Shown here: positions 1 to 64,000 of the stretch, one piece after another
Layout: each line of letters opens with the position of its first letter
How positions within the stretch are numbered: position 1 is the first letter of the stretch
Assembly (NCBI GenBank): GCA_030248195.1
Contig: JASAND010005316.1
Coordinates: forward strand, 1-64,000
Source of the DNA: Trissonchulus latispiculum
Taxonomy: Eukaryota; Nematoda; Enoplea; Enoplida; Ironidae
Direction: 5' to 3'
DNA: 64,000 nucleotides
The notes under the pieces: generated by a model
Told to the model about the DNA's origin: nothing
The model's input: the letters and a program-made list of their open reading frames with translations, nothing else
Databases searched by the model: none
Position numbers and translations under genes: made by a program

Positions 1-760
1 TGGCTTGGTGGTGTAAACCTTTCAGCCTCTGAAACTGCTCCAGCCAGAGAGATCCGGAAGACCACAGGATGTGGGGGAATTCCCGATGACGGAGGAGTTT
101 GGGCAACTGGCCGCATGTGGGATTGGAGCGGCCGTGCTACCGCCGCCACTGCACGGTTGGCATTGGTCACAACGCTGTAAAGCGGACCGCTAGACGTCTG
201 AGACAGTCCAGAAAACGTAGTCACGGAACCAAGACTGGAAGGATTTGGAGGCGCGATGAAAAGAGAAAACGATATCCGAGTGTCTTTTCTGAAGCCCCAA
301 ACGGCGTTTGGATAAGTCAGCTCCTGATCCACAATTACGTAACCACCTGTTGGCGGAAAAAATGGAAAGACTCTTCAAATCCACTGGTGGTTGACCAGGT
401 TGACCGGCTCCAGACAATTGTCGCTGCTGCTTGCTGACTGACATGGCATAAGATGGCAAGTAATTACCGCAATAAGGCACAGTGTTGGGCTAATCTACTC
501 AGGCTAAGCTGAAAAAGACAGAAAATTGACTTGAAACTCAGAACTGGTAATCCGCAATGAATTGATCAGGTAAGCTGGATGTGCGCAAAACCCAATTACC
601 TGATGGATAACATTTCTGGAAATGAAGATACCTTGACCTCGAGGTTCAAGATTACTTCAATTCTTCAATGTGGATGAATCTGTTGCTTCTGATGAGAGAC
701 CAGTTATCTAGATATTGAAGTTAGTTTTTTGGTGAACTTCGTTCTTCCGCTGGAATTTGT
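1..760. other. Unassigned flank of Ty3/gypsy remnant
   Basis: I find no coherent coding frame here. It lies beyond the C-terminal end of the integrase remnant on the minus strand, so it probably holds the 3' part of that element, but I see no LTR-like ending or polypurine tract. Confidence 0.3.
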
Positions 761-764
761 GGCA

Positions 765-1410
765 TTAGCCTGAGGGGGTAACCCCTGTAACCATATGCAT
801 GACCACCCATGCCTGACTGGGAATATCGATTCCGTATCTTCTTGGTAGGAGACTCCAGGCATGCTTCAATCTACCAACATTGCCAAGTGCCATCAACAAC
901 GTCAACAGGAAACATGTTCCATGGTCCATTGCAGTATGAGTGCTAGCGCCACGAATCACACATCCATTGAAAGTCATTGGCGACCATTTACACTGCTTCC
1001 AAGGCACATGCCCCGGCACCGGGTGAAGAGATCCACGGTAGCCGAATGCAAGCACTACCACAGTCGTGGAGTTCTTCGCGCATGGCCGGACGTCCAAATT
1101 GACCAGATATAGGGGACGATGCACTCGGAGTTCGTTCTACAACCCAGTCTGTGGACGTGCAGACCCAGGGTTGGATGTGGCGCACGCACGTGCACAGTTG
1201 AAGGCGAGATCCTGAGCCATAGTTGACCAGCGGTAACGTGAGGCCAGGCTCACCAGAGTCGGCCATATGGTTGCGATGGTCACCAACCATAAGACCTAGA
1301 CCAACCTCATCTAGGATCATCTCCCGATCAGCTTTCGGTACCGCAATGACCTTAGATGCGTACCTCGTCGACGACCCCGCTCGTCCGGTGCCGTCGGAGA
1401 AGTCCATTGT
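765..1410 (-). pseudogene. Ty3/gypsy integrase remnant
   Basis: Two overlapping minus-strand frames resemble pieces of an LTR-retrotransposon integrase. The upstream frame (to about 1407) has a KADREMILDEV stretch, then His and Cys residues in the rough spacing of the N-terminal HHCC zinc-binding region. The downstream frame (765-1124) ends in AWVVMHMVTGVTPSG, which looks like the conserved end of the catalytic core where integrases have an aromatic-Tyr then STG-TP motif. The central D,D residues cannot be followed across the frame changes. It lies directly after the reverse transcriptase remnant at 1695-2800, the order PR-RT-RH-IN of Ty3/gypsy elements. It is clearly dead. The family call rests on short motifs and on gene order. 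Confidence 0.5.
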
Positions 1411-1694
1411 GGATGAAGTAAAGGGTCCGGAGTTTCTTCAAGCAACCCGCTAATAGACCATCCTCCGGTAGAACATTCCGTTCTAGAAGATCGGGCAGCA
1501 GCTGAAAATCGGGGCAGCCATTGCTCACGTTTCCAGGTAGGGGGTGCTACCAGATCGTTGATGGAGAAGCAACGAGCAGGGGGTACATAGTGCCGTCAGA
1601 TCTGTTTTTCAGGGCCAGTCCGGATCCAGCGCCGAAAAGATCAGCAACCACCATCAGCCAAGCGGAAATCGAGCCCAAACGACTCCAGCTCCTT

Positions 1695-2800
1695 TCAGAT
1701 CGGTGACCGTGTTTTTCGTTTAGAAGAAATTAACCCTGGCCGGCGTAAGCCGTGGTTGTGGTTCCACGCGGTCGGCCGCGCCGGTTTTCTTCTTTCTTCA
1801 TGGCATCGACGCCGGCTGTTCGAAAACAGCCCCCAGACCACCGTACTGGCATCTACCAAACATGTTGAAGATTTTGTTGAACTCTGGGGTAAGCCAGAAC
1901 AGGGACCTGGAGTGAGGGCCCTCTTCAAAGCGTCATAAGCCAACCAACAAAACTCGGTCTCTTCAACCACCGATCCTTCTTCAGGAGTTCCACTAGGTGA
2001 GACGCAATTTTGGCAAATTCCGCCGCAAAAAGGACGATCGTAGCAACCGAGTCCTAGAAACGTTTTTACGCCTTTGATATCCGTCGGAGGGGAGCAGCTT
2101 CGCCACGGCTGCACACTTGACTCCACCGAGATGCCCTCCAGACCGCCGATATGCCCTGTACAAAGGGACTTTCGTCCGGAAAATGCAATTCTCCGGTTTG
2201 ATCCGCAGCCCGTTGTCGCGAAAGTTATGGAACAACATGCGGAACATCAGCAGATGCTCCGACATGAGCGGTGACGGGAAGAGAACATCATCAGGACAGA
2301 CGGGTAAGCCCGTCAGGATCTTCTTCATGATGCGCTGAAGTCTAGCTGGTCCGTTGCGAGGCCGACCCACTAGCGCAGAACCGTCCCAATTGCTGACGAG
2401 GACGCAAGGAGACGGACAAGCCTTGGGCGATTGATCGCAAAGGAGTGAACTTGCTTCCAGACTTCTACCTGATGTCGCAGAGCTCAAGGAGTAAGTCCTT
2501 GAAGCGGTTCTTCATTTCTTCATGCGCGTCAACTATAGCGAAATCCATGTTTGCCTCAAAATCCCGTACCGTTTCTTCGTGGATCGGACCTCGACGTGGC
2601 GTAAGGACGTCCGCCGAATTCCCAACGAAGTGTTGATCCAGGTCGTCTTCTTCACGAACAACAGTGTCAGTGCCGAATGGGCTGCTTTGGATCACAGAAC
2701 GGTGTAGTAGTTGGCGAACCTCATGGCGAATGACTTGGTGAACCGGGTGTACGGACCAAACTTTGATCTCATCTGTCTGTGTCTTCCGGGACTGATCCAA
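1695..2800 (-). pseudogene. Ty3/gypsy reverse transcriptase remnant
   Basis: Three minus-strand frames (2465-2800, 1993-2487, 1695-2126) carry pieces of a Ty3/gypsy reverse transcriptase in the right order. The first has EVRQLLHRSVIQSS, the usual region before motif 1. The second has PARLQRIMKKILTGL followed by a damaged active-site region (CPDDVLFPSPLMSEHLLMFR) and then GLRIKPENCIFRTKV. The third has VKTFLGLGCYDRPF and then ALKRALTPGP..STCLVDAS, the thumb and the start of RNase H. Frameshifts separate each block and the YxDD box is altered (PDDV). It would copy element RNA to DNA in virus-like particles if intact. It is now a pseudogene, and the minus orientation agrees with the LTR at 6734-7225. 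Confidence 0.75.
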
Positions 2801-3199
2801 AGGATAAGTTTAGTACTCTTCCGCGTGAGTTCACTCATCCAACTGGTGTGGTCCCCTGGCCGGGCAGAAACGAGCCAGGTCTCCAAAACACCAGATGAGA
2901 AAGTGAGGACTGACAGGAAATCCATTTCCGGTCTCCATCACCATCAACGTCGGACGGTCTTCTCTCCTTCCTGCCGAACGGGAGTCGCTCCACCCATTCC
3001 CTGGTACCTTGGGTGAGGTCAACACGTGGTCTTCCACCATTGTATACGCGGATATACAAGACCATGGGGTTTACCCAAAAATGCTAGCGAGAAGGTGATC
3101 CCGTTGACTATCGACTACCCCGTTATAGACCCACGTCGGCCAAGTAGGAGGATGTTGCAACCAATGGGCCAAAGACCGTCGGGCTGCCTTGCGGCCGAC

Positions 3200-6100
3200 A
3201 GCCTTAGACGTACTGTTCCTGCTCCGGGAAAAGGTGCACCTGATCCCAGACGCATCGGGAACCGTTGGCCGTAACCGCGCCCGGTTGAAAGCATCCATCG
3301 ATTACCACCAGACGCTTCGTTGTACCCCAGCGTGGGTGGATCGAGACAACCAAGTCAGCACGAGAGTCCTTGACTACTCCTGCTGGAGGTTCGGAACTAC
3401 CAAAAGGCTGTGCATCGGGTTCCAATTTATTAGACACAGGTCCAGTTGGCACTGACAAAGAATCGTCAGGGAGTTGCCTCCACCGGCGGCCAGAAATAAG
3501 CGGCATGGAGAACCCAATCGGTAGAGCACGATGAAATTCATCGCGTTCCGATAGAATGATCCCCACATCCGTAATGCGGAGGTCCCAATATCCACCAACG
3601 CTAACGCTATGACCGAATCCACGCGAACCAGCACGTAAGGTGCTTTTCTTCAGGTGCGAACGTCACTCGACGGAGGCTGTAAAGCCAACAAGACCGCATC
3701 CGGAATCGCTTCGCATTCCGGTGCATTGTCAGCCAAATGCACCGACGCAAATTTCATAACTTCCATTTGACGCGTAGTTGTTCGTTAAAACGTCAGTCCT
3801 TCCATTCAAAATTCGATCTGAGCGCCAACGAGACAGTCCCAATATGCTAGCATCATATCAACGGCCAGGTCGCCACAGTCCATAAAATAGGGCTGACCCT
3901 TGTCAACAGTTCGGATGCTGAAGGGATGGTGGGGTCATCAAAATATCAAGAGATCCCCATTGTCTCTGATCCGAACGACGTAAGGTCGATTTCGGAATTG
4001 GATCTTGAGGACCAAAGGCTTCCTGGTTCGCAGCAGCTGCTTTGCCTGTAAAGGCTCGTTGACAGCTCTTCGTCATCGGGCGGTCCCCAGGGCTCGTGTC
4101 ACGAGACCGGGGCTTGCCAGACTTCGTGACACTAGCCTCGCTGGGGTCCACCGGAAGATTCTTCTTAAGCGTCTGTTGGAGCGGCGGGCATTCGGGAGGT
4201 TTGAACCCCAATCGAGTTCGTCGATCACCGTTTGATGGTTGCTAGCGTTAAACGTGGCGGTATGATCCACTGCGGTTGAAAGGATCAATTTCTGACCGTC
4301 AGAACGACCAGAGGGGTTCCCATCCGTAATTCGGCCATTAGCCGGTCGATGTTGGTTGTTCCTTCATTCTCGCCCTGACCAAGCTGGTCCCATTTGAAAG
4401 AACCACCAGATATTGGCGTTCCCGACGAAAAAAAACCCAGGCAGCAAATTCATGCTTCTGAGTTTTTACTGTCCTGCGTCGGCTCCGGTAATCGTCGCCA
4501 CGTAAACCGCGACCTGATATCATAAATAATGTTCAGCACCATAACAGGCCAAAGTTCATCATGGACAGAAGAACATCCATCACCAGATGTACGTATGGGG
4601 CATCACCGGGACGACAGAGGTGTAAACCTCGTCGGTAGGATGGCATGGACAGCTGGGGGGAACACAAAGGCGGTTCCGCGCCCCTTTTTATTCAGTTCCA
4701 TGATGTTCACCGGAGGAATAAAGTCCATTAAAGTCCGATAGAAAACCACCGACCTCATACCCTTCCGTCTGCCCCGACGATGACCACCACCAAGGCGGCC
4801 ACCAGCGGTGCCCAAAAAATGGAGCCTGATTATTCCTGGTCCAAAGCCCGAACGTAATGGTGGCTGAACCAGCGGTTGACAAATAGCCACGGTTACGGCA
4901 AACGAATTACCTCCGTTTTGATGGGCGGGGTTCGCTGTACCCGAGGTAATTACAGTCTGTTCGTTGTAATACCAGCAAATGATGGGACATTTGTTGAAAC
5001 GGTGGGTATAGAAACGAAGACCCACCGTTGGGTTTGATGACAGGGGGTGCCCGACCGGCCGGTTGCAGTATACCCATCCATTGGCCACCGAAATCTGATG
5101 GGTCCCATGAAGACGGGGGCCACCCAACAGATGCCAGTTCAAATAATTGTTCGATTCGGCACCGCGGAGACCGGAAAAAATGTCCAGGTCCAGAACCGAT
5201 ATCCCACCGGTTGGAGGGACTAACCACAGGAAATAGGTAAAATGACCCTAGTCATGGGCCAGATCGTTCACCACAAGGTTTGAGTTGGAATCGGTCAGGG
5301 GCATTCCACATCACCCCCGAGCAAGCTGAGCTGACCAGACCGGGTAACCGGTCAACTTCTAATTCCAGATGTGATTGATCAACCATAGCTGCGGACTTCC
5401 AGGTGGTGGCTCATCGGCTTGCACGTGGGCTGTAAAGCCAGTGCCGATTTCTTCTGATCCAGCTGGTGAACCAGGCCAATCCAGATGTTCTGTCTTCCTG
5501 CAGTTTCCGATCAACCGAGGCCGAATGGGCCAATACAGAACTGGTCGGTAACGACCCTGATCATAGGTGACCGCTGAGGTCACCTGGTGATTTGAGGATC
5601 CACGCCAGGCCAAAATGACGAGTAGACAGGCAACCCATGCAGCTTTGGGTCAAACACCCGTGGGCTTTGCCTTCGTAGTACGACTGTAGGCGAATGGCCT
5701 TTTCCTGCAGCTTCAAGGCGTACTGCGCTTCTTCATGCTTCACTCACCAATCACTTCTTCTGAGGATCCAAATTGTGATATTTTCGTCCAAAAAAATCAG
5801 AATCGGTAATCCCGACTGTTGGTGGACCATGGTGGAGGTAACTCCAACAGATATTCAGAAAAAACCAAAATCTGAAATTAGTTACAAAAATATACGGTTG
5901 TTTGTACGTACGTACCCCAAAATTGTTAAGAAAAATACCCTATATTGGTGAAAAATAACAAAATTGAGTGGCATATTGTATGAGATGGAAAAGGACCTAA
6001 AGTACCTGAAAGAGAAAATAAAATTAGGACATAAGAAACCAATGAGAATGAGCAAAACAATGAAAGGAAAAAGGAATAACAATGGGTAAAATTAACAAGA

Positions 6101-6716
6101 GATAAAATAAACCTATGGTTTTTATTGTAAAACTAGCTCAAATCCCCAAAAATGTCCCTAATTCCTATCTCAGTTTGGTGGCCCCACTAAGTCACGTATA
6201 CCACTCACACAAATATTTGTACGTACGTACTGCACAAACACACCACAGCCTAAGAAAAAATGTGCACTAAGGTGAAAACATACGTATAGCCGTAAGGCTG
6301 GTGGTGATAAACAGGACCCAGAGAAAAATCGATGAGTTGTACGTAGATAGGCAGGCAGGAAAAGACCAAGTAATTGGTCTATAGCAGGAAAAGACCAAGT
6401 AATTGGTCTGTAGGCAGCTGGAAAATAGCACCAAAGGCAGGAGATCAGGATAAGTTCGCGTAAGCGAATGGAAATTTTACCTGTAAAGGTAAATTCTTCA
6501 CCGGTCAGGAAAAAAATCCAAAAACTTACACGATTAAAAAGTAGGGAGAAGACCAGCTTCGACCAGTTTTCATCCTGGCAGACTAATGTAAATGTAGCGC
6601 AGCCGGTGTAAACCGTTCCAAAATCCGGATTCGTAGACCAACTGGCTACCCGACAAGTAATTGTCGGGGGCGCTGCCACACAATAGATAACGCGCCTGGC
6701 CGTCAGGAACCAGGCA
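3200..6716 (-). pseudogene. Degenerate gag/leader region of Ty3/gypsy element
   Basis: The stretch between the primer-binding site and the RT remnant should hold leader, gag and protease on the minus strand. I see only fragments. 5561-5743 is a charged helical piece (MKHEEAQYALKLQEKAIRL). 4603-5142 contains CWYYNEQTVITSG, which looks like a damaged CCHC zinc knuckle. 3903-4211 is a Ser/Pro/Lys-rich linker. No protease DTG motif could be recognised. The assignment is mainly positional. Confidence 0.4.
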
Positions 6717-6733
6717 GGGGAAGCCTCGCCAAA
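6717..6733 (-). other. Primer-binding site (PBS) candidate
   Basis: On the minus strand the sequence after the LTR reads TTTGGCGAGGCTTCCCC. A TGG start two bases inside an LTR is the expected layout for a tRNA-primed PBS. The same string occurs at 18986 (plus) and at about 28993 (minus), again next to LTR-like sequence. I did not identify the priming tRNA. Confidence 0.55.
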
Positions 6734-7225
6734 TGTTGTAATTGTTGATCCAACCTACCTAAGCTAACCAGCTAAACCTAACTACCAATATAACAAGACA
6801 CCGTTAAATAATACTTTAATAAACAGTACGTACATACGTGGGCGTAAGCCCTTACAGACAGTCAAACCCAGTTATACAATACATAAGAACAAACATTCAA
6901 ACATACCTGTACAGTTACCCATTAGGGGGAGAGTAGGTGGAAATGGGAGGGACCCACCAAAACAGGTAAGCTGTTATAAGGGCGAACCCGGAGAGCCCTT
7001 AGAGAACACCGCTCTGTAAATAGAAAAGCAGACGACTGATGTGTTTGAGAGATTTGAAGGGAGACCCCCAAGTAGGCGGGGCTTAGGAAGACATACAGCG
7101 CCGCCAATACACCAGCCAGCGAATGGCTGACAAACACATAAGACATTTGCAATCAATACAGGCAGGTAAGCTGCCAAACAAAGCAGAAACCAGACACGGA
7201 AGTAAATACACATAGGACAACAACA
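6734..7225 (-). repeat. 5' LTR of the minus-strand Ty3/gypsy element
   Basis: A 492-bp segment is bounded by TGTTGT at 6734 and ACAACA ending at 7225, a perfect 6-bp terminal inverted repeat of the TG...CA type. It directly abuts the PBS, and the pol remnant lies downstream in the same orientation. No second copy was found below position 760, so the 3' LTR is either outside the window or lost. Confidence 0.65.
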
Positions 7226-7296
7226 TGACAATAATAGGGGGTAATTTGCATAATTACTCCTTACACTACATCCTGTAGTGTTTTAAATTGTTTTTC

Positions 7297-7776
7297 GGCC
7301 AAATCTCTAGCTGAAAGCAATAAAGTCCGGCTAATAGGCATTCATAAAATGTGCATTTGGACGATGTATCGATTGAGTATAACTAAGCCAGTTTTTTCCT
7401 TAACATGTGGCAGTAATTTTGAAAAAACTGATTTCCTCGAAAATGGCCATTTTTTGACCCTAAAAACAGTTGTTTGCTTATACTGACTTAACCACTGGAG
7501 ATAGCTCAAAGGTTGTAAGAGCAAAAATGTTCATTTTCAAGTCCTCTTTCCAGCCATACCAACCAATCCCGTGTCTTGTCTACCTCCTGGGAGCTTAAGG
7601 CCAAAAACCGAAACTTTCTTATCTTTTGGCCTAAGAATATGGGACTGGTCCTAAACTGTTAAAGAGCACGGAAATAGGTTATATCGTAAGTTTTAGCCCT
7701 TTGCGTAAAGGATTAGTGCCGTAGGAGTCATAAATACCCGAGAGGAACCCAGTACCTTAAGCCTCCTAATCAATAC
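7297..7776 (+). repeat. TTAA-element family copy, 3' part
   Basis: This is closely similar to 28320-28784, the 3' half of the complete TTAA-flanked element at 27784-28784. It ends at ...CAGTACC followed by TTAA. It contains an uninterrupted internal TTAA (7488-7491) at the site where another copy carries a self-insertion. Confidence 0.8.
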
Positions 7777-7859
7777 TTTTGTTCCCTGCCTTCCCATTTC
7801 CTAAACGTTAGCACTGCAGAAGGAATAGGATCTACCTGACGAAGGATATGAGGTACCAA

Positions 7860-9760
7860 AACAGGTAGCGAAAGAAAGATGAACGTTATTTTGGGTATTC
7901 ACGTTATGGACTGATATTGTAACGGATCAAGGTAGTCAACCTTTCCTGACGGCTGTAGCTACTCTAGCTAGAAGAAGAATCGTAAGTTTACGGTGGTGGA
8001 GCGGGCTTCTCGTAGCCTCAAGTCGGTTTTGCGAGCGAAGTGGCCAGTTTGTTCGTCGATGCTTAGAATTGGAGCATCACATGCCTAATGATATCATCAT
8101 GCGAGCCGTGTTCTGCAGGCGGTCGGAGAGGGGATACCATATGCAGCGTTGGTGATGGCGATCGGGTTCTATCCTGACCAGCAGGAATGTAAGTGAACTC
8201 AAACGTGTGTTTCAGGATGTCAAGAACTCGATCGTCCAAGGTCAGGCAATTACCGCGTGTCATCAGACCTGGGATGAAGTGTCCGTTGCCTGTGAGGTAT
8301 TACCCAGACATGCAAGATTTGGACCCGCAAGAAGTCTTCTTCCTGGTGGAGCAACAGACGGCCACTGAAAGTTTAGGAAAGGCATCTTCTGGTCAGGTTA
8401 GGTCCAATCATTGTGCCTGCCGCTCGGTACCTACTCACAGGTTGGCTCATTGTCCGATGTATAATAAGAACATCATCTTTTGGGGTTACGACCCAAGATG
8501 GCTCAGGATGGTAAACAGAAGACATTTTGGATGTTTGCTGAAGCAGAAGGTGGATGGTACTGGTCAATTTGAAGGGAAACGCCCGTCCGAGGGTGGAGGT
8601 TTAATGCGTGGGTCCGGCCACTTCTCGTCATCAAGTCGTGGTTGTGGTGGGTTCACGAAGAGAGGTGGTTGTGGTGGTGGTTAAGCAAAACTGATCAGCG
8701 AGCGGCTGGCAATTCGAGAAGCAAATGAGGGGAGCGCCCCCCCCCCAAAACATTCGCTGGACGGTCATGTTAACATGATTAGGAGGGCAGTCGATCACAG
8801 GGATCGCAGTTTCCCGAATCATGGATCTGACAGATCTCAGGCCGGATATGGATGCCGACTAGCCAATCAGTCTCGTCAGTCAGGCCATGTCAATATGTTA
8901 CGATATCAGAGAATATGGGATTTGTCCGATGTGGAGCTCCACACCCCACGTTGCAAATGCATTGAAGGATTGCCTGAAGCTAAGTGCTTCCATTTGGCAA
9001 ATTTGATTTATAATAGAAGGAAGCAAGATCGTAATTCGGTTGGGGTCTATTTGCCAGAAGATTTTACTTGCCGCAACGGTAACATCAGGAACCTGTAGAT
9101 TACCAGAAACCTCAGGAACCGAAGAAACCAAAAACACCCGAGAAGCCCAAGAAAACTGATGAGAAAAAGAAGTGCAAGGCTCAGGCAGAGGATCTGTCTG
9201 TATGTCACGAATCGGACTCGGAACAGTCATCCATGAATTCGGTGGCAACGCAAGATGCCACGGTCGAGGACGGTTTGTTACTTCAGGAAGCTGCATCAAA
9301 GGACTGCAGACCGGAACCTAGTTCAGATGCTCGGATGCTCGTGCATCACCTCGGGCTTAACCCGGATTTTTAGCACGAGCCCTTTTAACGAATTCAGCAC
9401 TTTTTCTACGTCGTCATTGACGTCTGCTACTGCAAAAAATCGAGAAAAAACGCTCAACAACCTTCAGCCATACCGAAATTGGAACTGCAGCGGTCAGCCG
9501 GTGTCACCTGACAAGCTCCAAGGCCTACCAAGGCTTCGGACGACATTCCGACGTTCAATATGTTTGATCCGTTGGATTTGTCAAAGGTAGACGCGGATAT
9601 GTTGGAGGCATACTGGACTCGACTGATCGAAGCACAGGACGCCTGGAATCAAGAATAGGATAAACTGAATAAATGGTGGGTGCCGTTAAACGGCAAACTC
9701 CTAAAGCGAAGGCAGCGGCTAATACAGTCATTGATAACATGGACGATTTCGAGTAGGTTC
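7860..9760 (+). pseudogene. Degenerate gag of a second, plus-strand Ty3/gypsy element
   Basis: The longest frame (8193-8684) has a Cys/His cluster, NHCACRSVPTHRLAHCP, resembling a damaged retroviral CCHC zinc knuckle, followed by a Gly-rich basic tail with RGCGGF-type repeats. Downstream frames (8775-9098, 9255-9590) are Lys/Glu/Pro-rich and broken by stops. A protease remnant lies 3' on the same strand at 10000-10345, which supports gag identity. No capsid motif is recognisable. Confidence 0.45.
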
Positions 9761-9999
9761 TGACTGCCTTCAGGAAGAAATGTCGGCAGGAGGAATCAAT
9801 GTGGTCGAAAAGGTGTCCAAAGCCACCGAACCTGACGACGGCACGGATCGACTTCGCGTCTGAGGGATCATCCCGAAGACGAGGCTGACCCAGACGGATC
9901 GACCGGAAAGGGCATCTGTGAAGCTATTTGACAGGTCATGGAAGGTGAAGCGGTCTATTTGGCGAATTTAGTGGATTCCATCCCATTACCTCACTCGTA

Positions 10000-10345
10000 A
10001 TATGTCCGTTTTGGGATAAATGAAGTGACTGCCCTAAGTCTGTTGGGCACCGGCGCTTCTGTCTCATTGGTCCCAAGGAGTTCTATGACAGGATCAAGCA
10101 TCGTACCCATGATCAGCAGCGAAGATTCCTAGCATTTAGGCAACCGGGGAGGGAAATATGTTGACGATGCTCAGTCAATGCAAACTGACGTTGCGGTTCT
10201 GTCAGACGCCAGGACAGACCGCAGAAAATATCACATACAGGTTCTATGTGGTTCCGAAGTTACAGCTGGAAAAGCTAATAGTGTATGGCTTCCTGTGCGA
10301 TATGGGCCACGTCATTCATCCTGGTGGTGGCTTCATGTCCAGCTA
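10000..10345 (+). pseudogene. Retroviral-type aspartic protease remnant
   Basis: The frame near 10023-10095 reads ALSLLGTGASVSLVPRSS, matching the retropepsin active-site block (normally D-T/S-G-A) but with the catalytic Asp replaced by Gly. About 40 codons on, in another frame (10158-10466), FYVVPKLQLEKLIVYGFLCD followed by HVIHPGG resembles the second half of a Ty3/gypsy protease. A second echo, YSGISVSLISKEL, lies at about 10363-10401, so part of the domain may have been duplicated. It is catalytically dead and frameshifted. Confidence 0.6.
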
Positions 10346-10888
10346 CTGTCAGCTACTGCAGCTATACTCCGGCATTTCTGTCTCATTAATCTCGAAGGAG
10401 TTATCTCGTCATCTCGCCCAGCACAAACCAATGTCAACACAAGACCAAGACGAACCAGCTCTTTGACCCATCAACAAGAATCCGCGGGTAAGTCAACAGT
10501 GGAAGAAGAGGTAGTTCAGGTATCAAATTCTGACTACGAAGATCAGCCTGATGAAGAACAGCCATCAGAAGAATCCAGAATATGGTCGGACACACCCACA
10601 GAAAATGACTCTCAACGTCAGCAGGAGATCTCCCTGCCGACCCTTCAGGAAGTCTGCGCGCCCAGACCTACGATGGCCAACCCAGCCACTCAAACTGGCT
10701 GGAACCCTCCAATGACCAATGAACAGCGAGCTCGACTAGTTTCTCTGGCCGCAGGAATACATACCTCCAACGCCGAGTTCATAACTCCGACGTCGAATGG
10801 GTCCCCTCGGACCATGGATGAGGTTTTGGTCCAACATGGAGATATCCCCTATGCTGCCTATCAAACGATTTTTGGTCACTTGAGATGA
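10346..10888 (+). pseudogene. Acidic linker ORF of the second Ty3/gypsy element
   Basis: This is the 3' part of a 236-codon open frame (10178-10888). It is low-complexity and rich in Glu, Asp, Gln, Pro, Ser and Thr, with runs such as VEEEVVQVSNSDYEDQPDEE. It follows the protease remnant and could be the linker before reverse transcriptase, but no RT follows. I recognise no domain. Confidence 0.3.
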
Positions 10889-11760
10889 GCGCCCTGGTGG
10901 TATCAAGGAACCGTCTGCCTATTCGCCGGATCTTTACCACTGGAAGTTAGAGCACTCCATTATCATCAGCCAAATGGCCACTTCGACGGATCCATCATCT
11001 GGTTTCCAGTCTTAGACCAATGACTCATTTGCGAGGATTCAACCCTTCATCCAGGTCCTGGTTCCTGAGCCCATTCATGACTCTGAATTCCCTATTTCAA
11101 GACTCACCTATCGGTGTCGATCAACCTAAGTGCCATATCCACGTGGTGGAATCCCCTGCGGGCCCTGAATTGTCGCGTTATAATACTGCAACTTTCTTCA
11201 CGTTGGTCAGTTAGGGAAATCCTCTGTTCTGGGAGGTTCATCGTGAGGTGCTTTGCGGTGGTCTGACCTGATTATCCTATATCGGAAACAGGATGGTGGT
11301 GCTATCGCCTATGGTGACCTGCCCTTAATATTAACACCTTGAATTTCCTTGGTGTTAGGGACACTAGCGTTACACAGGTGATGGATCCGATGTTCCTATG
11401 CAAGGAGGAAAATGCGGGAGTCGTGGAGTTTATGCGATTGGCGGAACTGCAGGAACTTAACCCGCTCATGGCCATGCGCGAGCATGATAAGTAAATTCAA
11501 GATTACAGTATCGGCGGTGATTCAACTGCGTCTGACCTGTGTTGTTACTACGTTGTTCAATTTTGATCGCTTTTTTCTACTAATCAAGGCCAATACCAAT
11601 TGTTTGCTCATAATATCACAAGTGATGTATTTTCGATGGTTCAGTCCAAATATGGGTTATTGTCATTGCTACATAACTGCCATTATTGTTAAAAATCCAG
11701 TGACTTCATAGTCATATGAAGATACAAATTCCGTCTACTTGTAGGTGTGCTTTTACTCTC
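10889..11760. other. No recognisable gene
   Basis: Short broken frames only (11020-11214, 11412-11711). It is probably the decayed continuation of the plus-strand retroelement; I saw no RT motif. Confidence 0.4.
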
Positions 11761-11804
11761 TATAGGTCACCACCCTTAAACGGTGTGGCTTCTAAAGTAA
11801 CTTT

Positions 11805-11834
11805 ATTATTATAATAATAATAATAATAATAATA

Positions 11835-11906
<72 letters not shown>

Positions 11907-11920
11907 ATTATTATTATTAT
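11805..11920. repeat. (TAA/TTA)n microsatellite
   Basis: An uninterrupted AT triplet tract runs AAT then switches to ATT, so the left end can fold on the rest. The poly-Asn/poly-Tyr frame across it is an artefact. Confidence 0.95.
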
Positions 11921-12320
11921 AAGCTGTTTGCCTTTGTTGAGCCAAGACCTGATAAATCTTAGCATGGTTAAACTTAAATTTAATTAATATTGTATCTGGT
12001 ACTTCAACTTACTTCTTTGTTAATCAGCATTAATTATCACGCTCGTTTGACTATTCATTCCAAAGGAGGTAATCTCCCCTTTCCCATGAGTTACTTTTGG
12101 AAAGTCACGTGTATTTTCATATTTAGCTACTTACTTCAAAATATTAATCAGTTCTATTTTAATACATGTATTTTCCAATATGCATAATTTTAGCATTTTG
12201 TGCTTTAATCTGTGCTACTCTTATTTGCCAAGCTAGTATATGTATATTTAACTGTAAAATGCCGTATTTAACCACTTGTTTTCTTTGTGTTTTTTCGCAT
12301 GGCTATCCTGATGCTTTCTT
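11921..12320. other. AT-rich, no gene seen
   Basis: AT-rich sequence with short Leu/Ile/Phe-rich frames typical of non-coding DNA. I recognise no motif. Confidence 0.5.
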
Positions 12321-12325
12321 TTGTC

Positions 12326-12484
12326 CATTCATTCGTGCATTTGTGCGGTTCATTCGTGCGTTCGTGTGGTTCGTTCGTACGTTCGTGCGGTTCGTCCATG
12401 CGCTCGTGTGTTTTGTTCTTGCGTTCATGCGGTTCGTTCGAGCGTTCGTGCGGTTCGTTCGTGCGTTGGTTGGTTCGTTTGTTC
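12326..12484 (+). repeat. Degenerate TTCGTGCG-type minisatellite
   Basis: Repeated variants of GTTCGTGCG / GGTTCGTTCGTGC in tandem make all three forward frames open with Arg/Ser/Val/Phe patterns. No protein is implied. Confidence 0.85.
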
Positions 12485-12765
12485 AGACGTTAGCATGCTA
12501 CGAATGGGCCCGTAATATTTAATAGTATATTTATGTAATATGTTATCCAACTAACACGCTTGAATGGGACCACAGGGCAAAGGCGTTTTTATTATAAATT
12601 CTCGTATTTTTCTAAAAACCTAAAGCGGCAACTGGTATGTCGGTACGCCACTGATGAAGTTCACCGAATACTAGTATCAGTCTGGCGGAGTGGTCAGCAC
12701 ATGAGTTCTCACTTTACGTATTTACTTTATGTTGTGAAGATAGCGTGCACATAACATAGAAATTG

Positions 12766-13320
12766 TGTGAGATAAGCTCACACTCCTAAATTATGGAATT
12801 ATTTGGAAATTATACAATTGGACAAACGCTCAACGTTTCTGTAACTTTTGCCTGAATTCGCTGGTACTTTACCTAAGTTGTCGATTAGGTTCAACAGTGC
12901 AGTGGAGTTGTTGCAAGTGGTCGGGGGAATCGGTTTTGGGTTCGATTTAATTTTGGGATTCACTTGTTCGGTGTTTAGTCGCGAAGTTTGGGTGATTCAA
13001 GCTTGTTATTTGTTGAGTGAACTCAGTGGCGCTGTAAATTTATTGAGTATTGTATTTGAAATTGGATGTGAAAATATTGAAGTAGTTATTTTGATTTTGT
13101 ATTTTTTGGAGTCTTGCTAGTTCAGTTGCGACAGTAAAATCATTTGTTGTTTAGTATTTTCTTAAGTAGACTTAGGGCATTTTCCATTGGCATCGCACAC
13201 CACACAGTTACCTTGTGATCTAGTCTTATCCTAAGTTAACTCGTTTCGTTATCCGAATAGTCAACTCGTTTTGTTCAATAATCAGTACATTTACCAACAG
13301 ACGCAGACTCGAACTTCACA
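12766..13320 (+). repeat. LTR candidate (third LTR element)
   Basis: It starts TGTGAG and ends TTCACA, a 5-bp inverted terminus, and is followed after two bases by TGGCGACCGTG, a PBS-like string beginning TGG. The 5' boundary is chosen by the inverted terminus and is uncertain. No gag-pol is visible downstream because a GT repeat and a foldback element follow. Confidence 0.45.
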
Positions 13321-13322
13321 TG

Positions 13323-13340
13323 TGGCGACCGTGTCATGTG
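13323..13340 (+). other. PBS candidate TGGCGACCGTG
   Basis: It lies two bases after the LTR end at 13320. The TGG start is what a tRNA-primed PBS requires. Confidence 0.45.
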
Positions 13341-13419
13341 GTAGATGCCAGTGGAATTTGCTCCTAAGTGTCAAAATTTTTTAGACGACCGTTTGCAAGC
13401 TATTCAACTACTTTTTGAA

Positions 13420-13565
<146 letters not shown>

Positions 13566-13846
13566 TGTTGTGTTGTGAGTGTATATATATCAGTCGATTT
13601 CTGGTAGGGTCAAACTAGGCCGCGATGGGTCTACAAATTGAATTTGCTCAAACTCGGCCAGTTTGATGGTCGTAGGAGTGTACTAACCAGGCAAAATATT
13701 ATTGCATTCGGCTCAGCCAATTTCGAGCTATGGCGACTTAATGTTAAGAGCCCTGACTACGGTTTTGGGACAGGAACGGCGCTGATATTTTGTTCCATTA
13801 TTTTCAACTCATCTTCCTAGGATTGTGGTCTATACACCGTTCGAAA

Positions 13847-17006
<3,160 letters not shown>

Positions 17007-17084
17007 ACCGCGGGCGCAAAGGTGCAATGTCGACTTACTGGTGCTGACACCAGAAGGAACGAACATCTAAGACAAACGACATAC

Positions 17085-17315
17085 CTTTTACTGATTGTGC
17101 AGACGTACAGCGGAAGCTGGCTACTTTATTATCCCACTCTGAATCAGGACCAAGATGGTAGGTGGAAAAGGTAAGGAATTGGATGAGCACATTCTCAGGG
17201 AATAGTAGTATGCTGTTAGAAAGAAAATTCTTTACTACTTCGAAGTTGGTGATGTCAATGCTAGCAGAACCATCCACGATTAGAATCAAATTTGTTTTTT
17301 CGGTTTTGCACTGAT
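17085..17315 (-). CDS. Host exon: start of a von Willebrand factor A domain
   Basis: On the minus strand a TTATTTCAG acceptor precedes codons reading QCKTEKTNLILIVDGSASI. DGSAS is the DxSxS metal-ion-dependent adhesion site of vWA domains, preceded by the hydrophobic first beta strand. The next residues (FEVVKNFLSNSILLF, then NVLIQFLTFS) fit helix 1 and strand 2. A donor AAAAG|GTATGT follows at 17084. The 231-bp exon is then phase 1 to phase 1. It joins in phase to the exon at 32927-33083, which ends another vWA domain. vWA proteins with several domains are usually extracellular adhesion or matrix proteins; which one this is cannot be said. The 3' donor is my choice, and the open frame itself runs to 17035. 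Confidence 0.75.
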
Positions 17316-17776
17316 CTGAAATAAGAAAGGCTTTTGCCTGTCAACAAAAAATGAAGTAAACGCTCTTCGCAGACAGTAACTGGCATCGGAATCTGTAAAG
17401 AATGAATGACATATAAGAAGCTCACTTTGTCATCTAGTTTTTACCACCGTAGAGTTCTTTCTCATTTTCACACAGTTCACACATTTCCAGGAAGCAAACT
17501 AAGATCGTTTTGAGCGTTACTGAAATTATAGCTATTCAGTTCTGCAAAGTTTACCCCCACATGCGTTAAAGTAGGATGATGACAAAATTACGGGAAAGGG
17601 TATATTGGAGAAGATGAACACGGACCTGCTTTGTTCGCTGCAAAATTTTGTTCGGCCCGGCCCGACCGTGTACTTATAAAATGTACACTATATGTGTACA
17701 GCCACAGCGTTTTCGCGCATATTTTAATAATGTACATGTTTTCGCGCAACAAGAGAATGTATAGCGTATGCACTCT

Positions 17777-18632
17777 TAGCACACCCATTGATTGAGACAG
17801 ACCCGTTTTGAGTCGTGATCATTGGTTGGAGTGCTTCTTGATCCGCTCTGGATTTTCCCGAAATCCAATTTTAAAGTGATGTGCTGCACACCAATTTTTG
17901 AGTCATGGAACGATATTAAGCAGAAAGTTTGCAAATTTATTCGTCTTCACGATCCACTCATCAAAAACAATTCAAATTCCTTCTATTGCAAAAAATTTCA
18001 AAAATATAAATTAAAAAATGAACCCGAATTTTACTCAATCTGTAAAAGACTTGCAATGGCTAGTCTGCTTCCTGTCCGCTCACTGAAGCTAAACAGATTC
18101 TAGTATATACAACTACAAACCAATTTTCTAGCGTCAACTACATTATAATTGACGTAAAACTACTAATAATTAGACATTACACATGCTAAAAGATTCTTAC
18201 AAAAAACATCAAAAATTCGTATTAACTTTTGAATTTATATATATATAACATTCCAAGTACACTGTTTCCCGTTCAGTCACTCAGAATGGGCAGGTGTTAG
18301 CGTAGTAAAACCCAGTCATTAAAATTTTTTTCCAATGCAATATTTGAGTTTCATTTTTAATTTCATTTTTAAAATTTCTTGCAATAGAAGGAATTTGAAT
18401 TGTTTTTGGTGAGTAAATCATGAAGACGAACAAATTTACAATGTTTTTGCGGAACGTCGTTCCATGACTCAAAAATAGGTGTGCAGCGGTACCCTCCCGC
18501 ATACCACTTTAATATTGGATTTCGAAGAAAGTCAGATCGGATCAAAAAAAGAAAAGGGTGGATCAAGAAGCACTCCACCCAAGAATCATGATTCAAAAGG
18601 TTTTGGGTCTGGCTCAAGCAATGGGTGTGCTA
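17777..18632. mobile_element. Foldback element, about 0.86 kb
   Basis: The arms begin TTAGCACACCCATTG on the left and end CAATGGGTGTGCTAA on the right. Inverted similarity continues for about 300 bp on each side, for example GAGTCATGGAACGA on the left against TCGTTCCATGACTC on the right. It has no coding capacity and lies inside the vWA-gene intron. Confidence 0.85.
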
Positions 18633-18639
18633 AGGGTCC

Positions 18640-18985
18640 CTTGTCGTGTACAGTTGCTTTCTCTCTCTATTCTCTCCCTATGCTCCTGTGTAGAGTTTCG
18701 CCCCCTGTACTTATTCAGTGGGCCTGTAGACTGGTACGAGCGGGGCTTCGCCCATATTGGTGAGTGTGTGTTTAGTTTATTTAACTGTATAACTCTTTGA
18801 CAGTTGGGTTTGCCCCCTAAATTATATTTGTTATTTGTACAATATTTCTCTCTATAACTTGTATTGTTACGTATTAAATATATCAACTTGTGGGTGTTGT
18901 TTTGGTAGGTCATTACTGAGCTCCTAGGTTAGTTTAGTTATTATTCTGTGGTGAGAGGGTATCACCCCCTCACAAGGTCCTTATA
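18640..18985 (+). repeat. LTR-like segment
   Basis: It precedes the PBS-like TTTGGCGAGGCTTCCCC at 18986 and shares the layout of the 6734-7225 LTR, including a GGGCTTCGCCC block. The 5' boundary is unclear because the foldback element abuts it. Confidence 0.4.
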
Positions 18986-19119
18986 TTTGGCGAGGCTTCC
19001 CCGGCCGGCTCCTGCGTGGTTGGTGTGTTATTCACTTGTGCCACGGTTTCCTCGCGTGAGTTACGCTAGCGGGCTAACGGTATCTCTGAGTTCGGTTAGT
19101 TTCACACTGGTACCGCTAC
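18986..19119 (+). repeat. PBS plus leader fragment ending GGTACCGCTACA
   Basis: A leader of about 134 bp, related in inverted orientation to 28864-28996 and more distantly to 6594-6733 (minus strand). It stops at GCTACA and is followed at once by sequence of the TTAA-element family. Confidence 0.7.
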
Positions 19120-19295
19120 ACCAATCACGTGTATCATCTACCTACTAAGAGCATAAGATCTTTTCGCCTAAAATTACGGGACTGGTCCCACAATGTTAAA
19201 GAGCACGAAAATAGGTTATTTCGTAAGTTTTTGCTATTTTCGTAAAGGATTGAAACCGTATGAGTCAAAAATACCCGAAAGGAAACCAGCACCAG
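19120..19295 (+). repeat. TTAA-element family copy, 3' fragment
   Basis: It matches 28600-28784 (ACGGGACTGGTCCCA, TAAAGAGCACG, AATACCCGAAAGGAAACCAG). It begins at CCAATC and lacks the terminal TTAA. Confidence 0.8.
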
Positions 19296-19484
19296 GGTGG
19301 GGGTCGCCGGGTACCAAATTTTACTTTATTTATTATTTATTATTTACTTAAGATTTGGCTGACCTATAAAGCAGCAAACATGAAACTTTCGAAAAATGGG
19401 GATTTTTGAGGAAAAATAGAAATTCTGCTACCAAAACTGTGAGCTGCTAAAAAACCCTGATAGGGATTGATTATGGCTCGTGCA

Positions 19485-19613
19485 TCACAAACCCGAGGGT
19501 TTCGCAAAGCTTGCACGAGAACTTTTTTGTGGAACGAGGGCGGAGCGAAGCGGAGCCCGAGTACCACAAAAGAATTCGAGTGCTAAGCTTTACGAAACAC
19601 TCGGGTTTCACAA
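19485..19613. repeat. 129-nt near-continuous hairpin
   Basis: The left arm from TCACAAACCCGAGGG pairs with the right arm ending TCGGGTTTCACAA through about 58 bp per side at roughly 80% identity. The short loop is near GGAGCGAAGCGGAG. It could be a tiny foldback MITE or a small-RNA precursor-like structure. Confidence 0.7.
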
Positions 19614-19954
19614 CACCTTGCAGTTTTGCTTGGCGTGTCCGTAAATTAGATGGTGCGCGAGAAATTATGCAACAACTTAGTTGTGAAATAGCTTAGGTCA
19701 AATTTAAAATACCGGAAATTTGAATTAGACTTGGTGTGCTCAGCTTTTGCATCAGTGAGTATGTGCAGAACGTTTACTTCAGCAATGTTTTAATAAGGAT
19801 TCCATATATGGTTGGTTTGAAAGAGTTACTAAAATATTGATTCATTTGTCGTTGGGTTGTTTCTAATAATACATTCGTTGGTGCACAGTTTCTAATAATA
19901 CAGTCGTTGGGTGTTCACAGATACCTAATTTGCATACTGATTTGCATTCTTTTG

Positions 19955-19992
19955 GGTATAAAAGGCAGCTGAACGTGCGCGTTGTCAGTCGC
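19955..19992 (+). promoter_or_regulatory. TATA box plus initiator, canonical spacing
   Basis: TATAAAAGG is followed by TCAGTC, with the initiator A about 30 bases downstream of the first T. This is the spacing of a metazoan RNA polymerase II core promoter with an arthropod-style initiator. It drives straight into the hairpin array at 20020. An origin in an LTR U3/R region is likely but not proven. Confidence 0.5.
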
Positions 19993-20019
19993 AGCAGTGA
20001 GCAGCTACAAACTTTGGTT

Positions 20020-20153
20020 GTGAAGCACGCTACAGCGTGCTTCACTACTGTAATTGTGAAGCACGATACAGCGTGCGTCACAACTACAGTTGTGCAGCAC
20101 GGTACAGCGTGCTTCACAAATGCAGTTGTGAAGCACAGTGCACATCGTGCTTC
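20020..20153 (+). repeat. Four hairpins in exact 36-bp tandem
   Basis: GTGAAGCACGC-TACA-GCGTGCTTCAC and three variants start at 20020, 20056, 20092 and 20128, so the period is exactly 36. Each unit is a stem of about 11 bp with a 4-nt loop. The array begins about 30 bp after the predicted start site at 19985. Confidence 0.85.
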
Positions 20154-20202
20154 ACAACTCGAATGGAGGCACGGGGATTACAGCACAGCAAATTTGAACT
20201 AA

Positions 20203-20845
20203 GGGCCGTATTCACAAAGCTCTGGTTGGGCTACCACTGGTAAGCCTACCACTGGTAGGGTTACAAGTGGTCAGAAAACCATTTGGTTGAAAAGGCGAAT
20301 TCACAACCAATTGGTTATCTTACCAGTGGTAGCTTACAGTGCGCTAAATATTTCCTTTGATATCTACCGCTTTCCAAGTAAGATTTAACCACTGGTAGGC
20401 TGCCCTTACCACTGGTTTTATGAGCAAATATAAATAAATTTTGGAAATGTAAAACTAATTTAAAACAAACTGCCTAATAGTCCAGTAGAATAAAAGCACG
20501 TTTTAAAAGACAAAAAAATGTGGAATGGTAATAAAAAATTGAAATACTGTTTCTGAAAATTTTAAAATTTGGTTCCTCCTTGGTATCTTAATTGTATATA
20601 TAAGCTGCTGTGCTACTGTAATTTCTGTAAAATAGCTAGAGTGAACCATATTCCCGATTTTTCAATTAAATTTTCACTGCAAACCACCTCCAGCCCTGGT
20701 TTACAACTTCGCTTACCAGTGGTAGCATACCACTGGTTAAAAACATTTTGTGAATTCGAAAGTAGTGGTTAACCAATTGGTTTAACCACTGGTAACCCTT
20801 AAAAGCTACGATTGGTCGGGTACCACGGCTTTGTGAATACGGCCC
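20203..20845. mobile_element. Harbinger-like MITE, TAA target duplication
   Basis: The termini GGGCCGTATTCACAAAGC and GCTTTGTGAATACGGCCC are perfect inverted repeats flanked by TAA (20200-20202 and 20846-20848). A 3-bp TWA duplication with G-rich ends is typical of the PIF/Harbinger superfamily. Near both ends are multiple copies of the palindrome-like TACCACTGGTA/TACCAGTGGTA. There is no transposase. Confidence 0.75.
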
Positions 20846-21439
20846 TAAGCTATTTAACAATATGCAAAATAAGGCTCTAACAATATATTGAGCTAATATC
20901 TAATCGCGAAGTTGATACAGCAAAGGGTTAGTTCAGGACAGTACAAAACGGAGGTTTGCTATGCAGCAGGAAGTCGTCCTGGGATGCTCACAGCGCTACA
21001 GCTATGCATGTACATCTCATGGCTGAAGTTGCTGTTCTTGCAGTTGCGCTAAAGCATTGGTCAGGTAATCATTTTCAATGTGACAACGTATTTGCTTTGC
21101 GTAATTGAAACGAAAATCCGAACTCTTTAATTTTAAGATATGTAACTACTGCATCTTTAGTACACAATTCCTAAAGTTACACTTGCTGAAGCAATTATCT
21201 TTATTTATAATAAATCCATTGTCAAGAGTACATATTAAAATAAGAGTATGAAACTCTTACGCTGCTATGTACTAAACATGCTTGACATGCTCGGGTCGTT
21301 AACTTGCCTCCCCCTACACTAATTACATGCTTTCATATAAGTGTGTGTCTGCTCTCTGATTCACTAATTAGCTTACGCTTGCTATAGGCATTTTATTAGC
21401 AATTTTTAATTAATTATAACTTTAATTACGTTAATGTAA

Positions 21440-22430
21440 TTAAACAAGTAGGCCCCAAAAGGGGCAATATTCCTTTGCCGACCCGTTATTATTCCATTGC
21501 GAGAATCGTTGTTGAAGACAAGTTTTCAGTTCTAAATGTCATCACTAGTCCTCACAGAACTACATCGAGATCAGTGAGAACATGCCTATGCTTGCCATGC
21601 CATATTTGGGCCAAACTTGTGAAGTCCAGCGCAAGCTAGTACCTTGTTTCCTAATGCACCCAGGTGTAGCCCCCAAGCTACACCGGTGCTCAAAAAGCTG
21701 CAACCGTTTAGATTGCTGACAGCCGAAGACTGCGTGAAAGCTGTCCATTCTGCTGCTTAAATAGTTTCTAAACCTAATTTGCATAATCTGCAAACAAAAA
21801 ATCCACCTAAGCTAGCCCTGTGTTGAAGATAGGGCTTCCGAATCGAGAAATGACTCACAATTAGTGTTGTTCACCGGCCCAATTTTTCGTGGGCCGGCCG
21901 GCGCCGGCCGGCCCAGCTCGCGACGCCGGCCGGCCGGCCTGTACCGGCCGGCCGGCGGCCGGCGGCCGCCGGCCCAACAACGGCCGGCCGGCCGGCCGGT
22001 GCACCGGCCTTCACCGGCCGGCCGGCCGGCCGGTACCACTTTTCGCAGACTATCCAAAATACAAATAAAAATTAAGATTTTTGATAGTTTTCAAGGCAGA
22101 TTTTAGCAAATTTAAGGCGATAAGCTGCAGAAAGTGTCACTGGCCGGTCGGCTGCCTCACATTTGACCGGCCGGAGTGTCACCGGCCGGCCGGCCGGCCT
22201 GTGTCTGACCGGCCGGCCTGTCACCGGCCGGCCGGCCTTTTCACGGCCGGCGGCCGCCGGCCAGCCGGCCGGCCGGCCCACTTTGGACCTGGGCCGGCCG
22301 GTCACCGGCCGGCCGGCCGGCGGCCGGCCGCCGGCCTGTCGGACTAGACAAGGCCGGTGCACAACACTACTCACAATGAACTAAGCATAATAGTTTCCTT
22401 TTTATACATTCCTGCTCCAGCAGGAATAAA
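21440..22430 (-). repeat. Solo-LTR-like dispersed repeat, interrupted
   Basis: This is the minus-strand counterpart of 33178-33665. Shared pieces include TATTTAAGCAGCAGAA, CGCAGTCTTCGGCTGTCAGC and TGCCCCTTTTGGGGCCTAC. A TATTTAAG box and a GCAGTC initiator-like site about 32 bases apart suggest an LTR promoter. The copy is split by the hAT MITE at 21862-22369. Confidence 0.65.
21862..22369. mobile_element. hAT-type MITE made of CCGGCCGG repeats
   Basis: A 508-bp element with termini TAGTGTTGTTCACCGGCC and the inverted TAGTGTTGTGCACCGGCC, flanked by a perfect 8-bp duplication CTCACAAT (21854-21861 and 22370-22377). The TAGTG start and 8-bp duplication are hallmarks of hAT elements. The interior, except an AT-rich centre, is dozens of GGCCGG/CCGGCCGG units. 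The long Arg/Pro/Gly frames across it are artefacts. Confidence 0.9.
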
Positions 22431-22785
22431 AACTAATTCGACAAGACTACATTCCATCCTACGAATATTTGTTTAGTGCAACAATTTTTATATCATTGGA
22501 AAGAGCAGAACAAATGCTACGTTGTCGAATTAGTTTTTTAATTACATTAACCTAATTAAAGTTATAATTAATTAATTAAAAACTACTAATAAAATGTCGA
22601 TCGTAAGCCTAAGCTAATTAGCGAATCAGCGAGCAGACACACACTTACATGAAAGCATGTAATTAGTGTAGGGAGGCCGAGACTTTCGGGGGGGGGGGTC
22701 CCTCCCTAGTAGCGACCCGAGGATGTCAAGCATGTTTAGTACATAGTAGCGTAAGAGTTTCATTGTGTACTCTTGCCATTGTGAT

Positions 22786-23640
22786 TGGAATTTACAATAT
22801 TTTCAACAAAAACTAATCCGCTTCAAAGTCTCTGTGTGACTAAAAAGAGCCACAGCGATTTGATAGCGGCATGGAATGATATAGCCGGTGTTCCACGAAT
22901 AATTTTAATTCTGACTGCAAAAATCTGAAAAACTGCACTACTTCTAAAATTTCCTGGCAATTTCTAGTAAAACAAAATTAGTTTCAATTTCATTTTATCT
23001 ATTTAGAGGAGAAAATGTCAGCTACATTTGGATAAAAGATAGTTCTAACTCCAAGAATGAATAAAAAAATGAATTTCAAAAAATTTTTAAAATAATAAAG
23101 TTCCTAATCATTAAATAGCTATATGATTTGTACTTTGACTGTGCACAGAACTTGATTTCGTGTGCATGGAAAAATGGTTTTCAAAAAAGGTACCGGCCTG
23201 AAGTTAAGTCCGGGCCGGGTGTGAAAATTTGGACCCGAATCCAACTCTGCCTTATCGTCCTATTAGGCAAAAAGTAAGACACAGAGCTATATTTAGTGTA
23301 AATCGGTTATATGTATTTTGATCATCCCATATTGAACTATTAATGGACCTTATAATATTATAAAAGGACGCTAATTAAGTCAAATCAAAGATGAAAAGAA
23401 AAGAATTGTTGTCAGTGCAATGTTACAGCAAGATTTAAGGGAGGGGAGATACTTTATGTATCCTTAGGCAATTTTACTATAAGGATCGAAAAGCAAAGCA
23501 GTGGGAACGATGCGACAACGAAAGCCAAAATGAGAAAATAGGAAGCGGAAGAAATCAATATACAAGCATAACAAAAGGTAACTAATGATGATAGGTAAGT
23601 AAGGTGATAGTGGCCACAAGTCTCACAAAACTCTGAATCT
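22786..23640. other. No gene seen
   Basis: AT-rich intronic sequence. It contains a short CGGGCCGGG-bearing stretch near 23190-23230 but no coding frame. Confidence 0.5.
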
Positions 23641-23651
23641 GAAAAGCTGTA

Positions 23652-23878
23652 CTAAAAATCAAAAATCAAAACTATTTGAGTTTTGATTTATCAAAAATCA
23701 AAAATCAAAACTATTTGAGTTTTGATTTATCAAAAATCAAATCAAAACTGTAGAAGTTTTGATAAAATATCAAAAATCAAATCAAAGCTTCACCAGTTGT
23801 GATAAAAAACCAAAAATCAAATTAAAACTGCGGCGGTTTTGATAAAAAATCAAAAAATCAAATCAAAACTAAAACATG
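23652..23878 (+). repeat. Tandem ~40-bp units with ATCAAAAC/GTTTTGAT hairpins
   Basis: Five to six units begin CAAAAATCAAA and most contain ATCAAAACT-loop-AGTTTTGAT. Loops vary (ATTTG, GTAGA, GCGGCG), some with compensating stem context. The array is followed by ACAACACTA at 23890-23898, which matches the hAT-MITE terminus seen at 22369. Confidence 0.75.
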
Positions 23879-23989
23879 CGAGTCAAAACAACACTAGATA
23901 TTAGCACTTTACTTAGTCCAAATTAGGTTTACACCAAGTTGTAGCCGATTTGCTCTTACACAGCGCTCAAACTTTTGGTAGCAGAAAAA

Positions 23990-24470
23990 TTTTCTTTCTC
24001 AAACTTTTTCATTTTCCTATGTTTAACACTTGTCGGGGTCATCTTTGGAGGGCTATTGTGTATGGTAGGAAAAGTTTTACAACAAACGCAATTGTCTTGT
24101 TTTGGGGACCACTTGTTATGAGGACTACAATATATGTGGAAATGAGAAAAATCGGAGGTGGTCGAAAATCTACTACGAAAAATAAATTTGGCAAAACTAC
24201 GATTATTTTGTTTTGAACATCGATTTCTCAAATGCTACCCAATGGAATTGCGTGATTTTTGGCAGAACGAAAATTCGCACTATTGCGGAGGGACATTTTT
24301 CTCCGTTTGAGCTAAAATGTCTCCAGTTAAGACAAAACTGAATACAAAGTTGCGAAATTTCGTTTCATCGCACATTTGCCGGATTTTCTTGAGTATTGAA
24401 ACTTGTTGAGCCAAATCCAAAAAATGTCCCTCGGCACACATGTCCTTCATATCGTGGCTCAAGAAGAAAT
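23990..24470 (-). repeat. Diverged TTAA-element family copy
   Basis: The minus strand matches the middle of 27052-28300 (GTTGAGCCAAATCC, TTTTGGCAGA, AACATCGATTTCTCA). 23990-24190 also resembles the end of the TTAA element at 57260-57463. The ends are not identifiable. Confidence 0.55.
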
Positions 24471-24479
24471 GCTGCTGCT

Positions 24480-25130
24480 AAACTGCTAAAAAGTGGATTT
24501 TTGAAGATTTCCCAATATATATACACAATATTTACATAAATCGATAACTTTCTTGATTCTGAAGAACTTTTCTTGTTGGCGCAATTGTATATTTGCCACC
24601 CACTTAAAGTTATTTTCGAAAAACTGAAATTTCATTGTTTGAAAGGACCACTGAATTGGATGATTCTACCTTTAATTTTCCTTAGTTTAAAAGTCTTTAT
24701 TATACAAGAATAAAAATGCTCCGGTGGAGCATGAAAAATGCAATATGGGTGCCATTCGGTTGTAAATGGACAGAGGACTAGGTTTTAAAACGTTAATATG
24801 GGAGGGGCAGGTTGTAAATGCCTGGAGGACTAGGTTAAAAGCGCACTAATATGGACCATGGAATATGGATTTTTATTCTTGTCCTATTTCATTTTTAAGG
24901 TTCTCAGTAAAAAGCAAAAACGTTAAAGCTGTGTGAAAGAAACTTTAAAAATTCCGCCAATCATTAATCGTCAACCGAAAGTACTGTAGCGCTTCTACCA
25001 GGGCTGGCGGATCAGGAAGAAACCAAGGACAAGCCCGAACGAGAGGCGTCAAGTACCCTTGTACCCACGAAACCAGGACCTAGAAGAGAGAAGGGAAGAG
25101 GGAAGTTCAGCTTTTCACTCACCATTGAAA
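24480..25130. other. No gene; small inverted-repeat element possible
   Basis: ACAAGAATAAAAAT at about 24708 and its inverse near 24868-24882 could bound a small MITE of about 175 bp that contains two GGACTAGGTT repeats. Nothing else is recognisable. Confidence 0.4.
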
Positions 25131-25139
25131 GTAAAGAAT

Positions 25140-25212
25140 TGGTCCCGCCGGGGATCGAACCACGGCACTTCTGCTCTTGAGTCAGACATGCTAACCACTA
25201 CACCACGGGACC
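25140..25212 (-). tRNA. tRNA-like sequence (pseudogene or SINE head)
   Basis: On the minus strand a perfect 7-bp acceptor stem GGTCCCG/CGGGACC encloses an A box (TGGTGTAGTGG), a B box (GGTTCGATCCC) and an anticodon loop CTCAAGA, giving CAA. The T stem pairs poorly, and a CAA (Leu) anticodon without the long variable arm of tRNA-Leu is wrong for a real gene. It is probably a tRNA-derived pseudogene or the head of a SINE; the flanks were not recognised as a SINE body. Confidence 0.6.
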
Positions 25213-25385
25213 ATCAGCTGAACTCCCATTGCAGGCTTATCAATCTTTCCTATTCCTGCTTCCCTTACAGTACAGAACAAAGAAGCTCGAAAAGTTCCAA
25301 GTTCTTCCTTTTTCTCTATTTTGACAGAAATCCAACATCCAGTACCCATGGCTGCAATAGTTTTAGTTACTGTATTTAGCATATA

Positions 25386-25865
25386 GCACTCTACTGCAGC
25401 GCAACCAATTGCAAACTTTACTGTCAGTGAAGCAAACTCATAAAACACGATTTGCAATGCTCTGCCGCACTTGTGTGCAAGATTTCGGACAATTGCAACT
25501 CATCTGTAGCTAGTTATAGGTCGTGCTGTACTTCAGCACTCTACTCGCAGCGCAACCAGATGCAAACTTTACTGTCGGTGAAGGAAACTCATACGGCACG
25601 ATTTGCAATGCTCTGCCGCACTTGTGTGCAAAAATTTCGGACTATTGCAACTTACCTGTATCTAGTTATAGGCCGTGCTGTACTTCAGAAGCACTCTACT
25701 GCAGCGCAACAAGATGCAAACTTTACATTAGGTGAGGGAAACTCAAACGGCAGATTTGCAATGCTCTGCCGCACTTGTGTGCAAAATTTCGGACGATTGC
25801 AACTTACCTGTAGCTAGTTATAGGCCGTGCTATACTTCAGCAGCACTCTACTGCAGCGCAACCAC
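25386..25865 (+). repeat. Tandem repeat, period about 155 bp, three copies
   Basis: Units start AGCACTCTACTGCAGCGCAACC and contain TTTGCAATGCTCTGCCGCAC and CTAGTTATAGG. A fourth unit is partial. Frames across it are repeats of one another, not a gene. Confidence 0.85.
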
Positions 25866-27047
25866 ATAGTAACATCGTAATAAGTATACGGAACGTATCT
25901 ATAATAGTTTGTCATGTCCTAAACTATCTGTATGCCGAATTTCAAATACCAGTGACGAATGAATAACTTGTTATCGACGGTGCTGTATTTGGGACAGCAC
26001 ATACAGCACGGTGAAAGCTAGAGAGTGCACCAACTAACATAGCTACAGTTCCCCCTTACTGCAGACATAATTTTCACCAAGTTTCATATGTTTAGCCGTA
26101 TACAGTAAGTCTACAGACAGCGTGCTATGGTTGCTGCATAATAGTACAGCACGATAGCAGCACCGCACAGAGCTGCGACTATGCTCATCGTGTTCAGCGA
26201 CCCCGATAACCCTTATATGCGTCCCACTATATGGCCCAAAACAGCATATTTAGGCCTATTTTTGACTATTTTCTGTGGAGTTGGGACTTAGAAATTTTTC
26301 CTAAAATGGCCATTTGGACCGACTTCCTTTGGGCCGGCCGCCTGAACGGTCCAGGACCTAAATCAAAAATCGGCCAACGTTACGCACTAGTATCCCCTCC
26401 GTACTTGTTCATGCAACAAACCGTGTCTCTCTAACTTGTTCCCTGAGCCCTGTGGCCGTGACACAAAATTGGCCTTTTTTGACCAAAAACGCCGTTTGGC
26501 CACTTTTGGCCGGCTGCACAGGTGGCATGCCGGGCCGGGCAGCGAAAAAATATAGCGCGGGGCACATGGGACAATATCGGCATTCAGAAAATATAACCTT
26601 TCCGGCTGAAAATGCCCACATCTTTCAAACACCTCTGCACAAAATAGCCCTTTTCCAAGCGTGACTAACACAGAAAAAAAAACAAACGGACCTAACTTGT
26701 CCGGAAGTGAAAATTTTCAAAGTTGAAAATTTTGACCAAATCTTTTTTGCAACTTGTTGTACTCGTCGTGTAGATTCCAAAAATACCAAACTTGTCGAGT
26801 TTCGTTCAGTATTGAGCTGGCACGGTGCTCGAACTTGTCTCATAGGGCCGCGCAGAGCCTTTTACACCCATATTATAGGGGGTCGCTCTCGCGCCCCCCT
26901 ATAATTTGGAAAACGGCTGTATCGGGTAGAACTGATTCATTCACATGTAGTTTATTCCTTATAAACAGTGTACAGTTGCTGTCTTGTGTGTGACAGGCTA
27001 CAAACCATACAAGAATGCACCTGTCAGCAGTTGCGTTGGAATTCGCC
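25866..27047. other. No gene seen
   Basis: Mixed repeat-like sequence. A short GC-rich hairpin ATTATAGGGGG...CCCCCTATAAT lies at 26872-26905. The open frames are short and mutually inconsistent. Confidence 0.5.
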
Positions 27048-27051
27048 TTAA

Positions 27052-27779
27052 GGTGGTTGTATCCTTTTGTGCAGTGCTTTTGTGGTTATTTTTAAAACGC
27101 TATAACTGTCGCAATTCCGGGAGTTAGAAAGAGCTTTATACATCGTTTTAAAGCTTATAATCCGGACATTCACATCGCTTCCGAAACTAGCAAAATTCGT
27201 AAAAAACATTAGCAAAACTTTTATGACATAAACGCTAAATATAGACCAAAAATTTCTGAACATCGATTTCTCAAGACTGTAGAATCGGCCAACGTTTTTT
27301 GGGCCATGATATGAAGGACATGTAGGCCGAGGGACAATGTTTTGGATTTGGCTCAACAGGTCGTAACGGTCGAGAAAATCGGCCAGATGCACGGTAACAA
27401 GAAATTTTCTCAACTTCGCATTGACTTTTCTTGCTAATAGTTATGTGTTAGCCCAAACCAAGAAAAAGGTCCCTCCGCAAAAGTGCGAATTTCCACTCTG
27501 CCAAAAATCTCCGTAATCTGTCGAGTAGTTTTTGAGAAATCTATGTTCAAAACAAAATAATCGAAGTTTTGCAAAATCGGCTTTCCTGCCAAATCTCTAG
27601 CTTAACGCAATAAAGACCGGCTAATGGGCATTTATAAAATGTACATTTGGACGCTGTATCGATTGAGTATAAGTAAGCCAACTTTGCCCTTAACATGAGG
27701 CAGTAATTTTGAAAAAAAACAGATTTTCCCGAAAATGGCCATTTTTTGACCCTCAAAATAGTTGTTTGCTTATACTGTC
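27052..27779 (+). mobile_element. TTAA element copy 1, left part
   Basis: It begins after TTAA (27048-27051) with GGTGGTTGTATCCTTTTGTG, the same terminus as the complete copy. It is cut at 27780 by the insertion of a second copy into its internal TTAA and resumes at 28789. Confidence 0.85.
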
Positions 27780-27783
27780 TTAA

Positions 27784-28784
27784 GGTGGTGGTATCCTTTT
27801 GTGCAGTGCTTTTGGGGTGATTTTTTGAAACACTATAACTTTCGCAATTTTTGGAGTTGCAATGAGCTTTATACATCGTTCTAAAGCTTATTATCTGTAG
27901 ATTTACATGAGCTTACGAAACTGGCAAAATTAGTCAAAAAATAGCAGAAATTTTCATACGTGCTGACGTCTAACAGGATGAATATAGACCAAATATTTTT
28001 GAACATCGATTTCTCAGAACTGAAGAATCGGCCAAAATTTTTTCTTGTGATATCATACATGGGACATATGGACCGAGGGGTCGTTTTTTGGATTTGGCTC
28101 AACAAACCTCAATACTCCAGAAAATTCGGCAAATGTGTGGCGAAACGAAATTTCGCAACTTTGCATTCAGTTTTCTTGCAACTGGAGTTGCTTTAGCTCA
28201 AACAAGAAACACGTCCCTCCGCAGAAGTACGAATTTCGATTCTGCCAAAAATCTCCGGAATCCGTCGAGTAGTTTTTGAGAAATCAATGTTCGAAACAAA
28301 ATAATCGCAGTTTCGCCAAAATGGTTTTTCGGCCAAATCTCTAGCTTAAAGCAATAAAGTTCGGCTTATAGGGATTCGTAAAATGTGCATTTAGACGCTG
28401 TATCCAGTCAGTATAAATAAGCCAACTTTGTCCTTAACATGTGGCAGTAATTTTGAAAAAACTGAGTTCCTCAAAAATGGCCATTTTTTGACCCTCAAAA
28501 CAGTTTTTTGCTTAACTACAGGAGATAGCTCAAAAGTTGTAAAAGCAAAAATGTTCATTTTCGTGTCCTCTTTCCAGCTATAACAACCAATCCCGTATCC
28601 TGACTACCTACTGAGAGCATAAGGCCAAAAACCAAAACTTTCTTATCTTTTGGCCAAACAATACGGGACTGGTCCCAGAATGTTAAAGAGCACGGAAATA
28701 GGTTCATTTGTAAGTTTTAGTGATTTAGGTACGTAAAAGATTAGAGCCGCATGGGTGAAAAATACCCGAAAGGAAACCAGCACC
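27784..28784 (+). mobile_element. Complete 1.0-kb TTAA-flanked element, copy 2
   Basis: It is flanked by TTAA at 27780-27783 and 28785-28788, with inverted ends GGTGGTGGTATCCTTTTG and (inverse of right) GGTGCTGGTTTCCTTTCG. TTAA target sites are used by piggyBac and Kolobok elements. It has no transposase and is therefore non-autonomous. Confidence 0.85.
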
Positions 28785-28788
28785 TTAA

Positions 28789-28863
28789 ATACTGGAGATA
28801 GCTCAAAGGTTGTAAAAGCAAAAATGTTCATTTGCGTGTCCTCCATCCAGCCATAACAACCAA
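28789..28863 (+). repeat. TTAA element copy 1, continuation
   Basis: It resumes at ACTGGAGATAGCTCAAAGG, exactly the sequence after the internal TTAA in the copy at 7297-7776. It stops at AACCAAT, where an LTR-leader fragment begins. Confidence 0.85.
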
Positions 28864-28996
28864 TGTAGCGGTACCAGTGTGAAACTAACCTAGCACAGAG
28901 ATACCGTTACCCCGCGAGTGCAACTCAAGCGAGGAGACCGTGGCACAAGTGAATAACACACCAACCGCGCAGGTCCCAGCCGGGGAAGCCTCGCCA
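28864..28996 (-). repeat. LTR leader fragment with PBS string
   Basis: Inverse of 18986-19119: it starts GTAGCGGTACCAGTGTG and ends GGGGAAGCCTCGCCAA. It joins the same point of the TTAA element as the 19 kb copy does. Confidence 0.75.
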
Positions 28997-29002
28997 ATGT
29001 TT

Positions 29003-29853
29003 CACAGCTACCAATATATGTACTTGATTAAAGATTTCTACTGAGTGCTAGTCGCTAGATTCAAAGTTGCTATTTGACATCATGATTTCGCAAATGTGTT
29101 CCCATCTGCAGAAAAATGCTAGATGGCTGTACCTTATTTGCATCTAAGGAAATTGCTCTTGAAAGTTGAAGTTTTGCCAAAAATTTATAAATTTTTGGCT
29201 AACGAAAAAATTTTAATTCTGGTGCATTCTATAAGGCTGTAATTTGGCATATACAGAGGCCCTGTAGGTGTACTCATTTGTGCCAAATGGTAAGAAATTC
29301 TGCCTACTGAAAAAATTTTTATGTCAATTTGAACCTTCAAAAATTGCCCGAAACCGCCATGTTTGTCGGATCCTGTGTAGAAGCTTTCTGCAGTAGCAAA
29401 CCTTCACTAATCGAGCTGAAATTTATTGTGTGTGTATTTTTGACCAAGCTGAATTCTAATATCTCAAAAATGTTCATTTTCACAAAAATTGTTGTTTTCG
29501 ATTTTGGAGGTACATACCATTGCCCAATAATAGCGATTTTGGCAAATTTTTGAAGATTCAGGTTGACATTAAAATTTCTTTCAGTCGGCAGAATTTCTTA
29601 CCATTTGGCACAAATGAGTACACCTATAGTGCTTCTGTATATGCCAAATCACAGCCTTACAGCTTGCACCCTATTTAAAATTTTCTTTTCGTTAGCCAAA
29701 AATTTATAAATTTTTGGCAAAACTTCAACTTTCAAGAGTATTTTTCTACGGATGGGACACATTTGCTAAATCATGATGCCAAATGCAACTTTGAACCTAG
29801 CGCTTAGCAGTCAGTAGAAATTTTTAATCAATTATATTGGTGGCTGCAAAAAT
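29003..29853. mobile_element. Foldback element, about 0.85 kb
   Basis: Left arm 29003-29335 and right arm 29530-29853 are inverted copies: ACCAATATA ends, AAAATTTATAAATTTTTGGC in both, and GTGTACTCATTTGTGCCAAA against its inverse. The core of about 200 bp has no recognisable gene. Confidence 0.9.
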
Positions 29854-31107
29854 GGGTTGGGGGTCGGGCACATAACAGCGACGGCTGTACACGACTGGGA
29901 GGCGGCAAAGATCTCAGTACCCGAGATTTTGTGACCACACCCAAGCTCTATATCTGTGCCAAAAAGTTGGCCAATCGGACAAAGTCGGTGCAAACCTTTA
30001 GTAGCCCCCCCTTAAGACTCAAAGTGTCAGCCATGCATCCACTTATGACGGAGACAGCTTTAATTTTATGTTACTGTGGTAGGGTCACTAAGACTACAAA
30101 TCAGTACAAATTGAGCCAAAGCTGTAAGCGTTGACGTGCTTGAACACCTTGAGATACTTTTTGATCTAGACCAAAATTGACATTTTTCAGTTTTTTCATT
30201 TTTTAGTGGTGTAAAACTAAAATGCCTCGACAGAATTCCTTCATATATGGCTCAATTTTGTAGTCCTATGGGGTGTATGTTCACACCAAATTTTAGCTTC
30301 AGCGGTCCTGCGAGATTCAGATTATTAGATTCGGCGACCAACATTTCCCAATTTTTTTTCGGATCTTCAAGTTTAGGACAGTGTTGCTCTCCAAACGTTG
30401 GGGTTACAGCAAAGCTAATGCCATGTATGTATTGCTCAATATGCCGTCTCTCATTGTGATATAAACAGTGATGTTTTCATCAAACTAATCAGCTATGAGA
30501 AATTTTTAAGTATTAATGCTGGGTGTCGCCAAAATCGTTTTCATGGGCATTGTGGACGATAGGAACCAGTCAGGAATCAGAGACTTCACACTATTTTGCC
30601 CTAGCACGTGCTTTACATGCCTGCAAAAATGAATTGAAATCCAACAAACTTTGGGCACCATAATTTTAGTTTCCCCCCTTAAACGGGACAACTTAATCAC
30701 CCCATTAAAAACTTAACATCCATAAAATATTGGTAGATTGAAGTTTACTCAGCGACGCATTCACAAAATAGTAACGGATTAGACTTGCAGCATATTACAA
30801 TTTAATCAATGCGTATTCATAGGAAGGATTAAACATCGTTGAAATTCGTTGAATCCGTCACTTAAAAATCAGTCCAAGATCACTGTAATTTAATCCACAC
30901 GAATTTGAGAAGTCCCTTTCGGTAAGTCCGTGATTTTTGAATACTTTCTTTTATGTTAATCCATTTAAGCTTTTTATGAAAAGGCCCTTACTGACTGCAG
31001 GGCAGACATTTTCAATTTATGGGTAAGCATCTTACTATCTGATTACCCTGTTGTCCATATTTTATTCTGAAAACGCCGTGTATTTATTCTTCACTGATTG
31101 TCTTGCC
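29854..31107. other. No gene seen
   Basis: Two poly-C stretches next to TTAA (near 30005 and 30672) hint at ends of TTAA-type elements, but I could not pair them. The rest is unremarkable intronic sequence. Confidence 0.5.
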
Positions 31108-31116
31108 AACCCGTAC

Positions 31117-32836
<1,720 letters not shown>

Positions 32837-32926
32837 AACCCGTACATTATTTTGCGCTTGTAGTAGCGCGAAAGAAGTAAAGTATGACGTAGGTAGCTTG
32901 TTGTTATCTTGAGCTTGACAACTTAC

Positions 32927-33083
32927 TTGTACCACATATCAAGTCGAAGATGTCTGACTGATGATCACTGTTCAAATCCTCAAAACTGCCAAACTCAAGC
33001 AGATAATTGGAATCATTAACGATTCCTTTCAGTTGTTCTACGTTTACACTATGGCCAATAGCCAGTGCGAATATAGACACACC
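32927..33083 (-). CDS. Host exon: end of a von Willebrand factor A domain
   Basis: On the minus strand the acceptor TTCTTCTTTAG precedes GVSIFALAIGHSVNVEQLKG, then DSNYLLEFGSFEDL and a terminal ICGT. This is the last third of a vWA domain: the buried strand with IFALAIG, the following helix, a strand, and the closing SFEDL helix. The donor GTAAGT at 32921-32926 is a perfect consensus. The exon is 157 bp (phase 0 to phase 1). Its phase and Cys context fit the downstream exon at 17085-17315, which opens a new vWA domain after another Cys. The product is thus a protein with at least two consecutive vWA domains, probably extracellular. Further exons must lie outside the parts I could recognise. 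Confidence 0.8.
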
Positions 33084-33177
33084 CTAAAGAAGAAAAAGTT
33101 AATCATTTTTTACAGCTACCTCACCCCAGTCGGTGCTCCGGTTAGTGGTAGTGCTAGCTTAGTACGTATGCATTTTT

Positions 33178-33665
33178 ATTATTCCTGCTGGAACAGGAAT
33201 GTATAAAACGGAAACTTCTATGTTTAGTGCATTGTGAGTCATTTCTCCATTCAGAAGCCCTATCTTCAACACAGGCCTAGCTTAGGTCAAATTTTTTGCA
33301 TTCGGATTATGCAAATTTGGTTTTAGAACCTATTTAAGCAGCAGAACTGAGAGCCGTCGCGCAGTCTTCGGCTGTCAGCAATCTAAACGGTTGCAGATTT
33401 TTGAGCACCAGTGTAGCTTGGGAGCTACACATAGGTGCATTAGGGAATCTGATTAGGTACTAGCTTGCGCTGGACATCACCAGTTCAGCCTGACAAAGCA
33501 AGCATAGGTCTGCTGTCCCTGGTGAGGGAAGTGAAGTGAAGTTTTGAACTAAACCTGGAGTTTCCAACACTTCGAGGACAAAACGACTCCAACGAAACCA
33601 ATTTAGCAATTGAATAAAGAAAATGTCTACAAAGGAATACTGCCCCTTTTGGGGCCTACTTGTTA
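33178..33665 (+). repeat. Solo-LTR-like dispersed repeat, intact copy
   Basis: Plus-strand copy of the repeat at 21440-22430 without the hAT insertion. TATTTAAG at about 33341 and GCAGTC about 32 bases on look like an LTR promoter. It ends TGCCCCTTTTGGGGCCTACTTG. It starts just upstream of the vWA exon, in the neighbouring intron. Confidence 0.65.
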
Positions 33666-33724
33666 CATTTTTGAGGGAATGGGCGTGCTGTTACTGAATA
33701 ATCGCCATTGCAATTACCCGAGGC

Positions 33725-33766
33725 TAGTAGTATTACTTAGTTATTAGTAGTATTAGTAGTAGTAAC

Positions 33767-33819
<53 letters not shown>

Positions 33820-34047
33820 AAGTAGTAGTAGTGGGAGGAGGAGGAGGAGGAGGAGGAGGAGGAGGAGGAGGAGGAGCAGGAGGAGCAGGAGGAAAGGAGG
33901 AGGAGGAGGAGGAGGAGGAGGAGGAGGAGGCAGAGGAGGAGGAGGAGGAGGAGGAGGAGGCAGAGGAAGAGGAGGAGGCGGAGAAGGAAGTCGTCGTCGT
34001 CGTCGTCGTCGTCGTCGTAGTGGAGGTGGTGGTGGTGGTGGTGGTGG

Positions 34048-34084
<37 letters not shown>

Positions 34085-34110
34085 CATAATAATAATAATA
34101 ATAATAATAA
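33725..34110 (+). repeat. Compound triplet microsatellite
   Basis: Successive blocks of TAG, GGA/GAG with GCA interruptions, GTC, GGT and AAT repeats within 390 bp. Long frames on both strands (poly-Gly/Glu/Val/Ile and poly-Ser/Thr) are artefacts of triplet periodicity. Confidence 0.95.
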
Positions 34111-36177
34111 ATCCTACCGGCATCAACGGGTTGTCGCAGCCATTTTTCCTCTTATCTGCAGTACATATCTCAGTTTTGTCACATTTGCAAGCTTTGGTGC
34201 TAGTGCAACTTTTTCCTACTCGCTTCAAGTTTTCGAATGACGTCAATATGAACGCAATTGGTCAACTTTCAATTTTGACCATTTTTGCAGCATCAGCGTG
34301 TCGAAGGTCAAAACGCAATTTTGGTACATTTGCAAGATTTGGCCCTATTACAACTTTTTCTCAGCTCGATGAGAGCTTTCGAATGATACCAATATTGTCC
34401 CGATCTGACAATTCTCAATTTTGACCATATTTGAAAAATGGTTGCCCATAAAAGGGCAGTTGGGATAAGAGACTTTCGATAATTATTGCTAAACGTTGTT
34501 TAATACAGCCTCTTAAAACGTATTCTAGCAAATCCACCATCAACTTGACTAACAAGGTCAAAAACTCTTATATTAGGCGTTTCTGGGCAGTTTGTTCACT
34601 TTTGCGGTCTCCAACAGTGTAACTTTTGGCCATTTCTCGAGATCCACACGGGCTAGGAAAATTTCGATTGCAGATTTGGAATCTACGTCTCCGGGTTAAC
34701 CTAGGATCAACGTTTGAACCAAATCGGAGACAAAATGTTTTACCATTTTTTAGAATCGCTTTGGCCCCCCCTTACGATTTTAAAAATTCCGGGAGCCGTC
34801 ATTCCCGGAATCCGGGAGATATCGGGCTGCCCTCGCTTCCGGGAGCACTTCACCCCACCCCCAACTGATGGTGATAATTTCAGCCCGATCGACCCAGCCA
34901 ATCTCGAGAAAAAGGGGGGGGGCAAAGTGTTGACCGGAATAGTAAATAAAGAAACTTAGCCATATCAAAGGGTTGTCTTTTTTAAAAAAATGCGACAACC
35001 CAATAACAATAATAATAACAACAATAATAATATTTATATTAATATACTATCTTAATTTTTGTGGTAACAATAATAATGCAAATTCACAACGCTAACTTTG
35101 TAGTATGTTGTGTCCTCAGACCCATGACAACCTTTGTATTTTCAGAAAGTATAGTAGGCTCCCCAACCTGTTGTCTAAACTCGGCGTTATTTTGCGGAGG
35201 AATTTTATGGTGTGGTTTTTGAAAGAAAATCCCAGAGTTGAAGCTTACTTTGATCCATGACTTCTAATTATATGACGTTCGTGCTTGAAAATTTGAACTT
35301 AATTTTGGAATAATTTGAATAAAAAGCCAAAAACAGTTTCAAGAACTGATCTCACTTCAACCAGCATTTTGTAAAATTTACTCAATAGTTTTGCTTTTGT
35401 TATTGAATGCCTAAAAATAGAAATGGAACCTACATTTATTAAAATGGGCACCTCATCTTTAGTAAACAGGAAGCTTTTGGGAATGCTCAATTTTTATCTG
35501 AGAAAGCTGAAAATTAAATAATTAAGGTATGGGTATTAGTTAGACTCAAATCAAAAATTATTAAGTTATGAAAATTTAATAAGATAATGACGACAATTGC
35601 CGACAATTGTCAACAAAGAGATGCCGACAATTACCTACGCGGTGCTTAAACTGATGCTCAACATCTTGCTTCACCAATTGCTTTTTAAAATTGATGTTTT
35701 AGATAACAACAATTTAATAAGGTTCGACGATTTAAGAATAATAGGCTAAGTCAATGTGCATATCTGGTCAACTGCTTATGCTTATCGAAAAATATGGTAA
35801 CCTAAACTCATGTGAGCGGCGCTAACTGATTCGGTCAAGATATGAGACGTTTGAACTGCTGAGACACAAGACACTTAAGAAAACAAAGCCGACTTGGATA
35901 CCAGACTGTTTTAGCCACCTCGCCACTAGTCTTGTAATAATAATAATAATCATAATAATAATTAAAATAATAATAATAATATTAATAATGTTACTAGTAG
36001 TAGTAGGATTATTATTATTAAGGTTATTACTATTATTGTTGTATCGGAGTATTGTACTATTATTATCGAAGACAACTACAAGGCCTGGGTGGGCACGGCT
36101 GAAACAAAAGCAGTATAAGATATAAGAACCAGGCGTAAGTAGGAGATTTATGCCGGTAAGGCTACTGCTGGCCTGTT
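34111..36177. other. No gene seen
   Basis: Unassigned AT-rich sequence with short AAT/TAA microsatellites near 35010-35040 and 35935-36070. A short Cys-rich minus frame at 34130-34246 is noted under rejected items. Confidence 0.5.
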
Positions 36178-36392
36178 CAATAATTGCTGGTTCGATATTA
36201 TGCTAGTTCAGTTTATATAATTGCATATATTATTATGTCTTCCACATGCTATAATGAGGAAATGTTGCGTGCAATTTCCTTCTATTACGTAGTTTTTTTG
36301 AGATTTTATAACAATTTTGTCTTATTACATTATGTACATTTTTTTCTGAGATTTCGTAGTATTTCCTAAGATTATACACAAATGATATAATA

Positions 36393-36540
36393 ATTTCGCC
36401 ACCAATCTCCTCAAATGCGCCACCTATCTCCTCAAATGCGCCACCTACCTCCTCAAATGTGCCACCTGCGTCCACACATGTGCCCCGTATCTCCTCCTTG
36501 TGCCACCCTCTCCTCAAATGTGACACCTAACTCCTCAAAG
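36393..36540 (+). repeat. CTCCTCAAATGYGCCAC array, left arm
   Basis: About eight degenerate units of 16-24 bp. The longer inverted counterpart is at 46820-47275. Confidence 0.85.
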
Positions 36541-36594
36541 ACTGCCTTAAATGACTATTGCTTAACTCGAAATGTCCCAGGAAATCACTATTAC

Positions 36595-36921
36595 CAAGAG
36601 TACATAATATAAGAGTGTGCCACTAGGCACACTCTATGTTATAAGAGCAAAAACTATGCTCTGTTCGCTAGCCCCCCCCGCAAATTAGACCCAAATTCGC
36701 GCGCTATGCTTGTGTTCTAAAGCTCGAAGCAGGCACAAAATTCCGCACGCACTGCTTCTGTTTCCAGCTTTAACACACAAGCGTAGAGCGAGTGAGCGTT
36801 CCCTCGTTTCGACTAGGTACTGATTTGTGGGAGGGGGTGGGCCGTTAGCGAGCAGAGCATAGCTTTTGCTCGGATAGCATAGAATGTGCCTAGTGGCGCA
36901 CTCTTATATTATGTACTCTTG
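36595..36921. mobile_element. 327-bp MITE with 7-bp target duplication
   Basis: The termini CAAGAGTACATAATATAAGA and its inverse are inverted for about 35 bp, flanked by CTATTAC on both sides (36588-36594 and 36922-36928). The uninterrupted homologous site is in the right arm of the giant repeat. The superfamily is unclear; 7 bp would fit P-like elements. Confidence 0.8.
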
Positions 36922-37689
36922 CTATTACTTTATCGGAAACACCTCCGGAAACCTATTATAGATCATATCCAGGGTATCATAATTCATAAATGACCCGAAG
37001 ATTACAAATCATCTCCAATGGAAGCTGCCTTGCCGCGGTGGAGATGCTTACAGCCTCTGGCTTACCAAATGGTTTCCCCTTTCGGGCTGCCCCTGGTTTG
37101 GGAGGCCGCATATCCTCCTTGGACCCCTACGGCGGGACAGCCAATCTGCTACCCCCCTCCAGCCGTGTTTTTCTCAGCCGGCGAGGCAAACCAGCCTACC
37201 TCGCCCGGCTGCTGCTGATGGGTGGAGACCATACGTGTGCTTGGGGGGGGTTGGTGGGTTTCCACCCCCCCAGACCTGAGCTCACCCCCCCAGAGGGGTC
37301 CCTCACCCCCCCCCCCCAGAATCCGGATTTTTCCGGTATAAAACCTGAAAAATCCGGGTTTTCGGCGGCCTTCGGCCGCCCTTCACCCCCCCCCAGAACT
37401 TCCCTTCCTGCACATGTCTGGTGGAGACGTTTAACCAAACCCCGGTCCACTATGGCCTTGCGCAGTCCGCGGTTTCAGACGGGGACTGCTTCAGCGGACT
37501 CTAGACGATTTTCGGTGCAATCGCTGAACCAGACCTGATTACTCCCAGGCTCCTACTCCCCTCCTACCACCTACCTCAGTGATACATACCCCAGCCCCGC
37601 GTGCAGTAAGGCCTGGCCCGAACTCCACCATGTCATCCAACACTACAGGCTCCGCCAGTCGTCGTGGGGAAAACGCTCACCGGCCCCGC

Positions 37690-38540
37690 AGCGAGCTCAG
37701 ATTCTTGCAGTGGAACGCGAGAGCTCTCTCTTCCGCCAAAAGGCTTTTCCTCCGGAAAATCCTGGAGGAAGAACAGATCGATGTTGCCGCTATTCAGGAA
37801 ACCTGGTTAACAGAAGGAGACCATTTGCGACTCCCAGACTTCAACGAAGAGCACTGATACAGGAAACGGGACTGGCGACTGACTACCCAAAAGCCCGTCG
37901 GGGGCGGTACCGCCCTGCTCGTGCGGAAGGGCATCGACTATCTGCGTTGCGACACTCCACTGACTGCGACTTCGGACGACTCCACTGACGGCGCTGCGGT
38001 GCGACTTCAAGTAAACGGGAACCTTATACCAGTCACCTCCGTGTACCTACCTCAGGTCGTCCGCACGATCATCATCCGCGGACGACCAGCGCTCCCAGTC
38101 CTTCGACCCTGGACCCCTCCCCAACACCAGCAGCACTATCCTTTTGGACGACTTCAATGCCCATAGTATACTCTGGGATCCATTCCAACCGGCCAACAGC
38201 ATAGGCGAGGATCTGGAGGACTGGATCACTGCGAACAATTTGGTGGTCGTCAACTCTGGAATCACAACTAAAGCTACAGCCCAGTCGGTGCCAGACCTGA
38301 CGGTTCTGGGGAACAGATTGGATGGAAAGTTTGTATGGTCATTGCTCGAAGATACAGTCTCCGACCATATACCCATCTGCATACGCCTGAACTACGTCAC
38401 CAGCCACAGAAATCAGAAGAACTACAACTGCGCTACAACTTCAGAAAAGCTGACTGGGCTAAATTCCGGAAATTTCTGGACGACCAGCTGTCCCTTCGCC
38501 TACCGCCTGAAGAAGAACAAACTGCACACAACCTGATGTC
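37690..38540 (+). pseudogene. LINE endonuclease (APE-type), frameshifted
   Basis: The apurinic-like endonuclease would nick target DNA to prime reverse transcription. In order, across changing frames, are LRFLQWNARAL (the Asn box), IQETWLTEGD (catalytic Glu), VTSVYLPQ, DDFNAHSILWDPF (D-x-N) and VSDHIPICIRL (the final catalytic Asp-His). All catalytic boxes are present, but at least three frame changes separate them (near 37857, 38060-38140 and 38340-38400), so it cannot give one protein. Confidence 0.8.
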
Positions 38541-39017
38541 CGCCATCTCAGCATCCTTCCAAGTAGCCGCGATGGCTGCAATTCCGAAAAACCGCCGGAA
38601 GGACGCCAACGCATTCTGGTGCCCTGAACTCAGTGACCAGGCAAGGCTGTGCAGGAACCTGCAAAAGCAGACAAACACGATGAACAGGCGAAACGGCAAT
38701 GGACTGTTGAGAACCGGAAGCTGCGGGAGATGATCGTTGCTGCCAAACGCGAGGAGCGGAGGAATTTTGCATCCGGACTGAGCCTACGGTCAGATCCGGC
38801 CAAGGTAATGAGGACGATTCAAAGTATTGACGGAAAATGCTCCAATGACTCCAGTGGTGCCATCATCAAATCCGGAAGGCATCTGCTCACGGATGCCGCA
38901 AAAGCATAAGCTTTTGCTACGGATTATGCCGCAGGCAGCCGGACGAACCCGCGCCGGGATGCAGTTATCATTAAGAGAAGAAACAGATCACTGCTGAAGA
39001 ACCCGTGTCCCTGCGGC

Positions 39018-40208
39018 ATGCCGGAACAAAGCATCTGCAGCCCCTTCTCACCTTCGGAGCTGGAATCAGCCATCTCGTGCCTTAGAACTAAGAAGGCGCC
39101 GGGCATGGATAACGAAGTCACAAATGAAATGATCAGGAACTCAACGCCGCTATACAGGAAATCCCTCCTCAGGCTATTCAACCGTTCCTGGACCCACAGC
39201 GAAATCCCAGCCTCCTGGAAAAAGGCAATCGTGGTTCCCATTCTCAAAAAGGGGAAACAGGCTGAGTTGATCAGTTCATATCGCCTGATCAGCCTGACCC
39301 CTACTATATCCAAACTCATGGAGTCGATGATCAAACGGCGTCTCCAATATTTCCTCGAATCGAGGAACTTCTTCACTCCAGCGCAAGCTGGATTCAAGAT
39401 CGGAGCCTGCACTGAAGACCAGGTGCTCAGGCTCTCACAATCAGGCGTCGACGGATTTTCCAACCAGAGGAAGGCCAAACGAACTGCATTAGCTCTCATC
39501 GACTTTTCTCGTGCCTTCGACACCGTGTGGAAAGACGGGCTCATTAATAAACTAATTAGATCTGGCCTGCCTACTTGCACTGTCAAATGGATTCATCAGT
39601 TTCTGGTGGAGCGGAGGGCATGTGTGAAAATTGGAAGAAACCGCAGCAGTTTCCGGGATATGCATCAAGGGGTCCCTCAGGGTAGCGGCCTGTCACCCCT
39701 CCTCTTCATCATCTACATCAACGATATACTGGACAGAATGCATGAGGGAGTGCCCGCCTCACTATTTGCGGACGACCTAGCCCTCTGGACACAAGATGAA
39801 GAGGAACTGCTCCAGTCAGCCCTGAATGTCTTCCACAGATGGTCCACGACGTGGCATATGCAGGTCAATGTGGCAAAATTCGAAACGATTGCCTTCACAC
39901 ACACTGCAGAAGCCAAACGCCGTCTCAGCCTCGATTTCAACGGAGAACCGATCCCTTGTCGGGACACTGTCACCTTTCTCTGTGCCACCTTTGACCGCCT
40001 CCCCAACTTCGGACCGCATGTCACAAACCTCAAAGCAAAGCTGACCTCTCGGATGCGCGTGCTGTCGTCCCTGTCTGAGAAGGACTGGGGGGGGGGACTG
40101 ACCAAAGAGGATCTCAGGACCGTCTACGCCACTTTCGTCCGATCTGCTCTTGAATACTGTGTGGGGCCTCAATGCAACCTCCACCCACACCTTGCACGGC
40201 AGAAATGA
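39018..40208 (+). pseudogene. LINE reverse transcriptase, open for 396 codons
   Basis: This long open frame carries a full non-LTR reverse transcriptase: KAPGMDNEVTNEMI, SYRLISLTPTISKLMES, motif A ALIDFSRAFDTVW, motif B QGVPQGSGLSPLLFIIYIND, and the catalytic SLFADDLALW. A thumb region follows, with HVTNLKAKL and ALEYCVGPQ. The active-site residues appear intact. The frame ends at 40208 (LARQK then stop). RNase H lies downstream in another frame, so the original long ORF is broken here. The open length suggests a fairly recent insertion compared with the neighbouring wrecks. Confidence 0.9.
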
Positions 40209-40491
40209 TACAGAACAGGGCGTGTCGACTGATCACTGGTTGCCACAGTGCGTCCCCTCTTGAAGCCCTGCAAATGGAAGCAGGGATAATGCCACTCAAA
40301 CTCCGGATACGGTTTCTGGCAGCGAAATCGTATGAAAAAAACCAGCGCCAGCCAGAAAACAGCCACCAGTTACGGACAATCCAACCGCCGGCCGGCCGCC
40401 AACGAACTCTCAAATCCCAGCCGAGCTGGCGATCCAGGGCGCCGGCAACCTCTGAACTCACCGCACTAAATAGACTCCCAAGAGAACATCT

Positions 40492-41308
40492 GTGCAGACT
40501 TCCTTCATGCCTCCCTGGCGACAATCAGCACATCTCGTTACCGATGACTCACTCCGGCTCACATGCCCTAAGGACGTGCCTCCAATGGAGAAGAAGAAAG
40601 CTGCACAGGAATACTTGACCAGGTTACCACCGGCAGACTATATCCTATGGACAGATGGACTATGGACAGAGACCAAAACCGTTCGCATCTGCACTGACTC
40701 TCTGTCTACGGTGCAGCGGTTTGCTTCTGGTCCTAGAACTATGTGCACGCGAACCGAATCTGACATCTGGGCCTCCCTCAACTGGTTGTCGTCATTTGGG
40801 ATCAACTTCTCTATAGTCTGGCTGCCCAGCCACTGTGGAATCTACGGTAATGAGCGAGCTGACCATCTAGCCCGCAACGGTGCCCAGATGCGGCAGGAAG
40901 CGGTTCCTGTCGACTACGACACAGCTGTGGCTGTTACCAGGATCTCGGAGTGGTATTCAGATCTTTCCCATACACGCTCCAAATCCATCTACTGGGATAA
41001 GGGCCCAGTTCCGGCTAAATCAGAAGGTGGTCTCCTGAAATTGGAACGAACTATGCTATCCCAAGTGCGATCTGGGAAGTGCCTGCTGCTGGCGCACTAC
41101 CGACACCAGGTCAATCCCACCCTCTACCCATCTCCCCTCTGCCCAGACTGTCTCCATGATGAGTAAACACTGGAACATCTTCTCATGGAGTGCCCTGCTA
41201 AAGATAATCCCAGGAGGCTCCACCTTGACTGCAGCAATGGATTGGCTGTCCTCTGGGAATCCCCAAGGGGAGTTGCGGACTTCCTAAGGGGTACCGAAAG
41301 TCTCTAGT
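40492..41308 (+). pseudogene. LINE RNase H and C-terminal zinc motif
   Basis: YILWTDG and RICTDSLSTVQRF are RNase H active-site blocks, followed by VWLPSHCGIYGNERADHLAR, the His-Asp end of the domain. Only a few residues separate the first two blocks, where a family member would have a longer stretch with the catalytic Glu, so an internal deletion is likely. A TAA at 41164 interrupts the end. The same frame continues beyond it with TLEHLLMECPA, completing a C-x2-C...H...C motif begun by LCPDC, and closes at 41308. Confidence 0.8.
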
Positions 41309-41372
41309 CCGGCTATATGGATTCGCTCCACCAGGCCACACCGATGACAATGATGATGATGAAGATTACAAA

Positions 41373-42160
41373 GATCTAAAAATTTTTAACAAAATTTTAA
41401 AAATTTAAATTCATAGGTAAGATTTTCATTGAATTACTTCATGTGAAGTGCCATTCTAAAAAAATGACCCGATAATGCAGATATCAAAAAATTTAAAAAA
41501 AAATTAAATAACAATTCGTAATTTAGATTTTTTAAAAATTACATCATGTAGGGTATCATGCAAAAAGAAATGGCTTGCAGATTACGAAAATCCAAAAATT
41601 TTCAAATAATCAAAAAAATCAAATTGGTAATGTAGACTTTTTCATCAAACTATACCATGTGGGACGTCATTCAAAAGGAAATGGCATGGAGATTAAGAAT
41701 ATCTACAAAATTTTCAAAATCTATATATTGATTTTTTTTAAAAACCAATACGATCCTCTTCCTGATCCCAACAAAGGGCAGCCATTTTTAACGCAACGGA
41801 AGCCAACCATTCTCTTTATCCTAACGGAGGGCAATCATGTCCTTTTATTCCAACTACATGCAACCATTCTCCTTACCCCAACTGAGGACAACTGAGGCCC
41901 CTTATCCCCACAAATGGCAACCATTCCCATTATCCCTACTGTGGCCAACGTTTCTTCTTATGCCAACTGAGGGCAACCATTTTTGAAAGCAACCGTTCTC
42001 CTTATCCCAAAGGAAACCATTAGCCCCAAATTGACCAATCAGAATCCAGGGATAAGCTAGCCAATCATCTGGCATGAATTGATCAAACTATATGTTTAAT
42101 ATATAGCAAAATTTGTCTATTTTGTGCCTATGTTTTAAACGTAACAACTTGCAAAATTAT
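41373..42160. repeat. Left-arm AT-rich tandem units and flank
   Basis: To about 41730 this is the inverse of 46385-46735, with units of about 100 bp (AGGAAATGGC, GACCCGA, AAATCTAAA). 41760-42060 contains imperfect repeats of GGCAACCATTCTCCTTATCCC. There is no coding frame. Confidence 0.7.
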
Positions 42161-42279
42161 GATTTTGTGTGGAATGCCTCATTTCTGGTAAACTTGCCTT
42201 CGTTCTGGTAATGTGCTTATTACAAATACTCAGCTTCGCAAAAATATTTCCATTCGAGAAAAATGGGATCTTTCAAGTG

Positions 42280-42350
42280 GTCAGAAATGATGCTTTCTCT
42301 CGCAACGACAACCTGGTCAGACATCTCAAATGGAAACATTCAGTACGTCT
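42280..42350 (+). pseudogene. C2H2 zinc-finger fragment
   Basis: AFSRNDNLVRHLKWKH is the second half of a C2H2 finger (F-x5-L-x2-H-x4-H). The Cys pair is not visible just upstream in this frame. Confidence 0.5.
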
Positions 42351-42972
42351 GTGGTTTTGTCTGGATAGAACTTGTCTGAATATAACTTGTCTAAATGGCA
42401 TGGGGTAAAATTTTGAGATGAAACGACATTGAAAGCGTCGACCACACGGTGGCGTCTGCTGCAGAAAAAGCAGTAGCATGTCCAACAGTGTGGAAATGCA
42501 AGGTCCAGCGCCGTTAGGCAATCCTGGGATAGCCACGGGAAGCCCCACCCACCGCGGAAGTCGCTGGTTGAACAGATTGCAAGGATTTTACAGCATTACT
42601 GTTTCCAGGTACAGCCATGCCTTGAGCGCCTTTTGCAGTTCTAAGCAAACTGCAAAAGGAATCGTTTCCTTCGTCACAGCAGCGCCTTCGTGCGTTTTCA
42701 CGTTGTAGCATTTAGTCTAGTGACAGGAGTCTGCAACCGCCATAGCAGACGTAGTAGGTGGGAGACCCCTCGCGGCTCTGTGCTCATAAAATTTTAGTTA
42801 TTTCTGAGGAGCACAACAAGCGTTGTACCCCGAAACTAAGCTATGACGAGACAAAGATGCTGTCAATGAGGATCCAAATAAATTTAAAATCGATATAGTG
42901 TCCTTATGAATTTATTAACTTTACTATTTTCAATTAAAATTGTTTCAAATTTTGCAGAACTTTTCGTTTTAG

Positions 42973-43262
42973 AACAAGTTCAACCAGGACCTTCACATGC
43001 TGTTTCACAACAGGTAAATTAGTTATCATCGATATTTAAATTTAATTATTCAAATAATTTTAAATTGAAATTTTCGAGTGCGACCGAAATTTTGCTTTTA
43101 CTTGCATAAGGATTTACTCTTACTGCTTAATTGCAAAATAAATAAAATCGTTTTCAAATGTCAATATGTGATCTGTGTGCCGCTGAAACTGCTGAATTTA
43201 GTTTTCTATTTTAGAACAATCTGCAGAATCAGACAGGACCTTAACATGCTGTTTCATTACAG
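42973..43262 (+). pseudogene. Two duplicated zinc-finger-like mini-exons
   Basis: 42973-43013 (KFNQDLHMLFHNR) and 43215-43262 (ICRIRQDLNMLFHYR) are each preceded by a TTTTAG acceptor and followed by a donor (CAG|GTAAAT, CAG|GTAATC). They are copies of one another within a duplicated stretch of about 240 bp. They look like half-finger coding mini-exons. No start or full finger is visible, so whether they are used is unknown. Confidence 0.4.
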
Positions 43263-43394
43263 GTAATCTAGCAATTGCTTAATCATTCAAATAGTTTTAT
43301 GAAACCCATTAGTTTCATAGTGCAATGATTCCTTATATAATGTTGATAATTTTAATTCAAATATAATTATGTTTCAGTGTTGAAACAAACCATT

Positions 43395-43505
43395 CAAGGA
43401 CCTAAAGACATTGAACCGCCATATCCGCGAAGTTCATGACCAACAAAAAGCTCATACATACTCCAACTGCCAACGATCCTTAACTTGCTCCCATGCTCTT
43501 TAACG
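43395..43505 (+). pseudogene. C2H2 zinc-finger fragment
   Basis: After a TTTCAG acceptor-like site, KPFKDLKTLNRHIREVHD gives the helix half of a C2H2 finger (L-x2-H-x4-H). The next finger begins with SNC and is cut by a stop. It lies just upstream of the polymerase fragment, in the same orientation. Confidence 0.5.
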
Positions 43506-43554
43506 GCATATAGAGACGACGTCCCCGATTATCACGACGTATTATCGATCGGCC

Positions 43555-43965
43555 TTGAGCAATGGCATGAAAACCTTAACAATTCATCTCGCTGATGGCG
43601 ACTATGAACCCTCTCTATTCCTCAACATTCAAAGACCAGTCATCACTCAATCGATGGAAGAAATTCTTCAGGAACAGTACGGCTTGCAATTTTGGATCAG
43701 TCTGAAAATCACATTCCACAAGGACAAAAATGAACGCGAAACTATCAAAGCTCATTTCACCGGAAAATCCAGCCTAATTCTTCGGGAAAACGGTTACTGA
43801 TGATGACTTGACCACGGCATTTAGCGAAATTCTGCTGCATTTTGGAAAAATTTCTCAAAAAATAATCCGGCGGGTTATTAGTTAGTTTGACCCTCTAGAC
43901 GTTCATTTTGCTAGATACCAACCAATTGCTGGATCCTCATTCATTCATTTTAGAATTTATTGAAC
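43555..43965 (+). pseudogene. Fragment of Polinton DNA polymerase N-terminal region
   Basis: The frame 43555-43800 contains QFWISLKITFHKDK, and the following frame after 43890 contains DVHFARYQPIAGSSFI. The latter corresponds to DIHLAKYRPLFGSTY in the Polinton polymerase at 50900-52015 of this window. The fragment therefore comes from a second, different Polinton, in plus orientation, and is broken by stops. The catalytic part is absent. The open frame at 43908-44156 that follows is not recognised. Confidence 0.55.
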
Positions 43966-44544
43966 CTCAAATTTTTAATGGCAGCAACGTTTCCTTATTA
44001 TGTGTTGCTCGCAATCATTACGTACCAACTACGTTAGTATATCACAATACTCGTCAAAGTGTTATTGATAAATTTGAATATTCTCTTTCTGATTTGAATT
44101 TAGAACCAATAACAAGTGAACAACTGGGATTAATTGAAATAATTTTAAAAGCTTAAAAGTAGACTTAAGAGTATATCTTAAAAAGATATAAAAGTAGTAT
44201 ACTAACGATAATGAAATGACAATGTTTCAAGTTTAAGCAAATTAATTCCGAAACAAGGAATGTTAGTCAATCCAAGATGAATGCGAAGCCCGCTTCTAAG
44301 AAAAAAGTACAAACTAAAAAGTATAAAAGTAAGGAAAATAATACGAAGAAAACTAAAGTCTGACCAAAAAATGTAGGGAGCGAAATTGATTTGTTTATAC
44401 TGAATTACCGGTACATTTTTGCTGCAGCAATGTATATATTTTCTGAACCGTCATGGCATGAACTTAGTTTTGGTTGAAAAAAATTTTTTTTAGATTAAAA
44501 TTCATCAAAAGAAGCCGATTTTTTAAGTTTTGAAGGATCAGTAG

Positions 44545-45495
44545 AAACCAGAAACTATCCATTCGGCGGAAAATTAGCCGATGTCCCCGACATTTTGAAT
44601 CTCGAATATCAGCTCATTTCGCCAAAAATTGCGATAGTTATTCAATTTTTCGGTTGTCAAACTCCTTTGATCTTTGCCGCTTTTCGAACTTTGACTGGCT
44701 ATTACTCGCGACTCACTCAATGCAAAAATTTTTAATTGGATTTTCAGGACCCCTTACTTGTCAGCTTTCATGTGATCTAATATGTGGTTTTTCAAAATTT
44801 GAAAATCGATTTTTTCGAAAAATACCACTTTTTGACCCAAAATTTCGACAACGCGAAACTAGCAAAAGTGGGTAAAAATAACATTATCATAAAATTTAAT
44901 CTGAGCTGAATCCAACGATATAAAATTTTCATGGCTACGGCTTAAATTGCCCCAGCAACGAATTTTAAAAAAATTTCCTATTTCAGCTGATTTCTGACAA
45001 GTTGTGCTATATTGTGCACTGATAGTGTAAACTAATAGTGTAAACAAGCCAAAAACCGGCTAAAAAGCGAAATTGTTTAAAAATTCGTCGAGGATGCAAT
45101 ATAAGTCGTAGCCACGAAAACTTTATATCGTTGGATTCAGCTCAGATTAAACTTTATGGTAATATTATTTTTACCCACTTTTGCTGGATTTGCATTGTCG
45201 AAATTTTGGGTCAAAAAGTGGTATTTTTCGAAAAAATAGATTTTCAAATTTTGAAAAACCACATATATCATATGAAAGCTGACACGTAAGCGGTCCTGAA
45301 AACCCAATTAAAAAGTTTTTGCATTGAGTGAGTCGCGAGTAATAGCCAGTCAAGGTTCGAAAATCGGCAAAGATCAGAGGATCTTGAAAATCGAAAAAAT
45401 TGAATAACTGTCGTAATTTTTGACGAAATGAGCTGATATTCGGGATTCTAAATGGCATGGGCTAATTTTTCACCGAACGGCTAGTTCCTGGCTTA
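44545..45495. mobile_element. Foldback element, about 0.95 kb
   Basis: Left arm 44545-44945 and right arm 45090-45495 are inverted copies: TGAGTGAGTCGCGAGTAATAG and its inverse, ATCGTTGGATTCAGCTCAG and its inverse, and TGGTATTTTTCGAAAAA. The loop is about 145 bp. It encodes nothing recognisable. Confidence 0.9.
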
Positions 45496-46384
45496 GATTG
45501 GGAAATTTGAACAATTTGGAGAAATGTCATAAACTGCAATATTTCATACGAGATTGTGCAAGTCAACAGTGTAGCATGAACGAAATTGAAAGTTTATTAT
45601 GTCCATACGAGTCGCAAAAATTTGAATGGAAGCTGTGCTTGGCTGACAATAGGCAGGTTATGAAGCAAATTCACGCTTAAACGGGATGACCTCCTTTGAA
45701 TTATGGATATGTGGCATTAAGAAAGTAACTCATGCGTGGTAGACATGACATGCCTCCGTTCTGGTTATGCACTTTCTATTAAAGTAAAGAAAATCTTAGT
45801 TTTCATTGCATTTTAAAAATGTATTCCTGGGAATTAGTGACGATTTATGGACAACCGGTTGGACTCAGCAACAAATGTTCCAATCAATTCATCAAAAAAT
45901 GATTCATTTTCATCATTCATTTTTTGAATCATTCATTTAAAAAATCGGCTGCTTCCTTGAGCATATTAGACTGGTTGCTCAAAACACCTTTTGTGACAAA
46001 GTAAACCACGGACGCATTATTGCCTTTATTTCGTTCTGTACAGTGCTTGTTGATGTATATAATATTGAAATTAAAATTGTAATTTATTGGTGATCTATGT
46101 GTATCTATGCATATTTACAAATAAAATTAAAAACAAAAGAGAGAGGTAAACCGATCAAATGACATTAATGTTTTTATACTTTATTAGATATTTATAATCT
46201 CCATGACATAGCATCCCAACGCAACGCATTTTTATATAAAATCTAAATTATGAAATTAAATTTTTTAATTCCTTTAAATATTTGTAATATTTAGATAATT
46301 TGCTTTCGAAGGACACCCCAAACTATACGATTTTATAAAAAAATCTAAATTATCAATTTAAATTTGTAACATTAGAAAATTTTT
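45496..46384. other. No gene seen
   Basis: AT-rich loop sequence of the giant inverted repeat. TTCATTTTTTGAATCATTCAT repeats lie near 45890-45945. Confidence 0.5.
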
Positions 46385-47482
46385 TTAGATATTCTTAATG
46401 TCCATGCCATTTCCTTTTTATGACATCCCACATGACATAGTTTAATGAAAAATCTAAATTACGAATTTAAATTTTTAAAATTTTTAGATTTTCGTAAGCC
46501 ATTTCCTTTTGTATGACACCCTACATGACACATAAAGAAAAATCTGAATTACAAATTCTAATTTTTTAACAATTTTTGAAATTTTTTAGATATTTGTAAT
46601 CTTCTGGTCATTTTTAAAATGACACTCTACATAAATTAACTTAATGAAAAAATCTTAACTATGAATTTAGATTTCTTAAAATTGTTTAAAAATTTTTAAA
46701 TATTTGTAATCTTCGGGTCATTTTTGTCGTTATGATACCCTGGATATGATATGTAATAGATTTCGAGAGGTGTATTCGATGAAGCAATAATAAATTCCTG
46801 GGACATTTCGAGTTAAGTAATTTGCATTTCCGGCGGTCTTTGAGGAGTTGCGTGTCACATTTGAAGAGGAGGATGGCAGATTTGAGGAGATAGGGTGGCA
46901 CATTTGAGTAGGGGGAAAACGGAGGAGGCAGGGGCTCATCTGACGAGTTAGGTGACGCATTTGATTAGGAAGGTGGTTCATTTGAGGAGAGAGGTGGCGC
47001 CTTTGAGGAGGTAGGATGGCACATTTGAGGAGGGGTGGCACATTTGAGGAGGGGGTGGCACATCTGAGGAGGGGGTGGCACATCTGAGGAGGGGATGGCA
47101 CATTTGAGGAGGTAGGTGGCACATTTGAGTAGGGGGTGACACAATGGAGGAGGCAGGTGGCTCATCTGAGGAGTTAGGTGGCGCATTTGAGGAGGGAGGT
47201 GGTTCATTTGAGGAGAGAGGTGGCACATTAGAGGATGAGGGGCACGTTTGAGGAGGGAGGTGCACATTTTATGAGATTGGTGGCGAAATTATTTCATCAT
47301 TTGTGTATCATCTAATAAATACTACGAAATCTCAGAAAAATGTAATGTAATAAGACAGAATTGTTATAACATCTCAGGAAATACTACGTAATAGAAGGAA
47401 ATTGCACGCATATGGAAGACATAATAGTATATGCAGGTATGTAAATTGAACTAGCATAATATGAAACCAACAATTATTGTTC
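46385..47482 (-). repeat. Right arm of the giant inverted repeat
   Basis: It contains AT-rich units of about 100 bp (46385-46735) and a long GAGGAGG/CACATTTGAGG array (46820-47275, roughly 20 units), with the terminal unique part to 47482. It is uninterrupted and so shows the pre-insertion state of the left arm. Confidence 0.8.
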
Positions 47483-47501
47483 AGCCCTTTGTGACCAGGC
47501 T

Positions 47502-47744
47502 TAGAGTTGTGCAGTTAAGAAATTTTCCGGGCATCACCTACTAACATCACCGGGCTGGACCTCAGGCTGGGCCAGGCCCGATTCAAGGCCAGGTAGGCCC
47601 GGAGGCCCGGTCTCAGGCCCGGGCCCGGAGGCCCAATATAAGGCCCGGTAGGCCGCAGGCCCTTCCAGAATCTGGGCCCGGGAATGCACGGTGCAGGCCC
47701 GGTCCGTGCCCTAAGGCCCGATTCAAGACCCGGGCGCAACTCTA
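47502..47744. mobile_element. hAT-type MITE rich in GGCCCGG
   Basis: A 243-bp element with termini TAGAGTTGTGC and the inverse TAGAGTTGCGC, flanked by perfect 8-bp duplications ACCAGGCT (47494-47501 and 47745-47752). The TAGAG start and 8-bp duplication indicate hAT. The interior is AGGCCCGG-type repeats. Confidence 0.9.
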
Positions 47745-47752
47745 ACCAGGCT

Positions 47753-49050
<1,298 letters not shown>

Positions 49051-49115
49051 CAGATGGGAGCCCAGTAACACAACATATCTTTATTTATTTAATAAGCATA
49101 TGCATACAGTATTTA

Positions 49116-52015
49116 TTAATTCACAGTGTAATTTAATTCAATCAATACATGACCATACGCAAATGAATGGATACCATCTTCAAGTATATAACGTTGGTCA
49201 TCATATGCGCTTAATCCTATCTTACACCACTGTACTGTAGTCAGTTGATGACGTCTCCTATCTATACTGCTCATGATGTGCCCAGTTCTACCCCCATGCA
49301 TCAATATTCGCTTATAGTCTTCATGCCTCAGTCTATCTGACCTATTAAGTCCTTTTGCCGCTGTAATATCATCAAATTCGCACTTTTTGCTGTACATCTT
49401 TACTCTTAATACTACAAATTCACTAATTGGCTTACCCTTAACTTCATCCTTCATCTTGCCTAGCACCTTCTTGTTAACGCTGCTATAAAGTGGGTGGTCC
49501 TCAGGGTAGTTACTGGTGTCAAATAGGTCAATGACCTCTCTCATATCCTGGTAAATGTCAGGGGTTGTCACATGGTAGCAAAAGCTGTCCGTATCTGTGT
49601 ACAGTAAGCTAACCCTATCTCCATACTTCTCCCTCATGTAGTTATAGTGAAAGTTGTACATGAGGTATTTTGATAGTTCAAGTACGGTGAATCCTACATA
49701 TACGCTTTTACATAGCTTAACTGTACGTTTCTGCACCTGCACTGCTACCAGGTCTTCTGAAAATGCCCCACATGCCTTGTACCTAGGGTTTGCAGCTAAC
49801 TTCTCAAACTTCTCTGGGCTGGTGACTAGTCTCACATCCAAGGTCTTCTTCAAACTTACTTTTCGCCTCTGCCCTCTTAACCATATTCAACTCTATGTAT
49901 GGCTTCATCCACGCCTCCTCATCAAAGGACACCTCTCTATGTATCTTCCTAAGCACTAACCCTTGATCTATGTATTGCACTAGGGTATGCTTGTGTATGA
50001 TGTAACGAGTCTTGTTGCGTAAATTAGGTACTAACTTCTGACACCGCATGTACCCTCCTTGCTCCTTACTGTACGGTGATATCATTTCTTCACCAATGGT
50101 AATTCTCTCAGGTGCCAGTGGGTAGTCATTGTGGGCGTTGTGTAGATGCAGTGGGTAGTCAAGGTCGACTTCAAGGATTCATGGAACGTCTTGCCGTCGC
50201 TCCAAGTTGGTCATACACCAAAAGTTGCGCACGGGGAGTTTCTGGACCATTGACCAACCATATAGATTGTTCATGTCCATGTATGTTATATAAGAGGTTG
50301 GCTGCTTAGGATCATACCTGTCTAACAGTGGGTTATTGGCCTTTGCGTTTTACGTACCGTTGGGCAACCACTGCCACCCCACCTCTAATTCCATCTTCAA
50401 AAAACAAAATACAGGCGTCCCAGGCAAATGAAGGTAGAGTACAATAGTGGCAAGGATCAAAGCCATATGTTTTCAGGCTAGTCAAGCGAAAGTTCTCTAC
50501 CACATCTGCCAGTAGTAGGACATCTGTTCTCAAGTATTCATCATGATACTGTCCCATATTTTCTATACCTAGCTCATGCCACACAGTCTTTGCATGCTCG
50601 TAGTCTCGGATACCAATGTCGCTATCTGTCAATGTGCTGTGGAAGGCATCAATGGGTGGTAACTGAGTCTCAATAAATCAATCCCACAAGTCCATGTACT
50701 CATAAGGGTAAACTCCCTTTCTTCTCATCAGTGACACTGGATGTAAATGTAAAGTCTTCATCAGTCAGTCCGTCTGCCAGTGTATCTAATGATCTATTCA
50801 GCAACTGGTAACTGTCGATGAACCTAATACACCACTCCTGTTCGACATTCAGTTCAAAACAAAGGTAGTCTTCTAATCCCTTTGGTACACAGGTGATGTC
50901 TAACTTAAACTCCTTACTGATCTCCCAACCTCTTGCATAATCCGGTGCCCATCGTATCGTCTCAGGTTATGGAACATTGTAGTCACTGTCCGACCCAGTT
51001 TATAGCCACAAATGTGACAATGGTCTCGGGTTGATTCCCCATTTGCAATCGTGCCATGATATAGGTGACATTCAGTGCAATGCTGAAGGAGTCGCTTGGG
51101 TAAACGTGGGTATTTCTTTAGTCGTTCCTGATACTGCTGACCTTTCAGTAGAATGGCTCTCAGGAATTGTTGCACTGCGTCCTCCGCACGATAAATCAAC
51201 GGTTCACCTCGGGCAACAGGCATTCCCTCACAACACTGGAGCACATCTACTAACCCAAATGCATATGGTCTGTGACTCTCATACATATTCGTATACGAGG
51301 AGAACGGGTTGGGTTGACAAGTATTTATCTTTTCTAGTAAACACTCAAAATCTGCGTAAATTACATCAAGTCGCATTAAACGCCTATGATCATTCTGAAA
51401 TTTTAGTTTAGTGGACGATGGCATTACTGTTATCTGTAAATCTAATGTAAACTCTAATTCATATTCATAGAATTCATATTGTTGATACTTGACCACTCTA
51501 TTCGCATAATCTTTCATCGGATGGAGGCCTGCCAGGATACTCCACATGAAGCATTTATTGTCAGTATTCTTCGTTTTGATGATTGCCTTCTTTGCTGTGA
51601 GACTCTTCGGCAAAGGTGCGTATGTTGATCCAAATAGTGGGCGATATTTAGCCAGGTGAATATCCAGGTATTGCACATGATCGATCAGCCATCCTGATCT
51701 ATTGCGTTGGGATTCTTCGATGTTCGTGAGGATGCGGTTGATCATGGAGTTCATAGGCACATTTTCACCAGGAATAATGTTGGTCTGTTTTCTGGCAAAA
51801 TAGCTGCTCATCGTTTCGTTGGTAATCTCGTTGATGACTAGAATGTGCAGCCTCAATTGCATCTTCAAAGCTCGATCACCAATAAGGTTTTGAATAGCTT
51901 TGGTGCAGTCCAATAGGAACTCTTTAGGATCATTGGTTGACTCATCTGGTGTTATACGGTACCAACGATCGTACCCACGCAAAGTCGCCGCTTGACGCTG
52001 CAAAGTCATTATCAA
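49116..52015 (-). pseudogene. Polinton DNA polymerase B (protein-primed type)
   Basis: The N-terminal frame (50900-52015) has the exonuclease box VIYADFECLL, a Cys-His cluster (HCTECHLYHG...DHCHICG) and the damaged NLRRYDGHRIM box. 50333-50632 has YLRTDVLLLADV (third exonuclease box) and LPSFAWDACI, after which a stretch is missing before DGIRGGV. Palm motif A (YMDMNNLYG) follows a one-base shift near 50342, and an in-frame TGA lies near 50180. 49116-49853 has the palm motif C LLYTDTDSF. Motif B is absent: the frame jumps from KSKFEEDL straight to TLDVRLVTS at about 49850. At least three frameshifts, two deletions and a stop mean it cannot function. It would replicate the element using a terminal protein. 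Confidence 0.9.
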
Positions 52016-52268
52016 TACTGAATAACTGTACTGAATAACATGTGTGATACCCTACTTATTACCACAAAAAATTTGAATTCATTATTTAGCAAATCACGAA
52101 GCAACAAACAACAAACTACATTTACCGGTAATCATGAAGTTAGCTGTACATCTGTTTGAAAAAAGTTGACATTTCAAAATTGTGATATTACAAAAGGCTG
52201 CTTTTATAAATTTACGTTTTGCATAAAGTTACACGAAATATACAAGACATTACAATAGGCAAATATAT

Positions 52269-52598
52269 TTAGTAGTAATATTCACTTAGGGCACAACGTA
52301 GGTGTTCAAGTTCTGAGGCATTGGTAATCTTAAAGTCAGTCATCTTATCGTGGATAGACTGAAGGCGTCTGTCAGTGTCATAACAGTATTCCCAACAGTG
52401 ATCCCATTCAATATAGTGACAGGCATTAGATCGATTACCCTCGCGACATAGGTGTAGACTACAGTCCTCTAGACGGTGATACAGCTGATCAGTTTCTAAC
52501 ACGGTAGAAATATTGCCTTGATATAGTTGAATACCGTTGTCGGTCTCTGTAATGTCTACAGAAGACACTATAGCGGTTAGGTTCAGTAGCAGCAACAT
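52269..52598 (-). CDS. Small secreted Cys-rich protein, intact ORF
   Basis: This 109-codon frame opens with ATG and a hydrophobic signal-peptide-like start (MLLLLNLTAIVSS). The rest is acidic, with several Cys (DCSLHLC, NACHYIEWDHCWEYC) and N-glycosylation sites (NIS, NRS, NAS). It lies between the protease and polymerase of the Polinton on the same strand. I do not recognise the family. It is among the few frames here without a break. A secreted or virion-surface role is possible, but only inferred from the signal and the Cys/Asn-X-Ser pattern. Confidence 0.5.
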   Translation of the reverse strand: MLLLLNLTAIVSSVDITETDNGIQLYQGNISTVLETDQLYHRLEDCSLHLCREGNRSNACHYIEWDHCWEYCYDTDRRLQSIHDKMTDFKITNASELEHLRCALSEYYY

Positions 52599-52628
52599 GG
52601 TTCTCTGTGATGAAAATTATTAGTGCAC

Positions 52629-53103
52629 TTATGCAGACTTTTTATGGGATTTCTGGCAGTAAGGTGTGGGAGCTAGTGTCACCCGAAGTTTATCAACATA
52701 GGTCTTGACAATGTTATCATTAGTGTCACTGCTTCGCCTCAGATAGGTGACAATTGAGTCCATCGATCTTCCTCTTGCTCTGTGGTGAAGGAAACAGTAC
52801 TCCCCACATACATCAGTGGTGAAATCTTGCAATTGAATGCGATTATACAGCAGTTCCCTCCTGCCAACGATTGGGCATAAAGAGGAGAGGTGGTAGTCCG
52901 TAGCTGTCAAAACATTCTGCACCATTATCCTCTAGCCACATTGCATTACCCAATGTTCTCCAGCCTCACCGGATGCCTCAGTATTTGCAACAAGACTGCA
53001 AGAATCCTGGGCGGTGCCGTGGTAGTTCATCACTGGGAAATACTCCTAGGAGAGGAACCTTGCAGTCCTTCCTCAAGGTCTCGAAGATTTCACGGGTGCT
53101 CAT
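52629..53103 (-). pseudogene. Adenain-like cysteine protease (PRO)
   Basis: The C-terminal frame (52629-52925) has DVCGEYCFLHHRARGRSM, the nucleophile-Cys block of adenovirus/Polinton proteases. Upstream, after frame changes, the minus strand gives GEHWV with the catalytic His, then ECFDSYG. The likely start is the ATG near 53102 (MSTREIFETL). At least two frameshifts between 52925 and 53000 break it. In a live element it would process capsid precursors. Confidence 0.75.
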
Positions 53104-53376
53104 AGTGCGTAGTCAAAGAATTGCGTCCGATTATAGTCTATTGATATTAGGTTATCAAATTCGCCGTATATAATTGGACTGAGTTAGAGGTAGCAAGAAG
53201 AGATCCATTTCGGACTTGAAGCCCAGCAGAGACCATTCATCTACTTGCTTAGCCATTGAAGTTACAGTTAGTATATTACTATAATTACATATGGTGGGTT
53301 TTTATGGGCTGTAAATGTCACGCTTCAGTCTCTTAATTTTGCGCATATGTGGTCATTGGCCTATGCCTTCTCCTTG

Positions 53377-53682
53377 CTATATTGCCTTGCCTCTGTTCTC
53401 CAGCAGGCGTCCAATGGCTGCCTTACCATGTCGTTTGGGTGATTCCTTAGGATATTCACATCGTCGAGTAATCGCGAGCCACACCTCCTGCCGTCTGAAA
53501 GTGCTGCCTGCCTCTAGACCGACAAGACGTCCTGCTGGCCAAATAAAACGTCCAATTCCTCTCAAGAGGCTACGCAAGCCATCTCCTCTCTGATACCTTT
53601 GGCCGGCGTAAAAACCAGACCCTCTCCGTATCAGGTGGAATTGCCAGTCTTCAAATGTTTTAGGATGATACCTTGTCCTCAT
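53377..53682 (-). CDS. Small pX/pVI-like Polinton ORF
   Basis: 101 codons, starting MRTRYHPKTFEDWQFHL and followed by GSGFYAGQRYQRGDGLRSLL, a Gly-rich basic amphipathic segment. Small basic or membrane-active ORFs of this look lie next to the capsid genes in Polintons and recall the small adenovirus core/lytic proteins; that comparison is by look and position only. The frame overlaps the end of the upstream structural ORF by 23 bp. The C-terminal half (ITRRCEYPKES...) may be out of the original frame. Confidence 0.45.
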   Translation of the reverse strand: MRTRYHPKTFEDWQFHLIRRGSGFYAGQRYQRGDGLRSLLRGIGRFIWPAGRLVGLEAGSTFRRQEVWLAITRRCEYPKESPKRHGKAAIGRLLENRGKAI

Positions 53683-54450
53683 CTTTCTTAAAGTGTAACT
53701 TGATAACTATACTACCATATTCAAACTGTACACTCCTGCCAATGTGATTGTTTATATGGACTTTAATGCTATTGACCACGTGTTTATTCACAGGGACGTA
53801 GCGAGGTTGAGGAAAGTACTGAATGGTGTCCCCAGATTCTTCACCCGCCTTTACTACTGTCAGCAGGTTACCGCTAGTTGTGCCTATAAGTTGTTCTTTC
53901 ACGATGTCACAATGGACTTGAAGGTAGTGAAAGTTAAGACTTGGTGGACGTTGTGCGTAAAACTTCTTTATCCTCAGGGCATCTCTTCCACTGGCTGGTT
54001 CTACAGTAAATTTCTGAGAGTCAAAGCCAAGTATGCGTACGATGGTAGGAGCAAATTGGACAAACTCAAAGTTGGGTCTTTCAAGGTGTTCTGGATTCTC
54101 GTATAGGTCCAGGTAGACTCGATCCTTTTCCTGATCATAGACGAAACTTATAGGAGGTGATTCCTGACGTTCATTAAGAATTGACTGCATGGTAACGTTG
54201 ATGGCGTTTAGCAGGTCATGGAGGCTATAGTATCTCCGCCTGGGTATATTACCAACTGCTCCCTCGTTTAATTAATTTTAGTTTCCCAGAATTAATGCCC
54301 TTCCAAGTGTGAGGATAGATAAAGTCAACCATTGCAACAGACCACCTGCCATGTAGATGCAAAGGGTGAGCTAGCTGGTTTTCAAAGGTGCCTTCCTTTC
54401 CGGTGAGATATAGGTAGAAACTCATCTTCGCTTCCGGCCGGAAGTGTAAC
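53660..54450 (-). pseudogene. Polinton structural-type protein, copy 2
   Basis: It begins near 54450 (MSFYLYLTGKEG, then LHLHGRWSVAMVDFIYPHTW), is interrupted near 54245, and resumes at 54190 in a 176-codon frame ending with FEYGSIVIKLHF. The upstream neighbour has the same landmarks in the same order (FYLYLPSN, LEGEWKVALVELEYPVTW, FKYGKVFAKLHF), so the two are tandem homologues. The family is uncharacterised to me; position suggests a virion protein such as a minor capsid protein. It has a single region of frame disruption. Confidence 0.6.
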
Positions 54451-55230
54451 TTTGCAAAGACCTTTCCGTACTTAAAGCTTACCGCCTTACCATGATCATC
54501 CTTTGTATGTATTTCAATACTATCAGATTCTTTTCTTAGCACAGGTATATAGTGTGGGTTATTGTATATTCGATCAATAATATCGTTATGCTTACCGTCG
54601 ATACTGACAACACGAATGATTGGCTCGATGGCATTTCCTATCATTTGCGGTGCTACCACGTCACAGTACATGTAGAGGAGTAGAGTCCACCCCTCAGGTC
54701 AGGTGCAGTAGGGGCCACTGCGTATCTGCGTGGTGAGACTGTCTTTCCTTTGGTACGACCTTAGTATCTGAATATCCGAGCATATACTTTCGATGTTTAC
54801 TGAAGTGTAACGCCTTAAAGTCCGGTTCTTCGTCTAGGGTAGTTGGTTTAAGTCCGACACGTCTATGAAGTTCATCATAGGCCAGTTCACAGTAGATCTT
54901 CTTTGTTAGTTCAAGGGTATAGTTGATGGCATCACATAGTCGAAATATTGACTCATAGTTATCCAGTGGGATGTGCCCGTGGTATGTCTTCTTGCCAACT
55001 GTCACTCCAAGCTTTGCGTCATCCTTGTTTCCTACGTTGAACCAGGTGACAGGATATTCGAGCTCTACAAGTGCCACTTTCCATTCACCCTCGAGGTCAA
55101 CACGGTGGAGAAGCCTGACTTGGAAATTGGGTAGTTTGTTCGTTGCATAGTCTTCTGTATTGCTGGGTAGGTACAGGTAAAATCTATTGTCTTCAGTTAT
55201 CCAACTATTGAACTTGTCCGGGTATCCAAG
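54430..55230 (-). pseudogene. Polinton structural-type protein, copy 1
   Basis: 55077-54694 (MALVELEYPVTWFNVGNK...) and 54671-54249 (MYCDVVAPQMIGN...FAKLHFRP) are parts of one protein split by a short disrupted stretch at 54675-54720. The true N-terminus lies upstream of 55077, where the same strand gives FYLYLPSN and LEGEWKVAL. At that point the sequence runs on directly from the chromodomain of the integrase with no start codon between, suggesting a deletion that joined the two genes. Confidence 0.6.
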
Positions 55231-56230
55231 CCACTTGACAAAATACTCTTTTGACCCTTACGCCGCCTGGTTTTTATTACCTTTTCCAGGCAATTAGTGT
55301 CTGGTTCGTCAACCTGTCGTATTTCTGGTTGGTAGAAACCACCAATCACCTCTTCGCCACCATAGTCTTACAGGAGGTACATAGGTGGGTCACCTGTAAT
55401 GACATTTCTGATACAGAATAACTCTTCTGACCACTTAGGGAGGAAGAATTTGTCAAAGAGACCCTTTGTTTTGCTAATACGGACCATATTTCCCTTCTTT
55501 AATACTGGCTGGGATGTTTTTTCTCCACGGGATGCACGTCTACCATATAGTGCCCTGTTAACCAGTTCCATATTTTCAGGCCTCGATGCCTCTACTGGCG
55601 TCATACGGATGTTCCTGTGGCGAGCATTGTTGTAGGCTTTCACGAGTTGAGGAAGGTCGTCAATATACCTATGCGATATGGTCTTTGTAAAGTATTTTCA
55701 TATCTTTGTCTTAATAGTACGATTAAAACGCTCAACGAAGCTACACTTGATCACTGGACTATTGCATGTATAAAAGTTGATGTGATTGGCTTTTAGGAGT
55801 GATTGGAAATCTTTATTTAAAAATTCTTTGCCTCTGTCTGACTGTAGGTGGTGTGGTCTACTGCCATCTGCCAGTATTTTACGAAAAGCTCTAGTCATAT
55901 CTTGACCACCCTTGCTTTTAACTGGGATCACCCATGCGCACTTGGAGAAGGCGTCAATACAGTTGAACAGGTACTTGTAGCCATCATTCTTGTCTGCTAT
56001 CAATACCATATCTGCCAGGTCTGTTTGCCATAGGTCGTCAATACCTACCACCCGATACCTCGCCGTTGGGAATCTGTGTCTAACTGGTTTATGGATGCTG
56101 TAAGTGTACTGTTTTTCCAGCCAATTAGTGACTTCGGACCTCGAGATTCCGTATCTTTTCGCCTCCTGATACACGCGATTAACACCGCCAAATGCTGCAG
56201 GACTTTGCGGGTCATAGTAAATCTTCTTAA
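55200..56230 (-). pseudogene. Polinton integrase with chromodomain
   Basis: The catalytic core shows DLWQTDLADM (first Asp), LQSDRGKEFLN (second Asp) and CSFVERFNRTIK (Glu, about 35 residues later), the D,D,E triad of retroviral-type integrases. A TGA stands after RTIKTKI at about 55696, and the same frame continues past it into 55643-55368. A C-terminal chromodomain follows (EYFVKWLGYPDKFNSWI, near 55230-55280) after a shift. N-terminal codons upstream of about 56230 belong to the inserted TTAA element, so the natural start is lost or displaced. It would insert the element; the chromodomain would steer it to chromatin. Confidence 0.85.
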
Positions 56231-57463
56231 GGGGGGGTCCACCATGAAAAATTTTATGGTCACGGATTTTGCTCATTTTCCCACAAAACTTTGTCACATA
56301 TGTCCTGCATATCGAGTTTCAATTTCGAGTAGTTTCGTTCAGTACTTAACGAGTAACCGGCTATTAATTGCATGCAATTTGAAAACAGGTGAAAACGGCG
56401 GTGCCGCAGCAAATAAAGGCACTTTACACCTGAACTTCCTTGAGAATGGAGCTATATTCGGTTGTATGTTTGATATCTGATGCAAACAAAAAACTTAGGG
56501 TAGCTTTTACTGGGAAAACGTTTCTTTATGACTTTATTTAGTGATTTTAGGAAGTAGCACCGACACTGGAAAGCCTTGACCTCGAAGAAAATCATTTAAC
56601 GGCCGATAACTTGAATTTGGTGCATTTGCGGGCAATGGTCCAAGAAGTAATGTTCCCGACAATGAGTGCCTTCGATTGATATAAAATTTAACGTATTTCG
56701 AAAAATTTGAAAAATCGCTATTTTTGAGATTATGGTTGTCAGACCCCCATATTTGGCCCCAGCGACCAACTGGGTGCACTAACCTGCGCCATTTGTGCCC
56801 AATCTTGACCTAAAGTCATCAATAATCGTGCGCAAATAGGTAGTCTAATATTTTATAGGTCTGTGTTGCCATAGCTCTAGGTTATCTGCCAAAAAACGGG
56901 AACTTCCTACAATTTGCTAAAAATTGAGATTTCTGCGCCAGAGAATTCTCGAAACCGGACAGAGGAAAGCAGGATCAATTGGTATCGTTCGAAATGTCTT
57001 GTCATGAGCTGTGATTTGTAGGAAGTAGAATTTTTAATTAGGGCTTACAGCTTTCAGAATATTTCATCAAACTTGCTGACCCCCAATTTTAACATTGCAA
57101 AACAGTCAAATTTGGCTGTTCGCAAACTTAAAAAATTAATTAAAAATTTTTAAAGGCCTAAATTAAAATTCTGCTTCCTACAAATCACCCTTCGAGATCG
57201 TTTATATGATACAGAATGGACGTTGAAGTGCTCCATCTTGTCGTTGGCAGGATTTCTCTGGCGCACGGAAAAAATCACCACTTTTTCCGTTTCCTATGTT
57301 TAACACATACTGACATCAACTTTGAGGTGAAATTACTTGCTAACCGTAAGAGATCCGACCTTCATTTCAAAAACTCGTTAAAATATACCAATCGGACAAC
57401 AAAATGTGTGAAAATGAGTAAAATCGGAGATGGTCGAAAAATCGGCCAAAAATGGACCCCCCC
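56231..57463. mobile_element. TTAA-flanked element inside the Polinton
   Basis: 1233 bp with termini GGGGGGGTCCA and the perfect inverse, flanked by TTAA at 56227-56230 and 57464-57467. This is piggyBac- or Kolobok-like target choice. It contains no transposase. It separates the integrase from the upstream Polinton genes. Confidence 0.85.
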
Positions 57464-57499
57464 TTAAGGTGGCATCAGTCTTATTAGCACCTGTATTAT

Positions 57500-58030
57500 T
57501 ATTATGAATAGTATCAGCATTATTCTCTAGTGCCGCTTCCTTTTGAGATTTTTTAGGGCTGATCTTATTCCTTGACCTGTCTGTATATTTATGTACCGTG
57601 GGTTTCCGATAAGTTCTCGAGGTACGTTGAAGTCCCTTAATGCCTTAACCAATGTTTGCCACGCTATAGCCGGTGGTTGACTGGGTCTGGTACGAATGAA
57701 GTCGTGAATCAGATCACATATTTTGGTCCAACTGCTGGCTGACCCTGATACTCTATTTCACCTCGACTGTTAACCTGAGACCTGGTATACTCACGATATG
57801 TTCAATCAGATGCCTACCCTTCTGCTGTAGTGTTGGTGGTAAGGTAGATACAATGTCTGGCATAGCGGGGACTTGAGGGCCATCTCCGTTGGTTTATTTC
57901 GTAGTATTCGACACCTATAGTCTGCCTGTTTAAACACACTCTTAATATCTGCTGGTAGTTTGGACTTGAGAACATTGCTAGCTTCCTTCTCCAGTGATCT
58001 AGAGTGCTCATCAAAGTAGTCTGGCTTAAC
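57500..58030 (-). pseudogene. Uncharacterised Polinton ORF (ends VPRELIGN)
   Basis: The minus strand between the ATPase and the TTAA insertion gives, over two or three frames, SLEKEASNVLKSKLPADIKS, then GEIEYQG, then ALRDFNVPRELIGNPRYIN and a Lys/Arg-rich end (LKNLKRKR). The conserved look and position argue for a real former gene of about 170 residues. The function is unknown to me. Confidence 0.5.
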
Positions 58031-58104
58031 TACTATTGATTATTCCATTGTTACTTGCCTTCCAGTGTCAGTTTTTTATCATCTTGAGATTTCCGAGGAG
58101 TCCA

Positions 58105-58830
58105 CCGACAATAGTCGCAGTGTATCGATATCTTTTTCAAAACGATCCATGATTATTCTTCCTTATATTGTCAGTTTTTATGGAATATACGTCGGCATAA
58201 GGATCATCAGGGAAAATATGCCCTCGAAGGCGGAGTGTTTCTGGTGTGTTCTGGTCTAGGTCTATCAGTAGATATCCGTGCGGTCGACTAGTGCTCAAAA
58301 GCCTCCATAGACGCTTTCACCCTACCTGGATACATTTTCCTTGCCAAGTTCATCGGGGTTAGCTTATCGGCAGGAATTTTCATGAGGACAATGCACTGAC
58401 TAGTTATCTTATTAGTCCGCTGCCTGTCGTAGAAGATGTCTTGAGTGATATTGATGACACTACAGGACCAATGGTGACAAGTGAAAAGTGAAGTTGTACA
58501 AAAAGGAGTGAAAAGTTGTACAAGATTTGGTTGCTGCTTGATTTCACTCATTAGATCATCAAGGACTACCAATTTTGCGACTGGGGCTTTTAGTTTCTTT
58601 AGATTCGGTAGACCTTTGACAAATTTCACCTGAGGTAGATTATCATATGCATCTTGCCACTCAGTATAACACCAAATAATCTTATCCGGATGCTCTGACA
58701 TCATTTCATTTGCATGCTCTACCAGTCGAGACACAAATGTGGTCTTTTCTGCCTTTGTTGGAGCCGCCACGATACATGTGAACGGATGCTGAAATCTTGG
58801 TGTCCTAACCTTCTCCATCCTTACTCGGAA
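58105..58830 (-). pseudogene. Polinton packaging ATPase (FtsK/HerA type)
   Basis: FTCIVAAPTKAEKTTFVSRL is the Walker A region and KLVVLDDLMSE the Walker B. NITQDIFYDRQRTNKITSQ follows, as in the viral genome-packaging ATPase family, and PETLRLRGHIFPDDPY near 58200 is the C-terminal block in another frame. The P-loop has lost both diagnostic glycines (A-P-T-K-A-E-K-T in place of GxxxxGKT), so ATP binding would fail. A local duplication of FT-like codons near 58480-58510 and a shift near 58270 add to the damage. In a live element it would pump DNA into the capsid. Confidence 0.8.
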
Positions 58831-58980
58831 AACACAAACGCTGTTTATATGACTTTGTACAACAGTGCACCGATCATCGAGTAACAAGTATATATATAAT
58901 TCATTATAGTGTCATATTTTCTTGACTCCTATGTTTTCTTTCTTCACTGTTGAATCATCATAACGTATCATGGTCATTCT

Positions 58981-59196
58981 TTATTTCGTAGTATCCATCA
59001 CATCTTCATCGTCGAGGCTAAATTCTTCCATTACTTCCTCTTCATCAAATAGTTGCTTCATATCGACATGTAGAATTCGCGGCCATCCAATGCCAGGAAT
59101 AGATATGATTATATTTTGCCTCGAATATCGTCTGCATTTGTTCTTGTGATAGCGGCTGAGGCGGATCAGGCTCTGGAGTGCCTTATAGATACCCAT
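58981..59196 (-). CDS. Small acidic-tailed ORF, unknown
   Basis: 71 codons: a basic N-terminal half (RLSRYHKNKCRRYSRQN) and an acidic C-terminus (EEEVMEEFSLDDEDVMD). It lies between the membrane protein and the ATPase on the same strand. It is intact but short, and I do not recognise it. Confidence 0.4.
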   Translation of the reverse strand: MGIYKALQSLIRLSRYHKNKCRRYSRQNIIISIPGIGWPRILHVDMKQLFDEEEVMEEFSLDDEDVMDTTK

Positions 59197-59247
59197 GGTG
59201 CAAATATCAGATGGATACTATGGTATTTACATCAGTATTGTAGGCCT

Positions 59248-59719
59248 ACTTATTGACTATAGAGTTGGTATATTTGATCTGCTGTAAAACTGACAGGGCC
59301 AACAAAGCCACAAAAGACACGCTTATCTTGATCTAGGCAAAAAGTTGTCTCGTTGTATGTGAACGTGTATGGACACGGTAGTGATCCTCGATATAGAATG
59401 GGCAGTGGAAGTTTAGACAATTGTATATAAATTGTCGGATCTCATGAAAACTATTAAGTAATACAAGGTGCTCAGTCCAACCATTGTGAGTAAAGATGGC
59501 ATTGTCTACCGTGACGGAGTCCTTCAGTGGTGGTAGTTTACACTGTTCATGCTGTGACAACAAAATCGCTAATACAATCGTAGACAATAAAAATTTTATG
59601 AGAAGGCTTGTGATTATACAGGGAACTCTTTTGACCAATTGGAGTTTCGTATAGTTTAATGAGGAATGCCCTTCTCGGGAATTTGCACCAGTAGCCATAG
59701 TCAGGGTCTTGTACGGCAC
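59248..59719 (-). pseudogene. Single-pass membrane glycoprotein-like ORF
   Basis: Frame 59333-59719 has a clear membrane segment (CIITSLLIKFLLSTIVLAIL) near residue 35, then an ectodomain-like region with paired Cys (CLNFHC). After a one-base shift near 59380 the minus strand continues with PCPYTFTYNETT, CLDQDKRVFCGF and a stop near 59248, adding Cys and an N-glycosylation site. The layout suggests a type II membrane protein. It lies at the end of the minus-strand cluster, back to back with the TBP-like gene. The family is unknown. Confidence 0.5.
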
Positions 59720-59868
59720 ACTTTAACAATAATTCTATGCGCTTCTTATTACCATAGAACTTTGATGCTGTCTTTGTATTAGCCCTACTACCATGCTTTT
59801 TATAGACGTGAGGGGGTACCTTAGTGTTCCAAATTAATAAGGAGACAGAGGATACCAAGGGGGTAACA

Positions 59869-60319
59869 ATGATTGTTGATGTTCTTCTCAGTGGATGCTT
59901 TGACAGGGAACTTCACTTAACGAACATTCCCAACAATAGACTCTATCGTGGATTTATTGGCGGTAGACTGAAGCACGGGGAAGGGACTTTCCAATTATTC
60001 ACCAGCGGTAGTTTTGTTTGCCTCGGATATTTGCCTAGCTAATCAGTGTATTCGTCAACTAGCTGGCGCTCTTAATGTCGGTATTCTTCGCGAAGGCAAA
60101 GTGGTGAACCTGGTGGGATCCTTCTCAGTTGGCAGGTATATGGACCTAAGGGATTTATATGAAAGTATCAGACATACCCATCAAGTTTGCTATGAACCAG
60201 AGCTTTTTAATGGTCTCATCTGCAAGATTGCCAAAGTCACTGCACTCATTTTCCACACTGGCCAGGTCATATTGACTGGCGCTCGGAGTGAGTCTGCCCT
60301 ATCAGATGCAAGGTCTTAG
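59869..60319 (+). pseudogene. TATA-binding-protein-like gene in the Polinton
   Basis: ATG at 59869 starts a frame (MIVDVLLSGC...) ending with LFTSGSFVCLG, which corresponds to the end of the first TBP repeat (strand, Ser-Gly, VCTG). A frame change at about 60030 leads into the second frame, with KVVNLVGSFSV, then CYEPELFNGLICKI and ALIFHTGQVILTGA. YEPELFxGLI and the LIF-x-G-x-VxLTGA strand are hallmarks of the second TBP repeat. TBP binds TATA boxes to nucleate transcription. The copy is very divergent overall, so it is not a recent host retrocopy. It is on the opposite strand to the Polinton core genes, a few bases from the divergent minus frame. One frameshift is visible. Confidence 0.8.
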
Positions 60320-60368
60320 TTAATAAGAAGATGATAAGGTTTGCAGTTAAACTTTAGCCTGGTGGATC

Positions 60369-60791
60369 TTGTCTGACCGAAGCCTGTCGAACGAACTGTT
60401 ACAAAAGGCCCTGCGACAAAGCCCGCCTATTCGCGTAGAGATTACGGGTCATTATGCTGCAGTCATGGTTATAGGTAGTGAGACTTGGACGAGCTCACAA
60501 TGCCCTGACCCACGTACTGCCATTGAGGAAGTTTCTCGTAAAGCCTACGGCACGTTATGTCACGGCGGCGAACATCTGATCAGACGTGAATGCGGATTAC
60601 CACCAAGATCTCATATCTACGAAATTGATGCAGTCAGGGATAAGATGAGGGACCTACGTGAATATAATAGATATCGCAGAAGTATTCAACCTATCTACAA
60701 TATGCTAGACAGGCTAGAACCAGAAATGCTTAAAAATCCGTTTTTCGTGGTTGACTGCCTACCTTATACTTTATACCAACAGTGCATCTAA
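60369..60791 (+). CDS. 140-codon ORF beside the TBP-like gene, unknown
   Basis: An unbroken frame just 3' of the TBP-like gene on the same strand. It opens SLSNELLQKALRQSPPIRV, then ITGHYAAVMVIGSETW and AIEEVSRKAYGTL, then a charged helical stretch (DKMRDLREYNRYRRS). The middle part loosely recalls the second half of a double-stranded-RNA-binding domain (strand, strand, AxxxAxxxAL helix), but I would not assign it. No ATG is present at the start of the frame; the first in-frame ATG is near residue 33, so the true start may lie upstream across a break. Confidence 0.4.
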   Translation: MSDRSLSNELLQKALRQSPPIRVEITGHYAAVMVIGSETWTSSQCPDPRTAIEEVSRKAYGTLCHGGEHLIRRECGLPPRSHIYEIDAVRDKMRDLREYNRYRRSIQPIYNMLDRLEPEMLKNPFFVVDCLPYTLYQQCI

Positions 60792-60799
60792 TGTTATTC

Positions 60800-61300
60800 G
60801 TAACATTTCGTTTACTGTACATTATACAATGGTTTACAGCATACCTGGGCAGACTTTTTCTCTGACTGGGGTGGAAATCCGGTGCGTTTTCCACAAAACA
60901 GGTACTGCATGTTTTGGTGCGTAATTTGAGACCACAAGCTTTCATTTGATAAGAAAAATAACACTGTGAATAGTCGATTGTCTACTTACAGTAGGCTGTA
61001 GTCATTCAATTATTTAACCTAAAGGTATGGAAACTAAATATTAACCTCTTCAAAGTAACTACGTGGGGTGTGTGGGGCGGAGTCCCCCAGAAGTTGAAGA
61101 ATTTTTGCTGTTAAGACTCCTCCCAGGAATTAATTTAGAGCATTTCCGCGATCAATGAAGTAGTTTTTGGAATATTGTATATATTACGCATTTTCAACGG
61201 CTAAATTTGAAAGGCTCGCAGACATCTGCCTTTACGCTAATAAAATATTAGCTTGTCAGCTATCGTAACAGTCAGCAATGAGTAAGAATACAGACAGGCG
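60800..61300. other. No gene; probable Polinton edge
   Basis: No open frame of note. The Polinton end must lie near here, but I found no inverted counterpart at about 49 kb. Confidence 0.4.
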
Positions 61301-61302
61301 TG

Positions 61303-61886
61303 ACCTGGGGACATTTTCATAAAACTTTAAACTTGCAACTTGCATATGCAAGTTGCAACTTGCATGTGCAAGTTACAAGTAAAGTGTTTCATAAACCCTC
61401 CAGTGGTACTTGCGTACTTGCACATGTACTGCAAGTTGCAAGTTGTCCGTTAACACTTGCGGTCAGAATCTGTTTCATAAAAATCGCCAATGCATGCACT
61501 TGCAACATGCACTTGCGGTGCAAGTGGTTGAGTGAATTTTCACTGAACAATTGGAACAAAAACTGTTATAATTTAGTTTAATTTTCATATTTTTGAAAAA
61601 TTTTATGACAATTCTTTTTATCATCATTTAATACAACGCGAATTTCAAACAATTTTTCTAATATTTGGAATTTATATGAATTTTCAATTATTTTTGGTTA
61701 TTTTATTAAAGATCAGCATCTTGCAAACTTGCGCTTACAAGTTGTCAAGTCTTGCAACTTGCTTAGCTAATTTCCGCAAGTAGCAGGAAAAGTTTATGAA
61801 ACACTGATAACTTGAACTTGAAGTTCAAGTGCAAGTGAAAGTTCAAGTGCAAGTTCAAGTTGCAAGATTTTTATGAAATTGGCCGC
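61303..61886. mobile_element. MITE with ACTTGCA/TGCAAGT arrays
   Basis: The ends GGGGACATTTTCATAAAACTT and, inverted, GGCCAATTTCATAAAAATCTT are similar inverted repeats. Inside both flanks are about 25 copies of ACTTGCA or TGCAAGT, many forming the palindrome ACTTGCATATGCAAGT. The centre is AT-rich. The target duplication is unclear. Confidence 0.65.
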
Positions 61887-62255
61887 TGGAGTTGTAGTCC
61901 GCCCCCAGTAGAAAGTTTTCAAAAATATCACGTTTGAAACACAATTTTTCCAGCAATCTTTGCACAATGTTCTTTTGGCTCAAGCTTAAATTAAACTGTG
62001 TCAGACTTGCTTCAATTGCAATTGCTTGCAATTGCGTCACACGAAAAAATTGCTTATTGACGCAGCCCCTAATGCAGAAATATGATCGAGAACCACAGCT
62101 AAAAGCTAAAGCTTTTTGGAATATGAAAGGTTTGTAACCTATTTTTTCAGACGACTTTAACTAAAATTTCCCCATTTTTTTCTATGTATTTGTTGTGTAA
62201 ATTTGTTCTTCACTGTGCAGTCTGATTTTCTGTGAAAATAATCAATATTTGGCAC
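61887..62255. other. No gene seen
   Basis: A short run of CAATTGCAATTGCTTGCAATTG lies near 62012. The rest is unremarkable. Confidence 0.5.
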
Positions 62256-62258
62256 AAA

Positions 62259-62700
62259 AATTCGGTGCGTCGGTAAGCCAAATTCGGCGCGTGAGTAGGC
62301 CAAATCAGGAGCGTCAGTAGGCTGAAACCGGTGCGTCAGTCGGGCAAATCCGGTGAGCAGTTTGACCAGAAACAGAGAGTGTAGATATTCAAAGGAAATT
62401 CAGTGCGTCGGTGGGTCAAATCGTGTGCGTAGACGGAATAAACTCGATGCGTCAATGACCACATCTGGTGCGTAGTTAGATCAAATCAGATCCGTACTTG
62501 CGTGCTAACAAATTTGGTGTGTAGACAAGTCAAATATGTGTGGAGCTGAAGAATCTAATGTGTAGAATCAGATGCGTAAATAAGTCAAATTTGGCTCCGT
62601 ATTCAAGTCTTCATAAAATCATGTAGGTATCATTTTGGTGCGTAAGTTGTTCGAAAAAATCACATAGGTATCATTTCGGTGCGTATGTGGGACCTGGGGT
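62259..62700 (+). repeat. Degenerate GGTGCGTNRGT minisatellite, ~25-bp period
   Basis: About 15 variants of AAATTCGGTGCGTCGGTAAGCC in tandem, decaying to the right. It is followed by a poly-C stretch. Confidence 0.85.
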
Positions 62701-63042
62701 GGCCACCCCCCGTCCACCCCCCCCCCCCCATTGCCCAGACGTGGATACAGTGATTATGCAATACTACACTGTTATTCAATAATAATGGTTAACAGTGTTA
62801 TGCAATATGCAATAATGATAATAATAGAAATAATAATAGTCAATGGTGTTAATATGCAATTGTTAGTGGTCTTTGCATTCCTGGTGATTCCATTGGGATA
62901 CAAACCATTCCGGCACATTCCATTGTTTCACCATAGAATTTCCAATCCATTCGATGAATACGACGGCCCGGTTGTCGCATCCCAAGGGTCCAAGGGCCAC
63001 CGTTGCGTCCGGTCTCGCTGCTTGTACCGTAGGGAAGGTGTC
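62701..63042. other. 3' flank of CARD gene
   Basis: A second minus-strand frame (62849-63088) stays open across the CARD gene stop and is not obviously random (LGHLPYGTSSETGRNGG), so an alternative ending is possible. AT-rich sequence with ATA/AAT runs lies at 62810-62845. Confidence 0.35.
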
Positions 63043-63523
63043 CTAGCTTTCTCTTAGCAAATATTTGCTCTTTGTGTAAATCTTCCACGTGACTCCTTTC
63101 TCCTTCGTTCCTCCTTCGAATAGTTTGGCTAGGTTGTACTGCTTCGATTGGACCAAGGCCTCGTGAAGCACTATATCTTTACTCCGCTTTAGTCGCAGTA
63201 GGAGATCAAACACTCCATCGTATCTTGTTTCGGAGTTGATGATATCTCGATAATCCGGGGTTATGCGCCGATGTTCAACCATGTAGTCTGCCACTGGAGC
63301 GGGATCCATTTCATCACAAAGAATAACCAAATTGTCTATGATTTTCTCCACAGATGGTGAACCTGAAACATTTCAGCATCAAATAATGCTAGAAGATAAA
63401 ATGATTAAAATATATAATAGCTAGAATATATTAGTTAAAATGTAATGATTAAAAATACAACGGATAAAAACACAACTTTTAAAATGTTAGAATTAAAATC
63501 TTACCGGTTTCAACGGAATTCAT
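63043..63523 (-). CDS. Two-exon CARD (death-fold) protein
   Basis: Exon 1 (63505-63523) codes MNSVET plus the first base of a Gly codon and ends at the donor CCG|GTAAGA. Exon 2 (63362-63043) follows the acceptor ATGTTTCAG and completes Gly, then SPSVEKIIDNLV. The body is a CARD: DEMDPAPVADYMVEHRRIT, then a stretch ending TRYDGVFDLLLRLKRS, then EALVQSKQYNLAKLF, matching the six-helix pattern with the VADY-x-VEH and LL-L segments typical of caspase-recruitment domains. A basic tail (KEKGVTWKIYTKSKYLL) ends the protein at about 113 residues. The phases agree and no break is seen. CARDs assemble apoptosis or innate immune complexes in the cytoplasm. It is a CARD-only protein unless further exons follow. 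Confidence 0.75.
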
Positions 63524-64000
63524 TGTTGTTGATGATTCTGTAATGATTCAAGAAAGTCAATAAAAGTTTATAATCCTGCTAAACTCACAATACATGTCTA
63601 AACTTTGCAGCATTCTTGTGGTAGGTTTCATAAAATACCTTGCATACATATACCTCAATCTTGTTACCCTTGATACCCTTGATACCCTTGTTCGCAGGCA
63701 GCTAGGGAGAGAAAAAGTAGACAGGTTTGGCTCCTCAGTATGTTGAAGATATGACAACAGTAGGTAGGAAGAAAATAGCTAATATTACTAATTAACCGAA
63801 CTACGTACATAATTAAAATTTATGTAAACCTGTTTACTGTCATCTGAAGTACGTAACTAACAATCTTGTTTATTACATGTTTATTATTACATAAGTGTTT
63901 ATTACATGTCTTCCCTCCTTCCTTCCTTTTCAAGGTTAGTGCAAAGGTCCAGATGACAAGAAGAGGAATTTTGAAAATTTTGGTAGGAATAAGAAAATGG
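63524..64000. other. 5' flank of the CARD gene
   Basis: No clear exon or TATA box. GATACCCTTGATACCCTTG near 63670-63690 is a short tandem duplication. Confidence 0.4.

Follow-up and report, generated by a model that had tools for sequence, protein, structure and literature searches.

A TATA-binding protein gene carried by several Polinton lineages in the genome of the nematode Trissonchulus latispiculum

Does a Polinton carry a TATA-binding protein (TBP) gene of its own, and what would such a small element do with it? TBP is near-universal in archaea and eukaryotes and occurs in large DNA viruses that also carry a polymerase, and many eukaryotic DNA viruses have been proposed to descend from Polintons. 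An integrating virus-like element of small size that has a TBP and no recognised polymerase would amount to a natural experiment separating promoter recognition from the polymerase. The DNA analysed here is a stretch of 64,000 nucleotides (the window), in which a sequence-only reading had placed two TBP-like half repeats at 59869-60319, on the strand opposite the ATPase end of a Polinton, and had proposed that the element encoded its own promoter-recognition factor.

The placement of the half repeats proved right. Both TBP halves lie at 59869-60316 of the forward strand, in two reading frames; the first half begins with an ATG at 59869, and the second runs to 60316, directly before a TAG at 60317-60319. 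In a Pfam search, the C-terminal half matched PF00352 with E=1.2e-17 and 64 bits, where the cut-off is 22.9, and it also matched 35 distinct PDB sequences at E<=0.001 (best E=2.9e-17), of which 34 are named TBP, TFIID or TBP fusion and one is the ECU04_1440 protein. The HMM search of both frames that the sequence-only reading had called for thus gave a match above the cut-off for the C-terminal half, while the N-terminal half by itself, at 12.1-12.8 bits to PF00352, fell under it. Despite this low score, the N-terminal half is regarded as real, since it shares, over 59851-60027, 88% identity with the corresponding part of an open TBP copy at another locus (L037). As the two halves stand in different frames and are followed by a stop at 60317, the window copy is broken. 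None of 39 candidates from a protein database matched the window TBP piece.

The opposing strands were likewise borne out, with TBP on the forward strand and the adjoining ATPase, integrase and PolB pieces on the reverse strand (Table 1). The reverse-strand block extends from approximately 49.1 to 58.9 kb and comprises PolB pieces, an mCP-like ORF, two PY-type ORFs, the integrase, ORF X and the packaging ATPase. The only Polinton DNA found beyond this genome was on two contigs of Escarpia laminata (L013 and L014; QGON01000010.1 and QGON01000029.1; 3.8 and 11.8 kb). They were deposited within a MAG of a bacterial endosymbiont of this tubeworm and are probably host contamination. The labels PX, X, PY, mCP and MCP are presumed from Polinton gene order, together with blast matches to contig L014. 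Capsid and adenain-type protease labels were assigned by blast to author-labelled Escarpia ORFs; the MCP had no Pfam match and the Escarpia protease fell just below the cut-off. The label of a protein-primed PolB was likewise obtained by blast to an author-labelled Escarpia ORF, and the PolB of locus L048 scored 21.9 bits to PF03175 (E=9.7e-05), below the cut-off of 25.8. An rve integrase with a chromodomain was found by Pfam both in the window and at locus L035. For the window ATPase, 112 of 135 protein-database candidates were homologues, many of them with a precomputed PF04665 or PF02456 assignment; the A-type ATPase ORFs themselves, the window's included, had no Pfam match to either family, and the ATPase of locus L046 matched PF04665 (FtsK/HerA-type, A32/IVa2) at E=4.5e-10. 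ORF130, which follows TBP, had no Pfam or PHROG match as the window ORF, no Pfam match as the corresponding ORF of L030, and no match among 67 protein-database candidates at E<=1.

Table 1. Features of the Polinton copy in the window (mCP, PX, X and PY labels presumed as described in the text).
Feature	Position	Strand	Evidence
PolB pieces, several frames	49119..52051	-	Escarpia PolB tblastn matches at 49584-50719; pieces match ORFs in L045, L047, L049, L052, L054
mCP-like ORF	53305..53706	-	76% to L039 ORF, which matches Escarpia ORF
Two PY-type ORFs (minor capsid/penton by position)	53684..55182	-	84-89% and 32-43% to L037 PY
Integrase (rve) with chromodomain end	55159..56231	-	PF00665 E=4.5e-14, PF00385 E=5e-06; 79-83% to L037
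Polinton ORF X	57530..58057	-	63% to L037; L035/L037 ORF matches Escarpia ORF
Polinton packaging ATPase, two frames	58155..58854	-	77-89% to L037 ATPase
A135, small conserved family A ORF	58984..59211	-	84% to L037
157-aa ORF, divergent from TBP, two frames	59253..59722	-	84-89% to L037; hydrophobic stretch by eye
TTAATAAG box	59834..59841	+	AATAAG from 59836, 33 nt before TBP ATG; same box at -36 in L037
N-terminal TBP half repeat	59869..60027	+	First frame, from ATG; 88% to L037 TBP
C-terminal TBP half repeat	60032..60316	+	Next frame; PF00352 E=1.2e-17; 79% to L037 over 59978-60316
ORF130, follows TBP in family A	60366..60746	+	89% to L037 ORF
Outer-end family A ORF, one stop in frame	62866..63369	-	92% to L037 ORF; death-fold-like by eye

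The window and L037, a relative on another contig, are collinear at 89% nucleotide identity over 58108-60764, which spans the ATPase, TBP and ORF130, and further collinear blocks were found at 54312-56238, 57521-58113 and 62858-63371. Between these blocks L037 has gaps of 9 and 271 bases, whereas those of the window reach approximately 1.3 and 2.1 kb and look like insertions in the window copy; near PX, approximately 0.26 kb of L037 is absent from the window. Seven family A copies on other contigs share the TBP block with the window in collinear order, at 84-89% nucleotide identity. Comparing the stretches 42.0-49.3 kb and 58.9-64.0 kb in search of the long terminal inverted repeats expected of a Polinton gave nothing significant (best E=0.38). 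The window holds a decayed copy of a Polinton/Maverick, other copies of the same lineage having kept an intact TBP gene. Elsewhere in the window, reverse-transcriptase-type retroelement frames were seen by eye at 36990-41166, and a long GT dinucleotide repeat at 16258-17174 leaves several frames open.

A first look for PF00352 in the assembly (733.8 Mb, 21,732 contigs) produced 1271 candidates. The 150 of these that were scored all exceeded the Pfam cut-off, and the best two were exons of the host TBP, an intron-bearing gene on one contig. After merging, at least 138 non-host TBP loci, the window included, were present among the matches listed. DNA was read at 30 others, and all 30 lay among Polinton genes, in a non-random sample of 20 stretches of 9.0-9.9 kb picked for variety and 18 short loci that were the best-scoring matches, eight of them at shared places. 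Naming of the neighbouring genes was partly circular, as the reference proteins came from Escarpia, the window and a few of the same loci; the Pfam integrase, the Pfam ATPase in family C and the Escarpia matches are more independent anchors. As a control, 14 window pieces of 3.2 kb outside the element were compared, and the single piece with any match resembles a second Polinton remnant. A second, C-type Polinton has probably left remnants in the window at 43950-44153 and 45504-45662, with 65% identity in PY and a 34% match to the 157-aa ORF.

Proximity to the ATPase gave a second measure of context. A listed Polinton ATPase lay within 5 kb of 57 of the 138 listed TBP loci, where chance would give 0.28 pairs. 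Among 100 listed ATPase matches of at least 70% identity (the window's included), 54 had a listed TBP within 5 kb, at 1.4-1.9 kb in all but one case, and 46 had none; the lists hold 150 of 1271 TBP candidates and 150 of 1126 ATPase candidates, so that a miss does not equal an absence. Neither DNA reading nor ATPase distance placed 63 of the 138 listed loci in a Polinton context. A further ATPase lineage in the genome comprises 50 listed matches of 56-67% identity, mostly stop-free, two of which have a listed TBP within 5 kb. With the TBP list limited to 150 scored candidates, these counts fit either universal or partial carriage of TBP among these Polintons. The 30 read loci and the 57 with a nearby ATPase bear out the presence of a TBP in Polintons: in this genome the gene recurs in several Polinton lineages and moves with them.

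At least four TBP-carrying lineages were distinguished. In family A, the window type, TBP and ORF130 stand on the strand opposite the main block, at the block's outer end. Families B and B2 share the order integrase, TBP, PY, MCP, ATPase, and family C has PolB, integrase, ATPase, PX, X, NADAR, TBP, PY, MCP. Family D, represented by locus L048, has the integrase, TBP with PY, MCP and ATPase; here TBP and the penton-type PY share one open frame of 407 aa (L048:4804-6024), possibly a TBP-PY fusion. A full-length TBP copy of each type matched PF00352 (E=3.2e-30 for A, 1.9e-33 for B, 2.1e-37 for B2, 3.8e-37 for C and 5.4e-25 for D), all five with two PF00352 stretches and 87.5-127.2 bits, above the curated cut-off. 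TBP identity is 23-39% between lineages and 57% between B and B2. In the families aligned, the element TBPs are 26-33% identical to the host TBP, and they are 21-26% identical to human TBPL1; the two-repeat PF00352 fold is common to the element proteins, the host TBP and TBPL1/TRF2.

The phylogenies were less uniform. The Polinton TBPs formed one clade with support of 96/83, which fell to 52/33 in a smaller set, and the alignment contains long branches. Monophyly of all Polinton TBPs is therefore not claimed, and they may have a single origin. The TBP tree groups A with C, whereas the ATPase and integrase trees set A apart (p-AU 0.075 for the held clade). The TBP-bearing lineages occupy two parts of the ATPase tree, separated by the Escarpia elements and by database proteins of unknown context; loss, exchange between elements or two gains could each account for this.

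The element TBP is under purifying selection at the protein level. Fourteen pairs of open TBP copies gave dN/dS of 0.076-0.240, with dS above 2, and hence saturated, in two B-B2 pairs; the ATPase control gave 0.041-0.149 in the six computable of seven pairs. In family A, an antisense ORF overlapping the TBP 5' end may add constraint there.

The promoter-motif check suggested by the sequence-only reading returned TATA-like boxes upstream of many element genes, AATAAG in A and B and TATAAA in C. Seventy upstream regions, each of 150 nt, were taken from eight loci (A, three; C, two; B, B2 and D, one each) and are not independent. TATAAA occurred 23 times against 8.4 expected from dinucleotide shuffles. 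By lineage, AATAAG ranked at or near the top of the six-mer counts in A and B, and TATAAA was top in C. With one locus per lineage, AATAAG, a word chosen after inspection of the data, was present in 15 of 49 regions and TATAAA in 12 of 49; random starts gave means of 3.4 and 4.7, respectively, and in neither case did any of 300 sets reach the observed count. A permutation with free choice of the best word was weaker, at 6/500 for the pooled set and 18/500 for B, and was not significant for B2 (328/500), A (233/500), C (331/500) or D (198/500). The one locus of family D had no clear box.

Position is a further feature of these words. The AATAAG boxes of A and B lie mostly 36-54 nt before the ATG; at loci L042, L044 and L037, 13 of 15 fall at -55 to -30 (9 of 11 with B and B2 sites counted once), and at L035 none of three does. 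TATAAA is looser in C, with 2 of 8 in L046 and 4 of 5 in L052, and the C-type boxes are near the canonical TATAAAAG. Besides the box before TBP (Table 1), the window has kept others at 59750 (-), 59254 (-) and 60322 (+). Where AATAAG falls in overlapping ORFs, all three codon phases are represented, a pattern that favours a DNA signal. It could be part of the poly(A) signal of the preceding gene; however, the AATAAG before TBP in L037 has no listed same-strand gene ahead of it, which speaks against a poly(A) signal alone. In the Escarpia element, in which no TBP was found and which looks GC-rich, AATAAG was present in none and TATAAA in one of nine upstream regions. That many element genes carry a TATA-like box before the ATG, of AATAAG type in A and B and of TATAAA type in C, is partly shown.

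The DNA-binding face was compared at positions which, in yeast numbering, we take to be the central asparagines (N69, N159), the intercalating phenylalanines (F99, F116, F190, F207), the minor-groove threonines (T124, T215) and the TFIIB contacts (E186, E188, L189). N69, N159, F116 and F207 are conserved in every TBP family. F99 is F or Y across families; F190 has become Y in B and L in D and is kept in the others. No family retains T124, where L, A or V stands instead, an exchange that weakens the claim that the element TBP reads TATA exactly as the host TBP does; T215 is kept except in D, which has S. Only family A has the full set of TFIIB contacts. With T124 lost, and TFIIB contacts lost outside A, the element TBP may recognise an altered box or work with altered partners.

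Scanning of element ORFs turned up no RNA polymerase that we could recognise, and the host would therefore have to supply one. The role proposed by the sequence-only reading, recognition of the element's own promoters, is consistent with the kept DNA-contact residues, purifying selection and the boxes, and is inferred. The element TBP is probably an initiation factor that directs host RNA polymerase II to element promoters. It would bind AATAAG/TATAAA-type boxes before element genes, bend the DNA and recruit host TFIIB and RNA polymerase II; transcription of element genes would then be preferred, or would proceed when host TBP is limiting. A more specific version, which we put forward tentatively and think rather doubtful as a whole, is a private core-promoter code: each lineage would match its diverged TBP to a box of its own, AATAAG-type for A and B and TATAAAAG-type for C, in a favoured position ahead of its genes, host RNA polymerase II would be split between host and element initiation, and TBP and box would co-evolve. 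Small DNA viruses of the Polinton kind may, as the findings suggest, control part of their own gene switch-on, and the element TBP would offer a direct handle on Polinton transcription and on change of TBP specificity.

The same residues and boxes can be read against the host. An element TBP that sequesters TFIIB or TBP-associated factors, or obstructs promoters of the host, while the host TBP reads the boxes, would fit B, C and D, which retain much of the DNA-binding face and lose the TFIIB contacts as a competitor or dominant-negative factor might; the C-type boxes are also close to canonical, and host TBP could read them. We consider this unlikely, as it leaves the AATAAG boxes of A and B unexplained and family A has kept its TFIIB contact residues.

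Carriage of TBP as ordinary cargo, by some Polintons of one host and with no conserved role, would agree with the two places in the ATPase tree, with the many ATPase matches that lack a listed TBP, and with searches beyond this genome. No TBP was found on either Escarpia contig (best E=0.017, where 29 of the 31 same queries match the window TBP). In IMG/VR, a single-sequence TBP scan found relatives in none of 18 matched stretches, and TBP alignments found them in 12 of 34 and 1 of 65. None of the resulting 13 TBP loci matched any of 29 Polinton reference proteins at 1e-4, a test in which 17 of the 29 match the Escarpia contigs. Polinton ATPase was found in none of two IMG/VR stretches by single sequence and in none of 135 and 46 by alignment, so that this database yielded no Polinton with TBP, nor any Polinton; against prokaryote genomes the ATPase alignment gave 2 of 238 stretches, both of them the Escarpia contaminants. 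Set against this are the 23-39% identity between families and the low dN/dS, the marks of old, kept genes, and a cargo without a role is accordingly judged improbable.

A structural use of the DNA-bending saddle, in genome folding or virion assembly and not in transcription, would suit the adjacency of TBP and PY in B, C and D and their single frame in D. TBP has a different position in family A, though, and the position-biased boxes point to promoters, and to our mind this use is improbable. That a host TBP/TRF pseudogene sits beside a Polinton by chance, as the broken window copy might suggest, is refuted for this genome by the low identity to the host TBP, the at least 138 non-host loci, the Polinton context of all 30 read, the purifying selection and the presence of the host TBP elsewhere, with introns.

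Among known systems, the Escarpia Polintons share with the elements described here the rve-chromodomain integrase, the A32/IVa2-type ATPase, PolB, PX, X, PY and the capsid-type genes, and differ in that no TBP was found on their two contigs. Mirusviruses are also eukaryotic DNA viruses with TBP; passages of PMC10132985 give it as a core gene, present in 59% of mirusviruses against 0% of Nucleocytoviricota, and describe large genomes, own RNA polymerase subunits and HK97-type capsids, unlike the small integrase-bearing elements without a recognised polymerase here; neither an HK97 capsid nor a viral RNA polymerase was seen in those element ORFs that were scanned. The heliorhodopsin-containing mobile elements integrated in the alga Cymbomonas carry TBP genes sporadically and, in the passages of PMC10675990 at hand, are given a putative mirusvirus origin, unlike the present Polintons. 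The TBP of the giant virus Megavirus chilensis is expressed alongside viral transcription genes (passage of PMC11464507). It works beside a viral RNA polymerase, in a different class of virus. The IMG/VR contigs with TBP (L001-L012, L055) are viral and also have a TBP repeat, but none of their 13 loci matches the Polinton references at 1e-4. By eye, L001, L002, L010 and L055 are archaeal-virus-like with a two-repeat TBP, and L055 has perfect terminal inverted repeats of 99 nt.

No report of a Polinton TBP was found in a literature search in which subscription papers lay largely outside the coverage and which included passages of PMC10675990, PMC10132985, PMC11464507 and PMC12220804. The main text of four Polinton/Maverick papers (PMC3671162, PMC4642659, PMC8097293, PMC10120064) had no match to TATA, TBP or transcription factor. 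Priority is not proven; these results suggest that the gene content of invertebrate Polintons is under-described.

Two further domains were seen in these elements. A CARD protein is encoded in a B2 Polinton (L044:2521-3057; PF00619 E=3.7e-07), and the family A outer-end ORF resembles it by eye only; the CARD label was rejected for the latter, as neither the window piece nor the L037 ORF had a Pfam match and blast to the L044 ORF was at chance level (E=0.081). A NADAR-domain protein was found both in B2 (L044:9411-9899; PF08719 E=1.8e-30) and in C (L029:717-1262; E=7.6e-43), where it adjoins TBP.
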